From Stenotrophomonas bentonitica (GTDB lineage: Bacteria > Pseudomonadota > Gammaproteobacteria > Xanthomonadales > Xanthomonadaceae): a DNA stretch of 64,000 bases. Below the pieces are notes generated by a model that made no database searches, was not told the DNA's origin, and saw only the letters and a list, made by a program, of their open reading frames with translations. A program made the position numbers and the translations under genes. The stretch lies in contig NZ_PKQP01000006.1 of NCBI RefSeq assembly GCF_002887735.1, positions 186,001-250,000 on the forward strand, in the 5' to 3' direction. Positions 1-64,000 of this stretch are shown in pieces (the first letter of the stretch is position 1; each line of letters opens with the position of its first letter).

Positions 1-15
1 ACCTGGAGTTTTTCG

Positions 16-822
16 ATGAAGCGCACGCTCGTCCTCGCCGCCGCCATGGCCGCCGCACTTCCGTTCTCCGCCCTGGCCCACAAGGCCTGGCTGCAGCCCT
101 CGCAGACCGTGATCGCGGGTACCAACCCGTGGATCACCGTCGATGCGGCTGTTTCCAACGACCTGTTCTACTTCAACCATGTGCCGCTGCGCCTGGACAA
201 CCTGGTCATCACCGCGCCGGATGGCAGCACCGTGCAGCCGCAGAACGCGGCGACCGGCAAGTTCCGCAGTGTGTTCGACGTCGAGCTGACCCAGCAGGGC
301 ACCTACCGCCTGGCCACGATCAACAACGGCCTGTCGGCCAGCTGGGAAGAAGACGGCAAGCCCAAGCGCTGGCGCGGCACCCCGGCCACCTTCGCCACCG
401 AAGTCCCGAAGAACGCCAGGAACCTGCAGGTCTCGCAGTCGGTCGGTCGCGTGGAAACCTTCGTCACCAACGGTACCCCCAACGATACCGCGCTGAAGCC
501 GACCAACCAGGGCATCGAGATGATCGCGCTGGCCCACCCGAACGATCTGGTCGCCGGTGAAGCCGCACGCTTCCGCGTGCTGGTCGACGGCAAGCCGGCC
601 GCCGGCCTGGACTTCGAGATCACCCGCGGCGGCACCCGGTACCGCAACGCACAGGAAGAGATCAAGGTCAGTACCGATGCCAAGGGCGAGTTCGCCGTGA
701 CCTGGCCGGAAGCGGGCATGTACTGGCTGGAAACCGGCACCGAGGACAGCAAGACCTCGATCAAGGAAGCCAAGAAGCGTCGCCTGAGCTACGTGGCCAC
801 GCTGGAAGTGCTGCCGGAGTAA
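16..822 (+). CDS. Periplasmic DUF4198-family protein
   Basis: The 268-residue product starts with a clear Sec signal peptide ([21 protein letters not shown], cleaved before HKAW), so it is exported to the periplasm. The rest resembles DUF4198 proteins, beta-rich domains often found beside metal-uptake receptors or PepSY/ApbE reductase genes; the conserved mature N-terminal histidine (HKAWLQP) is typical of the family and may bind metal. A TGGAG ribosome site lies just before the ATG. It is followed by a terminator hairpin and then the ApbE and flavoreductase genes, so a role in metal or electron handling at the envelope is inferred. The biochemical function is unknown. Confidence 0.85.
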
Positions 823-862
823 CGGCATCCGGCGTGCGTTGCGCGCGCCGTCCTCCCCACCC

Positions 863-889
863 GCCCCCGCCGACCTGACGGGGGCTTTT
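863..889 (+). terminator. Rho-independent terminator after the DUF4198 gene
   Basis: Seven-base stem GCCCCCG (863-869) pairs with CGGGGGC (879-885) around a nine-base loop and is followed by TTTT. It sits 40 bases after the DUF4198 stop and before the apbE start, so the two genes may be separately transcribed or attenuated here. Confidence 0.65.
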
Positions 890-942
890 CACCCGACGCA
901 TTCCGGCCATCGGGCTTACCAAGGCCCGACCTGCCCACCCCC

Positions 943-1923
943 ATGACCAACCCGGATTTCGACATCGCCCGCCTCGGTGGCCACACCATGGGCACCACTT
1001 GGCAGGTAAAACTGGCCGTGGCGCGCACCCGCGACCTGCACCCGTTGCATGCCGGCATCCAGGCGCAGTTGGATGCCATCGTGGCGCAGATGAGCACGTG
1101 GGAAGCCGACAGCGATATCGCGCGCTTCAACCGTGCCTCCGCCGGTGAATGGCAGGTGCTGCCGCCGTTGTTCGATACGGTGATGCAGTGTGCGCTGAAG
1201 ATCGCGCAGCGCAGCGGCGGCGCCTTCGATCCCACCGTAGGCCCGCTGGTGGCGCTGTGGGGGTTCGGGGCGCAGGCGCAGGCCCGGCGGATTCCCGATG
1301 CCGACACGCTGGCGGCAACGCGCGCGCGCTGTGGCTGGGAACGCCTGCAGTGGCAGCCCGGTCGCCTGCTGCAACCCGGCGGACTGGCACTGGATCTGTC
1401 GGCGATCGCCAAGGGCTTTGGTGTCGATCAGGTCAGTGCGTGGCTGCGCCAGAACGGGGTACACGCCGCATTGGTGGAGGTCGGCGGCGAGCTGCACGGG
1501 TTTGGTCACAAGCCCGATGGCCAGCCGTGGCGCGTGCTGGTGGAATCGGCACCGGAGGAAGACGCGCAGGCCACCTATCCGCCGCGCGTGCTGGCACTGA
1601 CGGACCGCGCAGTCGCCACCTCCGGTGATCGCTGGCACCACTTCGAGCAGGGCGGCGAGCAGTTCAGCCACACGCTGGATCCGCGCATCGGTGCGCCGGT
1701 CACGCGCGCTGCGGCGGCCGTCACCGTGGTTGCCGACAGCGCCATGCAGGCCGACGCCTGGGCCACGGCGCTGACCGTGATGGGCAGGGACGAGGGCATG
1801 GCATTTGCGCGCACCCATGCGCTGGCCGCACGCTTTGTCGGCCGTGGCGCGCACGGTAGCGAGGAATCCATGAGTCCTGCATTCGAGCAGTTGCTTGCCG
1901 ACGACCGCGTGGGCGCGGCATGA
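943..1923 (+). CDS. apbE: FAD:protein FMN transferase (ApbE family)
   Basis: ApbE enzymes move FMN from FAD onto a Ser/Thr of a target protein. The 326-residue product has the family landmarks: GGHTMGTTW near the N-terminus, STWEADSDIARFNR, the GGAFDPTVGPLVALWGFG block, LDLSAIAKGFGVDQV, VEVGGELHGFG, and the C-terminal metal-site segment VVADSAMQADAWATAL. No signal peptide or lipobox is visible at this ATG and I see no better upstream start, so it would act in the cytoplasm unless the true start is missed; many ApbE proteins are periplasmic. Its stop overlaps the start of the membrane flavoreductase by four bases, so the two are probably translated together. The flavinylated partner is not in the window. 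Confidence 0.92.
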   Translation: MTNPDFDIARLGGHTMGTTWQVKLAVARTRDLHPLHAGIQAQLDAIVAQMSTWEADSDIARFNRASAGEWQVLPPLFDTVMQCALKIAQRSGGAFDPTVGPLVALWGFGAQAQARRIPDADTLAATRARCGWERLQWQPGRLLQPGGLALDLSAIAKGFGVDQVSAWLRQNGVHAALVEVGGELHGFGHKPDGQPWRVLVESAPEEDAQATYPPRVLALTDRAVATSGDRWHHFEQGGEQFSHTLDPRIGAPVTRAAAAVTVVADSAMQADAWATALTVMGRDEGMAFARTHALAARFVGRGAHGSEESMSPAFEQLLADDRVGAA

Positions 1924-3533
1924 GCCTGCGCCCATCGCGTGCGTGGCTGGGCAACCTGATGGTGATGGTGCTGGTGGGCGTCATTGCCTGGGCGCTGCTG
2001 CGCCTGCATCTGGGCGACGCCTGGTGGCCAGCCGCACCGTTGGCCGCGCATTGGCGCTGGGCAGCGGGGAGCCTGGTGCTCTATGCCGCGTTCTGCACCC
2101 TGATCTGGTGGCGTGGACGACCCCGGCAGGCGCGGGTGGCCGACAACGGGCCCGCACCGATCCTGCTGGTCTGGGCCAGCCAGACCGGCTTCGCACAGCA
2201 GCTGTGCGACCGCAGCGCAGAGGCATTGCGCGCTGCCGGGCTGCCAGTGCGCATCCGTGCGCTGCATGCGGTGACGGCCGAGCTCCTGCAGCGCAGCGCG
2301 CAGGTGCTGTTCGTGGTCAGCACCACCGGCGAGGGCGATGCTCCGGATCATGCCCTGCCCTTCCTGCGCAAGGTGATGCCGCAGGCGCCCGCACTGCCCC
2401 ACCTGCAGTACGGCGTGCTGGCCCTGGGCGATCGCAGCTATGGCCATTTCTGCGCCTTCGGCCACCAGCTCGACGCATGGCTGCGCCAGCGTGGTGCCCA
2501 CCCGCTGTTCGATACGGTTGAAGTGGACAATGCCGATCCCGGTGCGCTGCGCCACTGGCAGCAGCTGCTCGGCCAGCTTGGCGGCGAAGCCACCGAGCTG
2601 CCGGACTGGACGCCGGCCGAGTATCTGCCCTGGCAACTGCAGGCGCGGCATCTGGAAAATCCGGGCAGCCCGGGGGCACCGACCTACCGGATCACCCTGG
2701 TGCCTGCCGATGGCACCCTGCCGGTCTGGCAGGCCGGCGACGTGGTCGAGATCGGGCCGCAGCATGCACCGGCGGACGTCGAAGCCTGGCTGCGCAAGAC
2801 GCCGTGGGCGGGCGACACGTTCATCGATGGGCAGACGCTGCGTGCGCATCTTTCGCGCGCGCATCTGCCCGGTGCTGAGGAGATGGCGGCGCTTGCCGAC
2901 CCAGATGCCGTGGTCGCCGCGTTGCGTCCCCTGCCTCACCGGGAATACTCCATCGCCACCCTGCCCGCCGAAGGCCAGGTGCAACTGCTGCTGCGCCGCC
3001 AGCTGCGGCCCGATGGCACGCCGGGCCTGGGCAGCGGCTGGCTGTGCGATCACGCTGCGCTCGGTGGCCGCATCGATCTGCGCTTCCGAAGCAACCCGAA
3101 CTTCCACGGTGCGGCAGCGGCAACGCCGCTGATCCTGATCGGCAACGGCACCGGCATCGCCGGCCTGCGCGCCCACCTGCGGGAGCGGATCAGCGCCGGC
3201 GCGCGCCGCAACTGGCTGCTGTTCGGCGAGCGTACGGCCGCGCACGATTTCTTCTTCGGCGACGACCTGCGCGCCTGGCAGCGCGACGGCTGGATCGCAC
3301 GGCTGGATACGGTGTTCAGTCGCGACGGTGATGAGCATCACTACGTGCAGGACCGGCTGCAGGCGCAGATCCACACGCTGCAGCAGTGGGTGCACGACGG
3401 TGCCACGATCCTGGTCTGCGGCAGCCTGCAGGGCATGGCACCGGCGGTGGATGCGGTGATCGAGCAGGCGCTGGGCCGCGACGTGAAAGAAGCGCTGATC
3501 GTGGCCGGACGCTACCGGCGCGACGTGTACTGA
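1920..3533 (+). CDS. Membrane-anchored flavodoxin/NADPH oxidoreductase (CysJ/CPR-like)
   Basis: This 537-residue protein has two N-terminal membrane helices (about residues 10-28 and 42-62). They are followed by a flavodoxin-type FMN domain starting ILLVWASQTGFAQQLCD with the STTGEGDAPDHA loop, and then a ferredoxin-NADP reductase module with the FAD motif REYSIA and the nucleotide-binding motif GNGTGIAGLR. The C-terminal CGSLQGMA segment matches sulfite reductase and P450 reductase flavoproteins. It should move electrons from NAD(P)H through FAD and FMN at the inner membrane. Overlap with apbE suggests that the acceptor is a flavinylated or PepSY-type membrane protein encoded just outside the window; that is inference. 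Confidence 0.88.
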   Translation: MSLRPSRAWLGNLMVMVLVGVIAWALLRLHLGDAWWPAAPLAAHWRWAAGSLVLYAAFCTLIWWRGRPRQARVADNGPAPILLVWASQTGFAQQLCDRSAEALRAAGLPVRIRALHAVTAELLQRSAQVLFVVSTTGEGDAPDHALPFLRKVMPQAPALPHLQYGVLALGDRSYGHFCAFGHQLDAWLRQRGAHPLFDTVEVDNADPGALRHWQQLLGQLGGEATELPDWTPAEYLPWQLQARHLENPGSPGAPTYRITLVPADGTLPVWQAGDVVEIGPQHAPADVEAWLRKTPWAGDTFIDGQTLRAHLSRAHLPGAEEMAALADPDAVVAALRPLPHREYSIATLPAEGQVQLLLRRQLRPDGTPGLGSGWLCDHAALGGRIDLRFRSNPNFHGAAAATPLILIGNGTGIAGLRAHLRERISAGARRNWLLFGERTAAHDFFFGDDLRAWQRDGWIARLDTVFSRDGDEHHYVQDRLQAQIHTLQQWVHDGATILVCGSLQGMAPAVDAVIEQALGRDVKEALIVAGRYRRDVY

Positions 3534-3550
3534 GGAGTGCCTGCAGGCCC

Positions 3551-4162
3551 TCAGGCGTTGCGGCCCACCGCACTGACGCGGATCGCCAACAACTCCCCGC
3601 CGCCGTGCAACGCAAACCGGCGGCGCTCGCCGGCCGCCAACCACGCGGTATCACCGGCAGCCAGCGGCGTCAGCGATGGCTCGCCTTCGAATTCGGCCTG
3701 GCCGGCAAGCAGATGAATCGCCCACGCCGCCGCCGGTTCGGTGAAGAAGAACATGCTGCCCACCAGCGGCCGGTGCAGCAGCTCGGCCTGCACGGCATCG
3801 CGCCGCCACATCAGATTGAAATCGTGGGTCACCCCGTCGATCAGTTCGCCGGTCACCTGCGCTTCGCCCGCAAACCGCAGGCGGTCGTGCGGCGGCATCA
3901 GGGTATGCAGTGCGCCATCGGCGAACCGCAGGTGCAGGCCTTCGCCACGCAGCAGCACCAGTTCGCGGTCGATCCCGGGAAAGGCCGAGAACGCGGCGTC
4001 CTGCTCGATCTCGGCGATCGACAGGCGCACCTGCCAATCGTCGTTGTCGGGCACGCGCAGGATCTCGCGGGTCCAGCCCAGGCCGTTGCGCCAGCGTTCG
4101 CGGCGGTATTCGAAGGAGGGGATGACGCGGCTGGCCGCGCTCAGGACGGTATCGGTCGACAT
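3551..4162 (-). CDS. HutD/Ves family protein
   Basis: The 203-residue product is a double-stranded beta-helix (cupin-like) protein of the HutD/Ves family, recognisable from YRRERWRNGLGWTREI, WQVRLSIAEIEQDAAFSAFPGIDREL and the later DGVTHDFNLMWRR segment. HutD proteins often accompany histidine-use operons, where their role is not firmly known. No other hut gene lies nearby, so this is an orphan copy. The frame is open further upstream, but the ATG beginning MSTDTVLS fits family length. It converges on the flavoreductase gene with a 17-base gap. Confidence 0.85.
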   Translation of the reverse strand: MSTDTVLSAASRVIPSFEYRRERWRNGLGWTREILRVPDNDDWQVRLSIAEIEQDAAFSAFPGIDRELVLLRGEGLHLRFADGALHTLMPPHDRLRFAGEAQVTGELIDGVTHDFNLMWRRDAVQAELLHRPLVGSMFFFTEPAAAWAIHLLAGQAEFEGEPSLTPLAAGDTAWLAAGERRRFALHGGGELLAIRVSAVGRNA

Positions 4163-4199
4163 GGCGCCAGTGTGCCTGAGCCGACGCAGCAGAGCTGCC

Positions 4200-4907
4200 T
4201 CAGGACACGCCGCCACAATCGGGTTCCAGCAGCCGCGAACGCGCCAGCCAGTCCTTGTCCGGGTAGTACGCGAACACCATCGTGCCGCCGCGCAGGCTGT
4301 CGATCAGCGGCCGCGCCACGGACAGCCGCACAGCGGGGCACCCCAGGCTGCGGCCCAGCCGGCCCTGCAGGCGCGCGATCGCCGGATTCACGTACGGCGC
4401 GCCGTGGATGACGATCGCGCGGTCGCGGGCATGGTCATTGAAGCCCGGCTCCAGCCCTTCCAGGCGCAGCGAATAGCCGTTGCCGCCCATGTAGGTCTCC
4501 TTGGCGGTGAACGCGCCCAGGCTGGACATGAAACTGCCGTCCTTGTTGGAGAAGTGCTGGGTACGGTTGTCACCGCTGTTGCGCCCATGCGCGACCCACT
4601 CCTCGAACAGCAGCCGCTGGCGGGTCAGATCGAAAATCCACATGCGCGGTTCGGTCGACGGCCGCGAGTAATCGATCACGCTCAACTTGCCCGGGTCGAC
4701 GCCGAGTTCCGGCCGGCGCAACGCACAGCGCATCGCGCGGGCCGCCAGCTGCAACACGTGTTTGTCCGCAGCCGGTGCGGCCCTGGAGAGCATCTCGGCC
4801 ATCTGCACCGGAGTCGCCTCCGGGGCCGGCGCAGGGCTGGCCGCGCCCGCCGTGGCGGACGCGATCAGGCCGCAGAACGCGGCAGGCAGCAATTTCACAA
4901 CGGGCAT
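4200..4907 (-). CDS. Murein L,D-transpeptidase catalytic domain protein (YkuD_2 type)
   Basis: The 235-residue product has a signal peptide (MPVVKLLPAAFCGLIASATAGA) followed by a domain with the YkuD_2 pattern: YSRPSTEPRMWIFDLTRQRLLF, then VIHGAPYVNP and the cysteine motif SLGCPAVRL. The cysteine is the expected nucleophile that forms 3-3 cross-links or attaches proteins to peptidoglycan in the periplasm. It lies 27 bases downstream of a second L,D-transpeptidase on the same strand, so the pair probably forms an operon. The start was chosen at the second ATG because the signal peptide begins there. Confidence 0.85.
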   Translation of the reverse strand: MPVVKLLPAAFCGLIASATAGAASPAPAPEATPVQMAEMLSRAAPAADKHVLQLAARAMRCALRRPELGVDPGKLSVIDYSRPSTEPRMWIFDLTRQRLLFEEWVAHGRNSGDNRTQHFSNKDGSFMSSLGAFTAKETYMGGNGYSLRLEGLEPGFNDHARDRAIVIHGAPYVNPAIARLQGRLGRSLGCPAVRLSVARPLIDSLRGGTMVFAYYPDKDWLARSRLLEPDCGGVS

Positions 4908-4934
4908 GGGCAGCACACCAACCGGAGGCAACCC

Positions 4935-6005
4935 TTACAACGTGGACCCGCCGGCGTCGGATTCCAAGACGGGCTGCAGGTTCTGTTCATCGGCCACCGG
5001 GCGAACCGCGGGCAGGCTGGTCACCAGCAGCGTGGTGCCGGGCACCAGCACGCTGTACAGCTGTTCAGCGAATTCCGGCGGCAGCGCCATCGGCAGGCTC
5101 GGCGTGGCGAGCAGGTCCGGGGTGGCATTGGCGGCGGTCTGGCCCAGCAGTGGGTAGGCGGTCCAGCGGTGCAGCGGGCGGTGCGGGTCCAGCGGGCTGG
5201 GGTTGTCCTGGTAGCCCTGGCCCATCACGAACAACGTGGTGCCCTCGAACGCCGGCAAGGCCTTGGCCTCCAACCGCGACTCGCCGATCAGCACGCCATC
5301 GCGCAGCACATACAGGCGTTGATCATGCAGGCTGACCAGAATGCCGACCTGGCCGGCCGGGGCCGCCGCATCGTTCCAGTAATGCGCCGGCGCGTCGGTG
5401 CTCTCGACCAGCGGTTTGCCGGTGCTGCTGACCGGCGCCAGCACGGCCGGATAGGCCAGCGTCATCGGCGCGCTCTTGGCATCGGCCACCACCACGGTAT
5501 CGCCGCGATGGGTCTCGCCGAACAGCTTCTGCGCGAACGCCTGCGGCAACCGCACGCAGCCGTGCGAGGCCGGATGCCCGGGCAGGCTGCCGCCGTGCAG
5601 CGCGATGCCGTCCCAGGTCAGGCGCTGCATGTACGGCATCGGCGCGCTGTTGTAGAGGTTGGATTTGTGGTCCTTGTCCTTCTGCAGGATCGTGAACACA
5701 CCGGTCGGGGTTTCGTGCCCGGCCTTGCCCGAGCTGATCGTGCTCATGCCGATCGCGATGCCGTTGCGGTACACGTAAGCGCGCTGCTCATCGAGGCTGA
5801 CCACCAGCACGATCGGGCCGGACGGGGAGATCTCCGGATGCCAGAGGAACTCGCCGGGCTTGAGATCGGTGGGGCCGCGCGGGGCCTCGGTCGTCCTGCT
5901 GGCCGTCGGCGCAGTGTTGGCGGCCGTGGCGGGAAGCATCCCGGTCGCCAACAGCGTTCCGAGCGCCAGACTCAACAGCGTGCTGCGTACTGCCATGTCG
6001 TGCAT
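4935..6005 (-). CDS. L,D-transpeptidase (YkuD) with a degenerate second YkuD-like repeat
   Basis: The 356-residue exported protein has a signal peptide (about residues 1-28) and a YkuD domain at about residues 64-175 with HGGSLPGHPASHGC ending in the nucleophile Cys150. Residues 218-330 resemble the first domain again: LVSLHDQRLYVLRDGVLIGE parallels VVSLDEQRAYVYRNGIAIGM, and LPPEFAEQLY parallels LPQAFAQKLF. The second copy has no SHGC motif and should not be catalytic. The frame stays open far upstream, but MHDMAVRS directly precedes a good signal peptide; MAVRS nine bases later is the alternative. Probable role: peptidoglycan 3-3 cross-linking or protein anchoring. Confidence 0.85.
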   Translation of the reverse strand: MHDMAVRSTLLSLALGTLLATGMLPATAANTAPTASRTTEAPRGPTDLKPGEFLWHPEISPSGPIVLVVSLDEQRAYVYRNGIAIGMSTISSGKAGHETPTGVFTILQKDKDHKSNLYNSAPMPYMQRLTWDGIALHGGSLPGHPASHGCVRLPQAFAQKLFGETHRGDTVVVADAKSAPMTLAYPAVLAPVSSTGKPLVESTDAPAHYWNDAAAPAGQVGILVSLHDQRLYVLRDGVLIGESRLEAKALPAFEGTTLFVMGQGYQDNPSPLDPHRPLHRWTAYPLLGQTAANATPDLLATPSLPMALPPEFAEQLYSVLVPGTTLLVTSLPAVRPVADEQNLQPVLESDAGGSTL

Positions 6006-6009
6006 CCAT

Positions 6010-6404
6010 TCGAAGAGATGCCGCCACGCTACACGAAGTGCCGCCAAGCGTTCGCGAAAACCACGGGGGGCCACGCGTCGTATTTCGTTCGCCCCAAACA
6101 GTAATTGCCCGGCCACACCTCCGTGTGCAGACCGGGCAATCGATACATCCTTGTCGGCATCCCGCCTTCCCCCTGTGCGTCCTGCGCAGTCTGGGTGCCG
6201 GCCATGCTCCGTGCACTCGGCCGTATATGCTTCCGCCATCTCAGCCCTTCCCGGGGTCTGGATGCCACCGTCCTGGTGGGTCCGCGCCGCTCCTTCCGCG
6301 CCGCCTCCGTGCGTGCCGCCTCCCTGCAGCGGTCGGTGCCACCGCGGCATCCTGCCGTGGCAGCCAGTGACCGGCATCCTGCCCGTCCCGACGTGTCCTG
6401 TTGT
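6010..6404. other. Gene-poor interval between the L,D-transpeptidase and comEA
   Basis: About 395 bases with no frame I would call a gene. Open frames exist on both strands, but they lack ribosome sites and have residue mixes typical of GC-rich non-coding DNA. The one structured element is the hairpin at 6104-6140. On the minus strand this interval would hold the 3' region of comEA transcripts and the promoter of the transpeptidase pair. Confidence 0.5.
6104..6140. other. Strong two-step hairpin
   Basis: ATTGCCCGG (6104-6112) pairs perfectly with CCGGGCAAT (6132-6140), and inside the loop CACAC pairs with GTGTG, giving a nested stem. There is no T-run on either side. It could end comEA transcripts, act as an RNA element upstream of the transpeptidases, or be a solitary cruciform. 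The function is not determinable from the sequence. Confidence 0.55.
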
Positions 6405-6734
6405 TCAGCGCCTTGGTACGGTGGCCGGCGCTGCCCTCCTGGGCGGTGCCTGGACCGGCGCCTGCCTGGCCCCGGTGGTCATCCGTTGTCGATTCCGTTC
6501 GACGGTAGCTGTCCCTATCCCCTTCACCCGCGCCAGATCCTCGACGTGTTCGAAGGGGCCGTGTTGTCGCCGGTACGCGACGATCGCTTCGGCCTTCATC
6601 GGGCCCACGTTCGCCAATCCCTGCTGCAGCGTCGACGCATCCGCCGTATTGATGTTGATCCGATCGGCCGCGAAGGCCATTCCGCTCAACAGCAGTCCCA
6701 GCACCAGCGCCCTGCACGAAAACCAAGGTCGCAC
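6405..6734 (-). CDS. comEA: ComEA-like helix-hairpin-helix DNA-binding protein
   Basis: The 109-residue product has a signal peptide or membrane anchor (about residues 1-22, ending GMAFAA) and the ComEA repeat pair: ININTADASTLQQGLANVGPMKAEAIVAYR and FEHVEDLARVKGIGTATVERN. These are two helix-hairpin-helix units that bind double-stranded DNA in the periplasm during natural transformation. The start is a GTG at 6734 because a strong AAGGAG lies eight bases upstream and the signal peptide begins there; a longer ATG frame from 6839 would add a non-homologous stretch. The tail is Pro/Ala/Arg rich. It stands alone, away from other competence genes. Confidence 0.85.
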   Translation of the reverse strand: MRPWFSCRALVLGLLLSGMAFAADRININTADASTLQQGLANVGPMKAEAIVAYRRQHGPFEHVEDLARVKGIGTATVERNRQRMTTGARQAPVQAPPRRAAPATVPRR

Positions 6735-6741
6735 TGTGTAG

Positions 6742-6747
6742 CTCCTT
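6742..6747 (-). promoter_or_regulatory. Ribosome binding site deciding the GTG start of comEA
   Basis: On the minus strand AAGGAG sits seven bases before the GTG at 6734. No comparable site precedes the upstream ATG at 6839, which supports the shorter protein. Confidence 0.7.
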
Positions 6748-6933
6748 GTGGCTCGGAACCGGCCCCTGCCGGCAATCCTGTCGAAGGTTCCAGCGTCCCT
6801 CGCCACATACACACAGCCTATCGTCCACGGCGCCTTCACACAGCAGGCCTAACACCCGACGTGATGTAGGGAAATACCTACCCCAGCGCAGGCGTAGAAT
6901 GGACGGACTTGTCAAAAGCACTCCGGAGTTCAG

Positions 6934-8427
6934 ATGGACAGCGCCAAGCTCGGCCAATTCGTCAGTGAAAAGTGGGACAACGAGATCGTCCCGCAATTGG
7001 TCGATTACATCCGTATCCCCAACAAATCGCCGATGTTCGACGCCGATTGGGTCGCCAACGGCTACATGGAACAGGCCGTCACCCTGATGGAAACCTGGGC
7101 CAAGGCCCAGAACCTGCCCGGCCTGACCGTCGAGGTCGTGCGCCTGGAAGGCCGCACCCCGCTGCTGCTGCTGGAAATCCCGGCCTCCGGCGCCGAGACC
7201 GGCGACGACACCATCCTGCTGTACGGCCATCTGGACAAGCAGCCGGAAATGACCGGCTGGGACGATGACCTGGGCCCGTGGATCCCGGTGCTGCGCGGCG
7301 ACAAGCTGTACGGCCGCGGCGGCGCCGATGACGGCTACGCGATGTTCGGTTCGCTGGCCGCCGTGCTGGCGCTGCAAGAACAGGGCCTGCCGCACGCGCG
7401 CTGCGTGATCCTGATCGAAGCCTGCGAAGAATCCGGCAGCTACGACCTGCCCGCCTACGTTGATCACCTGGCCGAGCGCATCGGCAAGCCGTCGCTGGTG
7501 GTGTGCCTGGATTCGGGCTGCGCCAACTACGACCAGCTGTGGTGCACCACCTCGCTGCGCGGCCTGACCGGCGGCAACTTCTCGGTCAAGGTGCTCAACG
7601 AAGGCGTGCATTCCGGCGATGCCTCCGGCGTGATCCCGTCCAGCTTCCGCCTGCTGCGCCAGCTGATCTCGCGCATCGAGGACGAGAACACCGGCCGCAT
7701 CCTGATCGACGGCATGAATGTAGAGATCCCGGCCGAGCGCCAGGAACAGGCCAAGCGCGCCGCTGAAGTGGTGGACACCGCCATCTTCGAGAAATTCCCG
7801 ATGGTCGACGGCCTGCGCCCGATGAACGATGACCTGGCCGAACTGGTGCTCAACCGCACCTGGCGCCCGGCGCTGTCGGTCACCGGTGTGGACGGCCTGC
7901 CGCCGCTGGCCTCGGCCGGCAACGTGCTGCGCCCGCATACCGCGGTGAAGCTGTCGCTGCGCCTGCCCCCGACCGCCGACGGCAAGGCCTGCGGCGAGCT
8001 GCTCAAGGAAGCGCTGCTGCGCGATCCGCCGAACGGCGCCGAAGTGAAGCTGGACCTGGAGAAGGCCTCCAGCGGCTGGAACGCCCCGGCCATGGCGCCG
8101 TGGCTGACCCAGGCGATCGACGATGCCAGCCAGACCTTCTTCGGCAAGCCGGCGATGTACATGGGCGAAGGCGGCTCGATCCCGTTCATGGGCATGCTCG
8201 GCGAGAAGTTCCCGGGCGCGCAGTTCATGATCACCGGCGTGCTCGGCCCGCACTCCAACGCACACGGCCCGAACGAGTTCCTGCACATCCCGATGGGCAA
8301 GCGCGTGACCTCGTGCGTGTCCAAGGTGATCAGCGAGCATTACGCGGCCAGCCTGCGTGGCGAGACCAGCGGTTCGCCGGTCGCCGCCGACAGCGGTACC
8401 CGTCACGGCGGCCACGGCTGCTGCTGA
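6934..8427 (+). CDS. M20 family metallopeptidase (dipeptidase/carboxypeptidase)
   Basis: This 497-residue zinc peptidase carries the M20 metal-site motifs in order: LLYGHLDKQ (His and Asp ligands), GRGGADDGYAMF, the catalytic EACEESGS pair of glutamates, and GPHSNAHGPNEFLHI near the C-terminus. The central dimerisation domain is present (GLTGGNFSVKVLNEGVHSG). No signal peptide is seen, so it should be a cytoplasmic dipeptidase or amidohydrolase; the exact substrate cannot be read. The last residues, RHGGHGCC, form an unusual histidine/cysteine tail. The gene stands alone behind a CGGAG ribosome site. Confidence 0.92.
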   Translation: MDSAKLGQFVSEKWDNEIVPQLVDYIRIPNKSPMFDADWVANGYMEQAVTLMETWAKAQNLPGLTVEVVRLEGRTPLLLLEIPASGAETGDDTILLYGHLDKQPEMTGWDDDLGPWIPVLRGDKLYGRGGADDGYAMFGSLAAVLALQEQGLPHARCVILIEACEESGSYDLPAYVDHLAERIGKPSLVVCLDSGCANYDQLWCTTSLRGLTGGNFSVKVLNEGVHSGDASGVIPSSFRLLRQLISRIEDENTGRILIDGMNVEIPAERQEQAKRAAEVVDTAIFEKFPMVDGLRPMNDDLAELVLNRTWRPALSVTGVDGLPPLASAGNVLRPHTAVKLSLRLPPTADGKACGELLKEALLRDPPNGAEVKLDLEKASSGWNAPAMAPWLTQAIDDASQTFFGKPAMYMGEGGSIPFMGMLGEKFPGAQFMITGVLGPHSNAHGPNEFLHIPMGKRVTSCVSKVISEHYAASLRGETSGSPVAADSGTRHGGHGCC

Positions 8428-8486
8428 CGTTGGCGGACGCAGCCCGGCCTTGCTAGGCTGCGTCCACCTCTACTGACGCATTTGGC

Positions 8487-8756
8487 ATGAACGGACTGTT
8501 TGGCAGCACCAGCTGGCTCTACATCATCCTGGTCGGCTTCGTCGTCGGTCTGCTCGGGCGTTTCTTCATGCCGGGCAACAACCGCATGGGCTGCCTGCTG
8601 ACCATCGTGCTCGGCATCGTCGGCGCCCTGCTGGCCGGCTGGTTCGGCCAGTACATGGGCTGGTATGCCCGCGGCGAGCCGGCCGGTTTCATCGGCGCGA
8701 TCCTGGGTGCGGTCGCGGTCCTGGCCGTGCTGCGGTTGTTCAGCAGCAAGCGCTGA
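8487..8756 (+). CDS. GlsB/YeaQ/YmgE family stress-associated membrane protein
   Basis: The 89-residue product has three predicted membrane helices with the glycine-rich family pattern IILVGFVVGLLGRFFMPG, GCLLTIVLGIVGALLAGWFG and GFIGAILGAVAVLAVLRLF. Members are small inner-membrane proteins linked to envelope and stationary-phase stress in enterobacteria and firmicutes; the mechanism is not known. It lies between the M20 peptidase and amgK, reading in the same direction, about 60 bases from each, and could be part of a loose transcription unit. Confidence 0.85.
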   Translation: MNGLFGSTSWLYIILVGFVVGLLGRFFMPGNNRMGCLLTIVLGIVGALLAGWFGQYMGWYARGEPAGFIGAILGAVAVLAVLRLFSSKR

Positions 8757-8809
8757 GCATCGCCCTTTCTTCCCGCGCGCCGTCCGGCGCCGCTTCGACG
8801 TACCCGTCC

Positions 8810-10545
<1,736 letters not shown>

Positions 10546-10577
10546 AACACCGCGCCCCCCCTTTGGGCGACCCGGAG

Positions 10578-10778
10578 GTAGAGCCGACCGTTGGTCGGCT
10601 GCTCTCCGCCCCGGTGGTAGAGCCGACCGTTGGTCGGCTGCTCTCCGCCCGAGCCCACCAGAGCAGCCGACCAACGGTCGGCTCTACACGGTGGGGGCCG
10701 TCTCCTGAGCAGCCGACCAACGGTCGGCTCTACACGGTGGGGCCGTCTCCTGAGCAGCCGACCAACGGTCGGCTCTAC
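10578..10778. repeat. Cluster of five GTAG (SMAG-type) REP palindromes
   Basis: Two copies read forward (10578-10604, 10617-10643) and three read in reverse (10661-10687, 10707-10733, 10752-10778). Each 27-base unit begins GTAGAGCCGACCGTTGGTCG and continues GCTGCTC. The three reverse copies recur every 46 and 45 bases with the same spacer (acggtggg-ggccgtctcct), so that part is a true tandem array. Copies 2 and 3 face each other and can form one long hairpin. The last copy contains the stop codon of hda. Such GTAG REPs are known in S. maltophilia and are thought to be mobilised by RAYT transposases; none is encoded here. Confidence 0.93.
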
Positions 10779-11485
10779 AACAGGTGTGGGCCGTCTTCCA
10801 GGACCTGGCGCAGGAAGGGTACGGTGATGCGGCGCTGCGCCGCCAGCGATTCGCGGTCCAGCCAGTCCAGCAGGCTGACCAGGCTGCCCAGCTCGCGGCC
10901 GGTACGGGTCAGCAACCATTCGATCGCGGCCTCGTCGATGGCCAGGCCACGTCGCGCCGCGCGTTCGCGCAGCACCGCCGCACGGCCTTCGTCGTCCAGC
11001 GGCTGCAGCACCACGCGCACGCACTGCTGCAGGCGTGAGCGCAGGTCCGGCAGCACCAGCCCCAGCTGGTCCGGGGCGTGCTGCGCGGTGTACAGCAGGG
11101 TGATCCCCGCGGCGCGCGCACGGTTGTGGAAATCAAACAGCGCCACTTCATCTTCGCGCTGCCCGGCTACGGCATCGAGCCCGTCCAGCGCGACCAGGTC
11201 GCGCCCCTCCAGCGATTCCAGCGCGGCGCGGGTGCGTCCGACCACCGCCTTCAGCGGCAGGTACGTCGGCTGGCGGCCGGCCTGTTCGGCCAGCGAACAC
11301 ATCGCCAGCGCCTGGTGGGTCTTGCCGGTGCCCGGCGCGCCTTCGAGGTAGACCCAGTCGTGCGCCGCGCCCACGGCGATGGCGCGCAGCTGCGCCAGTG
11401 CGCCATCCGGCGCACCGATGAAGGTCTCCAGCCGCTCGTCCTGCGGGTAGCGCAGGGCAAGCGGCAACTGCGGCACGACACTCAC
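10775..11485 (-). CDS. hda: DnaA regulatory inactivator Hda
   Basis: This 236-residue AAA+ protein is related to DnaA domain III. The N-terminus holds QLPLAL (residues 6-11), which matches the beta-clamp binding motif of Hda, followed by the Walker A motif GAPGTGKTH and a Walker B-like segment DLVALDGLDAV. Hda bound to the sliding clamp stimulates ATP hydrolysis by DnaA and prevents re-initiation. Its start overlaps the stop of the upstream permease gene by four bases, a conserved perM-hda pairing in this group. The TAG stop lies inside a REP palindrome: the last codon TTG and the stop are built from the GTAG head. Confidence 0.9.
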   Translation of the reverse strand: MSVVPQLPLALRYPQDERLETFIGAPDGALAQLRAIAVGAAHDWVYLEGAPGTGKTHQALAMCSLAEQAGRQPTYLPLKAVVGRTRAALESLEGRDLVALDGLDAVAGQREDEVALFDFHNRARAAGITLLYTAQHAPDQLGLVLPDLRSRLQQCVRVVLQPLDDEGRAAVLRERAARRGLAIDEAAIEWLLTRTGRELGSLVSLLDWLDRESLAAQRRITVPFLRQVLEDGPHLL

Positions 11486-12654
11486 TGCGCGTCCGGCCCC
11501 TTCGGGGTGCCCACGATCACGATCTCGGGCTTGTCGACGTAGGCATCGAGCACGATCGCCGACTTCTCACCGGCATACAGATCACTCTGGCGATAGCGCT
11601 GGTGCGCATAGCGCAGCAGCACGTTGCTGACCGCCGCCACCGGCAGCGCCAGCAGCATGCCCAGGAAGCCGAACAGCTGGCCACCGGCCATCACCGCGAA
11701 GATCACCGCCACTGGGTGCAGGCCGATCTTGTCGCCGACGATGCGCGGGGTCAGCACGTAGCTTTCCAGCAGCTGGCCCACGGTGAACACCACGCCGACC
11801 AGGATCAGCAGTTTCAGATCGAAGCCCTGCGCCTGCACCAGCGCGGCCACCACGGCCATCACGATGCCGGTGGTCGCGCCCAGGTAGGGAATGAAACTGA
11901 TCAGGCCGGCCACCAGCCCGATCAACAGGCCCAGCTTCAGGCCGACCAGCGACAGGCCCGCGGCGTACACCACGCCCAGCGCGATCATCACCAGGAACTG
12001 GCCGCGGATGAACGCCCCCAGCACCTCGTCCGATTCACGCGCCAGGTTGGTGATGGTGCCGACGTGGTTGCGCGGAATCATCGAGGCCACGCGCTCGACC
12101 AGCTTGTCCCAGTCGCGCAGGAAATAGAACGCCAGGATCGGCAGCAGCAGGATGTTGACCACCCAGGTGACCATCGTGAAGCCCGAGCGCTGCACGTAAC
12201 CGAAGAAGGTCTTGGCGAAGCCGCCGGCCTGCTGCCAGTGGCTGCGCACCCACTCGATCAGCCGGTCCGGGTCCATCCACTGCATGACCTCCAGCCCGGT
12301 CTTCTCCTCGAACCACGGGATGCCTTTTTCCATCAGCCATTGCTGTGCCTGCGGAATCGCCGCCACCAGCGTGGCGACCTGGCGCTCGATCATCGGCACC
12401 AGGATCAGCAGCGCGGCGGTGATCAGCAGGATCATCGCGACGAACACCAGCACCACGCCGGTGTTGCGCGAGCGGCCGGTGGCCTCGATCCGGTCGACCA
12501 GCGGGTCGCCCAGCCAGGCCAGCGCCAGGGCCAGCACGAAGGGGGTCAGGATCGGGCCGAGCAGCCAGATCACCCAGCCGGCGGCAAGTGCCACCAGCAC
12601 ATACTTCAACCGCCTGAGGAACTGCGCGATTTCCGCTTCGGGGGTAAGGATCAT
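11482..12654 (-). CDS. AI-2E family transporter (PerM-like permease)
   Basis: This 390-residue polytopic inner-membrane protein belongs to the PerM/AI-2 exporter (UPF0118) family. It has membrane helices near the N-terminus (YVLVALAAGWVIWLLGPILTPFVLALALAWLG), a large central soluble part, then GLKLGLLIGLVAGLISFIPYLGATTG and GQLLESYVLTPRIVGDKIGLHPVAVIFAVMAGGQLFG, the conserved family block. The substrate is unknown; export of autoinducer or ion-coupled transport has been proposed for relatives. It overlaps hda downstream by four bases and the DUF2066 gene upstream by four bases, so the three are one operon. Confidence 0.88.
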   Translation of the reverse strand: MILTPEAEIAQFLRRLKYVLVALAAGWVIWLLGPILTPFVLALALAWLGDPLVDRIEATGRSRNTGVVLVFVAMILLITAALLILVPMIERQVATLVAAIPQAQQWLMEKGIPWFEEKTGLEVMQWMDPDRLIEWVRSHWQQAGGFAKTFFGYVQRSGFTMVTWVVNILLLPILAFYFLRDWDKLVERVASMIPRNHVGTITNLARESDEVLGAFIRGQFLVMIALGVVYAAGLSLVGLKLGLLIGLVAGLISFIPYLGATTGIVMAVVAALVQAQGFDLKLLILVGVVFTVGQLLESYVLTPRIVGDKIGLHPVAVIFAVMAGGQLFGFLGMLLALPVAAVSNVLLRYAHQRYRQSDLYAGEKSAIVLDAYVDKPEIVIVGTPKGPDAQ

Positions 12655-13775
12655 CGCAGGCGGTACTCGTTGCTGGCAGGCGGCGGCAGGGCCGAGGGGT
12701 TGGTTTCATCGATCGGCACCGGCAGGGCCAGCGGCGCGGTCGGCGCGATCACGCCGTTGTCGCCCAGCATGCGGTTCAGGCCGGGCAGGCCGGTGGTCAG
12801 CTCCAGCGACAGCTCCAGGCGGTCGCCCGAGGCGCGCACCGGGGTGACGTTGCGCACCACCGCGGTCTCGCGCAGGCCGGCAGCCAGGCGCATGTAGTCC
12901 TCGGCACTGTTCAGGCCCAGCACCACGATCGTGTAGGTCCCGGCGGCACCGGTGGCGGCCCCGGCCTTGGCGTAACGGCGCACCAGCGCATCGGCGGCGC
13001 CGTCGGCACCACCGGCCATGGCGCGGCGGGCGTCACTGTCCTTGGTGCTCCACTTGTTCAGTTCCTTGCCGCCATCGACGAATACCCAGTCGGCGACCCA
13101 GCCACTGCCATCGCGGTAGAGCTTGCCGATCAGCTGCATCGGCGGGGCATAGCGCGCCGAGGCGCGGGCAACGGCGGCCGTGTCCTGGCGCCAGATCGCG
13201 CCGACCAGCGCCTGCTCGGCCGCGCTGCCCGAGGGCAGGCCCAGCTTGTAGCCGCGTTCGATGGCCCGGTTGAGCAGCGGGCGCGCCGCGTTGGCCTGCT
13301 GGACGGTGACCAGACGCGGGCCGGAGCCATCGTCGATGGCCAGCCAGATCACCGGCTTCGGGCGGGGCTGCGGCCACAGCGGCAGGCCCAGGGCCGAGAT
13401 CAGCCCGTCGACGTCATCCTCGCGGAAGCGCGCCACCAGGATCGTGCGGTAGCTCGGGGCGCCGCCGGCCGAGGTGCTCTGGTCCTGGCGGTAGTCATAG
13501 CTGGCCACGTAATCCTTGGCGTTGCGCAGGGCCTGCATCACCCCGGGGCGGCTCATCACGCTGCGGTCGCCCGAGAGTTTGGCCAGCACATTGCCCAGCG
13601 CCCTGGCCAGGGCACCGTTGCGGTCCGAATCGGCCTGGCTGTTGACCGGGACCTCGGCCTCGTAAGCGCCACTGGCGGTGGCCACATCGCCTTCGGTGCG
13701 CAGGCCGCTCTGGGCCATCGAGGCCACCGGCAGGCACAGCGCGAGGAACATCATGAAAAAGAGGCTGCGGCGCAT
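12651..13775 (-). CDS. Exported DUF2066 domain protein
   Basis: The 374-residue product has a signal peptide (MRRSLFFMMFLALCLPVASMAQS) and a DUF2066 domain with SQADSDRNGALARALGNVLAKLSGDRSV near the start and YRTILVARFREDDVDGLISALGLPLW in the middle. Members are periplasmic proteins of unknown function. The start was set at the ATG that opens the signal peptide, with GGAAG upstream; two longer starts exist. It is first in the perM-hda operon, and its promoter region is shared with divergent purM, about 108 bases away. Confidence 0.82.
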   Translation of the reverse strand: MRRSLFFMMFLALCLPVASMAQSGLRTEGDVATASGAYEAEVPVNSQADSDRNGALARALGNVLAKLSGDRSVMSRPGVMQALRNAKDYVASYDYRQDQSTSAGGAPSYRTILVARFREDDVDGLISALGLPLWPQPRPKPVIWLAIDDGSGPRLVTVQQANAARPLLNRAIERGYKLGLPSGSAAEQALVGAIWRQDTAAVARASARYAPPMQLIGKLYRDGSGWVADWVFVDGGKELNKWSTKDSDARRAMAGGADGAADALVRRYAKAGAATGAAGTYTIVVLGLNSAEDYMRLAAGLRETAVVRNVTPVRASGDRLELSLELTTGLPGLNRMLGDNGVIAPTAPLALPVPIDETNPSALPPPASNEYRLR

Positions 13776-13883
13776 CAGGACTTCCATTGAGCGTATCCGG
13801 GGGGAATTGTTGCCCGAATAGGGCCTGCGCGCCAACGTGGCCTGTTAAAATCGCGCTTTCACCCCAGCGCAGCGCCGACGCCC

Positions 13884-14939
13884 GTGACCAATTCCCCGTC
13901 CAACCCCTCTCCCCTGACCTACCGCGACGCCGGTGTCGATATCGACGCGGGCAATGAGCTGGTCGAGCGCATCAAGCCGCTGGTGAAGCGCAGTTTCCGC
14001 CCGGAAGTCATGGGGGGCCTGGGTGGCTTCGGCGCCCTGTTCGACCTCTCCAGCAAGTACCGCGAGCCGGTCCTGGTCTCGGGGACGGATGGCGTGGGCA
14101 CCAAGCTGAAGCTCGCACAACAGCTGGGCCGCCACGACACGATCGGCATCGATCTGGTCGCCATGTGCGTGAACGACGTGCTGGTCCAGGGCGCCGAGCC
14201 GCTGTTCTTCCTGGATTATTTCGCCACCGGCAAGCTGGACATCGATACCGCGGCAGCGGTCGTGGGCGGCATCGCCAACGGCTGTACCGAGGCCGGTTGC
14301 GCGCTGATCGGTGGTGAGACCGCTGAAATGCCCGACATGTATGCCCCGGGCGAGTACGACCTGGCCGGCTTCACCGTCGCCGGTGTCGAGAAGAGCGAAC
14401 TGAAGGACGGCGCCAGCGTGGCCGCCGGCGACGTGCTGATCGGCATCGCCTCCTCCGGCCCGCACTCCAACGGCTACTCGCTCGTGCGCCGCATCTATGA
14501 CCGCGCCGGCCAGCCGGCCGACCTGGAACTGGAGGGCGGGGTCAAGCTGGTCGATGCGCTGATGGCGCCGACCCGCCTGTACGTCAAGCCGATCCTGGCG
14601 CTGCTCAAGACCCATGGCGCGGCGATCCACGGCATGGCCCACATCACCGGTGGCGGCCTGACCGAGAACATCATCCGCGTCGTCCCCGAGGGCCTGGGCC
14701 TGGACATCCAGGCCGATGCCTGGACCCTGCCGCCGGTGTTCCAGTGGCTGCAGAAGGAAGGCGCGGTGGCCGACAGCGAGATGTGGCGCACCTTCAACTG
14801 CGGCATCGGCTTCGTGCTGATCGTGGCCGCCGACCAGGTGGCCTCGGTCGCTGCCGCCGTCACCGCGCAGGGGCTGGACCACTGGACCATCGGTGCCGTG
14901 ACCCCCGCCGATGGCACCGAACGCGTCAAGATCGGCTGA
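13884..14939 (+). CDS. purM: Phosphoribosylformylglycinamidine cyclo-ligase (AIR synthetase)
   Basis: The 351-residue enzyme closes the imidazole ring in step 5 of purine synthesis (FGAM + ATP to AIR). The family blocks are present: [98 protein letters not shown]-like [14 protein letters not shown], and [11 protein letters not shown]. The start is a GTG; a TTAAAAT stretch about 35 bases upstream could be a -10 element. Downstream come a small membrane gene and purN, both close, so purM and purN are likely co-transcribed. Confidence 0.95.
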
Positions 14940-14947
14940 GCCCGGTC

Positions 14948-15430
14948 ATGGAGCCCCGCCTGGAGGCCGCTGCCCAACCGCCGTCGCTGCCCGCCGCAGC
15001 GGCGCCGGCCGTGCCGGGCACCGCGGTTGACACCTCGCAGCTGCAACTGCTGTCGGTCTTCCACTATGTGCTGGCCGGCCTGACCGCGCTGTTCTCGCTG
15101 TTCCCGCTGATCTATCTGTTGATGGGCGTGGCCGTCATCTTCGCCGCACCACCGCCGTTGGCGCCGGGCGAGGCGCCGCCGCCGTTCGATCCGCGCCTGC
15201 TTGGGTGGGTGTTCGTGCTGATCGGTGGGCTGGGCTGCGCTGCCGGGCTGGTGCTGGCCGGGTACATGGCCTATGCCGGGCGCTGCCTGGCGCAGCGCCG
15301 GCGTTACCTGCTGTGCATGGTGGTGGCCGGTATCGCCTGCATCTTCATGCCGTTCGGTACCGCCCTGGGCGTGTTCACCCTGGTGGTGCTGTCGCGCCCG
15401 GCAGTCAAGGCGGCCTTCGAAACCGCATGA
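14948..15430 (+). CDS. Small membrane protein of unknown function between purM and purN
   Basis: The 160-residue product has a Pro/Ala-rich N-terminus and three to four membrane helices (VLAGLTALFSLFPLIYLLMGVAVIF, LLGWVFVLIGGLGCAAGLVLAGYMAYAG, YLLCMVVAGIACIFMPFGTALGVFTLVVLS). I do not recognise a named family; the layout resembles small DUF4870-like or tetraspan proteins. It starts eight bases after the purM stop, and its TGA overlaps the purN ATG (ATGA), so it is translationally coupled to purN. No purine-related role can be read from the sequence. Confidence 0.75.
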   Translation: MEPRLEAAAQPPSLPAAAAPAVPGTAVDTSQLQLLSVFHYVLAGLTALFSLFPLIYLLMGVAVIFAAPPPLAPGEAPPPFDPRLLGWVFVLIGGLGCAAGLVLAGYMAYAGRCLAQRRRYLLCMVVAGIACIFMPFGTALGVFTLVVLSRPAVKAAFETA

Positions 15431-16080
15431 GCAGCCGTATCGCCGTACTCGCCTCCGGCCGGGGCAGCAATCTGCAGGCCATCCTGGACGCCATCGCCGC
15501 GCAGCGGCTGGATGCGCAGGTCGTGGCCGTGCTCTCGGACAAACCCGAGGCCTCGGCCCTGCTCAAGGTCGGCCCGGCCCAGCGTTGGGCGCGCTCGCCC
15601 AGGGACTTCCCGGACCGCGCCGCCTTCGATGCGGCGATGGCCGATGCGCTGGACGCGTTCGCCCCGGACTGGATCGTCTGCGCCGGTTACATGCGCATCC
15701 TCGGCCCGGCCTTCGTGGCGCGGTTCGATGGCCGCCTGGTCAACATCCATCCCTCCCTGCTGCCGCTGTACAAGGGACTGCACACGCATGCGCGCGCGTT
15801 GGAAGCCGGTGATGCCGAGCACGGCGCCAGCGTGCACTTCGTGGTGCCCGAACTGGATGCCGGCACCGTGCTGGCACAGGCCCGCGTGCCGGTCCAGGCC
15901 GGTGACACCGCCGAAGCGCTGGCCCTGCGGGTGTTGGCCGTGGAGCATCCGCTGCTCATCGCCAGCCTCGGGCTGCTGGTCAGCGGCCGCGTAACTGAAC
16001 AGGCAGGTCAGCTACAGCTCGACGGTCACCCCCTGTTTAGCCCGCTGCGCCTAGATTGCGCCGGACAGCTGAACCGATAA
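15427..16080 (+). CDS. purN: Phosphoribosylglycinamide formyltransferase (GART)
   Basis: The 217-residue enzyme uses 10-formyl-THF to formylate GAR, step 3 of purine synthesis. It has the expected RIAVLASGRGSNLQAILDAI substrate loop, the catalytic segment FDGRLVNIHPSLLPLYKG (Asn and His), and GASVHFVVPELDAG with the catalytic aspartate. Length fits the family. It is coupled by ATGA overlap to the upstream membrane gene and belongs to the purM unit. A short GC-rich gap of 67 bases separates it from the DUF3108 pair. Confidence 0.94.
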   Translation: MSSRIAVLASGRGSNLQAILDAIAAQRLDAQVVAVLSDKPEASALLKVGPAQRWARSPRDFPDRAAFDAAMADALDAFAPDWIVCAGYMRILGPAFVARFDGRLVNIHPSLLPLYKGLHTHARALEAGDAEHGASVHFVVPELDAGTVLAQARVPVQAGDTAEALALRVLAVEHPLLIASLGLLVSGRVTEQAGQLQLDGHPLFSPLRLDCAGQLNR

Positions 16081-16147
16081 GCGCCGCGCACACACGCCGC
16101 TGATCCCGGCGCTGGCATTCTTCCCCTTCCCCCACCGACCGGCCCGC

Positions 16148-16924
16148 ATGAGAACGCCTTTGTTCAAGCCCGTGCTGCTGATGGCCTCCCTGCTGTGCAC
16201 TGCCGCCCTTGCCCACGCGCAGGAGACGGCGCCCCCCCCGTTGCCCGCCCTTCCTGCAATGGACTGGGAGGCACCGCCGCTGCAGCCATTCACCGCTACC
16301 TACCAAGCCCTCTACAAGGGCAAGCAGGCCGGCGATGCGACCATGCGCGTCACCCACACCGGCGGCGACCAGTGGCGGGTGGACATGCAGGTGGTGGGTC
16401 GCAGCGGCTTTGCCAGCGTTCTCGGCCTGAACCTGGAGCAGAGCACGGTGTTCGAGAACCGCAACGGCACCTACGTGCCGTTGAGCCAGAGCACTGTCCG
16501 CAAAGGCCTGTTCCTGGGCAAGAAAGTGACCGGCACCTATGACTGGAAGGCCGGCACCGCGCAGTGGCTGGGCGATCTGAAGAAGGAACGCCGCCAGCCG
16601 ATCCCGCTGCAGCCCGGCGACCAGAGCGCGCTGCTGCTGAATCTGGCGATCATGCGCGACGCCCTCCCCGGCGGGCAGATGCACTACCGCTATGTGGACG
16701 TGGGCCGCGTCCGCCAGCACGACTACCAGGCCGCGCCGGACACGGAGAACGTGCCGGTGGGCGACCTGTCCTACAACGCGCTGCGGGTGTACCGCACCAA
16801 CGGCGGCAACGACGAAACCATCCTCTGGATCGCCAACGGTGTTCCCACGCCGGTGCGCATCCTGCAACGCGAAGATGGCGAAGATCGGATTGATCTGCGC
16901 CTGATCGAATACCAAGGAGTCTGA
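16148..16924 (+). CDS. Periplasmic DUF3108 protein (first of a tandem pair)
   Basis: The 258-residue product has a signal peptide (MRTPLFKPVLLMASLLCTAALAHA) and a DUF3108 domain: FTATYQALYKGKQAGDATMRV, ENRNGTYVPLSQS, and the C-terminal DETILWIANGVPTPVRILQRE. DUF3108 proteins are envelope proteins of unknown role. It is clearly paralogous to the next gene (shared order of YKG/YMG strand, TVFE, LLLNLAI, and the W-I-P-V-R/L-LQRE ending), two bases apart from it. The upstream gene's last codons contain the ribosome site (AAGGAG) for the next one. Confidence 0.88.
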   Translation: MRTPLFKPVLLMASLLCTAALAHAQETAPPPLPALPAMDWEAPPLQPFTATYQALYKGKQAGDATMRVTHTGGDQWRVDMQVVGRSGFASVLGLNLEQSTVFENRNGTYVPLSQSTVRKGLFLGKKVTGTYDWKAGTAQWLGDLKKERRQPIPLQPGDQSALLLNLAIMRDALPGGQMHYRYVDVGRVRQHDYQAAPDTENVPVGDLSYNALRVYRTNGGNDETILWIANGVPTPVRILQREDGEDRIDLRLIEYQGV

Positions 16925-16926
16925 GC

Positions 16927-17610
16927 ATGACCACACTGAACCGTCCGCTGACCTGGATCGCCGCTGGCGCCCTGGCTGTCGTGAGCCTGCCCGCCATGGC
17001 GCTGCAGCCGTTCAAGGCCGATTACCAGGCCAGCTACATGGGCATGCAGGCCAATGGCACCATGACCCTCACCAGCGAAGGCGCCAACAAGTGGCGCTAC
17101 AGCCTCAACGTCAAGAACCAGCTGGCCGATCTCAGCCAGAACACCGTCTTCGAGGAAGCCAACGGCCGCCTGCGCCCGCTGAGCAGCAACGACCGCTCGG
17201 TGCTGCTGGTCAAGAAGCGCAACGTGGACGCCAACTACAACTGGACCAGCAACCAGGCGACCTGGACCGGCGACGTCAAGCCGGACCGTCGCGGCCCGGT
17301 CGCGCTCAAGGCCGGCGACATGGACGCCCTGCTGATCAACCTGGCGATCGCGCGGGATCTGGCTGCCGGCAAGCCGCTGAACTACCGCATGGTCGACGAA
17401 GGCCGGATCAAGCCGATGTCCTACAAGGTGGTCGGCAAGGAAAAGATCACCGTGGCCGGCAAGTCCTACGACGCGACGAAGGTCTCGCGCGTGGACGGCA
17501 ACAAGGAACTGATCGCCTGGATCGTGCCGGAGTTCCCGGTGCCGGCGCGCCTGCTGCAGCGTGAGAGCGGCAAGGATGCGCTGGACCTGACGATCAAAGG
17601 CATGAACTGA
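16927..17610 (+). CDS. Periplasmic DUF3108 protein (second of a tandem pair)
   Basis: The 227-residue product starts with a signal peptide (MTTLNRPLTWIAAGALAVVSLPAMA) and has the DUF3108 pattern FKADYQASYMGMQANGTMTL, NTVFEEANGRLRPLSSNDR, DALLINLAIARDLAAGK, and ELIAWIVPEFPVPARLLQRES. It is more lysine-rich and shorter than its neighbour. A strong AAGGAG sits nine bases before the ATG, within the end of the preceding gene. A terminator follows 11 bases after the stop. The function is unknown; the duplication suggests related envelope roles. Confidence 0.9.
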   Translation: MTTLNRPLTWIAAGALAVVSLPAMALQPFKADYQASYMGMQANGTMTLTSEGANKWRYSLNVKNQLADLSQNTVFEEANGRLRPLSSNDRSVLLVKKRNVDANYNWTSNQATWTGDVKPDRRGPVALKAGDMDALLINLAIARDLAAGKPLNYRMVDEGRIKPMSYKVVGKEKITVAGKSYDATKVSRVDGNKELIAWIVPEFPVPARLLQRESGKDALDLTIKGMN

Positions 17611-17615
17611 CCCAG

Positions 17616-17643
17616 AAAAACGCCCGCTTGCGCGGGCGTTTTT

Positions 17644-17645
<2 letters not shown>
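17616..17645. terminator. Bidirectional rho-independent terminator
   Basis: CGCCCGC (17621-17627) pairs with GCGGGCG (17632-17638) around a four-base loop, with TTTTTT after it on the plus strand and AAAAA before it, so it can stop both the DUF3108 pair and the leftward murA-EF-hand transcripts. It is the clearest terminator in the window. Confidence 0.93.
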
Positions 17646-19561
<1,916 letters not shown>

Positions 19562-19577
19562 CGGGCTTTCCTAATAA

Positions 19578-19591
19578 AATGAGCGCTCATT
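19578..19591. promoter_or_regulatory. 14-base perfect palindrome in the ibaG/kdsD divergent region
   Basis: AATGAGCGCTCATT is a perfect inverted repeat, overlapping a TAATAAAAT stretch that could be a -10 element for kdsD. It may be a regulator site or incidental. If kdsD starts at 19579 its first codons would lie inside this palindrome, which is one reason to prefer the start at 19615. Confidence 0.4.
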
Positions 19592-19614
19592 CTACTCTTC
19601 CACGTGGCGCTCGC

Positions 19615-20616
19615 ATGGCTGTCTCGCCCCAACTCCCCCATCCGGCCGACGCTGCGGCACTGGTCGCCAGCGGCCGCCGCGTGTTCGAGATCGAGCGCGA
19701 TGCGCTGGGCGCGGTCGCCGAGCGGCTGGGCGAGGCATTCAGCCAGGCCTGCCAGCTGGTCCTGCAGGGCAAGGGCCGCGTGGTCGCCACCGGCATGGGC
19801 AAGTCCGGCCATGTGGCCCGCAAGATCGCCGCTACCCTGGCCTCGACCGGCACCCCGGCCTTCTATGTGCACCCCGGTGAAGCCGGGCACGGCGACCTGG
19901 GCATGATCACCGAGGCCGACGTGGTGCTGGCGCTGTCCTATTCGGGCGAGTCCGACGAACTGCTGATGCTGCTGCCGGTGCTCAAGCGCCAGGGCAACCG
20001 TCTGATCGCGATGACCGGCCGGCCGCAGTCCAGCCTGGCCAGCGCCGCCGACGTTCACCTGGATGTCAGCGTGCCGGCCGAGGCCTGCCCGCTGGCCCTG
20101 GCCCCGACCTCCAGCACCACCGCCTCGCTGGCCATGGGGGATGCGCTGGCCGTGGCCCTGCTCGATGCGCGTGGCTTCACGGCCGATGATTTCGCCCGCT
20201 CGCACCCGGCCGGCAGCCTCGGCCGCCGCCTGCTGCTGCACATCACCGATGTCATGCACAGCGGCGATGAGCTGCCGCGCGTGGACGTCGGTGCCAGCCT
20301 GAGCGAAGCCCTGGTGGAGATGAGCCGCAAGCGCCTGGGCATGACCGCCGTGGTGGACGCGGACAACCACCTGATCGGCCTGTTCACCGACGGCGACCTG
20401 CGCCGCGCGCTGGATACCGACCTGGACGTGCGCAGCGCGAAGATCGCCGATGTGATGACCCGCGGCCCGCGCACCATCGGTGCCGACCAGCTGGCGGCCG
20501 AGGCCGCGCAGTTGATGGAAGCCCACAAGATCAACGGCTTGATGGTGGTCGATGCCGACGGCCATCTGGTCGGCGCGCTCAACATTCATGACCTGTTGCG
20601 GGCCCGGGTGGTTTAA
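19615..20616 (+). CDS. kdsD: D-arabinose 5-phosphate isomerase (KpsF/GutQ family)
   Basis: The 333-residue enzyme converts ribulose-5-phosphate to arabinose-5-phosphate, the first step to KDO for LPS. It has a SIS sugar-isomerase domain (GKGRVVATGMGKSGHVARKIAATLASTG, ALSYSGESDELL, TSSTTASLAMGDALA, HPAGSLGRRL) and two CBS domains at the C-terminus (VMHSGDELPRV onward and DVMTRGPRTI onward). An in-frame ATG at 19579 would add 12 residues; the one at 19615 fits the usual length. It is the first gene of the LPS/Lpt/rpoN/PTS superoperon. Confidence 0.93.
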   Translation: MAVSPQLPHPADAAALVASGRRVFEIERDALGAVAERLGEAFSQACQLVLQGKGRVVATGMGKSGHVARKIAATLASTGTPAFYVHPGEAGHGDLGMITEADVVLALSYSGESDELLMLLPVLKRQGNRLIAMTGRPQSSLASAADVHLDVSVPAEACPLALAPTSSTTASLAMGDALAVALLDARGFTADDFARSHPAGSLGRRLLLHITDVMHSGDELPRVDVGASLSEALVEMSRKRLGMTAVVDADNHLIGLFTDGDLRRALDTDLDVRSAKIADVMTRGPRTIGADQLAAEAAQLMEAHKINGLMVVDADGHLVGALNIHDLLRARVV

Positions 20617-20659
20617 ACCACAGTTGCCTTCCTCCATTCAGCTGAGCTGCCCCCAGACG

Positions 20660-21208
20660 ATGCCCTACTCCCCGTTGCCCGGTTTCCCGTCCCACCTGCA
20701 TGCCGTCGCCGGCCGTATCCGGCTGGCGTGCTTCGACGTGGACGGCACGCTCACCGACGGTCGGCTTTACTACGACAAGGACGGCAACGAGAGCAAGGCG
20801 TACTACGTGCAGGACGGACTCGGCCTGAAACTGCTGCAACACCACGGTATCCACCCGGTGCTGATCACCGCGCGCAACAGCCAGTCCGCGCTCAAGCGCG
20901 GCGCGGACCTGGGCATCGATACCCAGATCGCGGTCGGCGACAAGCTGGCCAGCGTCAAGGCGCTGTGCGGGCAGCACGGCATCGGTCTGGACCAGGTGGC
21001 CTTCATGGGCGACGACCTGCCCGATCTCGGCCCGCTGTGCGCGGTCGGCCTGGCGGTCGCGCCGGCCAATGCCCACCCGTGGATCGCCGAACGCGTGCAC
21101 TGGCAGACCCGCAGCGACGGTGGCCAGGGCGCCGCGCGTGAGCTGTGCGATGTCCTGCTGGCCGCACAGGGCCATGTGAACGCCGTGCTGGCGAGGTTCG
21201 GCGCATGA
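20660..21208 (+). CDS. kdsC: 3-deoxy-D-manno-octulosonate 8-phosphate phosphatase
   Basis: The 182-residue HAD-family enzyme removes the phosphate from KDO-8-P. The nucleophile motif CFDVDGTLTDGRLYY, the ITARNS motif II, and the metal-binding FMGDDLPDL motif are all present, with no cap domain, as expected for KdsC. The start was placed at the ATG beginning MPYSPLPG; the frame is open upstream but the added residues are the kdsD overlap. Its stop overlaps lptC by four bases (ATGA). Confidence 0.94.
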   Translation: MPYSPLPGFPSHLHAVAGRIRLACFDVDGTLTDGRLYYDKDGNESKAYYVQDGLGLKLLQHHGIHPVLITARNSQSALKRGADLGIDTQIAVGDKLASVKALCGQHGIGLDQVAFMGDDLPDLGPLCAVGLAVAPANAHPWIAERVHWQTRSDGGQGAARELCDVLLAAQGHVNAVLARFGA

Positions 21209-21771
21209 ACGTGCGTACCGCCATCGGCGGCCTGCTGCTGGTCGCCGCACTGCTGACCGGCTGGCTGGCCCTGCACCATCGCGACAAGGCCCCCGTGGCC
21301 GAGGGCGAGGATGCCACCAAGGATTACGTGCTGCACGATTTCCAGATCGTGGCGCTGGACGAACAGGGCAAGGAATCCACCACCCTGCGCGCCCCGCTGC
21401 TGGAGCGTGCGCGCAGCGATGAAACCATGACCCTGACCACCCCGGTGTTCCTGCTGCCCGACCAGGACGGCAATCACTGGGAGATGCGCGGGGACAGCGG
21501 CTGGGTCAGCGCCAAGGGCGACCAGCTCAAGCTCATCGGCAACGTCAGCGGCGACAGCCCCAAGGTCCCCGGCGTTGTGCCCACCACCTTCCGCACCGAT
21601 CATCTGGACGTGTTCCCGAACGAGAACCGCGCCAGGACCGATGCCCGGGTCACCATGACCCGCCCGGGCCTGTCACAGACAGGCGTCGGCTTTGAAGCAG
21701 ACATGAAAACCCGGCAGTACAAACTCCTTTCACAGGTCAAGACCCGCTATGAACCGAACGCTGCCCGCTAA
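21205..21771 (+). CDS. lptC: LPS export protein LptC
   Basis: The 188-residue bitopic protein has one N-terminal helix (AIGGLLLVAALLTGWLALH) and a periplasmic beta-jellyroll (DYVLHDFQIVALDEQGKESTTLRAPLLERA onward, ending [23 protein letters not shown]). LptC links the LptBFG transporter to LptA in the LPS bridge. It is coupled to kdsC, and its 3' end overlaps the start of lptA by 23 bases. Confidence 0.92.
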   Translation: MNVRTAIGGLLLVAALLTGWLALHHRDKAPVAEGEDATKDYVLHDFQIVALDEQGKESTTLRAPLLERARSDETMTLTTPVFLLPDQDGNHWEMRGDSGWVSAKGDQLKLIGNVSGDSPKVPGVVPTTFRTDHLDVFPNENRARTDARVTMTRPGLSQTGVGFEADMKTRQYKLLSQVKTRYEPNAAR

Positions 21772-22315
21772 GCTCGCGCTGCTCGCCCTGCTGCTGCCCG
21801 GCGTGGCGCTGGCCAAGTCGTCCGACCGCAACCAGCCGATGAACCTGGAATCCAACAGCAACGACTGCAACCTGACCGACGACGCGGGGAAGTGCACGTT
21901 CACCGGCAACGTGGTGATCACCCAGGGCACCCTGGTGATCCATGCGGCCAACGCCGATCTGTTCCGCAAGAACGGCGATATCGAACGCGTCGTGCTGACC
22001 GGCAAGCAGGCCACGCTGGAGCAGGAAATGGATGACGGCTCCAAGATGAATGCCTGGGCCGACAACATGGATTACAACGTCAACAGCGAAGTGATCATCC
22101 TCACCGGCAACTACAAGGTCGAGTCGCCGCGCGGCACCAACAGCGGCCAGAAAATGACCTACAACACGCGCACCGGCAACATGCAGAGCGGTGGCGACGG
22201 CACCCGCGTGCGCACCGTGATCCAGCCCAAGAACAAGGGCGCCGCCCCGGCGGCCAAGCCGGCCACGCCCGCGGCCAAGCCCGCCACCCCGCCCGCCGCC
22301 GGGAGCAAGAAGTAA
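21749..22315 (+). CDS. lptA: LPS transport periplasmic protein LptA
   Basis: The 188-residue protein has a signal peptide ([22 protein letters not shown]) and the OstA-type beta-jellyroll: [30 protein letters not shown] and [35 protein letters not shown]. It forms the periplasmic bridge that carries LPS to LptDE. The C-terminus is a low-complexity Ala/Pro/Lys tail (repeats of KPATPAA), which is likely disordered. It overlaps lptC upstream and ends one base into the lptB start (TAATG). Confidence 0.93.
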
Positions 22316-23034
22316 TGCTCGTCGCCAAAGGCCTGCGCAAGCGCTACAAGCAGCGTGAAGTCGTCAAGGATTTCGGGCTGACCCTGGAGGCCGGTGAAGT
22401 GGTGGGCCTGCTCGGCCCCAACGGTGCCGGCAAGACCACCTGCTTCTACATGATCGTGGGGCTGGTCGAGACCGATGCCGGCAGCATCGTGCTGGACGGC
22501 AAGGACATCACCAGCGACCCGATGTACACCCGTGCCAAGCAGGGCGTGGGCTACCTGCCGCAGGAACCCTCGGTGTTCCGCAAGCTGACCGTGGCCGACA
22601 ACCTGCGCTTGGTGCTGGAACTGCGCGAGGACCTGGACAAGGCCGGCCGCGAAAAGGAACTGGCCAGCCTGCTGGACGAACTGCAGATCAACCACGTGGC
22701 CGACCAGCTCGGGGCCAGCCTCTCCGGCGGTGAGCGCCGCCGCTGTGAAATCGCCCGCGCGCTGGCCGCCAAACCGCGCCTGATCCTGCTCGATGAACCC
22801 TTCGCCGGTGTCGACCCGATCTCGGTCGGTGAAATCCAGCGCATCGTCACCCATCTCAAGCAGCGCGGGATCGGGGTGCTGATCACCGACCACAATGTCC
22901 GCGAAACCTTGGGAATCTGCGACCGCGCGTATATCCTCAACGAGGGCAGCGTGCTGGCACAGGGCGCGCCGGACGAGATCCTGGCCAACGCCGACGTCCG
23001 CCGCGTCTACCTTGGGGATACCTTCAAGCTCTGA
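22315..23034 (+). CDS. lptB: LPS export ABC transporter ATPase LptB
   Basis: The 239-residue ABC ATPase powers LPS extraction with LptFG. Walker A is GPNGAGKTT, the signature is [15 protein letters not shown], and Walker B runs [13 protein letters not shown]. The length and the [21 protein letters not shown]-loop region are typical of LptB. It is tightly linked to lptA and precedes rpoN by 42 bases, the standard proteobacterial arrangement. Confidence 0.96.
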
Positions 23035-23076
23035 TCCAGCGGCCGCCGCAACGCCTTCCTTCCGTTCGGCACAGGC

Positions 23077-24516
23077 ATGAAAGCACGGCTGCAGACATCG
23101 ATGGGGCAACACCTGGTCATGACGCCGCAGCTGCGTCAGGCGATCAAGCTGTTGCAGATGTCCAGCGCCGAGCTGGAGCTGGAAATCAACGAGGCGGTGG
23201 AAACCAACCCGCTGCTGGACTGGGCCGAGAACGCTGAACCGGCGCTCGAGGCCAGCCCCGGCGAGGACAGCCCCCCGCCCGCCCCCGCCGATACCCATGC
23301 CGATGGGGAGCACCAGGTCTCCGCCGGCGACGAGTGGTCGCCCGGCGAGGGCGACTGGACCAGCGGCAGCAGTGGCGGCTCCTTCGACGATGACGACAAC
23401 GGCAGCGCCGCCGAACGCGTGGCCGAGACCGAATCGCTGGCCGACCACCTGCTCTGGCAGCTGCACCTGTCGCACCTGTCGGTCCGCGACCGCAGCATCG
23501 GCGCGGCCCTGATCGACGCTTTCGAAGAGGACGGCTACCTGCGCGAGCCGCTCACGGCCATCGCCGAGACCCTGCGCCCGGCCATCCAGGCCGACGAGGC
23601 CGAAATCCTGACCGTCCTGCACCAGATCCAGCGCTTCGACCCGGTCGGGGTGGGTGCGCGCAGCCTGGGCGAGTGCCTGGACCTGCAGCTGCTGGTACTG
23701 CCCGCCGATACCCCCGGGCTGGCCCTGGCCCGGCGCATCGCCGATGGGCCGCTGGAGCGCCTGCCGCGCAGCGGCGTGGCCGGCATCGCCCACGAGCTGC
23801 GCGAGCCGCTGGCCGAGGTCGAGGTGGCGGTGCAGCTGCTGCGCTCGCTGGACCCGCGCCCGGGCACCCAGATCGGCGAGCTCTCCCACGACAGCTACGT
23901 GGTGCCCGACTGCGTGGTCTGGCGCCAGAATGGCGTCTGGCGCGCGGCCCTGGCCGGCCACGCCGGGCCGCGGGTGGTCATCCACCGCGGCTACGAACAG
24001 TTGATCCGCCGCTGCGGGGAGGCCGACGCCGGTTACATGCGCGCCCATCTGCAGGAGGCGCGCTGGCTGCTCAAGGGCCTGGAGGCCCGCGGCGAGACCC
24101 TGCTGCGGGTGATGCGCTGCCTGCTCGACCAGCAGGCCGCCTTCCTGGAGTTCGGCGAACAGGCCCTGCGCCCGCTGACCCTGCGGGAAGTGGCCGGCGA
24201 GCTCGGCCTGCACGAATCCACCATTTCCCGGGCGATCGCCCGCAAGTACGTGCGCACCCCGCGCGGCACGCTGCCGCTGCGCGCGTTCTTCGCCTCCGGC
24301 ATCGACACCGACAGCGGTGGCGAAGCCTCCAGCACCGCCATCCAGGCCATGCTGCGCCGCCTGATCGATGACGAGAACCCGCGCAAGCCGCTTTCTGACG
24401 CCAAGCTGGCTGACCTGCTCAAAACCTCGGGAATACCGGTGGCGCGACGCACCGTGGCGAAGTATCGTGAAGCCATGAACATTTCCGCCTCGCACGAAAG
24501 GGTACGAATCGTCTGA
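23077..24516 (+). CDS. rpoN: RNA polymerase sigma-54 factor
   Basis: The 479-residue sigma factor has the glutamine/leucine-rich activator region I at the N-terminus (LQTSMGQHLVMTPQLRQAIKLLQMSSAELE), an acidic region II (about residues 50-120), the core-binding domain, a helix-turn-helix (TLREVAGELGLHESTISRAIARKYVRTPRGT) and the RpoN box ARRTVAKYREAMNI that reads the -24 element. It directs nitrogen, pilus and flagellar promoters through enhancer-binding proteins. The downstream hpf-ptsN-hprK-rapZ genes follow the classical rpoN cluster. Confidence 0.96.
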   Translation: MKARLQTSMGQHLVMTPQLRQAIKLLQMSSAELELEINEAVETNPLLDWAENAEPALEASPGEDSPPPAPADTHADGEHQVSAGDEWSPGEGDWTSGSSGGSFDDDDNGSAAERVAETESLADHLLWQLHLSHLSVRDRSIGAALIDAFEEDGYLREPLTAIAETLRPAIQADEAEILTVLHQIQRFDPVGVGARSLGECLDLQLLVLPADTPGLALARRIADGPLERLPRSGVAGIAHELREPLAEVEVAVQLLRSLDPRPGTQIGELSHDSYVVPDCVVWRQNGVWRAALAGHAGPRVVIHRGYEQLIRRCGEADAGYMRAHLQEARWLLKGLEARGETLLRVMRCLLDQQAAFLEFGEQALRPLTLREVAGELGLHESTISRAIARKYVRTPRGTLPLRAFFASGIDTDSGGEASSTAIQAMLRRLIDDENPRKPLSDAKLADLLKTSGIPVARRTVAKYREAMNISASHERVRIV

Positions 24517-24574
24517 CGCTCCACCGCGCCCGGCGGGAAGGTTCATTGGCACATCCGAACAAAGGAGAAACCCG

Positions 24575-24901
24575 ATGCACATCGAGACGTTTGGCAAGGA
24601 CCACCTTGAGATCACCCCGGCTCTGAACGAGTACGTGGAGACCAAGCTGGAACGGCTGAGGAAGCATTTCGACCAGCACTGCGAGGTCCGCGTGCAACTG
24701 TCGATCCGCAAGCCGGAGCACCATGCCGATGCGAGTGTGAATGTTCCCGGGCAGACTCTGCACGCGGACGCCAGCGGCCCCACCATGTATGCGGCAATCG
24801 ACATCCTGGCCGACAAGCTCGACCGCCTGGTCATCAAGCACAAAGAGAAAAAGCAGCAGCACGCACCGCAACCGCTGCCGGTGGGCGACAATGAGGGCTG
24901 A
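24575..24901 (+). CDS. hpf: Ribosome hibernation-promoting factor (short HPF)
   Basis: The 108-residue protein is a short HPF/YfiA homologue: ITPALNEYVETKLERLRKHFDQHCEVRVQLSIRK, DASVNVPGQTLHADASGPTMYAAIDILADKLDRLVIKHKEKK. It binds the 30S subunit in stationary phase and promotes inactive 100S ribosomes. A strong AAAGGAG lies before the ATG. It lacks the long-HPF C-terminal dimerisation domain. Confidence 0.93.
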   Translation: MHIETFGKDHLEITPALNEYVETKLERLRKHFDQHCEVRVQLSIRKPEHHADASVNVPGQTLHADASGPTMYAAIDILADKLDRLVIKHKEKKQQHAPQPLPVGDNEG

Positions 24902-24922
24902 TGCCCCCGTTTCCACCCCGAC

Positions 24923-25375
24923 ATGCCTCTGACTGATCTTCTGGCGGCCGTCCGCACGCAAGTGCTGCCGGCCGCCGATCGCGACAGCGTGCTGATGGCC
25001 GCAGCCCGCCTGCTGGCCTGCCGCGAAGCCAACGCCGAGCTGCTGTACCAGAACCTGTGCCAGCGCGAGACGCTGGGCAGCACCGCGATCGGCCACGGCA
25101 TCGCCATCCCGCACGGCCGTGCCCCGCTGCTTGAACGCCCCCGCGGCGCATTGCTGCGGCTGGAATCGCCGGTGGAGTTCGGCGGCGATGAGCCGGTCGA
25201 TCTGGTCTTCGCGATTGCCGTGCCCGCGCACTACACCCATCAACACCTGATGCTGCTGTCCGAGCTGGCCGAGCTGTTCTCCGAGCCGGCCATCCGCCAG
25301 GCGCTGCGCGAAGCGCGCGACGGCGACGCGCTGCGTCGGGTCATCGAATTCCCCCCGCCGGCGAGTGCCGCATGA
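24923..25375 (+). CDS. ptsN: PTS-Ntr EIIA component (PtsN)
   Basis: The 150-residue regulatory EIIA has the phospho-acceptor histidine in GIAIPHGR (His64) and the EIIA-fructose type fold. It takes phosphate from an HPr-type carrier and works as a signalling protein on potassium, nitrogen and envelope functions rather than sugar import. Its stop overlaps the hprK start by four bases. No EIIB/EIIC transporter gene is in the window. Confidence 0.93.
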
Positions 25376-26322
25376 ATACCAGCATCACCGCGCGCGAACT
25401 GTTCGAACAGCAGCGCGACCGCCTGAGCCTGCGCTGGGTCGCCGGCCAGCAGGGCGAGCGCCGTGAGCTGGAGGCCGGCAACAAGGTCTCCCGCCGCCCC
25501 TCGCTGGCCGGGTACCTCAACGCGATCTACCCCAACAAGGTGCAGATCCTCGGCACCGAGGAGCTGTCCTGGCTGGATTCGCTGGACTCGCGCCAGCGCT
25601 GGGAAACGATCGAGCGGATCATGCAGTCCCATCCGCTGGCGCTGGTGATCACCCGCAACCAGTCCTGCCCGGAAGACCTGCGCGCGGCTGCGGACGAATC
25701 GCAGACCCCGCTGTGGATCTCGCCCAAGCGTGGGCACGAGCTGCTCAACCACCTCTCCTACCACCTGGCGCGCACGCTGGCGCCGCGGGTGATCCTGCAT
25801 GGCGTATTCATGGAGATCTACTCCATCGGCGTGCTGATTACCGGCGAAGCGGGCTCGGGCAAGAGCGAGCTGGCGCTGGAACTGCTCAGCCGCGGCCACC
25901 GCCTGGTGGCCGACGATGCCCCCGAATTCACCCAGATCGCCCCCGACGTGCTCGACGGCACCTGCCCGGAGCTGCTGCAGGACCTGCTGGAAGTGCGAGG
26001 CCTGGGCGTGCTCAACGTGCGCGAGATGTTCGGTGACACGGCTGTAAAAAAGAACAAGTACCTTCGGCTGATCGTCCACCTGACCAAGCCGATGACCGAG
26101 CCCACCCCTTACGGCTATGAACGCCTGACCGGCGACTCGGGTACCCGCCACGTGCTGGACCTGGATGTGCCGCTGATCACCCTGCCGGTGATGCCCGGCC
26201 GCAACCTGGCCGTGCTGACCGAAGCCGCCACGCGCCTGCACATCCTGCGGACCAAGGGCATCGACCCGGCCGCGATGTTCATCGCCCGCCACAGCAACAT
26301 GTTGGAACGCCGCACGCCATGA
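25372..26322 (+). CDS. hprK: HPr kinase/phosphorylase
   Basis: The 316-residue enzyme phosphorylates and dephosphorylates HPr on its regulatory serine. Walker A GEAGSGKS is at residues 158-165, followed by [20 protein letters not shown], and the family signature [16 protein letters not shown] is present. In proteobacteria HprK sits in the rpoN/ptsN neighbourhood and its HPr target is encoded three genes on (Ser46 conserved there). It overlaps ptsN and rapZ by four bases each, so the three genes are translationally coupled. Confidence 0.95.
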
Positions 26323-27215
26323 CCACCCCCGCCCCCGCCTCCGCCCCGACCGCCGCCACCCTGATCATCGTCAGTGGCCTGTCCGGTTCCGGCAAGACGG
26401 TCGCGCTGAAGACCTTCGAAGACCTGGATTACTACTGCTCGGACAACCTGCCGATCGACCTGCTGCCGGACTTCGTGCGCAGCCTGCTGGGTGATCCGGG
26501 CCGCGAAGCGCCGCGCCGGCTGGCAGTCGGCATCGACGTGCGCGCGCAGAGCGACCTGACCCAGCTCTCGCACTGGCGCGAAGACGCCAAGGCCGCCGGC
26601 CTGGATGCGCAGCTGCTGTTTTTCGATGCCACCGATGAAACCCTGCTCAAGCGCTACGCCGACACCCGGCGCCGCCATCCGCTGAGCCAGCTGGGGCTGT
26701 CGCTGCCCGAAGCGATCGCCCGCGAGCGTGAACTCACCGCGCCGCTGCGCCGTGCCGCCGATGCGGTGATCGACACCAGCAGCCTCAACGTGCACCAGCT
26801 GCGCCGCAAGGTGGTCACCGAATTCGCGCTCGCCCACGGCAACAAGCTGTCGCTGCTGTTTGAATCGTTCGCCTACAAGCGCGGCGTCCCCGCCGAGGCC
26901 GACTTCGTATTCGACGTGCGGGTCCTGCCCAATCCGCATTGGGACCCGGAGCTGCGCCCGCTCTCGGGCCGCGATGCCGGCGTGCGCGAGCACCTGGACG
27001 AGCAGCCCGACGTACAGCGCTACGCCGGCCAGCTGGTCGATTTCCTCGACACCTGGCTGCCACGGCTGGGCAATGACACCCGCAGCTATGTCACGGTCGC
27101 CTTCGGCTGCACCGGCGGCAAGCACCGCTCGGTCTACATGGCCGAGCGCATGGCCCGCCATGCCCGCGACCAGGGCTGGCCGGATGTGGCCACGTTCCAT
27201 CGCGAACTCGACTGA
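26319..27215 (+). CDS. rapZ: RNase adapter protein RapZ
   Basis: The 298-residue protein has the P-loop GLSGSGKT (residues 20-27) and the conserved C-terminal domain ending in [22 protein letters not shown]. In Escherichia coli RapZ binds the GlmZ sRNA and senses glucosamine-6-phosphate. GlmY/GlmZ are not known to me in Xanthomonadaceae, so the RNA partner here is unclear. It is coupled to hprK by a four-base overlap and followed by a 197-base gap before the PTS genes. Confidence 0.94.
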
Positions 27216-27412
27216 AAACGGCATCGCCGGCGGCCGCCGGCACGTATCGGGGCCGGGCGTGTCGACATGCCTGGCCGAACCTCGACGCGGCCTCTCCCCA
27301 TCGCCCTGTCCTGCGCCGACCCGGGACAGGTCATCGACACGCTGAACCGCGGAACACAGCAGTCTTTCACGCGTGCTATCGCCAATTCATGTTGACCTGT
27401 TAACGTTCGGCA

Positions 27413-27805
27413 ATGACCTGTGGCATTCTCCTCGTAACTCATCCCGGTGTCGGCACGGCCCTGCTGGACGTGGCGACCCGTCTGCTGCGGCACCTGCCGC
27501 TGAAGACCGAAGCTTTCGAAGTACCGTTCGACGCAGATATGGACGTCCTGCTCCCGCTCGCCTCGGCCGCCTTGCGCCGGGTGGACAGTGGCCAGGGCGT
27601 GCTGATCCTGACCGACCTGTACGGCGCCAGCCCCAGCAATCTGGCCGGGCAACTGGCTCGTCTGGGCACCCCGGCACGCCGGGTTTCGGCGCTGAGCCTG
27701 CCGATGTTGATGCGGGTGATGAATTATCCGGAACAGGGACTGGATCAACTGCCTGCCACAGCCGCGGCAGGCACTCGCAATGGAGCGATTGTCGACGATG
27801 CTTGA
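27413..27805 (+). CDS. PTS EIIA, mannose (EIIA-Man) type
   Basis: The 130-residue EIIA-Man domain has the phospho-acceptor histidine at His10 in LLVTHPGVGTALLD and the GVLILTDLYGASPSNLA block. It stands without EIIB, EIIC or EIID genes, so it is probably regulatory. A TTGACC sequence about 25 bases upstream could be a promoter element. Its 3' end overlaps the HPr start by eight bases, and ptsI follows. Confidence 0.88.
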   Translation: MTCGILLVTHPGVGTALLDVATRLLRHLPLKTEAFEVPFDADMDVLLPLASAALRRVDSGQGVLILTDLYGASPSNLAGQLARLGTPARRVSALSLPMLMRVMNYPEQGLDQLPATAAAGTRNGAIVDDA

Positions 27806-28067
27806 ACGTGAACTCACTGTTTCCAACCGCCTGGGCCTGCATGCCCGCGCCACTGCCAAGCTGGTGCAGGAGCTGGCGCCTTTCCGCTGCAACGTGACCA
27901 TGGCCGCCAAGGGCCGTGAGATCAACGCCAAGAGCATCATGGGCGTCATGCTGCTGGCCGCCGGCCAGGGCACCCCGGTCACCGTGCGCATCGACGGCGA
28001 GGACGAAGCCGCCGCGATGGACGCGGTGGTGGCCCTGTTCGAACGGCGTTTCGACGAGGACAACTGA
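27798..28067 (+). CDS. ptsH: Phosphocarrier protein HPr
   Basis: The 89-residue carrier has His15 in NRLGLHARATAKLV, the residue that accepts phosphate from enzyme I, and Ser46 in AKSIMGVMLL, the residue used by HPr kinase. Having both, with hprK four genes upstream, indicates the same dual regulation seen in gram-positives. An ATG at 27780 would extend it by six residues; the one at 27798 matches HPr length. It is followed two bases later by ptsI. Confidence 0.94.
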   Translation: MLERELTVSNRLGLHARATAKLVQELAPFRCNVTMAAKGREINAKSIMGVMLLAAGQGTPVTVRIDGEDEAAAMDAVVALFERRFDEDN

Positions 28068-28069
28068 GC

Positions 28070-29836
28070 ATGGGGGGGCAACCGCGACCGGGATCCTCCG
28101 CACCGGCCCGGACCGCGTCCGGGGCGATGCTGTTGTCCGGCCACGGTGCCTCGCGCGGCAACGCCCTGGGCCGCGCCCGGGTGCGCCTGCCGCACGCCCT
28201 GGAAGTGGCCGAGCAGCGCATTCCGCCGGCCAAGGTGGAGGCTGAACTGGAGCGCCTGCACGTGGCCGTGGAAGCGGCCCGCGGCGAAATGCACGATCTG
28301 CGCCAGCGCCTGCATGGCGCGCTCAACCAGGAAGTCGGCGAGTTCCTCGACCTGCATGCGCTGCTGCTGGATGACCCCGAACTGCTGTTCGGCCTGGACG
28401 AGCTGATCCGCAGTGGCCCCTACAGCGCCGGCTACGCGCTGCGCGTGCAGCGTGACCGCCTGGCCAAGGTCTTCGATGGCATGGACGATGCCTACCTGAA
28501 GAGCCGCATGGACGATCTGGACCATGTGATCGGGCGCATCCATGCCTTCCTGCAGCAGCGCCCGCCGGACGTCAAAGGCATGGCCGGCGAGATCCTGATC
28601 TGCGACAACATCGCCCCGTCCGAGCTGGCCCAGCTGCAGGCCCACGGGGTGGTCGGCATCATCACCGCCGGCGGCAGCGCGCTGTCGCACAGCGCGATCC
28701 TGGCGCGCAGCCTGCACCTGCCGTTGATCGTCAACGTGCCGAACGTGCTGCAGAAGGTCGCCGATGGCGACGTGCTGATCATGGATGGCAGCGACGGCAC
28801 GGTGACCATCAACCCGCAGGCACCGGACCTGCGCGATTACCGCGTGCGGCTGCGCGAGCATGCGCGCGAACAGCGCGAACTCGGGCGCCTGCGCACCAAG
28901 CCCAGCCGCACCCGCGACAACGTCGACATCGCGCTGCTGGCCAACGCCGAATCCAGCGAAGACGTCACCCAGGCCCATGCGCTGGGCGCGCACGGGCTGG
29001 GCCTGTACCGCACCGAATTCCTGTTCCTGCAGCGCAACGAGCTGCCCGACGAGCAGGAGCAGTTCGAGACCTACCGCGATGCCGCGTTGGGCATGAGCGG
29101 ACGGCCGGTCACCATCCGCACCCTGGACCTGGGCGCGGACAAGGCCGACCGCACCGGGCTGACCCTGAGCAACGAAGAAAACCCGGCGCTGGGCCTGCGC
29201 GGCGTGCGCCTGTCGCTGGCGCGGCCGAAGGTGGCCGACACCCAGCTGCGCGCGATCCTGCGCGCCTCGGCCTACGGCAAGCTGCGCATCCTCATCCCGA
29301 TGGTCAGCACCCGCGAAGAAATCCTCGCGGTCCGCCGGCGCCTGGCCAAGCAGGCCGAACTGCTGCGCGCGGAAGGCCACGAGGTGGCCGAACACATTCC
29401 GTTCGGCGCGATGATCGAAGTGCCCGCCGCGGCGATCGCGCTGGAGAGCTTCATCGATCTGGTCGACTTCCTCTCGATCGGCACCAACGATCTGGTCCAG
29501 TACCTGCTGGCCGCCGACCGCAACAACGAGGCGGTCGGCGAGCTGTACTCCCCGTTGCACCCGGCGGTGGTGCGCCTGCTGGCGCATATCCTGCGCACCG
29601 GCCAGGCCTACAACATCCCGGTGGCAGTGTGCGGCGAGATCGCCGGCGACCCGCTGATGACGCGTCTGCTGCTGGCGCTGGGGCTGACGGAATTCAGCCT
29701 GCACCCGGGCACCCTGCTGGAAGTGCGCCGCGCGGTGCGCGACAGCGACCTGTCCGTGCTGCAGGCGATGGCGCCCAAGCTGCTGCAGGCGCGCGACCGG
29801 CGTGGCATCGAACGCTGGGTCGAAAAGGCCCGGTAG
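28070..29836 (+). CDS. ptsI: PTS enzyme I
   Basis: The 588-residue enzyme starts the phosphorelay from PEP to HPr. The active-site histidine is His207 in GSALSHSAILARSLHLP. The PEP-binding domain carries LYRTEFLFLQRNELPDEQEQF, LDLGADKADRTGLTLSNEENPALGLRG, and the catalytic-cysteine segment NIPVAVCGEIAGDP. It follows ptsH by two bases and completes a PTS with no sugar permease in this window, consistent with a regulatory Ntr-type chain. Its TAG stop is made by the GTAG head of a REP element. Confidence 0.95.
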   Translation: MGGQPRPGSSAPARTASGAMLLSGHGASRGNALGRARVRLPHALEVAEQRIPPAKVEAELERLHVAVEAARGEMHDLRQRLHGALNQEVGEFLDLHALLLDDPELLFGLDELIRSGPYSAGYALRVQRDRLAKVFDGMDDAYLKSRMDDLDHVIGRIHAFLQQRPPDVKGMAGEILICDNIAPSELAQLQAHGVVGIITAGGSALSHSAILARSLHLPLIVNVPNVLQKVADGDVLIMDGSDGTVTINPQAPDLRDYRVRLREHAREQRELGRLRTKPSRTRDNVDIALLANAESSEDVTQAHALGAHGLGLYRTEFLFLQRNELPDEQEQFETYRDAALGMSGRPVTIRTLDLGADKADRTGLTLSNEENPALGLRGVRLSLARPKVADTQLRAILRASAYGKLRILIPMVSTREEILAVRRRLAKQAELLRAEGHEVAEHIPFGAMIEVPAAAIALESFIDLVDFLSIGTNDLVQYLLAADRNNEAVGELYSPLHPAVVRLLAHILRTGQAYNIPVAVCGEIAGDPLMTRLLLALGLTEFSLHPGTLLEVRRAVRDSDLSVLQAMAPKLLQARDRRGIERWVEKAR

Positions 29837-29909
29837 TGCCGGCCGCTGGCCGGCTCCGCATGAACCTTCGGATCGGTATGCGTGGTTGCCGGCCAGCGGC
29901 CGGCACTAC
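29833..29909. repeat. Facing pair of GTAG REPs at the end of ptsI
   Basis: 29833-29855 reads GTAGTGCCGGCCGCTGGCCG plus GCT on the plus strand; 29888-29909 is the same sequence inverted. The 32 bases between them are unique. The pair could fold into a long hairpin that ends or protects the ptsI mRNA. The first copy includes the ptsI stop codon. Confidence 0.93.
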
Positions 29910-30056
29910 CGTCGTTGAATGCGTGCGTCCCACGCGCATCGCCGTCTGCGCCCTACCCGATTGACACACAAGCACGCGATAATGACGCGGTGACCACCGC
30001 CCATGCCGCATCCTCCACCGGATAGCGGCCTTTTTCTTTTTCCGCAGGAGCTGCGC

Positions 30057-31418
30057 ATGGCCGAAGCCGTACGCCACGACAAGACGGCGCGCCAGCTGCG
30101 GCTGTTGTCCGATGCACTGGACAGCGGGCGGTTGGGGCCGGTCCGTCGGTTGGTCAATACCCTGGCGCCGGCGGAAATCGGCAACCTGCTCGAATCGCTG
30201 CCCCCAGGCAAGCGCGAGATTGTCTGGGGCCTGGTCGATCCGGAAGACGATGGCGAGGTGCTGGTCCACGTCGGCGAGGAAGTCCGCGAAAGCCTGCTGG
30301 CCGACATGGACCCGGACGAAATCATCGCCGCGGTCGAAGACCTGGACATCGATGACCTTGCCGACCTGGTCGAGGATCTGCCGGACACGGTCATCGACGA
30401 AGTCCTCAAGTCGATGGACCGCGAGAACCGTGAGCGGCTCGAGCAGGTGCTGTCCTATCCCGAGGACAGCGCCGGCCGCCTGATGAACCCGGACGTGGTG
30501 ACCGTGCGCGCCGACGTCAATGTCGATGTGGTGCTGCGCTACCTGCGCCTGCGCGGCGAACTGCCCGACCACACCGATCACCTGTTCGTGGTCAGCCGCC
30601 GCCATCAGTACCTGGGCCGCCTCTCGCTGGCCGCGCTGGTGACGCATGAGGACAACACCCCGATCAACCGCCTGATCGATGACGAGCAGCCGGCGATCGA
30701 CGTCGGCGAGAGCGCCGATGAAGTCGCGCGCCAGTTCTCCGATCATGACTGGGTGTCCGCCCCGGTGGTGGACGACAACAACATCCTGCTCGGCCGCATC
30801 ACCATCGATGACGTGGTCGACATCATCCGGTCGCAGGCCGAGCACCAGGCGCTGGGCGCCGCCGGCCTGGATGAAGAAGAAGATCTGTTCTCGCCGATCA
30901 AGCGCGCCGTGCGCGGTCGCGTGGTCTGGCTGGGCATCAACCTGTGCACCGCGTTCCTGGCGGCCAGCGTGATCGGCCAGTTCGAGCTGACCCTGCAGAA
31001 AGTGGTGGCGCTGGCCGTGCTGATGCCGATCGTGGCCGGCGTGGGCGGCAATGCGGCCGTGCAGGTGCTGACCCTGATGGTGCGCGGCATCGCCCTGGGC
31101 CAGGTCGGCCAGAGCAACGCGCGCATCCTGCTGTGGAAGGAATCGCGCGTCGCGCTGATCAACGGCACCCTGATCGGCACCGTGGTCGGCATCATCGCCT
31201 ACCTCTGGTTCCACAGCTTCCTGCTGTCGCTGGTGATCACCCTGGCGCTGATCATCAACTTCTGCGCCGCGGCCCTGGCCGGCGTGCTGCTGCCGCTGCT
31301 GCTCAAGCGCATGAACGTCGACCCGGCCGTGGCCGGCACCGTGGTGGTCACCGCCGTCACCGACGTCATGGGCTTCTTCAGCTTCCTCGGCCTGGCCACC
31401 CTGATCCTGCTGCACTGA
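30057..31418 (+). CDS. mgtE: Magnesium transporter MgtE
   Basis: The 453-residue channel has the MgtE N domain (helical repeats with LLADMDPDEIIAAVEDLDIDDLADLVEDLPD), tandem CBS domains (MNPDVVTVRADVNVDVVLRYL; VVDDNNILLGRITIDDVVDII) and five membrane helices at the C-terminus beginning VVWLGINLCTAFLAASVIG, with the pore segment LMPIVAGVGGNAAVQ. CBS and N domains sense cytosolic magnesium and close the pore. The start ATG at 30057 follows GCAGGAG; an upstream in-frame start would add a proline-rich 18-residue leader. It is the last gene of the right-facing block. Confidence 0.93.
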   Translation: MAEAVRHDKTARQLRLLSDALDSGRLGPVRRLVNTLAPAEIGNLLESLPPGKREIVWGLVDPEDDGEVLVHVGEEVRESLLADMDPDEIIAAVEDLDIDDLADLVEDLPDTVIDEVLKSMDRENRERLEQVLSYPEDSAGRLMNPDVVTVRADVNVDVVLRYLRLRGELPDHTDHLFVVSRRHQYLGRLSLAALVTHEDNTPINRLIDDEQPAIDVGESADEVARQFSDHDWVSAPVVDDNNILLGRITIDDVVDIIRSQAEHQALGAAGLDEEEDLFSPIKRAVRGRVVWLGINLCTAFLAASVIGQFELTLQKVVALAVLMPIVAGVGGNAAVQVLTLMVRGIALGQVGQSNARILLWKESRVALINGTLIGTVVGIIAYLWFHSFLLSLVITLALIINFCAAALAGVLLPLLLKRMNVDPAVAGTVVVTAVTDVMGFFSFLGLATLILLH

Positions 31419-31431
31419 CCCTGGACCCCGC

Positions 31432-31698
31432 ATGGCCGTGACCCTCGACAATTATTTCGTCCCCGGTTGGCGCGACGCGACGTATACCTGCGCTGCCTGC
31501 GAATGGCAGGGCAGCGCGCGGCAGATGCCGATGGAACTGCACGAAGACGAAGCCCAGTTCGACTGCCCGCAGTGCGAGAACCCGATCCTGCTGGTGGTCC
31601 ACCCCAGCCTGGCCCAGGTGCAGGCGGCAGCCGCCGAAGGCCACCCTGAAGCCGTCGAACAGCTGGACATCCTCGCCGCGGCGCCGCGCCCGGACTGA
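31432..31698 (+). CDS. Small zinc-ribbon-like protein
   Basis: The 88-residue product has two CxxC knuckles (YTCAACEWQG and FDCPQCENPI) in the pattern of a rubredoxin-like zinc ribbon, then an Ala/Val-rich acidic tail. No membrane or signal sequence. It begins 13 bases after the mgtE stop and could be co-transcribed with it. I do not recognise a named family; a structural zinc site is inferred from the cysteine spacing. Confidence 0.72.
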   Translation: MAVTLDNYFVPGWRDATYTCAACEWQGSARQMPMELHEDEAQFDCPQCENPILLVVHPSLAQVQAAAAEGHPEAVEQLDILAAAPRPD

Positions 31699-31736
31699 TG
31701 CACTGCAAGATGCTCCGACACGCTACCGGGCCTAGA

Positions 31737-31752
31737 CTGAAATCGATTTCAG
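31737..31752. promoter_or_regulatory. 16-base perfect palindrome upstream of an esterase gene
   Basis: CTGAAATCGATTTCAG is a perfect inverted repeat located 14 bases before the ATG of the lipoprotein hydrolase at 31766. Its position fits an operator for that gene. No regulator gene is adjacent. Confidence 0.5.
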
Positions 31753-31765
31753 ACAAGGCACGACA

Positions 31766-32566
31766 ATGGCGCGACGTTGGAGTGGATGGCTGCTGTGGGC
31801 AGTGGCGATGATGACGGTAGCCGGCTGCGCGAGCACTCCGGCGGCCTCCGGCGGCCAGTTCGTCGGCCGTGCGGTCAAAGTGGATGGGCAGACCGCGTAT
31901 TACCAGGTGTTCGTGCCGCGCAATGCAGCGGCCTCACGTGGCGAACTGCCGGTGGTGCTGTTCCTGCACGGCTCGGGTGAACGGGGCCGCGACGGCCGCC
32001 GCCAGACCCAGGCCGGGCTGGGGCCATACCTCCGCCAGCACGCCTCCACCTTCCCCGCGCTGGTGGTGTTGCCGCAGACGCCGGATGACCAGGAGTGGTC
32101 GGGCGAGAACAACCGCATCGCGCTGGCTGCACTGGATGCCGCCATCGCCGAATTCGGTGCGGATCCACAGCGCCAGTACCTGACCGGGATGTCGATGGGC
32201 GGCTACGGCAGCTGGAACATCGCGCTGGCCGAACCGACCCGCTTCGCCGCCATCGTGCCGGTCTGCGGCGCAGTGCTGGCGCCGCGTGCAGTGCGCCCCA
32301 CCCTGTTCGTGGAGGACGTCGCCCACGAAGCCGATCCGTACGCAGCCATCGCCCAGCGCCTGAAACAGGTGCCGATCTGGATGTTCCATGGTGCGCTGGA
32401 CGACGTGGTGCCGCCGGATGACGACCGCAAGCTGCACGCCGCGTTCCAGCAGGCCGGCGCGAAGGACGTGCGCTACACCGAGTATCCCGAAGGCAACCAC
32501 AACGCCTGGGACGCCACCTATGCCGATGCGGCGATGTGGGAGTGGCTGTTCGCGCAGAAGCGGTAA
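31766..32566 (+). CDS. Lipoprotein alpha/beta hydrolase (esterase/PHB-depolymerase-like)
   Basis: The 266-residue product has a lipoprotein signal (lipobox VAGC at residues 18-21), so it is anchored in a membrane on the periplasmic side. The hydrolase fold shows the oxyanion HGSGERG, the nucleophile elbow GMSMGGYG (Ser), an acid near GALDDVVPPDDD and the late histidine in EGNHNAWD. It resembles prolyl-oligopeptidase or phospholipase/carboxylesterase family members; the substrate is unknown. A perfect palindrome stands just upstream, and three REP copies follow the stop. Confidence 0.82.
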   Translation: MARRWSGWLLWAVAMMTVAGCASTPAASGGQFVGRAVKVDGQTAYYQVFVPRNAAASRGELPVVLFLHGSGERGRDGRRQTQAGLGPYLRQHASTFPALVVLPQTPDDQEWSGENNRIALAALDAAIAEFGADPQRQYLTGMSMGGYGSWNIALAEPTRFAAIVPVCGAVLAPRAVRPTLFVEDVAHEADPYAAIAQRLKQVPIWMFHGALDDVVPPDDDRKLHAAFQQAGAKDVRYTEYPEGNHNAWDATYADAAMWEWLFAQKR

Positions 32567-32577
32567 TGGCATTTTCG

Positions 32578-32672
32578 GTAGTGCCGGCCGCTGGCCGGCT
32601 CCGCAACAGACATCGGGAGCCAGCCAGCGGCCGGCACTACCGGTCATGCATCGACCAACGGTCGATGCCTAC
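32578..32672. repeat. Three GTAG REP copies between the hydrolase and pyrB
   Basis: 32578-32600 (plus) and 32617-32640 (minus) are the GTAGTGCCGGCCGCTGGC type, facing each other. 32648-32672 (minus) is a different subtype, GTAGGCATCGACCGTTGGTC followed by GATGC. Different stem sequences lie side by side, showing that separate subfamilies target the same intergenic site. Confidence 0.9.
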
Positions 32673-32688
32673 CGTGTTAAACGGACGC

Positions 32689-33639
32689 TCACCCCAACAA
32701 CGTTTCCAGCACCGCCATGCGCACGGCCACGCCGTTGGCGACCTGGCGCAGCACCCACGACTGGGGACCATCGGCCACCTCGTCGGTGACCTCCACGCCG
32801 CGGTTGATCGGGCCCGGGTGCAACACGGCGGCATCGGTGCCGGCGCGCTTGAGGCGCGTCGCATCCAGGCCGTACTGCGCGTGATACTGCTCCAGCGAGG
32901 GCACCAGGCCTTCTTCCATGCGCTCGCGCTGCAGGCGCAGCATCATCAGCGCATCGGCGCCTTCCAGCATCGCGTCGAAATCGTCGCCGACGATGCAGCC
33001 CTTCAGGGTGTCATCGTCCGGCAGCAGCGACTGCGGGCCGCATACGCGGATCTCGCCGACGCCCAGCGTGCGCAGGGCATGCAGGTCGGTGCGGGCCACG
33101 CGCGAGTGCTTCACATCACCCACGATGATGACCTTCATTTTCGAGAAATCGCTGCCCTTGGCCTGGCGCAGGGTCAGCATGTCCAGCAGGCCCTGGGTCG
33201 GGTGCGAGCTGCGGCCGTCACCGGCGTTGACCAGGGCCGTGCCCTCGCCCGCTGCGGCAGCCAGCGCCGCCACCGCACCATCATCGGGATGACGCACCAC
33301 GAAGCCGCGCACGCCCATCGCTTCCAGGTTCTTGAGCGTGTCGCAGGCGGTCTCGCCCTTGCGGGTGGACGAGGTGGAGGCATCGAAGTTCAGCACGTCC
33401 GCGCCCAGCCGCTGCGCGGCCAGCTGGAACGAGCTGCGGGTGCGCGTGGAGGGTTCGAAGAACAGCGTGCAGACCGCCGAGCCGCCGAGCACGTGGCGCT
33501 TGTTGCCCACCCGCCCGACGGCCGCATCGCGGATCTGGCCGGCGCGGTCGAGCAGCTGCAGCAGGGTTTCGCGGGGCAGACCTTCCAGGGTCAGCAGGTG
33601 GCGCAGGCGTCCATCGGAATCGAGTTGCGAGGCGGTCAT
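32689..33639 (-). CDS. pyrB: Aspartate carbamoyltransferase catalytic subunit
   Basis: The 316-residue enzyme makes carbamoyl-aspartate in pyrimidine synthesis. It has the carbamoyl-phosphate site FFEPSTRTRSSF, then RHPDDGAV, GDGRSSHPTQGLLD and HPGPINRGVEV. The start is the ATG beginning MTASQLDS; an upstream ATG would add a Pro-rich 13 residues. It lies just downstream of ruvX and yqgE on the same strand, the usual yqgE-ruvX-pyrB order, without a pyrR gene between. Confidence 0.94.
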   Translation of the reverse strand: MTASQLDSDGRLRHLLTLEGLPRETLLQLLDRAGQIRDAAVGRVGNKRHVLGGSAVCTLFFEPSTRTRSSFQLAAQRLGADVLNFDASTSSTRKGETACDTLKNLEAMGVRGFVVRHPDDGAVAALAAAAGEGTALVNAGDGRSSHPTQGLLDMLTLRQAKGSDFSKMKVIIVGDVKHSRVARTDLHALRTLGVGEIRVCGPQSLLPDDDTLKGCIVGDDFDAMLEGADALMMLRLQRERMEEGLVPSLEQYHAQYGLDATRLKRAGTDAAVLHPGPINRGVEVTDEVADGPQSWVLRQVANGVAVRMAVLETLLG

Positions 33640-33655
33640 GGGCAGGGTCTGAGGG

Positions 33656-34153
33656 TCAGGAAACGGGGGTGGCGTCATCCGGGCAGGAAAGCCAGCGTTC
33701 GATGATCACCGCCGCAGCCACTGCATCCAGGGCGGCGGCGTCGCGGCGGCGTTTGCGGCCTTCGGCGCGCTCGACCGCGAACCGGCGCGCGGCCTCGACC
33801 GAGCTGGAGCGCTCGTCGACCAGCACCACCGGCAGTTTGAAACGTTCCCGCAGCTGGCGGGCAAAGCCCTGCGCGCGCTTGCGGTTGGGCTGGTCCTGGC
33901 CATCCAGGGTGAGCGGATCGCCCACCACCAGGCCATCCGGCCGCCACTCTTTGATCAGGCGCTCCACGGCGGTCCAGTCCGGCCCGTTGCCATGTACATC
34001 GACCACCGCGATCGCACGCGCATGGGTGCCGAACGAGCTGCCGATGGCCACGCCGATCCGGCGCGAGCCGACATCGAAACCGAGCACCGTGCCATCACGA
34101 CGGATCGTCGGCGGTGCGGCCGCGGCGGGCGCAGGCGTGGCCGGCTCAGACAT
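33656..34153 (-). CDS. ruvX: Putative pre-16S rRNA nuclease / Holliday-junction resolvase-like RuvX
   Basis: The 165-residue RNase H-fold protein (YqgF) carries [15 protein letters not shown] with the first catalytic aspartate, [17 protein letters not shown], and [14 protein letters not shown] with the second acidic site, then [13 protein letters not shown]. In Escherichia coli YqgF processes the 5' end of 16S rRNA. Its start lies within yqgE (eight-base overlap), so the two are coupled, and pyrB follows by 16 bases. Confidence 0.9.
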
Positions 34154-34712
34154 GGCCGCTGTAATCGGTGAGGCGGAACAGGTCCACGCCGATGCGCGCG
34201 GCCGCGCCCTGCCAGCGCTCGTCCAGCGGCGTGCTGAACAGCAGTTCGGCATCGGCCGGCACGGCCAGCCAGCTGTTTTCGGCGATTTCCGTTTCCAGCT
34301 GCCCTTCGCTCCAGCCGGCACAGCCCAGGGTGACCAGCGCATTGCGCGGGCCTTCGCCGCGCGCCATGGCTTCGAGGATGTCGCGCGAGGTGGTGAGGAA
34401 GACGCCCTCGCCCACGGCCAGGCTGGAATCCCAGCTGCGCGCATCATCGTGGATCACGAAGCCACGCTCCGGGTGCACCGGGCCGCCGTTGAGCACGACC
34501 TGGCCGCGCAGGGTGTCACTGGTGGTCGTGATCTCCATCTGGGCCAGCACCTCGCCGAGGGTGTACTCGGAGGGCTGGTTGACCAGCACGCCCATCGCGC
34601 CGTTCTCGTCGTGCTGGCAGATCAGCGCCACGGTACGGGCAAAGGTGGGGTCGGTCAGCGACGGCAGCGCGACCAGCAGGTGGTGGGCAAGCGAAGTGGA
34701 CAGTTCAGACAT
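34146..34712 (-). CDS. YqgE/AlgH family protein
   Basis: The 188-residue cytoplasmic protein matches the YqgE (UPF0301) family: [38 protein letters not shown], then [18 protein letters not shown]. AlgH in Pseudomonas affects alginate production, but no biochemical function is settled. It overlaps ruvX by eight bases. A short divergent region of 110 bases separates it from the tag gene. Confidence 0.9.
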
Positions 34713-34822
34713 GGCCCCATTCTAGCCGCTGGCCGTGATGTGCGCTTTCGCGCTGACATAATGCAGGCCTGCGCGCGTGCCCCCGGCCCGCGCGCCTGAT
34801 CCGCCATCGCAAGGAGCTGCAC

Positions 34823-35359
34823 GTGTCCGGTTATTGCCTCATCGCCCCCGGCCATCCGGTCCACGGCCACTACCATGACCACGAGTACGGCTTCCCGCAG
34901 CGCGAAGAGCGCGAGCTGTTCGAGCGCCTGATCCTGGAGATCAACCAGGCCGGCCTGAGCTGGGAGACCATCCTGAAGAAGCGCGAGGGCTTCCGCGCCG
35001 CTTATGACGGCTTCGACGTGGACACCGTGGCCGCCTATGGCCAGCGCGATATCGAGCGCCTGCTCAACGATGCCCGGATCATCCGCAACCGGCTCAAGGT
35101 GCACGCGGCAGTCCACAATGCCCAGGTGATCCAGCAGCTGCGGGCCAGCCACGGCAGCTTCGCCGGCTGGCTGGATGCCCACCATCCGCTGGACAAGGCG
35201 GCGTGGGTGAAGCTGTTCAAGAAGACGTTCCGCTTCACCGGCGGGGAGATCACCGGCGAGTTCCTGATGAGCCTGGGCTACCTCCCTGGCGCGCACAGCC
35301 CGGACTGCCCGGTGTTCAAGCGCATCGACACGCTCAAGCCGGCCTGGCGCCAGAAGTGA
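34823..35359 (+). CDS. tag: DNA-3-methyladenine glycosylase I
   Basis: The 178-residue enzyme excises 3-methyladenine. The zinc ligands of the Tag family can be traced to Cys5, His18 (in HYHDHEYG), His158 and Cys162 (in HSPDC), and the catalytic Glu39 lies in LEINQAGLSWETI. The start is a GTG behind AAGGAG. Its stop overlaps the next gene's GTG (GTGA), so the two are coupled, which is unusual because the next gene is exported. Confidence 0.92.
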   Translation: MSGYCLIAPGHPVHGHYHDHEYGFPQREERELFERLILEINQAGLSWETILKKREGFRAAYDGFDVDTVAAYGQRDIERLLNDARIIRNRLKVHAAVHNAQVIQQLRASHGSFAGWLDAHHPLDKAAWVKLFKKTFRFTGGEITGEFLMSLGYLPGAHSPDCPVFKRIDTLKPAWRQK

Positions 35360-36495
35360 CCCACCCCGTCGTGCGGGCTGTGCTGCTCGCTGCCCTGAGC
35401 CTGCCCCCGCTGGCGGCCGCAAGCGACCTGGACAACGTGCTGGAGCGCCTTCGCGCGGAGATCGCCGCCGTGGCGGCCGACGACCCGGCCCCGATCGATA
35501 CGGTGCTGGCCCGCTACCGCGACGAAACCGGCATCGACCTGCAGATTCCGGTGGCCGGCGATAGCGATGCCCCGCTACCCGCGCTGGTGCGCCCACCCAC
35601 TGTCACCCCGGCCGATTGGGCGGCGGTGACCCGCTATCTGCGCGAGACCGACGCCCGGCACATCGTACCGGTGGAGATGGGCGAGCTGTCGCTCTCCCTG
35701 CTCGATCTGGATGGGGACGGCAAGCGCGACCTGGTGCAGAGCGCCTACAGCGGCGGCACCGGCCTGTATACGCAGGTGGAGATGCTGCGGCGCGATCCGC
35801 AGCGCGGCTTCGTGGTACCCGACAGTCTCGACCCGCAGCGCCCCTGGGCACAGGGGCAGTACGGCATCAGCGGGCGCGGCAGCGACCAGGGCCTGTACTG
35901 GCTGCGCATCGATGGGGTCAGCTACATCGCCTACCGCGATGGCGACTACTACGGCGACACCCTGCTGCTAAACCGGCCGCTGTCGGTTGACCCGCGCGAG
36001 CGCAGCCCGGCGGTGCAGTTGCAGGTGCGCTACGGCCGCGAGCACTGGCTGGCCGACCCGGTGATGCATGTCGATGGCGAACCGCTGGATGCCGATGCCG
36101 CGGCGATCGCAGCGGACCGGCGCCTGCTCACGCACATCGACCAGCTGTTGGCTGGCCTGACCATCGATGGTGACGGCGTCGCACACGTCGGCGATGAGCA
36201 GGGGCGCTGCCCGATGCCGGCCGGGACCGACCCGGACGAGACCGGCGCGTGGCCCTGGCGCGGCGCCGGCAGCTATACCTTCGATACCGCCGCCGACACC
36301 GTGATCCGCTCGGGAGGCCAGTGCTACAGCGCTTCGCTCATCGCCCTGCGCAGCAGCTATGCCGGCGACCACGCGCTGTGCTGCCAGCTGTGGCTGTACC
36401 GCGGCCCGGGCCAGCAGGCGGCGACGCTGGACCTGCGCAGCCGCCGCTGGGTCTCCGGCGTGACCGTCGTGCCGGTGCCGCCGCAGGGTGAGTAA
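35356..36495 (+). CDS. Exported protein of unknown function coupled to tag
   Basis: The 379-residue product starts GTG with a signal peptide (VVRAVLLAALSLPPLAAA), so it should be periplasmic. It contains LDLDGDGKRDLVQSAYSGGTG, an aspartate-rich loop like those in EF-hand or FG-GAP repeats, and two cysteines near the C-terminus (GGQCYS, ALCCQLW). I recognise no family. Its GTG shares bases with the tag stop codon. The next gene faces it and starts only six bases after this stop. Confidence 0.7.
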   Translation: MTHPVVRAVLLAALSLPPLAAASDLDNVLERLRAEIAAVAADDPAPIDTVLARYRDETGIDLQIPVAGDSDAPLPALVRPPTVTPADWAAVTRYLRETDARHIVPVEMGELSLSLLDLDGDGKRDLVQSAYSGGTGLYTQVEMLRRDPQRGFVVPDSLDPQRPWAQGQYGISGRGSDQGLYWLRIDGVSYIAYRDGDYYGDTLLLNRPLSVDPRERSPAVQLQVRYGREHWLADPVMHVDGEPLDADAAAIAADRRLLTHIDQLLAGLTIDGDGVAHVGDEQGRCPMPAGTDPDETGAWPWRGAGSYTFDTAADTVIRSGGQCYSASLIALRSSYAGDHALCCQLWLYRGPGQQAATLDLRSRRWVSGVTVVPVPPQGE

Positions 36496-36501
36496 CCGGC
36501 G

Positions 36502-37209
36502 TCAGACGCCCATGTAGCGGCCCGGGCGGTGGTTGAACATCAGCACCAGGCTGAGCACTACCGCACCGATCGCCGAGTACATCACCTTGGAGGGGGACAG
36601 TACCGAGAACGCCACGCACATCAGCAGCGTGTCGAACGACATCTGCACCTTGCCGGCGCTCCAGCCCCGCGTGCGCTGCAGGTACACCGCCAGGATGCCG
36701 ATGCCCCCCAGGCTGGCCCGGTGGCGGATGTAGAACAGGATGCCCAGGCCGGCCAGCGCGCCGCCGACGATCGCCGAGTACAGCGAGCTCATGTGGGCGA
36801 AGTCGGCCCAGCGCGGCAGCAGGTCGGTCAGCACGCCGCAGGCGGTTACCGCCGCGAAGGTCTTCAGGGTGAATTCCCAGCCCATGCGCCGCACGGCCAC
36901 CCAGTAGAACGGCAGGTTGACCAGGACGAACACCAGGCCGAAGTTCCAGCCGAAGGCGTAGTGGGCCAGGAAGGCCAGCCCGGCCATGCCGCCGATCATC
37001 AGCCCGCCCTTGGCGAAGATGGCCAGGCCCAGCGACGCCACCAGCGTGGCCAGGATCATGCCCTGCACGTCCTCGGCCACGGAATGGCGCAGGGCTTTCT
37101 CGTCGGCCACGGTGCCGGCGCTGTCGGGGGGCGGGGTCAGCGGGCCTGCGGTGACCAGGTGGCCGTCAGCGTCGTCGCACGGCGCGGGGCCATGGGATTC
37201 AAGGGACAT
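36502..37209 (-). CDS. YitT/DUF161-family membrane protein
   Basis: The 235-residue protein has a soluble N-terminus (about 48 residues) and five to six membrane helices: [51 protein letters not shown], and [18 protein letters not shown], with the YitT motif [13 protein letters not shown]. Members are integral membrane proteins; transport roles are suspected but not proven. It converges on the exported protein gene before it. Confidence 0.85.
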
Positions 37210-37413
37210 GGGGGTGGGGGTGTGGCGTGGGGAGCGGTATTAGACACGATCGGCGTGACAGTTGCTGGTGAAATTGATTCAGCCGCCGCCGGCGGAGGTG
37301 CCGGGCCACCGACCCCGGACCGACATCCGCCGTTCATCCCCGCTGAACACCCCCCAGCCGCAGCATGTGCGGGTACCCCGCCGTGCCCTCCCCTCCCTCA
37401 GGAGTTCCGTGCC

Positions 37414-38235
37414 ATGCCCTACGTCACCACCGCCGACAACACCGAGATCTTCTACAAGGATTGGGGCAAGGGTCAGCCCCTCGTGTTCCATCACGGCTGG
37501 CCGCTCAGCGCCGATGACTGGGATAGCCAGCTGCAGTTCTTCCTGCTGCAGGGCTATCGCGTGATCGCGCACGACCGCCGCGGCCATGGCCGCTCCTCGC
37601 AGACCAGCGGGGGGCATGAGATGGACACCTACGCTGCCGACGTCAATGCGCTGGCCGATCACCTGGACCTGCGCGATGCGATCCACATCGGGCATTCCAC
37701 CGGCGGTGGCGAAGTCGCGCACTACGTCGCGCAGGCTAAGCCCGGGCGCGTGGCCAAGGCGGTGCTGATCGGTGCGGTGCCACCGATCATGGTCAAGAGC
37801 GAGGCCAACCCCGGCGGCACGCCGAAGGAGGTCTTCGACGGCTTCCGGCAGGCACTGGTCGCGGGTCGTGCGGCGTTCTACCGCGACGTGCCGATTCCGT
37901 TCTACGGGTTCAACCGCGAGGGCACGCCGCCACAGCAGGGCATCGTCGACAACTGGTGGCGGCAGGGGATGATGGGCGCGATCAACGCGCACTACGACTG
38001 CATCAAGGCCTTCTCGGAAACCGACTTCACCGACGACCTGAAAAAGATCGACGTGCCGGTGCTGGTGATGCACGGCGATGACGATCAGATCGTGCCGATC
38101 GCCGATTCGGCGGAGCTGGCCATCAAGCTGCTCAGGCACGGCACGCTGAAGGTCTACAAAGGGTACCCACATGGCATGTGCACCACCCATGCGGACGTGA
38201 TCAACTCGGATCTGTTGGCGTTCATTCGCGGGTGA
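37414..38235 (+). CDS. Alpha/beta hydrolase (non-heme chloroperoxidase-like)
   Basis: The 273-residue cytoplasmic hydrolase begins [22 protein letters not shown] and has the family marks of bacterial non-heme haloperoxidases/esterases: [24 protein letters not shown], the nucleophile GHSTGGGE, the acid in [11 protein letters not shown] and the histidine in GYPHGMC. Such enzymes hydrolyse esters and can oxidise halides via peracids. The start lies behind AGGAGTTCC. A REP copy follows six bases after the stop. Confidence 0.88.
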
Positions 38236-38240
38236 GGTGT

Positions 38241-38265
38241 GTGCCGACCAACGGTCGGCACCTAC
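38241..38265 (-). repeat. Single GTAG REP after the hydrolase
   Basis: On the minus strand GTAGGTGCCGACCGTTGGTC plus GGCAC. It is a distinct stem subtype from those near murU and ptsI, sharing the central GACCGTTGGTC. Confidence 0.88.
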
Positions 38266-38338
38266 CCGAATGTGTGGGACGGTATCGCGCGAGCCGATCC
38301 TGGCTGCGTTGGCCGGTGTCGTGCGCCCAGCGCCCCGC

Positions 38339-39430
<1,092 letters not shown>

Positions 39431-39485
39431 TCAATCCATGCACGAGGCAGATACGCATCATCCCGGTAGCGTGCAAGTAATCTTT

Positions 39486-39599
39486 TCAGCCTTGATCGTT
39501 ATGCGTCGGCGCTGCTGCAGCTGTTGGATCCAAGGTCTTCAGCTGCACGTGCTCGTCGTCGATCAGGATCAGCTGCGCACTGCCACCATTATCCAGCCC
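39486..39599 (-). other. Coding-like stretch in frame after a membrane-protein stop codon
   Basis: Directly after the TGA of the gene at 39600 the same frame continues for 37 codons (reading GLDNGGSAQLILIDDEHV and QLKTLDPTAAAAPTHNDQG) before another TGA at 39486. The residue mix is more protein-like than neighbouring non-coding DNA. It may be a gene remnant or C-terminal extension left by a nonsense change. There is no start codon or ribosome site of its own. Confidence 0.3.
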
Positions 39600-40163
39600 T
39601 CAGGAAACGCCATCGCCGCGCAGGGTGCCAGCCACCGTGAGCAGCAGGAAGAGACCGCCCACGACCACCGCAAGGATGTGCCACACCCCGAAGCGGTCCA
39701 GCGCCCGCGTGTCCATGCCTTCATCACGATGGTAGCGCCGCAGGAGGCTGTTGACCGGCAACAGCGGGACGAAGGTGAACAGCGCGACCAGCCACATGGG
39801 ATCGGGCAGTCGGCTGGCCACATACAGCAGGAAGTAGGCCACGCCCAGCAGGCCCGGTGCGATCGCCAGCGTGCGGCGGCGATTGGCGGCCACATCGCGC
39901 AGGTCGCTGAAGCACAGGAACGACCAGAGCGGTGAGAACCACGCGCGCGCCCACGGCCACTGATCTCCACCGGTTTCACGCTTGATCGCGCGCCAGTTGC
40001 GCCAGAACCAGTACACCGGATAGAGACCCAGCGTGGTCAGCGACAACGCCGCGATCTTCAGCGTGGGTGGTGCGTAGTACGTTGCGACGCCGTTGGTGGC
40101 GAAAGTCGCCGCCGGCAGTGCGGAAGACGCCGCCGGCGCGCGGTACGGATCGTGCATGTCCAT
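39600..40163 (-). CDS. Membrane protein of unknown function (DUF4234-like)
   Basis: The 187-residue protein has a soluble N-terminus (about 30 residues with DPYRAP) and four membrane helices, beginning LKIAALSLTTLGLYPVYWFWRNWRAIKRETG, a motif shared with DUF4234 proteins, then WPWARAWFSPLWSFLCFSDLRD, LGVAYFLLYVASRL and ILAVVVGGLFLLLTVAG. The function is unknown. The frame continues past its stop in a coding-like manner (see 39486-39599). Confidence 0.75.
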   Translation of the reverse strand: MDMHDPYRAPAASSALPAATFATNGVATYYAPPTLKIAALSLTTLGLYPVYWFWRNWRAIKRETGGDQWPWARAWFSPLWSFLCFSDLRDVAANRRRTLAIAPGLLGVAYFLLYVASRLPDPMWLVALFTFVPLLPVNSLLRRYHRDEGMDTRALDRFGVWHILAVVVGGLFLLLTVAGTLRGDGVS

Positions 40164-40274
40164 ATGCCCATCACCTGATACGTTGATACCGGCGAGGTGC
40201 CGGCGCCCCCTGCATCGCGGTGGCCCGCGACGGCGCGACTATCGCAGAGCCGCGCCGGCTTTTACAGCCCCCGC

Positions 40275-41411
40275 TCAGCGGATCTCGGAGATCTCCACCC
40301 CGTCCAGCCCCTGCGACAGCGTGCGTGCGTCGCCGCCCTGCGAGAGCTTGATGCGCAGGCGTACTTCATTCTGCGAATCGGCGTAGCGCAGGGCGTCTTC
40401 GTAGCTGATCTCGCCGGCCTGGTACAGCTCGAACAGGCTCTGGTCGAAGGTGCGCATGCCCAGCTGGACCGAGTCCTTCATCACTTCCTTGAGCTTGTGG
40501 ATCTCACCGTCGCGGATGTAATCCTGCACCAGCGGCGTACCCAGCATGATTTCCATCGCGACCTTGCGCGTCTTGCCGTCCGGCGAGGGGATCAGCTGCT
40601 GGGCGACCACGCCCTTGAGGTTCAGCGAGAGATCCATCAGCAGCTGGTTGCGACGATCTTCCGGGAAGAAGTTGATGATGCGGTCCATCGCCTGGTTGGC
40701 GTTGTTGGCGTGCAGCGTACACAGCACCAGGTGGCCGGTTTCAGCAAAGGCGATGGCGTGGTCCATGCCCTCGCGGGTACGCACCTCGCCGATCATGATC
40801 ACGTCCGGGGCCTGGCGCAGGGTGTTCTTCAGCGCCGCCTCCCAGCTGTCGGTATCGATGCCGACTTCGCGCTGGGTGATGATGCAGCCTTCGTGCTTGT
40901 GCACGAATTCGATCGGGTCTTCGATGGTGATGATATGGCCGGTCGAGTTGTGGTTGCGGTAGCCGATCATCGCCGCCAGCGAGGTCGATTTACCGGTACC
41001 GGTCGCGCCGACGAACAGGATGATGCCGCGCTTGGTCATCGCCAGCGTCTTGACGATCGGCGGCAGGCTCAGCTCTTCCACGGTGGGAATGCGCGTTTCG
41101 ATCCGGCGCAGCACCATGCCGACCTGGTTGCGCTGGTAGAAGCAGCTCACGCGGAAGCGGCCGACACCGGACAGGCCGATGGCGAAGTTGCATTCGTGGG
41201 TCTTTTCGAACTCTTCGCGCTGCGCCGGCGTCATCACGTTCAACACCAGGTCGCGGCTCTGCTGCGGCGTCAACGGTGTCTGGGTGATCGGCGAGATCTT
41301 GCCGTTGACCTTGATCGCCGGCGGCATGCCCGCGGTGATGAACAGGTCCGAGGCCTTCTGGTGCGCCATCAGCTTGAGGAACGAGGTGAAGTCGATGGTG
41401 GTGGTGCTCAT
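40275..41411 (-). CDS. pilU: Type IV pilus retraction ATPase PilU
   Basis: The 378-residue hexameric ATPase has Walker A GATGTGKST (residues 135-143), the Asp box TIEDPIEFVH, Walker B region DVIMIGEVRTREGMD, and His box HLVLCTLHANNANQAMDRI. The longer N-terminus (MSTTTIDFTSFLKLM) and acidic C-terminus distinguish it from PilT. It supports pilus retraction with PilT for twitching and DNA uptake. It lies downstream of pilT with a REP in the 51-base gap. Confidence 0.94.
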   Translation of the reverse strand: MSTTTIDFTSFLKLMAHQKASDLFITAGMPPAIKVNGKISPITQTPLTPQQSRDLVLNVMTPAQREEFEKTHECNFAIGLSGVGRFRVSCFYQRNQVGMVLRRIETRIPTVEELSLPPIVKTLAMTKRGIILFVGATGTGKSTSLAAMIGYRNHNSTGHIITIEDPIEFVHKHEGCIITQREVGIDTDSWEAALKNTLRQAPDVIMIGEVRTREGMDHAIAFAETGHLVLCTLHANNANQAMDRIINFFPEDRRNQLLMDLSLNLKGVVAQQLIPSPDGKTRKVAMEIMLGTPLVQDYIRDGEIHKLKEVMKDSVQLGMRTFDQSLFELYQAGEISYEDALRYADSQNEVRLRIKLSQGGDARTLSQGLDGVEISEIR

Positions 41412-41436
41412 CGCGGTGTACTCCGGAGGTTTTCAG

Positions 41437-41460
41437 GAGCCGGCCAGCGGCCGGCACTAC
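41437..41460 (-). repeat. GTAG REP between pilT and pilU
   Basis: On the minus strand, GTAGTGCCGGCCGCTGGCCG plus GCTC, starting three bases after the pilT TAG stop. It lies inside the pilT-pilU transcript and could form a stem that changes the relative amount of the two mRNAs. Confidence 0.92.
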
Positions 41461-41462
41461 CA

Positions 41463-42500
41463 CTATTCGAAAATCCGCTTGTCCTTGGCGTACTCGCGTG
41501 CCTGGTTGCGGGTGATCAGGCTGCGCTTGACCAGGTCCTGCAGGTGCTGGTCCAGGGTCATCATGCCCATCTGCTGGCCGGTCTGGATCGCCGAGTACAT
41601 CTGCGCGACCTTGTCTTCGCGGATCAGGTTGCGGATGGCCGGCGTGCCGACCATGATTTCCCACGCAGCCGTACGCCCACCACCGACCTTCTTCAGCAGG
41701 GCCTGGGAGATCACCGCGCGCAGCGACTCGGACAGCATCGAGCGCACCATCGGCTTTTCGCCGGCGGGGAACACGTCGATGATGCGGTCGATGGTCTTGG
41801 CGGCCGAGCTGGTGTGCAGCGTGCCGAATACCAGGTGGCCCGTTTCCGCGGCGGTCAGCGCCAGGCGGATGGTTTCCAGATCGCGCAGTTCGCCGACCAG
41901 GATGATGTCCGGATCCTCACGCAGTGCCGAGCGCAGCGCTTCATTGAAGCCGTGCGTATCGCGATGCACTTCGCGCTGGTTGATCAGGCACTTCTGCGAG
42001 GTGTGCACGAATTCGATCGGATCCTCGACGGTGAGGATGTGGCCGTATTCGTTCTTGTTGATGTGGTCGATCATCGCCGCCAGCGTGGTCGACTTGCCTG
42101 AACCGGTCGGGCCGGTGACCAGGATCAGCCCCTGCGGCTGATCGATCAGCTCGCGGAAGATCGGCGGGCAGGCCAGGTCTTCCAGGGTGAGCACCTCGGA
42201 GGGAATGGTACGGAACACCGCACCCGCACCGCGGTTCTGGTTGAAAGCGTTGACACGAAAGCGCGCCAGCGAGGGAATCTCGAACGAGAAATCGACCTCG
42301 AGGAACTCTTCGTAATCGCGACGCTGCTTGTCCGACATGATGTCGTACACCAGCGCGTGGACCTGCTTGTGGTCCAGGGCCGGAATATTGATGCGACGGA
42401 CATCGCCGTCAACGCGGATCATCGGCGGCAGGCCGGCCGACAGATGAAGATCCGACGCTTTGTTCTTTACGGAAAACGCCAACAGTTCGGCGATATCCAT
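41463..42500 (-). CDS. pilT: Type IV pilus retraction ATPase PilT
   Basis: The 345-residue ATPase has Walker A GPTGSGKST (residues 130-138), TVEDPIEFVH, DIILVGELRDLETIR, GHLVFGTLHTSSAAKTIDRI, and the PilT-specific C-terminal motif AIRNLIRE. It drives pilus retraction from the cytoplasmic side. Its neighbours yggS and proC, divergent, are the same as in Pseudomonas, which supports orthology. Confidence 0.96.
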   Translation of the reverse strand: MDIAELLAFSVKNKASDLHLSAGLPPMIRVDGDVRRINIPALDHKQVHALVYDIMSDKQRRDYEEFLEVDFSFEIPSLARFRVNAFNQNRGAGAVFRTIPSEVLTLEDLACPPIFRELIDQPQGLILVTGPTGSGKSTTLAAMIDHINKNEYGHILTVEDPIEFVHTSQKCLINQREVHRDTHGFNEALRSALREDPDIILVGELRDLETIRLALTAAETGHLVFGTLHTSSAAKTIDRIIDVFPAGEKPMVRSMLSESLRAVISQALLKKVGGGRTAAWEIMVGTPAIRNLIREDKVAQMYSAIQTGQQMGMMTLDQHLQDLVKRSLITRNQAREYAKDKRIFE

Positions 42501-42608
42501 GCGCTGCTACTCCCCATGACTGCTGCGACTGGAAGGTTCTTTCCCCGGGCGGCAGTATAGAGCGAGATGTGCACAATACGCGCCAGCCCCTGATCCACCG
42601 GACCCGCC

Positions 42609-43289
42609 GTGACCCCCCAGCCTCTGCCCACCCTCCTGACGAACCTGCACAACGCGGCCGCGGCCGCCGGGCGGCCAGATCCGGTCCTGCTGGCGGTCTC
42701 CAAGACCCAGCCGGCCGAGGCCGTGCAGGCCCTGGCCGCGCAGGGCCAGCGCGCTTTCGGCGAGAACTACGTGCAGGAGGCGGTCGCCAAGATCGAGGCA
42801 CTGGCATCGCTGGGCCTGGAGTGGCACCTGATCGGTCACCTTCAGTCGAACAAGGCCGAACTCGTCGCCCGCCATTTCGACTGGGTGCAGAGCGTGGACC
42901 GCCTCAAGCTGGTCACCGCATTGGCCGCGCATCGCCCGGCCGGCCAGCCGCCGCTGAACGTGCTGATCCAGGTCAACATCGACGACGAAGACAGCAAGCA
43001 CGGCTGCGCGCCGGAGGACATCGATGCCCTCGCCACCGCCATCGCTGCCGCGCCGCAGTTGCGCCTGCGCGGGCTGATGGCGATCCCGGCCCCGTGGCCT
43101 GACGCTGAACGCCGGCAGGCCGCTTTCACCCGCATGGCCACGTTGTTTGCCAAGCTGGCGGCAGCGCACCCGCAGGTGGATACGCTGTCGATGGGCATGA
43201 GCAGCGATTACCCTGAGGCCATCGCCCATGGCGCCACCCTGGTCCGCGTCGGCACCGCGCTGTTCGGTGCACGCCCGCGACCGGCCTGA
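42609..43289 (+). CDS. yggS: YggS-family PLP-binding protein
   Basis: The 226-residue PLP homeostasis protein (PROSC) has the cofactor lysine Lys32 in LLAVSKTQPAEAV, then FGENYVQEA, WHLIGHLQSNK, and the C-terminal LSMGMSSDYPEAIAHGATLVRVGTALFG phosphate-binding block. It binds PLP and keeps its free level in balance. The start is a GTG. proC follows 27 bases later behind AAGGAG, so the two likely share a transcript; the region before it is shared with divergent pilT. Confidence 0.93.
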   Translation: MTPQPLPTLLTNLHNAAAAAGRPDPVLLAVSKTQPAEAVQALAAQGQRAFGENYVQEAVAKIEALASLGLEWHLIGHLQSNKAELVARHFDWVQSVDRLKLVTALAAHRPAGQPPLNVLIQVNIDDEDSKHGCAPEDIDALATAIAAAPQLRLRGLMAIPAPWPDAERRQAAFTRMATLFAKLAAAHPQVDTLSMGMSSDYPEAIAHGATLVRVGTALFGARPRPA

Positions 43290-43316
43290 GCGCCCCGCCC
43301 GTTCCAAGGAGAGTTC

Positions 43317-44138
43317 ATGAGCACGTCCCCCATCACCTTCATCGGCGGCGGCAACATGGCCCGCAGCCTGATCGCCGGCCTGGTCCGCCAGGGCGTGGCC
43401 CCGGCCAGCATCCATGTCGCCGAGCCGGTGACCGAGCTGCGTGACGCGCTCACGGCCGAATTCGGCGTCAGGACCTACGCCAGCGCGACCGAAGCTGCCG
43501 CGCAGGGCACCGTGTGGGTGCTGGCGGTCAAGCCGCAGGTGCTGCGCGATGTCTGCGCCTCGCTCACCGCCGTCGCCCACGGCAAGCAACCGCTGGTGGT
43601 CTCCATCGCCGCTGGCATCACCAGCAGCCAGCTGGACCGTTGGCTGGGCGGCGGCCACGCCGTGGTCCGTGCGATGCCCAACACGCCCGCCCTCCTCGGC
43701 GCCGGTGTCACCGGCCTGTTCGCCACTGCCACGGTCAGCGCCGCGCAACGCGCCCAGGCCGATACCGTGCTGGCCACGGCAGGGCGCACCGTGTGGATCG
43801 ACGACGAAGCGCGCATGGATGCCGTTACTGCGGTCTCCGGCAGCGGCCCGGCGTACGTGTTCCTGCTGGCCGAAGCGATGGAGGCGGCTGGGATCGCGCA
43901 AGGCCTGCCGGCCGAGGCGGCCCGCACGCTGGTGGTGCAGACCCTGCTCGGTGCCTCGCGCATGTTGGATGAATCCGGCGAAGCGCCGGCCGAACTGCGT
44001 CGCCGGGTGACCTCGCCGAACGGCACGACCCAGGCGGCGATCGAAAGTTTCCAAGGCGATGGCTTCGAGGCGATCGTGGCGCGCGCGATCGACGCGGCGA
44101 CCACGCGCGGGCAGGCATTGTCGGCGGCGAATGACTGA
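43317..44138 (+). CDS. proC: Pyrroline-5-carboxylate reductase
   Basis: The 273-residue enzyme makes proline from P5C with NADPH. It has the Rossmann motif FIGGGNMARSLIAGL, VLAVKPQVL, RAMPNTPALLGAGVTG and the substrate domain AVSGSGPAYVFLLAEAM with TSPNGTTQAAIESF. The start ATG follows CAAGGAGAGTTC. Three REPs lie between its stop and the next gene. Confidence 0.95.
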   Translation: MSTSPITFIGGGNMARSLIAGLVRQGVAPASIHVAEPVTELRDALTAEFGVRTYASATEAAAQGTVWVLAVKPQVLRDVCASLTAVAHGKQPLVVSIAAGITSSQLDRWLGGGHAVVRAMPNTPALLGAGVTGLFATATVSAAQRAQADTVLATAGRTVWIDDEARMDAVTAVSGSGPAYVFLLAEAMEAAGIAQGLPAEAARTLVVQTLLGASRMLDESGEAPAELRRRVTSPNGTTQAAIESFQGDGFEAIVARAIDAATTRGQALSAAND

Positions 44139-44147
44139 CGACCAAGC

Positions 44148-44264
44148 GTCGCCACGCATGGCGTGGCGTTACCTTGGCCGCCCCCCTGACCGGGTAGAGC
44201 CACCCCTTGGGTGGCTGGCCCGCGATGCGGGAACAAGAAGCAGCCACGCGTGGCGTGGCTCTAC
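44148..44264. repeat. Three GTAG/GTAA REP copies between proC and an SDR gene
   Basis: 44148-44172 (minus) reads GTAACGCCACGCCATGCGTGG with CGAC, so its head is GTAA. 44194-44217 (plus) reads GTAGAGCCACCCCTTGGGTG plus GCTG. 44240-44264 (minus) reads GTAGAGCCACGCCACGCGTG plus GCTGC. Stem sequences differ in step on both arms, so pairing is kept while the bases change. Confidence 0.85.
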
Positions 44265-44289
44265 CCCTACGTTTACGGGAGACATGCAC

Positions 44290-44892
44290 ATGAAGATCCT
44301 GCTTGTCGGTGCCAGCGGCACCTTGGGCCAGGCGGTTGCCAGTACGCTCGGCGTGCACCACGAACTGATCCGCGCCGGCCGCCACGGCGGCGACGTGCAG
44401 GTGGATCTCACCGACGACGCCAGCGTGCAGGCGCTGTTCGAGAAGGTGGGCAAGGTCGACGCGGTGATCGCCACCACCGGCCAGGTCCACTTCGGTCCGC
44501 TGGCGCAGATGCGGCCGGCCGACTTCAACCTGGGGCTGCAGGACAAACTGCTGGGCCAGGTGCGGCTGAGCCTGGCCGCCCAGCATCACCTCAACACCGG
44601 CGGCTCGATCACCCTGACCAGCGGCATCATCAGCGCCCAGCCGATCCGCGACGGCGCCAACGCCACGGCAGCCAACGCCGCGCTCGAAGGTTTCTTGCGC
44701 GCCGCAGCCTGCGAGCTGCTGCCGCGTGGGCTGCGCATCAATGCAGTCAGCCCGAACGTGCTGGCCGAATCGATGGACGACTACGGCGCCTACTTCCCGG
44801 GCTTTGAACCGGTGACGGCGCAGCGCGCGTCGCTGGCCTACCAGCGCAGCGTGGAAGGCATCCAGAGCGGGCAGGTGTTCACCGTCTGGTGA
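44290..44892 (+). CDS. Short-chain dehydrogenase/reductase
   Basis: The 200-residue SDR has the nucleotide motif ILLVGASGTLGQAVA, an aspartate-containing DLTDDA loop, ATTGQVHFGPLAQM, and TLTSGIISAQPIRDGANATAANAALEGFLRAAACEL. The usual Tyr-x-x-x-Lys active site is replaced: the region reads with an alanine/asparagine-rich stretch (ANATAANAAL), so it may lack classical catalysis. GGGAG eight bases before the ATG at 44290 supports this start over MHM. The substrate is unknown. Confidence 0.82.
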   Translation: MKILLVGASGTLGQAVASTLGVHHELIRAGRHGGDVQVDLTDDASVQALFEKVGKVDAVIATTGQVHFGPLAQMRPADFNLGLQDKLLGQVRLSLAAQHHLNTGGSITLTSGIISAQPIRDGANATAANAALEGFLRAAACELLPRGLRINAVSPNVLAESMDDYGAYFPGFEPVTAQRASLAYQRSVEGIQSGQVFTVW

Positions 44893-44894
44893 GG

Positions 44895-44962
44895 GCAGCC
44901 GGCCAGCGGCCGGCACTACGGGTGGCAAGCGGGGGCCCCCGCCGGCCGCTGGCCGGCACTAC
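44895..44962. repeat. Two GTAG REPs between the SDR gene and soxR
   Basis: 44895-44919 and 44941-44962 both read GTAGTGCCGGCC on the minus strand; the first stem continues GCTGGCCGGC and the second AGCGGCCGGC. The second contains the soxR stop codon (TAG of GTAG at 44961-44959). Confidence 0.92.
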
Positions 44963-45393
44963 TCCCAGCGGCGCGGGCCGTCGCCCTGATCGCCAAGCGT
45001 GTCGCCGGGATTGGTAAGGCGGCAACGCTTCAACGACAGGCAGCCACAGCCGATGCAGTCGGTGAGCTGGTCGCGCAGCAGCAGCAACTGCTCGATGCGC
45101 TGGTCCAGCTCACTGCGCCACAGCGCCGACATCCTGGCCCACTCGGCCTTGGTCGGCGTTTTGTTCTCCGGCAGGGCGGCAAAAGCGGTCGCCACCGCCT
45201 CCAGCGGCATCCCGACCCGCTGGGCGACCCGGATCACCGCCAGCCGGCGCAGCACGTCGCGGGCGAAGCGGCGCTGGTTGCCGGCGGTGCGCAGACTGCG
45301 GATCAGGCCCTTGCGCTCGTAGAAATGCAACGCCGAGACGGCAACGCCGCTCCGTTTGGCGACTTCGCCTACACTCAGTTCCTGCGCGATCAC
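44959..45393 (-). CDS. soxR: Redox-sensitive transcriptional regulator SoxR
   Basis: The 144-residue MerR-family regulator has the helix-turn-helix [26 protein letters not shown], the R-x-N-Q-R-R-F segment [22 protein letters not shown], and the iron-sulfur cysteines Cys113, Cys116, Cys118 and Cys124 in [12 protein letters not shown]. Oxidation of the 2Fe-2S cluster by redox-cycling drugs or nitric oxide switches on target promoters. It is transcribed away from the mfsA-like pump, with a SoxR box between. The start is a GTG and the stop TAG is part of a REP. Confidence 0.95.
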
Positions 45394-45396
45394 TGC

Positions 45397-45427
45397 TTGA
45401 CCTCAACCTTGGTTCAGGTGGCATCCT
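45397..45427 (+). promoter_or_regulatory. SoxR box in a 19-base-spacer promoter of mfsA
   Basis: CCTCAACCTTGGTTCAGG (45401-45418) is a near-perfect dyad (14 of 18 positions pair) close to the known SoxR site CCTCAA-N-TTGAGG. It lies between a TTGACC -35 (45397-45402) and a CATCCT -10 candidate (45422-45427), a 19-base spacing that MerR-family activators untwist. It lies between the divergent soxR and mfsA starts. Confidence 0.75.
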
Positions 45428-45483
45428 GCGCGCCGCCGGAGTGCACTGCAACCCCGGCCCTCCCCCCGATGTCTGGAATCCGC

Positions 45484-46857
45484 ATGTCCGCTGACGCCTC
45501 CACTCCGCCCGCCACCGCTCCGGTGGAGGATGCCCCGATCCCCTCGATCCTGTCGCCGGCCTACCGGGCGACCACCATCGGCATGGTCGCGCTGGTCTCG
45601 CTGCATGGCTTCGAAGCGCTGGCAGTGGCTGCGGCGATGCCGACCGTTGCCCATGACCTGGACGGCCTGCGCCTGTACGCGCTGGCGTTCGGCGGCACCC
45701 TGGCCACCAGCGTGATCGGGATGACGCTGTCCGGCCGCTGGAGCGACCAGCGTGGCCCGGCACGGCCGCTGTGGCTGGGCCTGGCCTGCTTCGTTGCCGG
45801 CCTGCTGGTGGCCGGCTTCGCCCAGCACATGCCGGTGCTGGTGCTCGGGCGGCTGATGCAGGGCCTGGGGGCCGGCGCGATTTCCGTAGCGCTGTATGTG
45901 CTGGTCGGACGTTCGTTCCCCGAACCGATGCGGCCGCGCGTGTTCGCCGCCTTCTCGGCCGGCTGGGTGGTGCCCTCGCTGGTCGGCCCCAGCATCAGCG
46001 GCCTGATCGTGCAGCACCTGGGCTGGCGCTGGGTGTTCCTGATCGTGCCGCTGCTGGCCATCCCGGCGGCACTGCTGCTGCGCCCGGCCCTGCGCCAGGT
46101 GGGCACGGTCGCCACCGGCACCAGCAGCCGCAACGTGGTGCCCTGGGCGGTAGGGGCCGCCTTCGGCGCGCTTGCGCTGTACATCGGCGGCCAGCAGCAG
46201 GGATGGCTCGCCGTGGCACTGCTGGCCCCCGCCCTCGCCCTGCTCGCCCTGTGCAGCTGGAAGCTGCTGCCGACCGGCACGCTGCGCCTGCGTCGCGGCC
46301 TGCCCAGCGTGATCGCCCTGCGCGGGATCGCGGCCTCGGCCTTCTTCGGCTGCGAAGCGTTCCTGCCGCTGCTGCTGCAGCGCGAGCGCGGGTTGACGCC
46401 GGTCGTGGCCGGCGTGGCACTGAGCCTGGGGGCACTGGGCTGGTTCTCCGGCTCGTGGCTGCAGGGCCACCAGCAGCGTGGCTGGTCGCGCCGGCAACTG
46501 CTGCAGGCCGGTGCCTTATTGATGTGCACGGGCATCCTGGCCACCTCGCTGGCGATCCAGCCCGGCGTGCCGCTGTGGACGGCCATGGCCGGCTGGGTAC
46601 TGACCGGGCTGGGCATGGGGCTGATCTATCCCAGCCTGTCGGTGCTCACGCTGTCGCTTTCACCGCCAGCGCAGCAGGGCGCCAACACCTCCGCCCTGCA
46701 GCTCAGCGAGGCCTTGGGCGTGGCGACCACGCTGGCCGTGTCCGGGTCGCTGTTCGCGCTGTTCCTGGAGGGCCGGGAGACGCTGGGCTACCTGCTCACC
46801 TTCGCGATCATGCTGGTGCTGGCCATGCTCAGCGTGGTGGTGGCGCGGCGCATCTGA
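45484..46857 (+). CDS. mfsA: MFS efflux transporter (MfsA-like)
   Basis: The 457-residue protein is a 14- or 12-helix major facilitator exporter, with the motif A loop SGRWSDQRGPARPLWLG after helix 2 and motif C-like GLIVQHLGWRWVFLIVPLLAIP. It is divergent from soxR with a SoxR box in its promoter, matching the S. maltophilia MfsA pump that exports paraquat and some fluoroquinolones under SoxR control (family knowledge). Two starts fit: MSADAST here, or MSGIR 15 bases upstream. It sits convergent with the lipoprotein hydrolase. Confidence 0.85.
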   Translation: MSADASTPPATAPVEDAPIPSILSPAYRATTIGMVALVSLHGFEALAVAAAMPTVAHDLDGLRLYALAFGGTLATSVIGMTLSGRWSDQRGPARPLWLGLACFVAGLLVAGFAQHMPVLVLGRLMQGLGAGAISVALYVLVGRSFPEPMRPRVFAAFSAGWVVPSLVGPSISGLIVQHLGWRWVFLIVPLLAIPAALLLRPALRQVGTVATGTSSRNVVPWAVGAAFGALALYIGGQQQGWLAVALLAPALALLALCSWKLLPTGTLRLRRGLPSVIALRGIAASAFFGCEAFLPLLLQRERGLTPVVAGVALSLGALGWFSGSWLQGHQQRGWSRRQLLQAGALLMCTGILATSLAIQPGVPLWTAMAGWVLTGLGMGLIYPSLSVLTLSLSPPAQQGANTSALQLSEALGVATTLAVSGSLFALFLEGRETLGYLLTFAIMLVLAMLSVVVARRI

Positions 46858-46869
46858 AGCAGGAGATGC

Positions 46870-46890
46870 CACGCATCCTAAGGATGCGTG
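46870..46890. terminator. Inverted repeat between convergent genes
   Basis: CACGCATCCT-A-AGGATGCGTG is a 21-base perfect inverted repeat that includes the last codons and stop of the lipoprotein hydrolase gene. It lies between two converging genes; no T-run follows, so terminator function is only likely. Confidence 0.4.
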
Positions 46891-48827
46891 TCGCCGACCT
46901 CTTTCAGATCCTCGCGCAGGATGCGGCGGATCTCCAGCACGGCCTGCGGGGTCTCCTGCACGCTATGCCCGGAGATGATGACCTTCTCCGACACGGCGCC
47001 ATCCAGGTGCGCGCTCCAGTACGGCACCAGGCCATCATCGGACTGCTGCAACGGCACCTCCGGTTTGCGCTGGGCGATGATCGAGTGGTACTTCAGCCCC
47101 GGCGTGATCGGCAGCGCGCCAGCGGCCTTCACGAACGGATCGCTGGCCTTGAGATTGTCGATGCTGTTGGGAATCTGCAGCTTGGTCGTGCTGTTGGCCG
47201 ATTCGGATTCCTGCAGGGTCAGGAACACATCCTCGAACTTGCCCAGGATCGTGATCGGCAGGCGCACCAGCCGGCCGATCAGGCGCCCCAGCCGATTGCC
47301 CGCGATGTCGGTGCCCTTGTGCGGGGCCGCGATGAAGATCACCCGCTCCACGTTCGGCTCGGCGGTGAAATGCAGCAGGGGGCCGAGCTTGGCTTCCACC
47401 CGCTTCAAGCGCTCGCCCTTGAGGTCGTAGTTGGCCAGCAGGTCGTTCCACAGCACATCGCCGGAGGAGGTCACCAGCAGTCGCGCGAGCACGCCACCCA
47501 TGCTGTGGCCGATGAACACCATGTCCTTGGCCGCCGGTGTGCTGCCGGTCGGGTCGAAGTGCTTGAGGGTGTTGTTGAAGGCCTGGTTGATCTCGTAGCG
47601 GTTCAGCGCGATGGGCGCGTTGGTTGGGTAATAGACCTGCCAGACCTGGAAATGACGGCGCAGCTCGGGATCGCCCATGATCTCGTTGGCCACGTTCACC
47701 CAGGCTTCCGGGCTGCTGCCCAGGCCGTGCAGCATGAAGATGATGCGGCGGTTCGGGTCCCACGGCTGCATCAGGTACATGTGCGGCGCACCGATGCCCT
47801 CGCTCATGCCGAACAGAGTGCGCAGCGACTGCGTGGCGAAGCCGGACTGGGCCAGCCACAAGCCGTAGGCCGCGGTGAAGTTGCCCGCCAGCGGCACTTT
47901 CTCACCGTGCAGGTCCACGCTCTCGGTGGACTCGGGCGAGTACACGTCGAACAGCACCTGGGTGGTATCGAGCACCTGCTGCAGGTTGTCGCCCTTGAAG
48001 CGCAGCAGGGCGGTGGCGTTGATCGCCGACATCTCGCTGTACTGCGGAATCTCCGCTTTCTCGCCATCGGCCGGTGCCACCAGCTTGGGCGGGTCCATGA
48101 TCACCACCAGCTCGGCGCCGAAGCCATCGCGGCGATAGGTGCTGCGCAGGCCGGCGAAACTCACCGCCGAGGCGGACACCATCCGGGTCGGGATGCTCTG
48201 CATGCGCAGCTCATCGAAATCGGAGGTCAGCGTCCAGCGCTCACCGGCCACCGCGGCGTTGTAGTCCTCGCCTTCCAGCGCGCTCTCGCGGCTGCGCTTG
48301 AACACCACCGAGGCGGTCTGCTCGGCAGCGTAGTTGTAGTAATCGCGAACCTGGGTCTGGCGATCCTCGAAGGCGCGGTCCGAAGGCGTTCGGCCGCTGA
48401 AGAACAGGTAGGCGTAGGCATAGCGCGCAGCTTCCAGCCATGCATCCAGCGCCGCATCGGACATCGGCGTCTTCTCGCGGTCCTTGGGCTTGGGGGTCAG
48501 CGCCAGCGCGGTCTTCACCCACAGCTCGGACTGTGCGGACAGCCGCTGTTCCTCGGGCAGCACGTCGGTGTCTTCCAACGTCTTCTGGCAGGTGGCCACG
48601 TCCTTTTCGCACTGCGCCACGTCCATCCCGATCACGCTCAGCGTTTCCTGCGAAGCGGCACTGAGCTTGCCTGAGGTCAGCACGTCGCCGCGCTTGTTGG
48701 CCAGGTATTCGGTCGGGGCCACCTGTTTCATGGTGACCATCGCGCAGCCGCTGGAGAGCAGCAGCGAGAGCACCACGGCCAGTATCGGCAACGCGCGGTG
48801 CGGCAACAGCTTCAATGCGGAACTCAT
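46878..48827 (-). CDS. Large lipase-like alpha/beta hydrolase lipoprotein
   Basis: The 649-residue product has a lipoprotein signal (lipobox near SSGCAM, residues 26-31), then about 330 residues without known domain, and then an alpha/beta hydrolase: IIFMLHGLGSSPEAWVN oxyanion region, the nucleophile VFIGHSMGGVLARLLV, and a late DGLVPYWSAHLDG with IISGHSVQETPQAVLE for the acid and histidine. It resembles PGAP1-like or triacylglycerol lipase modules. It overlaps the upstream DUF4105 gene by four bases (ATGA), suggesting a joint job on lipids or lipoproteins at the outer membrane. Confidence 0.85.
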   Translation of the reverse strand: MSSALKLLPHRALPILAVVLSLLLSSGCAMVTMKQVAPTEYLANKRGDVLTSGKLSAASQETLSVIGMDVAQCEKDVATCQKTLEDTDVLPEEQRLSAQSELWVKTALALTPKPKDREKTPMSDAALDAWLEAARYAYAYLFFSGRTPSDRAFEDRQTQVRDYYNYAAEQTASVVFKRSRESALEGEDYNAAVAGERWTLTSDFDELRMQSIPTRMVSASAVSFAGLRSTYRRDGFGAELVVIMDPPKLVAPADGEKAEIPQYSEMSAINATALLRFKGDNLQQVLDTTQVLFDVYSPESTESVDLHGEKVPLAGNFTAAYGLWLAQSGFATQSLRTLFGMSEGIGAPHMYLMQPWDPNRRIIFMLHGLGSSPEAWVNVANEIMGDPELRRHFQVWQVYYPTNAPIALNRYEINQAFNNTLKHFDPTGSTPAAKDMVFIGHSMGGVLARLLVTSSGDVLWNDLLANYDLKGERLKRVEAKLGPLLHFTAEPNVERVIFIAAPHKGTDIAGNRLGRLIGRLVRLPITILGKFEDVFLTLQESESANSTTKLQIPNSIDNLKASDPFVKAAGALPITPGLKYHSIIAQRKPEVPLQQSDDGLVPYWSAHLDGAVSEKVIISGHSVQETPQAVLEIRRILREDLKEVGDTHP

Positions 48828-49837
48828 GGAACGCTTCCCTGCCCTGTCCCCGGGACGCCCCGGCGGATCACCTGTGAAAAATCATCGTCTGCATGGCTCG
48901 CCCGCGCACGGTCGGTAATCCGGCCGCGTGCCTTCAGCGTTTCGAACGGTACGCCCGGCGTGAGCACGCCCAGATCGCGCGCGTACTCGGCGAAGTAGCC
49001 CGAGGCCAGCAGCCGGTAATCCATCGGCAGGCCCGGCGCGATCTGCTTGGCCAGTTCGTACACGATGGTGGTGCAGTTGCTGGTCAACGTGTTGTAGAAC
49101 GCCGGCGCGGCGTCGAGCTTGCGCGCCTCGCCAAGGTAGGAGACGAACAGGGCCTTGAGCTGCGCCTGGGTCATGCCGTGCAGGCGGTACAGATAGACGT
49201 CTTCGCCACGCGCGTTGGTACGCGTGCGCACGATGTCGGTTTCCTCCGAGGCGACCAGGGTCATCTCGAATTTGCGGAAGAACCCGCCCAGCGCGGAGAA
49301 CGACTCGCCGCGCTCCTTGCGGATCTCCAGCGAGAACACCAGGTAGCGGCCATCGTCGAAACCGAAGGAGATCAGCGTGTGCGCGATGGCCGGCCCCATC
49401 CAGTAGGACAGGATCAGATCGGCCGAGCGCAGCTGGTCCAGGTTGTACTCGCGGCGCACCCAGCGCGCGTCGTAGTCGGTCTCGCTGCGCCAGGTGAAGT
49501 CACGGACGTTGTCGAGCACCACGCGTGGGCCATCCACCTCGACCACCTTCAGGCGCTGGGCGACATCGTCGGCCCAGATCCGGTCCTGGCGCGGGGTGAG
49601 CAGCAGCCACCAGATGCCCGAGGCGACCAGTGCCACGCCGTACAGCACGCCCGGCCAGCGCCCGGCGCGCGCGCGCGCGACGCCAACCGCACCGGTGACG
49701 GCGAACACCGCCCACAGGCCGACCAGCAGATACCGCAACCAGCCGGGCCCCGGCAGCTGGTAGGCCAGCAAACCGGTGATCCACAGCGCCGCCAGCAGCA
49801 TCAGCAGCGCCAGCCCCCATCGTCCTGCCTTCTTCAC
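48824..49837 (-). CDS. DUF4105 (Lnb-like NlpC/P60-superfamily) membrane protein
   Basis: The 337-residue protein has three N-terminal membrane helices (about residues 7-27, 34-56, 62-80) and a periplasmic DUF4105 domain with the candidate catalytic pair His153 (IAHTLISFGF) and Cys255 (TLTSNCTTIVYEL) seen in this cysteine-peptidase-like family. Some DUF4105 proteins have been described as lipoprotein N-acyltransferases (Lnb) in other phyla, so a lipoprotein acyl-transfer role is conceivable but not shown. It is the upstream partner of the lipase lipoprotein, with overlapping start and stop. Confidence 0.85.
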   Translation of the reverse strand: MKKAGRWGLALLMLLAALWITGLLAYQLPGPGWLRYLLVGLWAVFAVTGAVGVARARAGRWPGVLYGVALVASGIWWLLLTPRQDRIWADDVAQRLKVVEVDGPRVVLDNVRDFTWRSETDYDARWVRREYNLDQLRSADLILSYWMGPAIAHTLISFGFDDGRYLVFSLEIRKERGESFSALGGFFRKFEMTLVASEETDIVRTRTNARGEDVYLYRLHGMTQAQLKALFVSYLGEARKLDAAPAFYNTLTSNCTTIVYELAKQIAPGLPMDYRLLASGYFAEYARDLGVLTPGVPFETLKARGRITDRARASHADDDFSQVIRRGVPGTGQGSVP

Positions 49838-50013
49838 GCATCGATCCGTCGTCTGTCCGGGGCGCTAGTTAGCCATAACCCCTGTGTTCGCCGCATGTCG
49901 AGCCTGTTCAGCTTCGACCCGGCGTTCACCCCCGACGCCGTCAGGGCCTGGCCTGGCCGCCCCGCGCGATCGCATACTGGGGCTACTCATTGGCTACCAG
50001 GGACGTGCCACCC

Positions 50014-50424
50014 ATGCAGGGACTGACCACCATCGGGGGGGTGCCCATCCAGCGCCACCATCTGCTGCGCTGCCATTGCGGGGCCGTCGTGCTGCGCCTG
50101 CACCTGCCGGACGGCGTGGTCTCGCCCCGCCGCTGCGATTGTTCGATGTGCAGGCGCCGCGGCGCGATCGTGGCCTCGGCGAAGCTGGCGGATCTGGAGA
50201 TCGTGCAGGGGCAGGACGAACTGCGGCTGTATCAGTTCAACACGCACGTCGCCCGCCACCACTTCTGCAGCGTGTGCGGCATCTACACGCACCATCAGCG
50301 ACGTTCTTCACCGGATGAATATGGCTACAACGTCGGCTGCCTGGACGGCGTCAATCCGTTCGATATCGGACAGGTGCCGGTGAATGACGGGGTCAACCAC
50401 CCCGCCGATGCCAACCGCGTTTAG
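50014..50424 (+). CDS. GFA-family (CENP-V/GFA) zinc protein
   Basis: The 136-residue protein has the glutathione-dependent formaldehyde-activating (GFA) cysteine set: LLRCHCGAVVLRLH, RRCDCSMCRRRGA, and HFCSVCGIYTHHQR. These cysteines bind two zinc ions. Family members take part in formaldehyde or glutathione adduct handling, but most are unstudied. A TTG at 49990 would add eight residues; ATG at 50014 is preferred. The C-terminal end converges on the small gene at 50421, overlapping by four bases. Confidence 0.9.
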   Translation: MQGLTTIGGVPIQRHHLLRCHCGAVVLRLHLPDGVVSPRRCDCSMCRRRGAIVASAKLADLEIVQGQDELRLYQFNTHVARHHFCSVCGIYTHHQRRSSPDEYGYNVGCLDGVNPFDIGQVPVNDGVNHPADANRV

Positions 50425-50639
50425 CGACGGCCCGGGCCGATCTTCTGCCACGGGGCCATGCCCTTGCGCCCATGCAGCAGCGGGCGCTTGAGCGGCATCC
50501 GGCGCGGCATCGGGATGCCCACCCCGGGCGCGGCGGTATCGTCCTGGCGCAGCGACTCCGCGCGCTGGCCGACCAGCAGGGCCGCCACTTCTTCCAACCC
50601 GTTTCGCATGGTCCGAGCGACCGTCTGCAGGGGATTCAT
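50421..50639 (-). CDS. Small basic protein of unknown function
   Basis: The 72-residue product, MNPLQTVARTMRNGLEEVAALL at the start and a basic Lys/Arg/Gly/Pro tail, has no signal peptide or known domain. A good TTGGAG sits eight bases before the ATG, which supports translation. It lies between the GFA gene, whose end it overlaps, and the RND pump on the same strand. Whether it is conserved cannot be judged from the window. Confidence 0.55.
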   Translation of the reverse strand: MNPLQTVARTMRNGLEEVAALLVGQRAESLRQDDTAAPGVGIPMPRRMPLKRPLLHGRKGMAPWQKIGPGRR

Positions 50640-50751
50640 GGCATGTCTCCAAGCGGTGTGGGGACGATCTACGCTAATGGCCCGCCGGCATGGAGACCGT
50701 GAACGGAATGGGTCAAGAAGATGAAATCCGGGATCCGGGGCGCCCCGCCAT

Positions 50752-53700
50752 TCAGTGTTCTGCCGCCCTATCCGGGCGGGGCTTGCCCAGCCGCCGCACC
50801 AGCACGAAGAACAGCGGCACCAGCACGATCGCCAGCAACGTGCCGGAGAGCATCCCGCCGATCACGCTGACGCCGATCTCGCGCCGGCTCACGGCGCCAG
50901 CGCCGGTGGCCAGGGCCAGCGGGATCACGCCGGCCACGAACGCCAGCGAGGTCATCACGATCGGCCGCAGGCGCAGGCGGGCGCCCTTCAGCGCCGCATC
51001 CACCGCTGAACTGCCCGCGCGGTACTCGGCCTCGGCGAATTCCACGATCAGGATCGCGTTCTTGGCCGACAGACCGATCGTGGTCAGCAGCCCCACCTGG
51101 AAGTAGATGTCGTTGACGAAGCCCGCCGCGGTGGTGGCGATCACCGTGCCGATCACGCCCAGCGGGATCACCAGCATCACCGCCACCGGCACGGTCCAGC
51201 TCTCGTAGAGCGCGGCCAGGCACAGGAAGATGAAGGCGATGGAGGCCGCATACAGCCACAACGTCTGGTTGCTGGACAGCTGTTCCTGGTAGGACAGTCC
51301 GCTCCACTGCAACGCGAACCCGGGCTGATCGGCCACCAGGGACTGCATCGTCTGCATCGCCTCGCCCGAGCTGCGCCCTTCGGCGGCACTGCCCTGGATC
51401 TGCATCGCCGGCAGGCCGTTGAAGCGCTGCTGCAGCTGGGGCCCGCGCGACCAGTGGCTGCTGGCGAAACTGGCGAACGAGGCCATCTGCCCGTTGCTGC
51501 CGCGCACATACCATTGGCCGATGTCATCGGGCACGCTGCGGTAGGGCTGGTCGCCCTGCACGTACACGCGCTTGACCCGGCCGCGGTCGAGGAAGTCGTT
51601 GACGTAGGTGCCGCCCCACGCAGAAGACAGCGTTGAATTGATGTCCGCCTGGGCCAGGCCCAGCGCACTGGCCTGCGCCTGGTCGATGTCCAGATGCAGC
51701 TCGGCCTTGTCGCCAAGGCCATTCAACCGCACCGAGGTGAGCCGGTCGTCATCGCTGGCGGCCTGCACCACCTTTTCCTGCGCCGCCTGCAGCGCCGGAC
51801 GCCCGGCCGCGCTGTTGTCCTGCAGCCACAACTCGAACCCGCTGGACTGCCCCAGCCCACGCACCGCCGGTGGCGCCAGCACGTTGACCTTCGCATCGGG
51901 CAGGTTGCGGAAGTGCGCGTTGGCACGGGCAATGATGGCCCCGGCGCTGTGCTCGGCGTCGCGCTCGGACCACGGCTTGAGCGCCATGAACCCCTGCCCG
52001 GCGTTCTGGCCGGTGCCGGCGTTGTTGCGGCCGACCACCACGAACACCACGTCCAGGCTGTCTTTTTCATGCTCCATGAAATAGCGGCTGATCTGTTCGC
52101 CCAGCGCCTCGGTGCGCGCCATCGGCGTGCCTTCGGGCGTGGAGAACTGGAACGTCACCTGGCCCTGGTCTTCCACCGGCAGGAAGCCGGTCGGCATGCG
52201 CGCGTACAACGCGACCACCCCGATCACCAGCAGCACATAGAAGGCCATCCAGCGCCGCGGATGCGCCACGATCCCGCCCAGCTTGCCGCGATACCCGTTC
52301 TGGCTGCGCTCCACGCCGCGGTTGAACCAGGCAAAGAAACGGCCCGGCGGCTTCTGCGCGCTGGACGGCTTGAGCAGGGTCGCGCACAGCGCCGGGGTCA
52401 GCGTCAGCGCGACCAGCGCCGACAGCGCCATCGCCGAGGCGATCGTGATCGAGAACTGCCGGTAGATGATGCCGGTGGAACCGCCGAACAAGGCCATCGG
52501 CAGGAACACCGCGCCGAGCACCACGGTGATGCCGACCAGCGCACCGGTGATCTCGCCCATCGATTTTTCGGTCGCCTCGCGCGGCGGCAGGTGTTCCTCG
52601 TGGATGATGCGTTCGACGTTCTCCACCACCACGATCGCATCGTCCACCAGCAGGCCGATCGCCAGCACCATCGCGAACAGGGTCAAGGTGTTGATGGTGA
52701 ACCCGGCCACCGCCAGCACGCCGAACGTGCCCAGCAGGACCACCGGTACGGTAATCGCCGGGATCAGGGTGGCGCGCAGGTTCTGCAGGAACAGGAACAT
52801 CACCGCCACGACCAGCACGATCGCCTCGATCAGGGTGTGGATGACGCCCTCGATGGAGACCCGCACGAAGGGCGTGCTGTCGCGCGGGTAGGCCACTTCC
52901 AGCCCCGGCGGGAAGCTGGGACGCAGGCGCTCGATCTCCGCGCGCACCGCATCGGCGGTTTCCAGCGCGTTGGCGCCGGAGGCCAGCGTCACCGAGAAAC
53001 CGGCCGCGGGATAGCCGTTGAGGAAGCTGCTGGTCTGGTAGTTTTCCGCGCCGATCTCCACCCGCGCCACATCGCCCAGGTGCACGGCCGCGCCGCTGGG
53101 CAGGGTGCGCAGGATGATCGCGCGGAACTGCTCGGCGGTCTGCAACCGCGACTGTGCGGTCACGGTCGCGTTGAGCGCCTGCTCCGGCCCGGTCGGCAAT
53201 GCGCCCAGTTCACCGGCGGTGACCTGGGTGTTCTGCGCCTGGATCGCGGCACGCACATCCGAGGGCATCAGATCGAACGCGCGCAGCTTGTGCGGGTCCA
53301 GCCAGATGCGCATCGCATAGGGCGAGCCGAACACGTTGATTTCGCCCACGCCGGGGATGCGGCTGATCGGGTCCTGCACATTGCTGACCAGGAAATCGGA
53401 GACGTCCACCCGTTCCATGCGCCGGTGGGTGTCATACAGCGACACCACCATCAGCGAATCGCCCTGCGATTTGGCCACGGTCACGCCCTGCTGCTGCACT
53501 TCCTGCGGCAGCCGGTTGATCGCCTGGTTGACGCTGTTCTGCACCTGCACCTGGGCAATGTCCGGGTTGGCGCGCTGGTCGAAGGTGACCGTGATCCGCG
53601 CCTGGCCCGAAGACGAACTGGTGGAAGAGAAATACAACAGGTGGTCGATGCCCTTGATCTGCTGCTCGATCACCTGGGTGACGCTGTCTTCCACTGTCTG

Positions 53701-53865
53701 TGCCGAGGCGCCGGTGTAGTTGGCGGTGATGTTGACCTGCGGTGGCGCGATGTCCGGGTACTGCTCCACCGGCAGCTGGGTCACCGCGATGGTGCCCAGC
53801 GCCATGATGCAGATGGCCAGGACCCAGGCGAAGACCGGGCGGTGGATGAAAAAGCGCGGCAGCAT
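50752..53865 (-). CDS. RND multidrug efflux pump, HAE1 family inner-membrane subunit
   Basis: The 1037-residue transporter matches AcrB/MexB/SmeE pumps. It starts MLPRFFIHRPVFAWVLAICIMALG, has the proton-relay pair Asp408-Asp409 in LLVDDAIVVVENVERI, the porter-domain and DNxP-type segments, and the late relay lysine in GLSAKNAILIVEFAE. It should pump drugs from periplasm and inner membrane with the fusion protein encoded seven bases upstream; no outer-membrane channel gene is adjacent, so it probably borrows a TolC-type one. A two-component system is transcribed away from the operon. It cannot be matched to a named Sme pump by sequence alone. Confidence 0.93.
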   Translation of the reverse strand: MLPRFFIHRPVFAWVLAICIMALGTIAVTQLPVEQYPDIAPPQVNITANYTGASAQTVEDSVTQVIEQQIKGIDHLLYFSSTSSSSGQARITVTFDQRANPDIAQVQVQNSVNQAINRLPQEVQQQGVTVAKSQGDSLMVVSLYDTHRRMERVDVSDFLVSNVQDPISRIPGVGEINVFGSPYAMRIWLDPHKLRAFDLMPSDVRAAIQAQNTQVTAGELGALPTGPEQALNATVTAQSRLQTAEQFRAIILRTLPSGAAVHLGDVARVEIGAENYQTSSFLNGYPAAGFSVTLASGANALETADAVRAEIERLRPSFPPGLEVAYPRDSTPFVRVSIEGVIHTLIEAIVLVVAVMFLFLQNLRATLIPAITVPVVLLGTFGVLAVAGFTINTLTLFAMVLAIGLLVDDAIVVVENVERIIHEEHLPPREATEKSMGEITGALVGITVVLGAVFLPMALFGGSTGIIYRQFSITIASAMALSALVALTLTPALCATLLKPSSAQKPPGRFFAWFNRGVERSQNGYRGKLGGIVAHPRRWMAFYVLLVIGVVALYARMPTGFLPVEDQGQVTFQFSTPEGTPMARTEALGEQISRYFMEHEKDSLDVVFVVVGRNNAGTGQNAGQGFMALKPWSERDAEHSAGAIIARANAHFRNLPDAKVNVLAPPAVRGLGQSSGFELWLQDNSAAGRPALQAAQEKVVQAASDDDRLTSVRLNGLGDKAELHLDIDQAQASALGLAQADINSTLSSAWGGTYVNDFLDRGRVKRVYVQGDQPYRSVPDDIGQWYVRGSNGQMASFASFASSHWSRGPQLQQRFNGLPAMQIQGSAAEGRSSGEAMQTMQSLVADQPGFALQWSGLSYQEQLSSNQTLWLYAASIAFIFLCLAALYESWTVPVAVMLVIPLGVIGTVIATTAAGFVNDIYFQVGLLTTIGLSAKNAILIVEFAEAEYRAGSSAVDAALKGARLRLRPIVMTSLAFVAGVIPLALATGAGAVSRREIGVSVIGGMLSGTLLAIVLVPLFFVLVRRLGKPRPDRAAEH

Positions 53866-53872
53866 CGGCCGC

Positions 53873-55078
53873 TCAGCCTTCGCCGGCCGGCGCGGCGGCA
53901 GGCGCCGGGGCCGGTGCGGCTGCGGTGGCGGGCTTGATGCGTACCGTGGCGCCTTCGCTCAGCCCCTGGCGGCCACTGAGCACGACCTGCTCACCGGCAC
54001 GCAGGCCCTCGAGCACCAGCCACTGGTCGCCCACCGCACGCGCCGTGGTGAAGGTGCGTTGATGCACGCGGCCATCCGCCCCCACCACCCACGCCAGCGC
54101 CTCGCCCTTCGGGCTGCGGTCCACCGCTGCCTGCGGTACCAGCAAGGCCTGCTGGCGCGTGCCCTGCCCGACCTGGGCGCGCACGTACATGCCGGGCAGC
54201 AGCTGTCCCTGTGGATTCGGGAACTGCGCACGCAGGGTAATGCTGCCGGTTTCCTGATCGACATCGATGTCGGCGAATTCCAGCGTGCCGGCCAGCGGGT
54301 AGGCGGTGCCATCGGAGAGCTTGAGCTGCACCGGCGCGCGGGTCGCCTCCACGCCACCGGCGGCGATCGCCCGGCGCAGCGCCAGGTATTCGTTGCTGGA
54401 CTGGGTGATATCCACGTTCATCGGGTCCACCTGCTGGATCCGCGCCAGCGGCTCGGCCTGGCCATCGGTCACCAGCGCGCCCGGGGTGAACAGCGCGCGG
54501 CCGATCCGCCCGCTGATCGGCGCGGTCACCCGGGCGAAGCCCAGGTTGGTACGTGCGGTATCGCGCACTGCCTGCGCCGCTTGCACCGCCGCCTCCGCCT
54601 GCTGGTGGGTGGCCACCGCGTCATCCACATCCTGCTGCGCTGCCAGCTGGCCCGCGCCCAGCTGCTGCATGCGCTGGGCACGCAGCCGTGCCGCCACCGC
54701 AGTGGCCTGCGCGGTGCGCACGTTGGCCTGCGCTTCGTTCACCGCGGCCTGGTACAGCGCCGGTTCGATCTGGAACAGCGGCTGCCCGGCCTTCACCCTC
54801 TCGCCCTGCTCGAACAACCGGGCCTGCAAGACCCCGGAGACCTGCGGGCGCACCTCCGATTCCTGCGACGCCACGGTCCGACCGGGAAGCTCCTGGGCCA
54901 GCGCCAGCGATTGGGCCTGCAGGGTCAGTACCGTCACCTCCGGCGCCGCGCCGGGCGCCTTGGGCGTCTGCTTGCTGCAGGCGCCCAGCGCCAACGCCGC
55001 CGCCAACCCCAGCAGCGTCAGACGCCAGGGGCCGGGCAACGGGCCAGAAGCCGGGGAGGACGGGAGCGGGTCGGTCAT
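53873..55078 (-). CDS. RND efflux periplasmic adaptor subunit
   Basis: The 401-residue lipoprotein (lipobox ALGACS near residue 33) has the membrane-fusion layout: biotinyl-lipoyl half motifs (VRPQVSGVLQARLFEQGERVKAGQPLFQIEP and RVTAPISGRIGRALFTPGALV), a coiled-coil hairpin between, and a beta-barrel domain (VDPMNVDITQSSNEYL). It links the pump to an outer-membrane channel. The C-terminus is an Ala/Pro tail. The start is the ATG that opens the signal peptide. A 147-base divergent region with an ATGAAA-TTTCAT repeat lies upstream. Confidence 0.93.
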   Translation of the reverse strand: MTDPLPSSPASGPLPGPWRLTLLGLAAALALGACSKQTPKAPGAAPEVTVLTLQAQSLALAQELPGRTVASQESEVRPQVSGVLQARLFEQGERVKAGQPLFQIEPALYQAAVNEAQANVRTAQATAVAARLRAQRMQQLGAGQLAAQQDVDDAVATHQQAEAAVQAAQAVRDTARTNLGFARVTAPISGRIGRALFTPGALVTDGQAEPLARIQQVDPMNVDITQSSNEYLALRRAIAAGGVEATRAPVQLKLSDGTAYPLAGTLEFADIDVDQETGSITLRAQFPNPQGQLLPGMYVRAQVGQGTRQQALLVPQAAVDRSPKGEALAWVVGADGRVHQRTFTTARAVGDQWLVLEGLRAGEQVVLSGRQGLSEGATVRIKPATAAAPAPAPAAAPAGEG

Positions 55079-55182
55079 GGGGGGCGGGATTCCAGGCGAG
55101 AACGGGGCAGGCGGCCCGGATGGCAGGGCCACTGCTCGGGGCGAATATAGGAGAACCCGGGCGAGGATCCGGCGAAAACCGC

Positions 55183-55198
55183 ATGAAACATTTTTCAT
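55183..55198. promoter_or_regulatory. Inverted repeat in the pump/two-component divergent promoter
   Basis: ATGAAA-CATT-TTTCAT, a six-base half-site repeated inverted with a four-base centre, sits 28 bases before the response-regulator start and 105 bases before the adaptor start. It is a plausible binding site for the encoded response regulator. No confirmed consensus is known to me. Confidence 0.45.
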
Positions 55199-55225
55199 TT
55201 GCAGTCCCCACAGGGGGTTGCGACG

Positions 55226-55939
55226 ATGCACCCGTCCCAATCGTCAAAGTGGCCCATGCCGCGCGTACTCACTATCGAGGACGACCTCGTCACCGCCGAG
55301 GAAATCGCTACGGAACTGCGCAGCCACGGCTTCGAGGTGGACCGGGTGGGCAACGGCGAGGACGGCCTGGCGATGGCCGCCCGCGGGGACTACGCCGTGA
55401 TCACCCTGGACCGCATGCTGCCGGGCATCGATGGCCTGGCCCTGGTCACCTCCCTGCGCCGCCAGGGCATCACCACCCCGGTACTGATGATCAGTGCCCT
55501 TTCCGACGTGGATGAGCGGGTCCGTGGCCTGCGCGCCGGCGGCGATGACTACCTGACCAAACCCTTCGCCTCGGACGAAATGGCGGCCCGCGTGGAGGTG
55601 CTGATCCGTCGCCACGGCCAGCCCGCCGTGACCGGCAACCAGCTGCGTGCCGGCGATCTGGAGCTGGACCTGATGACCCGCACCGCGCGCCGCGCCGGCG
55701 AGGAGATCCCCCTGCTGCCGACCGAGTTCAAACTGCTGGAGTTCCTGGTGCGCAACGCCGGCCAGGTGGTCACCCGCACCATGTTGTTCCAGGAGGTGTG
55801 GGGCTATCACTTCGATCCCGGCACCAACCTGATCGACGTCCACATCGGGCGCCTGCGCAAGCGCATCGACCAGCCGGGCCGTGCCCAGCCGATCCGTACC
55901 GTGCGTGGCACCGGGTATGTCCTGGACGACCATGTCTGA
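55226..55939 (+). CDS. OmpR-family response regulator next to an RND pump
   Basis: The 237-residue regulator has a receiver domain with phospho-acceptor Asp62 in VITLDRMLPGIDG and the conserved lysine in DDYLTKPF, and an OmpR/PhoB winged helix ending VHIGRLRKRI and VRGTGYVLDD. It overlaps the histidine kinase gene by eight bases. The likely target is the divergent RND operon. Start: ATG at 55226 after AGGGGG; MPRVLTIED at 55256 is the shorter choice. The SmeRySy regulators of S. maltophilia have this same divergent layout, but identity is not shown. Confidence 0.9.
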   Translation: MHPSQSSKWPMPRVLTIEDDLVTAEEIATELRSHGFEVDRVGNGEDGLAMAARGDYAVITLDRMLPGIDGLALVTSLRRQGITTPVLMISALSDVDERVRGLRAGGDDYLTKPFASDEMAARVEVLIRRHGQPAVTGNQLRAGDLELDLMTRTARRAGEEIPLLPTEFKLLEFLVRNAGQVVTRTMLFQEVWGYHFDPGTNLIDVHIGRLRKRIDQPGRAQPIRTVRGTGYVLDDHV

Positions 55940-57302
55940 TCACTGGCGTTCCTCCAGCAGCCGGCTGCTTGGGCTGTACTGCGTGCTGTTCGTCGCCTGG
56001 TCCAGCGTGCTGCTGGGCGTGATGTACTGGCGCGTCTCGGACTATCTCAACGACCTCGCCGAATCCGGCCTGCAGCAGCGCGCCCACCTGTTCGAGAAGT
56101 TCAACGGCCAGGCGCTGGACGATGCGCTGCGCGAAAGCCTGCGCTACGACCTGCACGGGGCGTATGCCTATGGCATCTTCAGCCGCGCCGGGGAGCCGCT
56201 GGCCGGCCCGCTGCTGGCGATTCCCGGCGACCTGCGCATGGATGGACATGCCCAGGCAGTGGATAGCTGGTCATTGCGCAGCGGCCCGATCAATGCCCCC
56301 GGGCGCGCGCTCGGGGTGGAAACCCAGGATGGCCGGCTGCTGGTGTTCGTGCGCCAGAGCGGCAAGCTCACCGCGGTCAACAGCATCATCCTCGATGCAC
56401 TGCTGTGGGGCGTTTCGCTGACCATCATTCCCGGCCTGGCCGGCTGGCACATCCTGCGCCGGCGCCCGTTGAAGCGGATCCAGGAGATAGAGGCCGCGAC
56501 CAAGCGGATCATCGCCGGCGATCTCGGCCAGCGCCTGCCGGTGTCCGGGCGCCCGGATGAGATCGACCGCCTGTCGAGCATCGTCAACGCCATGCTCGAA
56601 CGCATCGAGCAGCTGATGACCGAAGTCAAAGGCGTGTGCGACAGCATCGCGCACGATCTGCGTACCCCGCTCACCCGCCTGCGCGCGCATCTGTACCGCA
56701 CCCGTGTCGGGCTGGAGGAAGATGACCCGCGCGCGGCGCAGCTGGACAAGGCGCTGGACGAAACCGACCGGCTGATGGCCCGCTTCGGGGCGCTGCTGCG
56801 CATTTCCGAACTGGAAAGCCACCAGCGCCGCTCCGCCTTCGTCGAACTGGATGCGGGCGAGCTGCTGCGGGAGCTGCATGCGTTCTACCTGCCGCTGGCC
56901 GAGGAGAAGGACCAGCAGCTGCTGCTGGAGATCGACCCGCAGGTGGGCACGTTGTGGGGCGACCGCGAGCTGCTGTTCGAAGCATTGGCCAACCTGCTCT
57001 CCAACGCGCTGCACTTCACCCCCACCCAAGGCCGGATCGTGCTGCGCGCGGTGGACGACCGCGGCACACCGCGGATCGATGTGATCGACAATGGACCGGG
57101 CATTCCACCGCAGGACCGCACCCTGATCTACCAGCGCTTCTTCCGCGGCGGCAGTGGCGGCGAGTCCACCGAGGGGTTCGGGTTGGGGCTGTCGATCGTG
57201 GCCGCGATTGCCGGCCTGCACGGCTTCCGGGTCCGCGCCGGGGATGCCCCCGGGGGCGGGGCGTGGTTGAGCATCCGCTGTGCGGCCGAGGGCCTTCGCT
57301 GA
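55932..57302 (+). CDS. Sensor histidine kinase partner
   Basis: The 456-residue kinase has two membrane helices (RLLGLYCVLFVAWSSVLLGVMYW and SIILDALLWGVSLTIIPGLAGWHIL) flanking a periplasmic sensor part of about 140 residues, a HAMP segment, the dimerisation histidine His241 in CDSIAHDLRTPLTRLR, and the ATPase domain (LLSNALHFTPTQG, DNGPGIPPQD, GFGLGLSIV). It phosphorylates the adjacent regulator in response to an unknown envelope signal. A PepSY membrane gene follows 141 bases later. Confidence 0.92.
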   Translation: MSDHWRSSSSRLLGLYCVLFVAWSSVLLGVMYWRVSDYLNDLAESGLQQRAHLFEKFNGQALDDALRESLRYDLHGAYAYGIFSRAGEPLAGPLLAIPGDLRMDGHAQAVDSWSLRSGPINAPGRALGVETQDGRLLVFVRQSGKLTAVNSIILDALLWGVSLTIIPGLAGWHILRRRPLKRIQEIEAATKRIIAGDLGQRLPVSGRPDEIDRLSSIVNAMLERIEQLMTEVKGVCDSIAHDLRTPLTRLRAHLYRTRVGLEEDDPRAAQLDKALDETDRLMARFGALLRISELESHQRRSAFVELDAGELLRELHAFYLPLAEEKDQQLLLEIDPQVGTLWGDRELLFEALANLLSNALHFTPTQGRIVLRAVDDRGTPRIDVIDNGPGIPPQDRTLIYQRFFRGGSGGESTEGFGLGLSIVAAIAGLHGFRVRAGDAPGGGAWLSIRCAAEGLR

Positions 57303-57443
57303 ACGAGGGCGCATCGCGTCTGGCCGGTCTGGCCGGTCTGGGGGGAGGCTCTTTTGTATTCCCACCCGGCATCCGGATAATCCGTCGCGACCTGCCCGCC
57401 GGTCGCAACACCGCGTGCCTCCAGCCATCGCCCGAGAGCCTTC

Positions 57444-58580
57444 ATGCAACGTGCCACCATCAAAGCCTGGTTCCTGATCCACAAGTGGACCAGCCTGGTC
57501 TGTACCCTGTTCCTGTTGCTGCTGTGTCTGACCGGCCTGCCGCTGGTGTTCGGCGAGGAGATCGCCCACCTCAGCGAGCCAGAGGTGGTCACCACGGCGG
57601 CCGATGCCACGCCGCGTGATCTGGACGCGCAGGTGCGCACCGCACTGGCGCAGTATCCCGGCGATGTGCCGCTGTTCGTCGGCTGGGATCCGGACGCACC
57701 CACCGTGTACGTCAACACCGGTGCACGTCCGGACACCCCGCCACCGCAGATGCACACCGCGCTGCTGCACGCGACCACCGGCGAGGTGCTGCCAGCCGCG
57801 CAGTTCAACGAAGGCGTGATGTACTTCCTGTACCGGTTGCACACCGATCTGTTCCTCGGCCTGCCCGGCATGTTGTTCATGGGCGCGATGGGGCTGCTGT
57901 TCGCGGTGGCGATCATCTCCGGCCTGGTGTTGTATGGCCCGTTCATGCGCAAGCAGCGCTTCGGCACGCTGCGCACCGGTCGCAACCGCCGGTTGGCCTG
58001 GCTGGACCTGCACAACGTGTTGGGCGTGGTCACCCTTGGCTGGGCACTGGTGGTGGGCGTCACCGGCGCCATCAACACCATCGCCAAGCCGCTGGAACAG
58101 GCCTGGCAGAGCGAGCAGCTCGGCGAGTTCGCGGCCCGCTATGCTGGCCAGCCACGGCCGGCCACGCTGGCCTCGCTGCAGGCCGCCGTGGACACCGCAC
58201 GTGCCGCCGAGCCCGGCATGCGCCCGGCCTTCGTCAGCTTCCCCGGTACCGGCTACAGCGGTGAACACCACTATGGCGTGTTCATGCAGGGCAACACCGC
58301 CCTCACCGAGCGCCTGTACCGCCCGGTGCTGATCGATGCCAAGACCGGCGAGCTCACCGCGCAACCGCAGTTGCCGGCCTACATGAGCGTGTTGCTGCTG
58401 AGCCAGCCGCTGCATTTCGGCGACTACGGCAAGCTGCCGCTGAAGGTTTTGTGGGCCCTGCTGGACCTGCTCACCATCGCGGTGCTGATCAGCGGCCTGT
58501 ATCTGTGGGTGAAGCGTGGCAGTACCGACGCACGCGTCACCGAGATCGAGCGCGCCGCGCAGCATGGGGGTGCCGCATGA
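57444..58580 (+). CDS. PepSY-associated transmembrane protein
   Basis: The 378-residue protein has a cytoplasmic start, HKWTSLVCTLFLLLLCLTGLPLVF (helix 1), a PepSY-type periplasmic part, then helices FLGLPGMLFMGAMGLLFAVAIISGLVL, LDLHNVLGVVTLGWALVVGVTGAINT and LLDLLTIAVLISGLYLWV. It resembles PepSY_TM reductases that move electrons across the membrane to ferric siderophores or flavins, possibly using haem via its histidines. Its end overlaps the next, truncated gene by four bases (ATGA). Confidence 0.9.
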   Translation: MQRATIKAWFLIHKWTSLVCTLFLLLLCLTGLPLVFGEEIAHLSEPEVVTTAADATPRDLDAQVRTALAQYPGDVPLFVGWDPDAPTVYVNTGARPDTPPPQMHTALLHATTGEVLPAAQFNEGVMYFLYRLHTDLFLGLPGMLFMGAMGLLFAVAIISGLVLYGPFMRKQRFGTLRTGRNRRLAWLDLHNVLGVVTLGWALVVGVTGAINTIAKPLEQAWQSEQLGEFAARYAGQPRPATLASLQAAVDTARAAEPGMRPAFVSFPGTGYSGEHHYGVFMQGNTALTERLYRPVLIDAKTGELTAQPQLPAYMSVLLLSQPLHFGDYGKLPLKVLWALLDLLTIAVLISGLYLWVKRGSTDARVTEIERAAQHGGAA

Positions 58581-58727
58581 GCGCACCGCTGAAACCACCG
58601 CGCAGCCCCTTCATCGCCCCGGCGTGGATTGCACTGGCCAGTGTGGTCGGCCTGGTCAGCGCGCTGATCGGCGACGGGCTGTTGGACCTCATCTCCTGGC
58701 TCGTGTTCACCGCGTTGATCGCGCAGT
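58577..58727 (+). pseudogene. 5' fragment of a small membrane-protein gene, cut by a junction
   Basis: The fragment starts ATGA-coupled to the PepSY gene and reads MSAPLKPPRSPFIAPAWIAL with a helix ASVVGLVSALIGDGLLDLIS, as expected for a short membrane partner of PepSY proteins. After about residue 49 (near 58725) the frame runs into the antisense strand of a DJ-1/PfpI gene and the residues become non-protein-like. The gene is therefore truncated and joined to foreign DNA. The remaining frame to 58960 is a read-through artefact. Confidence 0.6.
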
Positions 58728-59358
58728 TTCCATCGGCAACATACCGTCGATTCGGCAACCAGCGTATCCCGGGGTACTGCTTTCCCCGCGTCGCAGCGGT
58801 CGACCAATGCGCTGTGGCGCGCCGCCCATCGAACGTCCCCATCTGCGCGGCGACAAGGGCACCGTTGCAGATGGTGACGATCGTCGCCCCTTGGCCGGAC
58901 TGCCGCTTCAGCCACGCGATGAGGCGCGGCGTAGCGGCCTGCGCGGGCACGATGATGTAGTCGGCCCCCTCTGGATGGATCACATCGAACTGCGCCACCG
59001 TGGTGTCCGTCGCGATCCGGAACCGTGGCCGCCCGAGGTCGGTAAATGTGGACAGCGGCCCCGAGTCGAGCGTCACCGCGGACACATCGAGGGTGCCGGT
59101 ACGGGACAGGATCGCGAACGGCACCAGGAAGTCGCTGACCTCCACGCCGATGTTTTCCCCCACTACCGCGATCACGGCCCGGGCGCGGCCGGGCCTTGGA
59201 CGATAGGCGGGGATCACCGACTCCTGGGTGGAAGAGGCACTCGACGCTTGCTCGGCGGGTCGCGTCGTTCTGGCTGGCGGCCCTGCACATCCGGCCAGCA
59301 CCACAGATACAGCCCACGCGGCATGCAGACCGCGTCCAGGGAAAGTGCGAGATACCAT
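58728..59358 (-). pseudogene. Truncated DJ-1/PfpI-family lipoprotein gene
   Basis: On the minus strand the gene opens with a lipoprotein signal (MVSRTFPGRGLHAAWAVSVVLAGC), followed by a DJ-1/PfpI (GATase1-like) domain: ENIGVEVSDFLVPFAIL and the cysteine elbow IVTICNGALVAAQMG. It reaches PNRRYVADGN and then loses homology at 58728, where relatives continue with a VVTTTG-type segment and a final helix. The last third of the domain is missing, so it is probably non-functional. Confidence 0.65.
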
Positions 59359-59409
59359 GGTGCTGCCATAGGTAAGTGATGTGCGTGCATTCTTTGCTCC
59401 CTGCGCCAC

Positions 59410-59868
59410 GGCAACAATGTCGCGGTTGCGTCATTTCCTGCCATGACCCTGTCCTTCCGGTTGAGGAGAGACCGCCAGCTACGCTTCGATGCCTGCCGCG
59501 AAGTCCGCCTTGAGCAGGTCCGGCTCACGCGCAGCGTGGGTGCACAGCGCTGAGATAGTGAAGCTTTGGCGCCGTGACATCCGCAGCAAGGCCAAGCAGC
59601 GCAGGTGACCACCAACCTTCCTTCCTGCTCATGCAGGCCGAGGGACAGCGGTGCAGCGCGATCTCCTCAGTGGCCAAAATCCATTGCGATCCGTCGGGTC
59701 ATCGAGCGGATCTTCCCGCTCCTGCAGACCGAGGTCGCCTTGGCCAGGTGCTCTTTGCAAAATCTCCGTACGCGTCTGCTCCTGACCAAAAGCGGACTCC
59801 GAACACTGTCAGCACATCTGTGAATGCCGAGCTGACGGGCCGACGTGTCCGTCCAGCCAGGCTCACTG
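59410..59868. other. Unassigned interval with possible gene debris
   Basis: About 460 bases without a supported gene. On the minus strand a short frame ending at about 59480 reads LCTHAAREPDLLKADFAAGI, which looks protein-like but has no start or domain; on the plus strand a stretch near 59680-59820 (AIRRVIERIFPLLQTEVALA) is similar in character. Both may be decayed remnants. Base composition is less GC-biased than the left part of the window. Confidence 0.4.
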
Positions 59869-60267
59869 CTACTTGATCTTCAGCTCCGGCAGAAGAGCGT
59901 CAACATCAACCAGCTCCAGGGACTTGACCATGTGCAGCGTCCCGTTCTTGTACTTGAGGAAGTGCGGACTCTTCAGATGCTGCTCGTAAGCCTCACGACT
60001 CGCATAGATTTCAAGGATCGTCAGCCGAGTAGGATCTTCCTTGTCAAAAACCGCATACAACGACAGCACGCCTGGCTCAAGCGCCATTGAGGCGCGAACT
60101 TCTTCCGCCAACTCGTCTCGATAGGCGGGCAGATGGTCTGCATCAACGGTGATCTTTGATAGTCGTGTCATCTGTGCCTCCTCCGCTCCAACACGGAAGG
60201 AGCACGCCAACATACTGAACAACGTGGCCATGATGATCTTGTTCACTTGGGTCTCCCAGGTGCGCAT
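59869..60267 (-). CDS. Exported ABM-domain protein
   Basis: The 132-residue product has an N-terminal signal (MATLFSMLACSFRVGA) and an antibiotic biosynthesis monooxygenase (ABM) domain: AYRDELAEEVRASMALEPGVLSLYAVF, TRLTILEIYASREAYEQHLKSPHFLKY. ABM domains are small ferredoxin-fold dimers, some oxidising quinones or aldehydes, others non-enzymatic. It is 28 bases downstream of the CMD gene on the same strand. Start at MRTWETQ; MATLFS is 36 bases shorter. Confidence 0.78.
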   Translation of the reverse strand: MRTWETQVNKIIMATLFSMLACSFRVGAEEAQMTRLSKITVDADHLPAYRDELAEEVRASMALEPGVLSLYAVFDKEDPTRLTILEIYASREAYEQHLKSPHFLKYKNGTLHMVKSLELVDVDALLPELKIK

Positions 60268-60295
60268 GACAGTAAAGAAGTCTTTCGCGCAGGCA

Positions 60296-60964
60296 TCATT
60301 CTTTCCGCACTTCCAGCTGAGTTTGAATGCCGACGCGAACACGTTCCGCGGCCTCCACGCCGACGTGCGCTTCGAGCACATCAGCCAGCTGGTACAAATG
60401 CTCTGGCCGCAGTCCGATGTTCATGCTCATGCCTATGTGAGACTGCAACTGAGGGCCCACCCCGGACATCGCCGCCAGCATGCTGACCGTGGCCAACTCA
60501 CGGCTCTGCCAATCCAGGTTGTCGCGCTCGAAGATGTCGCCAAACAGGTGCGTACGCAGATAGTCGTTTGCCTGCGGTGCGAAATCGAACAATGGCCCTG
60601 AGACCGGACCACCAGCCAGCTTGGTCTGATTCGCGGTGCCTGCAGCGAGCAACGCGGCGCCCTTGGGGATCGGCTTGGCAGGTTCGCGGCCAGCTTCATC
60701 CTGGATGCCCCTCTGCCTGCGCGCCTCCGCCACCTTCATCAGTCCGGTCAACGCGTTCAGGCTGCGCGGAAAGCCCGCATAGGCGTAAACCTGCACGAGG
60801 ATTTCTCGCGCTTCGGCAAGACTCAGCCCCGCGTCCAAGCCTTGATTCAGCGCCTCCCGAAGGCTATCCATGTTGCCGGCAGCTGCGGAGGCGCTGATCG
60901 GAATGATGGCTTGCTGGCGGGAATCCAGTTCGGTGGTAGGACCCCCGTCTGAGTTGACGTTCAT
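60296..60964 (-). CDS. Carboxymuconolactone decarboxylase-like protein
   Basis: The 222-residue protein carries two CMD (AhpD-like) repeats: ALNQGLDAGLSLAEAREILVQVYAYAGFPRSLNALTGL and ATVSMLAAMSGVGPQLQSHIGMSMNIGLRPEHLYQLADVL. The AhpD CxxC pair is not seen, so a decarboxylase or other CMD role is more likely than peroxiredoxin reduction. GAAGGAGAAGCT precedes the ATG at 60964. It is followed by the ABM gene. Confidence 0.85.
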   Translation of the reverse strand: MNVNSDGGPTTELDSRQQAIIPISASAAAGNMDSLREALNQGLDAGLSLAEAREILVQVYAYAGFPRSLNALTGLMKVAEARRQRGIQDEAGREPAKPIPKGAALLAAGTANQTKLAGGPVSGPLFDFAPQANDYLRTHLFGDIFERDNLDWQSRELATVSMLAAMSGVGPQLQSHIGMSMNIGLRPEHLYQLADVLEAHVGVEAAERVRVGIQTQLEVRKE

Positions 60965-61122
60965 AGCTTCTCCTTCGTGTGCGAAAGGCGGCATTGAGCG
61001 GATCGATGCGGACCGTGCCCGTAAACCAGTCCGTCGATCCTTTGATGGACGCTTGGGCGCCATGGCGTTTGATTTCCATGTAGCTCACCCATTTGTGGTG
61101 TGGTTGGGCATGCAACCAACGG

Positions 61123-61608
61123 CTACTCGGACTCAATCCGAACCGCGAGCGGACCTTCCGTGCGAAGGACCTGCAGTCCTCCTTCGATTCGACCCAGTCG
61201 GATCAAACCCTTCGAGTACGCAAATGGCCTGTGGAAAATCGCCAGATTTCCCCACGGCGCATAAAAGGCGATGTCGCCCGCCGCCGGCGTGAATCCCTCC
61301 GGCTCACCCGCCACACTGAGACGGCGCGGAAGCTGCGCGATTCTCTCGTTCGCGGCGTAGTCCTCAAGCTGCAGCGTCAGCGGCAACTGGGCGATGAACT
61401 CGCGCGCCGGGATACTGTCTTCCATGGTGGCCGACAGCACCTGATCGTTGATGATCAGTCGAATCTTCATGGAATGAACTTCCGGGTTTGACTCTACCTT
61501 CCTGGCTGCAATGGCGTGATGAGCGGGCTCGGCAGAGCATGCCGCTATTCCCCCGAATGCAAGCAGGAGGCAAAGTAGCTTTCCTGTGAACGACGTAACG
61601 CGCCTCAT
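61123..61608 (-). CDS. Exported cyclophilin-like fold protein
   Basis: The 161-residue product has a lipoprotein-like signal (FTGKLLCLLLAFGGIAAC) and a cyclophilin-like domain of the YlxF/PF18050 type: KIRLIINDQVLSATMEDSIPAREFIAQLP onward with GDIAFYAPWGNLAIFHRPF. Such proteins lack the proline-isomerase residues and have unknown roles; many lie near alpha/beta hydrolases. Its ATG overlaps the MFS stop (ATGA), so the pair is translationally coupled. Confidence 0.82.
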   Translation of the reverse strand: MRRVTSFTGKLLCLLLAFGGIAACSAEPAHHAIAARKVESNPEVHSMKIRLIINDQVLSATMEDSIPAREFIAQLPLTLQLEDYAANERIAQLPRRLSVAGEPEGFTPAAGDIAFYAPWGNLAIFHRPFAYSKGLIRLGRIEGGLQVLRTEGPLAVRIESE

Positions 61609-62816
61609 CAGCCCCGTGCCTCCACAGCGACCACCGGCCCGGGCGTGGTCGCCCGGTCGGACGCCGTGGCATAAGCGAGCAGCGCGGCGCACAGCAACAG
61701 GCCAGCACTGGCCAGGAACGTACTGGCAAAGCCGAGACTGTCAAACAGCAGTCCGCCCACGGTCGAGCCAAGTGCGATGGAGCACTGCACCACCGCCACC
61801 ATCAGCCCGCCGCCGGCCTCTGCGTTGTTGGTGAAAGTGCGGGCCAGCCAGCTCCACCAGCCCACCGGCGCGGCCGTTGCCAGCAGGCCCCATGCCGAGA
61901 GCAGTGCGGCGGTCGGCCAAAGCTGGTGCCCCAGTGGAACCAAGGCCACAGCAATGAGCGCCATCAAGGCTGGAATGGTCACCAGCGTTCGGTAAAGCCC
62001 ACGCCTGATGAACGCGCCAATGACGAGCGTGCCCACGAAGCCACTTATGCCGATGGCCAGCAGCACCAGTGGTACAGCAGACGCTCCTGCACTGGTCACC
62101 CGCTCCAGGAACGGCCGCACGTAGGTGAACAGGGCAAATTGCCCCATGAAGAAGGCACCGCAGGCAAGCATGCCAAGTGCCACCACACGCCGCCGGAACA
62201 GCGCGACCAAGCCGCCTTGTGACTGCCCGCTCTCCGCGGGCATGGAGGGCAGACAAACCCACTGCCATGCGAGAGCTATGGCAGCCACCGGCAGAAGGCA
62301 CAAGAAAGCGCCGCGCCATCCGATCATGCCGCCCAGGTAGCTGCCCAATGGCGCCGCAACTACCGTTGCAAGCGCGTTGCCGCTATTGAATATCGCCAAG
62401 GCTCGCGGAATCTTCGCAGCCGGAACCAGCCGCATTGCCGTTGCGGCAGACAGTGACCAGAACCCACCGATCACCACGCCGATCAGTGCACGCCCCATCA
62501 TGTAGACCGGATAGTTCGGAGCCAGGGCCACCACCACACCCGACACTGCCATCAATGCGGTGAGGATCAGCAGCAACGTTCGTCGATTCATGTTGCCCGC
62601 CAACCGGGAGATCAACAGGCTGGTCAGCACCGCAAAGGCTCCCGAAATGGCAATGCCGTACCCGGCAAGCCCTTCGGTCACGCCCAGATCTGCCGCCAAG
62701 GGAGTAAGCAGGCTCACCGGCATGAATTCCGAGGCTATCAACGCGAAGACGCACAACGTCATCGCGAGCACGCCCCCCCAGTTGGCGCGATCTGCAATCG
62801 CGTGTGTGCGGCTCAT
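61608..62816 (-). CDS. MFS transporter (DHA1-type, YdhP/AraJ-like)
   Basis: The 402-residue exporter has 12 helices and the DHA1 markers SEFMPVSLLTPLAADLGVTEGLAGYGIAISGAF and MGRALIGVVIGGFWSLSAATAMRL, with RLAGNMNRRTLLL as motif A. It overlaps the hydrolase gene upstream and the cyclophilin-like gene downstream by one to four bases. The substrate is unknown; location suggests an efflux partner of the hydrolase or its product. Confidence 0.9.
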   Translation of the reverse strand: MSRTHAIADRANWGGVLAMTLCVFALIASEFMPVSLLTPLAADLGVTEGLAGYGIAISGAFAVLTSLLISRLAGNMNRRTLLLILTALMAVSGVVVALAPNYPVYMMGRALIGVVIGGFWSLSAATAMRLVPAAKIPRALAIFNSGNALATVVAAPLGSYLGGMIGWRGAFLCLLPVAAIALAWQWVCLPSMPAESGQSQGGLVALFRRRVVALGMLACGAFFMGQFALFTYVRPFLERVTSAGASAVPLVLLAIGISGFVGTLVIGAFIRRGLYRTLVTIPALMALIAVALVPLGHQLWPTAALLSAWGLLATAAPVGWWSWLARTFTNNAEAGGGLMVAVVQCSIALGSTVGGLLFDSLGFASTFLASAGLLLCAALLAYATASDRATTPGPVVAVEARG

Positions 62817-63871
62817 TTCCCGGCCAGGCCGCGCTGGAAGAACGTCGTCAGTTTCTCGAAGGGAATCAGGTTGGCGCGGTCATACAGGTCCACGTGACCC
62901 GCACCCTTCACCCAGTAGAGTTCCTTCGGTTGGCCGGCCCTTTGGTATGCGTCTTCGCTGAACTCGCGTGAATGTGCGGCGTCGCCGGAGACGAACAGCA
63001 TCGGCCGGGGTGAGATGGTCTCGATGTCATTGAAGGGATAGAAGTTCATGAATTTGACCAAGCTGCTGAAGAGCGGCTGGGTCGTCAGCTCTGCCGTATC
63101 GCCCTTTGGCGTGTAGGCGCCGCGCGGGGTACGGTAGAAGTCGAAAAACTCGCGTTGGATGGCAGGGGTGTCAGCATCGAGTTTGTTCACCGTGCCTGGC
63201 ACGTACACTGCCGCCCCGCCCTTGAACTCTGCCAGGCGCTGGCCCGTTGCGGACTGGATCATCGTCTTGCGCTGCTCCAGCGATTGCCCGTTGTTCAGCC
63301 CCTGCCGTGCCGCCGCACCCATGTCGTACATGCTCACCGTAGCAATGGCCTTGATGCGCGGGTCGATCTTGGCGGCGCTGATCACAAAGCTGCCGCTGCC
63401 ACAGATGCCCAGGCCGCCAATCCGATCCGGGTCCACATAGGCCTGCGTACTCAGGAAGTCGACGGCCGCACTGATGTCGTCTGAATAGATTTCCGGCGCC
63501 ACCATGTGCCGCGGGGCGCCGCCGCTCTCTCCCCAGAAGGAAAGATCGATCGCCAGCGTAACGAAGCCCTGTTCGGCCAGCTTCTGCGCGTAGAGCTGCG
63601 AGCTCTGCTCCTTCACCGCGCCCATCGGGTGGCCAACCACCACGGCGGGCGCGCGGCCGCCGCGAGGCAAGCCATGAGGGCGGTACAGCGTGCCTACCAC
63701 TTCCATCTGGTACTGGTTGTGGAAGCTGACGCGCTCACCCGTGACCGTGGGGCTGCGGTAGAAGTTGTCTGCCCCGGCCGGACGGGCTGCCCCAGGCGTT
63801 TCGGCAGCCATGGCGGGAAGCGGAAGTACGTAGCTGGCAAGCAGCGCCAGCAGCAACGTGGTCGGTTTCAT
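62813..63871 (-). CDS. Secreted alpha/beta hydrolase with a cysteine nucleophile elbow
   Basis: The 352-residue product has a signal peptide (MKPTTLLLALLASYVLPLPAMA). The hydrolase shows PAVVVGHPMGAVKEQSS (oxyanion region), the elbow GLGICGSGSF with Cys157 where serine is usual, the acid near FVSGDAAHSREFSEDAY and the histidine in GAGHVDLYD. A cysteine elbow is used by dienelactone hydrolases, so lactone or ester substrates are plausible. It is first in the leftward operon with the MFS pump, and a putative regulator starts divergently at the right edge. Confidence 0.85.
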   Translation of the reverse strand: MKPTTLLLALLASYVLPLPAMAAETPGAARPAGADNFYRSPTVTGERVSFHNQYQMEVVGTLYRPHGLPRGGRAPAVVVGHPMGAVKEQSSQLYAQKLAEQGFVTLAIDLSFWGESGGAPRHMVAPEIYSDDISAAVDFLSTQAYVDPDRIGGLGICGSGSFVISAAKIDPRIKAIATVSMYDMGAAARQGLNNGQSLEQRKTMIQSATGQRLAEFKGGAAVYVPGTVNKLDADTPAIQREFFDFYRTPRGAYTPKGDTAELTTQPLFSSLVKFMNFYPFNDIETISPRPMLFVSGDAAHSREFSEDAYQRAGQPKELYWVKGAGHVDLYDRANLIPFEKLTTFFQRGLAGK

Positions 63872-63983
63872 GCGAGTGCGGCCTCGGTTGGGGGGACTGA
63901 GGTCGCCACGATAGGCTCCGCCCGCTACTGCGATAAGCCGGCTGAAAGTTGATGCATTGTTGAGTTGAGCTCACAATTGGTCC

Positions 63984-64000
63984 ATGAGCGCCGTGAAGAC
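63984..64000 (+). CDS. Possible start of a divergent gene, cut by the window edge
   Basis: An ATG at 63984 begins MSAVK and runs off the end. A TGAGCTCA palindrome (63966-63973) lies just before it, between it and the hydrolase operon. The layout resembles a LysR or TetR regulator divergent from its target operon, but five codons are too few to identify it. Confidence 0.2.

Follow-up and report, generated by a model that had tools for sequence, protein, structure and literature searches.

The 64,000-nucleotide stretch of Stenotrophomonas bentonitica DNA analysed here (hereafter the window) contains, close to its right-hand end, five open genes on the same strand. They are read leftward in the order HYD, MFS, CYC, CMD and ABM, and a LysR gene begins in the opposite direction beside HYD. 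From left to right, the features are:

58724, no strand: end of homology to the locus of a same-species genome, inside a DJ-1/PfpI ORF
59869..60246, minus strand: ABM, an ABM-family protein of 125 aa with a GTG start and a signal peptide recognised by eye
60296..60964, minus strand: CMD, a CMD-family protein of 222 aa that is without the N-terminal signal-peptide-like extension of its relatives
60986/60987, minus strand: deletion junction, placed by comparison with relative L039
60987..61079, minus strand: remnant of a cupin gene, its first 31 codons; (R)-mandelonitrile-lyase family in relatives
61123..61608, minus strand: CYC, of the cyclophilin-like family PF18050, a probable lipoprotein with an IAAC lipobox seen by eye
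61608..62816, minus strand: MFS, a NepI-like exporter by Pfam and NCBIfam matches
62813..63871, minus strand: HYD, a secreted DLH-like alpha/beta hydrolase with a Cys157 nucleophile elbow and His326, by Pfam and PDB 2hdw/5xb6 matches
63872..63983, no strand: LysR/HYD intergenic region of 112 bp, seen in an alignment of seven genomes
63984..64000, plus strand: first bases of the divergent LysR gene (HTH_1, LysR_substrate), the remainder of which lies beyond the window end

A preliminary description of this DNA had proposed five genes in one direction with coupled starts among the first three, and both proposals hold: all five frames are open, each product scores above its curated Pfam cut-off, and the HYD/MFS and MFS/CYC pairs overlap in ATGA and TGATG, respectively. 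Likely start codons were corrected to GTG 60246 for ABM, ATG 60964 for CMD and ATG 61608 for CYC (161 aa). The genes are not chance ORFs, because pairwise dN/dS against relatives is low, at 0.03-0.25 for HYD, MFS, CMD and LysR; ABM gives 0.09 with two relatives, and 0.50 with another that has few changes. These values cover a time span that includes the period before the deletion described below. The possible divergent regulator is a complete LysR gene (296 aa, L003:9985-10875) that starts at 63984 and continues beyond the end of the window. In the intergenic alignment, the 60 columns nearest LysR (15 of them within its coding sequence) include 52 identical ones, and the HYD side varies more. 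A plain count of words in 64 intergenic regions near LysR yielded no agreed operator, no sigma-70-like promoter was found (shuffles 0.9), and the five terminator-like sites are near the shuffle level (3.7). The operon had also been said to end at a junction; homology to the same-species locus instead runs about 1.1 kb past it.

HYD matches DLH (PF01738) with 36.9 bits against a gathering score of 21, its C157 and H326 are invariant in 37 of 37 sequences, and C157 sits between a strand and a helix in the predicted model. With an export signal recognised by eye, it is the secreted cysteine-elbow hydrolase it had been taken for. The acid of a Cys-Asp-His triad is not well conserved at the expected place: residue 297, which follows strand 291-296 in the model, is D/E in many sequences and S/A in some, with conservation below the 90% mark. 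PA2218 (2hdw) and YcjY (5xb6), hypothetical or uncharacterised in PDB, belong to the same family (1.7e-76 and 4.5e-50) and align at the elbow Cys. The pump scores 120.8 bits against MFS_1, above the curated cut-off, and its best matches are exporters. The purine-ribonucleoside efflux pump NepI is its best NCBIfam match at 277.5 bits, and identity with NepI (NF007578) was rejected against an equivalog cut-off of 584.

These matches bear on signal or antibiotic inactivation, in which HYD would be either a quorum-quenching acyl-homoserine lactonase of the UilS kind or an esterase acting on drugs, with MFS pumping drugs out. UilS is the best NCBIfam match of HYD (1.5e-18) and the pump's matches include chloramphenicol exporters, but HYD was rejected as UilS (NF047920; 67.5 bits against an equivalog cut-off of 400) and MFS as Cmx/CmrA (135.4 against 400). 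This explanation also leaves the cupin, CMD, ABM and aldehyde-reductase-type companions unaccounted for, and we consider it quite unlikely.

Of the three small proteins, CYC scores 108.1 bits against PF18050 (Cyclophil_like2; gathering score 22.7), and its predicted model has a mean pLDDT of 85, with the first 40 residues low. The modelled fold resembles TM1367 and the bacterial Pictet-Spenglerases KslB and McbB (VIA Z 14.7, 15.4 and 14.0; 2.0-2.3 Å over 113-118 residues at 14-19% identity), and ordinary cyclophilins follow at Z about 12. As far as the model goes, the likeness to Pictet-Spenglerases is one of shared fold and says nothing on function. A sequence-profile search for a solved PF18050 structure gave none; its two matches (E 0.25 and 0.85) were taken as chance. 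CMD matches PF02627 in two stretches with 62.8 bits (gathering score 23), and ABM matches PF03992 with 60.2 bits (gathering score 23.1). Identity of ABM with LsrG (NF007791) was rejected at 18.5 bits against an equivalog cut-off of 135, and among 274 class genomes ABM occurred in one, the window's own. The earlier view that two of the three small proteins are exported stands for CYC and ABM, which carry signals by eye as HYD does, but it does not extend to this copy of CMD, whose signal-peptide-like extension, found in 9 of 9 other aligned relatives, has gone with the deletion.

That deletion becomes apparent beside the fullest relatives in the genus (L039 and L159), which read LysR< HYD MFS CYC cupin cupin CMD ABM. 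Compared with L039, about 0.9 kb is missing, comprising the rest of cupin 1, the whole of cupin 2 and most of the CMD signal peptide, and upstream of 60964 most of the CMD frame is what remains of the deleted cupin gene, read out of frame. The present copy is thus a deletion derivative with no cupins and a CMD without signal peptide, which would place CMD here in the cytoplasm. One may ask whether such a copy is merely a decaying islet with no coherent present function, since it has lost two cupin genes and the signal peptide, and relatives also show CYC broken in L042 (= L050) or absent in L046 and ABM split in L159. However, all five frames and LysR are open, dN/dS is low for most pairs even if it spans pre-deletion time, and the new CMD start has an AAGGAG ribosome site in front of it; decay is therefore improbable in our judgement.

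Relatives' CMD and most of their cupins have export-signal-like N-termini by eye, a feature that weighs against a catabolic operon in which HYD and CMD would act as ring-cleavage-type enzymes on an aromatic or lactone growth substrate. HYD matches DLH and CMD matches the family of PcaC, both being beta-ketoadipate-type folds, as such an operon would have them. Yet CMD was rejected as the 4-carboxymuconolactone decarboxylase PcaC (TIGR02425; 48 bits against an equivalog cut-off of 155.7), HYD too has an export-signal-like N-terminus, the pump resembles exporters, and HYD-MFS stays while accessory genes vary. A catabolic role is unlikely.

This variation is evident across the genus, where 18 of the 91 genomes searched (the window and 17 relatives) bear HYD and all 18 have it with MFS beside a divergent LysR. 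The search for the same five-gene order, which the preliminary description had suggested, recovered it in 7 of the 18 (two with a broken gene) and also in Pseudomonas putida, so the set does co-occur elsewhere; the counts include the broken CYC of L042/L050 and the split ABM of L159. Three contigs are present in both collections (L042 = L050, L160 = L051, L166 = L056), and the L161 locus stops at a contig end 1.3 kb past the pump. An ADH gene lies between LysR and HYD in 3 of the 18, and in three genomes of the genus the order behind a single divergent LysR is ADH-HYD-MFS-cupin-CMD. A search of 143 class genomes at large gave close ADH relatives (E 1e-140) in just 3. LysR-HYD-MFS is therefore the core that stays constant in the genus. 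CYC, cupins, CMD and ABM come and go, as do aldehyde-reductase, aldo/keto-reductase and SDR-type genes among relatives. No match was found in E. coli genomes at megablast level. Versions are also carried by plasmids, including one from a Leclercia isolate of human origin with the order LysR< CYC MFS ADH HYD AKR SDR SDR.

Between species, homology stops near the operon edges, which suggests a mobile islet; GC in the islet comparison is 61.7 vs 67.5%. Against this, four locus pairs have in common a flank stretch of 0.8-1.5 kb at a displaced position. On balance, the operon is probably moving horizontally.

The neighbourhood of the pump was surveyed in 80 loci gathered by the pump alone, the best among at least 595 relatives and related to each other, with identity thresholds of the analyst's choice (LysR 40%, HYD 35, CYC and CMD 40, CUP 45, ABM 30, ADH 70, the last taken at 50% for the density comparison; query cover at least 40%). 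In these 80 best of at least 595, a divergent LysR occurs in 66, HYD in 54, CYC in 36, SDR in 18, ADH in 16, a cupin in 13 (6 more on the opposite strand), AKR in 13, an aldehyde-oxidase-type large subunit in 8, CMD in 7 (4 more opposite) and ABM in 3. Any of ADH, AKR and aldehyde oxidase is present in 30 of these best 80 and none in 50, while 8 lack AKR as well as any HYD, CYC, cupin, CMD or ADH gene on the strand of the pump. Compared with the outer flanks of the same 80 loci (best of at least 595), the density up to 3.5 kb from the pump is 16.6-fold for HYD, 9.6-fold for LysR, 8.9-fold for CYC and 4.9-fold for ADH, and weakest for CMD (3.7-fold) and cupin (2.6-fold). The SDR superfamily is too large for SDR neighbours to weigh much. 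A chance grouping of the set was rejected given its recurrence in the genus, the pump-locus counts and the neighbour density.

What the operon does may best be read from these neighbours. We favour, at a probability of about 0.5, a LysR-controlled, probably horizontally moving operon that protects from a reactive carbonyl or electrophile, with efflux and largely in the periplasm. LysR, acting at the 112-bp divergent promoter region, would sense the compound and turn on HYD-MFS-CYC-CMD-ABM; the pump, judging from its family, would carry the compound or an adduct out of the cytoplasm into the periplasm, where ester- or lactone-type groups may be opened by the secreted Cys hydrolase and the products processed by exported CYC and ABM, joined in relatives by exported CMD and cupin. 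The target would be a compound akin to aromatic or unsaturated aldehydes, quinones or lactones, and might originate from plants, fungi or competing bacteria. The preliminary description had a system that hydrolyses and removes a toxic lactone, quinone or antibiotic-like compound; detoxification plus export fits the neighbours, whereas carbonyls are favoured over those compounds because the recurrent neighbours elsewhere are of aldehyde-reductase, aldo/keto-reductase and aldehyde-oxidase types. No representative of the ADH, AKR or aldehyde-oxidase genes reaches an NCBIfam equivalog cut-off (Ahr 313.8 against 470, PaoA 283.4 against 322, PaoC 97.2 against 1180), so the case for carbonyls is built on the nearest families, and the window operon itself contains no carbonyl reductase gene.

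The cupins of the fuller operons could be read differently. Bacterial cupin hydroxynitrile lyases are known mainly as biocatalysts, and 11 of 11 related-locus cupins tested pass the (R)-mandelonitrile lyase model NF049940 (168.6-193.6 bits, equivalog cut-off 140), with the L039 cupin sharing 96 of 130 aligned residues with PDB 4bif. With aldehyde-reductase-type genes nearby, the fuller operon might treat cyanogenic aldehyde adducts, the cupin releasing aldehyde and HCN in a step lost from the present copy. However, lyase activity in vitro need not reflect the natural function, a cupin is missing from most of the pump loci (best 80 of at least 595), and no cyanide-handling gene was recognised in ten recurrent unmatched gene clusters (four of the ten compared with Pfam); cyanohydrin handling is highly improbable.

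Systems that pair a dedicated regulator with enzymes for reactive electrophiles, as the favoured reading has it here, include YqhC-YqhD/DkgA, an operon of the aldehyde detoxification type. NemR/NemA-GloA represents the electrophile detoxification type with its own regulator (PMC7464077). The present operon differs from both in its LysR regulator, its core of secreted Cys hydrolase and MFS pump, and small enzymes that mostly carry export signals; neither NemA nor a glyoxalase is seen, unlike in NemR/NemA-GloA. A further parallel is offered by Burkholderia terrae BS001, whose predicted alkyl hydroperoxidase may belong to the CMD/AhpD family. Its cluster AKAUv1_2870056-60, likened to the operon here by its published description, shares a cupin, LysR and an exported alpha/beta hydrolase, includes that hydroperoxidase, differs in having an epimerase, and is induced in the presence of a fungus (log2 3.81-4.51 in the four genes with values); its description mentions no pump (PMC5209427). 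By the same description, a LysR-cupin-SDR locus elsewhere in the present genome (L158) looks closer to the B. terrae cluster.

No study of this gene set came up in searches of open-licence PMC articles, and neither a substrate nor expression or phenotype evidence turned up for its genes. A bolder and rather unlikely proposal is that it forms an undescribed mobile, LysR-governed periplasmic carbonyl-processing system, in which exchangeable exported enzymes (Cys hydrolase, cyclophilin-like protein of Pictet-Spenglerase-type fold, CMD, ABM and cupin) surround one MFS pump, and which would be the natural setting of bacterial cupin hydroxynitrile lyases, with the cupin's job a carbonyl step and not cyanide release. 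As a single deletion derivative, the window carries modest weight by itself. If the reading is right, a set widespread in environmental Pseudomonadota would be a stress and competition trait, and bacterial cupin hydroxynitrile lyases would gain a genomic setting in which to ask about their natural role.

The five genes that the preliminary description placed in one direction form a minus-strand operon, in which each gene has a Pfam match above cut-off.

59869-63871, minus strand: operon of HYD (DLH-like cysteine alpha/beta hydrolase), MFS (NepI-like pump), CYC (cyclophilin-like predicted lipoprotein), CMD and ABM (small family proteins)

The first three genes, described there as having coupled starts, overlap by ATGA (HYD/MFS) and TGATG (MFS/CYC), and the possible divergent regulator proved to be a complete LysR gene across a gap of 112 bp. 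The most probable start of CYC is ATG 61608, which by eye gives the protein a lipoprotein-type signal, and alignment places the predicted start of ABM at GTG 60246, the residue where ABM of relatives begins. In an alignment of the LysR/HYD promoter region from seven genomes, 52 of the 60 columns nearest LysR are identical; LysR coding sequence accounts for 15 of these columns. The genome measures 4.36 Mb, and the contig ends 969 bases past the window (G000:C42:186001-250000).

The operon carries an internal deletion. Upstream of 60964, the CMD frame is out of frame and crosses a piece of another gene, while the neighbouring minus-strand frame holds the beginning of a cupin gene, of which the related locus L039 has an intact copy. 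A blastn comparison with L039 places the break at 60987, with about 0.9 kb absent from the window. The missing stretch takes in the remainder of cupin 1, the whole of cupin 2 and the larger part of the CMD signal peptide. A signal-peptide-like N-terminal extension, judged by eye, is present in all nine other aligned CMD proteins; in the window, the CMD start left after the deletion, ATG 60964, is preceded by an AAGGAG site. The same deletion occurs in a genome of the same species, and L046 has a separate one, which begins where MFS ends and stops just short of the same CMD start. Two related genomes, L046 among them, thus have deletions of their own in this operon.

L046:6577-6692: CYC and the cupins removed
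L042:7525-8541: CYC and cupin 2 broken

Within the genus, HYD was found at 1e-150 or better in 18 of 91 genomes, and gene neighbourhoods were read in the 17 others, with the window counted as the 18th and L161 lying near a contig end. Divergent LysR, HYD and MFS are kept in all 18. The five-gene order is present in seven (the window, L038, L039, L042 with CYC broken, L159 with ABM split, L160 and L164), L039 and L159 retaining both cupins intact; three genomes (L167-L169) instead show the order LysR< ADH HYD MFS cupin CMD, where < marks a gene pointing away from the operon and ADH is an aldehyde-reductase-type gene, and the remaining ones have subsets of the genes. When seven loci were compared with the window by blastn, homology stopped near the LysR stop and the end of ABM or CMD. 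Since the flanks beyond these edges are mostly unrelated, with four pairs sharing displaced stretches of 0.8-1.5 kb, and the operon has a GC content of 61.7% against 67.5% for the window, we read it as a transferable islet; broken synteny and composition suggest that it has moved between species. In the window, a DJ-1/PfpI ORF at 58537-59409 matches part of the FtrA profile, and same-species homology ends inside it at 58724. Downstream of CMD in L040, a second LysR gene is represented by a 68-codon fragment (7466-7669, 87% identical), which adjoins ORFs that by eye resemble aldehyde-oxidase-type Fe-S and FAD subunits.

A GTDB genome scan with an alignment of MFS alone returned at least 595 relatives, the best 80 of which were analysed; they come from Stenotrophomonas, Pseudoxanthomonas, Lysobacter, Pseudomonas, Cupriavidus, Janthinobacterium, Enterobacterales, Arthrobacter and others. 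Among these best 80 of at least 595 loci, a divergent LysR gene occurs in 66, HYD in 54, CYC in 36, HYD together with CYC in 27, ADH in 16, a cupin in 13 (plus 6 on the opposite strand), CMD in 7 (plus 4 opposite) and ABM in 3. All five genes are found in three of the 80: L050 (CYC broken), L051 and L108, the last from Pseudomonas putida ASAD (LysR< HYD MFS CYC cupin CMD ABM). The gene set that the preliminary description proposed to seek elsewhere recurs in order in P. putida L108 as well as in the 7 of 18 genus genomes. As a control, the outer flanks of these loci served as the baseline for gene density within 3.5 kb of the pump, and the excess was 16.6-fold for HYD, 9.6-fold for LysR, 8.9-fold for CYC, 4.9-fold for ADH, 3.7-fold for CMD and 2.6-fold for the cupin; close relatives of ADH occur in 3 of 143 genomes of the class. 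Genes outside the query set also recur within about 7 kb in the same 80 loci: SDR-type genes (18), aldo/keto reductases (AKR, 13) and an aldehyde-oxidase-type large subunit (8). Plasmids also carry versions of the set: LysR< CYC MFS ADH HYD AKR SDR SDR in Leclercia, LysR< HYD MFS CYC in Janthinobacterium, LysR< CYC cupin cupin CMD in Achromobacter, and MFS HYD AKR CYC in P. oryzihabitans, where the opposite strand holds two LysR genes, two cupins and CMD. On a Klebsiella pneumoniae plasmid (L132:6866-13480), a klebsidin lasso-peptide cluster is directly preceded by a cyclophilin-like gene, MFS and an ADH-like gene present as a short 5' piece.

HYD belongs to the PA2218/YcjY family (2hdw, 1.7e-76; 5xb6, 4.5e-50). 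All 37 aligned proteins have its Cys157 and His326, and its model (pLDDT 84) sets Cys157 after strand 146-156 and ahead of helix 158-169. A candidate for the acid, residue 297, follows strand 291-296 and is D/E in many relatives but S/A in some. The assignments of HYD as UilS, MFS as NepI, CMD as PcaC and ABM as LsrG all fell below the NCBIfam cut-offs. The CYC model is confident past residue 40 (mean pLDDT 85), and its fold is best matched by TM1367 and the Pictet-Spenglerases KslB and McbB, ordinary cyclophilins scoring somewhat lower. The co-substrates listed for KslB, alpha-ketoglutarate and succinic semialdehyde, are carbonyls, which for CYC is a lead and no more. The L039 cupin agrees at 96 of 130 residues with PDB 4bif, which we take to be the Granulicella tundricola cupin-fold hydroxynitrile lyase. 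Every one of the 11 cupins put to the test scores above the (R)-mandelonitrile lyase cut-off. A cupin-fold hydroxynitrile lyase of G. tundricola is mentioned in PMC5413884.

Gene sets resembling this one occur elsewhere. Burkholderia terrae BS001 has, according to PMC5209427, a cluster that is upregulated on day 8 in the presence of a fungus. Its genes are those of a predicted alkyl hydroperoxidase, a cupin, a LysR, an epimerase and an exported alpha/beta hydrolase (log2 3.81-4.51 for the first four), and the authors considered oxalate and energy. A second locus of the window's own genome (L158:4876-7172; G000:C44:143875-146171) looks closer to this cluster than the operon does. There, a LysR gene (50% identical) diverges from an (R)-mandelonitrile-lyase-like cupin, which begins with a signal-like stretch, and from an SDR/epimerase-like gene; a quinone-oxidoreductase-like gene adjoins them, the last two being named by eye. 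According to a review (PMC7464077), a carboxymuconolactone decarboxylase gene, which may or may not be related to CMD here, is among those induced by hypochlorite in Burkholderia cenocepacia biofilms.

We suggest that LysR would regulate the operon, and that its products would detoxify and export a reactive carbonyl or other electrophile, most steps probably being periplasmic. At least one of ADH, AKR and aldehyde oxidase accompanies 30 of the best 80 of at least 595 pump loci. Against this reading, all three are absent from the other 50, 8 of the 80 have no AKR and, on the pump's strand, no HYD, CYC, cupin, CMD or ADH, and the carbonyl-type representatives all score below the equivalog cut-offs. 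The operon is a variant of an already known scheme, in which a regulator, enzymes and a pump deal with a reactive poison. With much lower probability, these loci could be where cupin hydroxynitrile lyases naturally belong.
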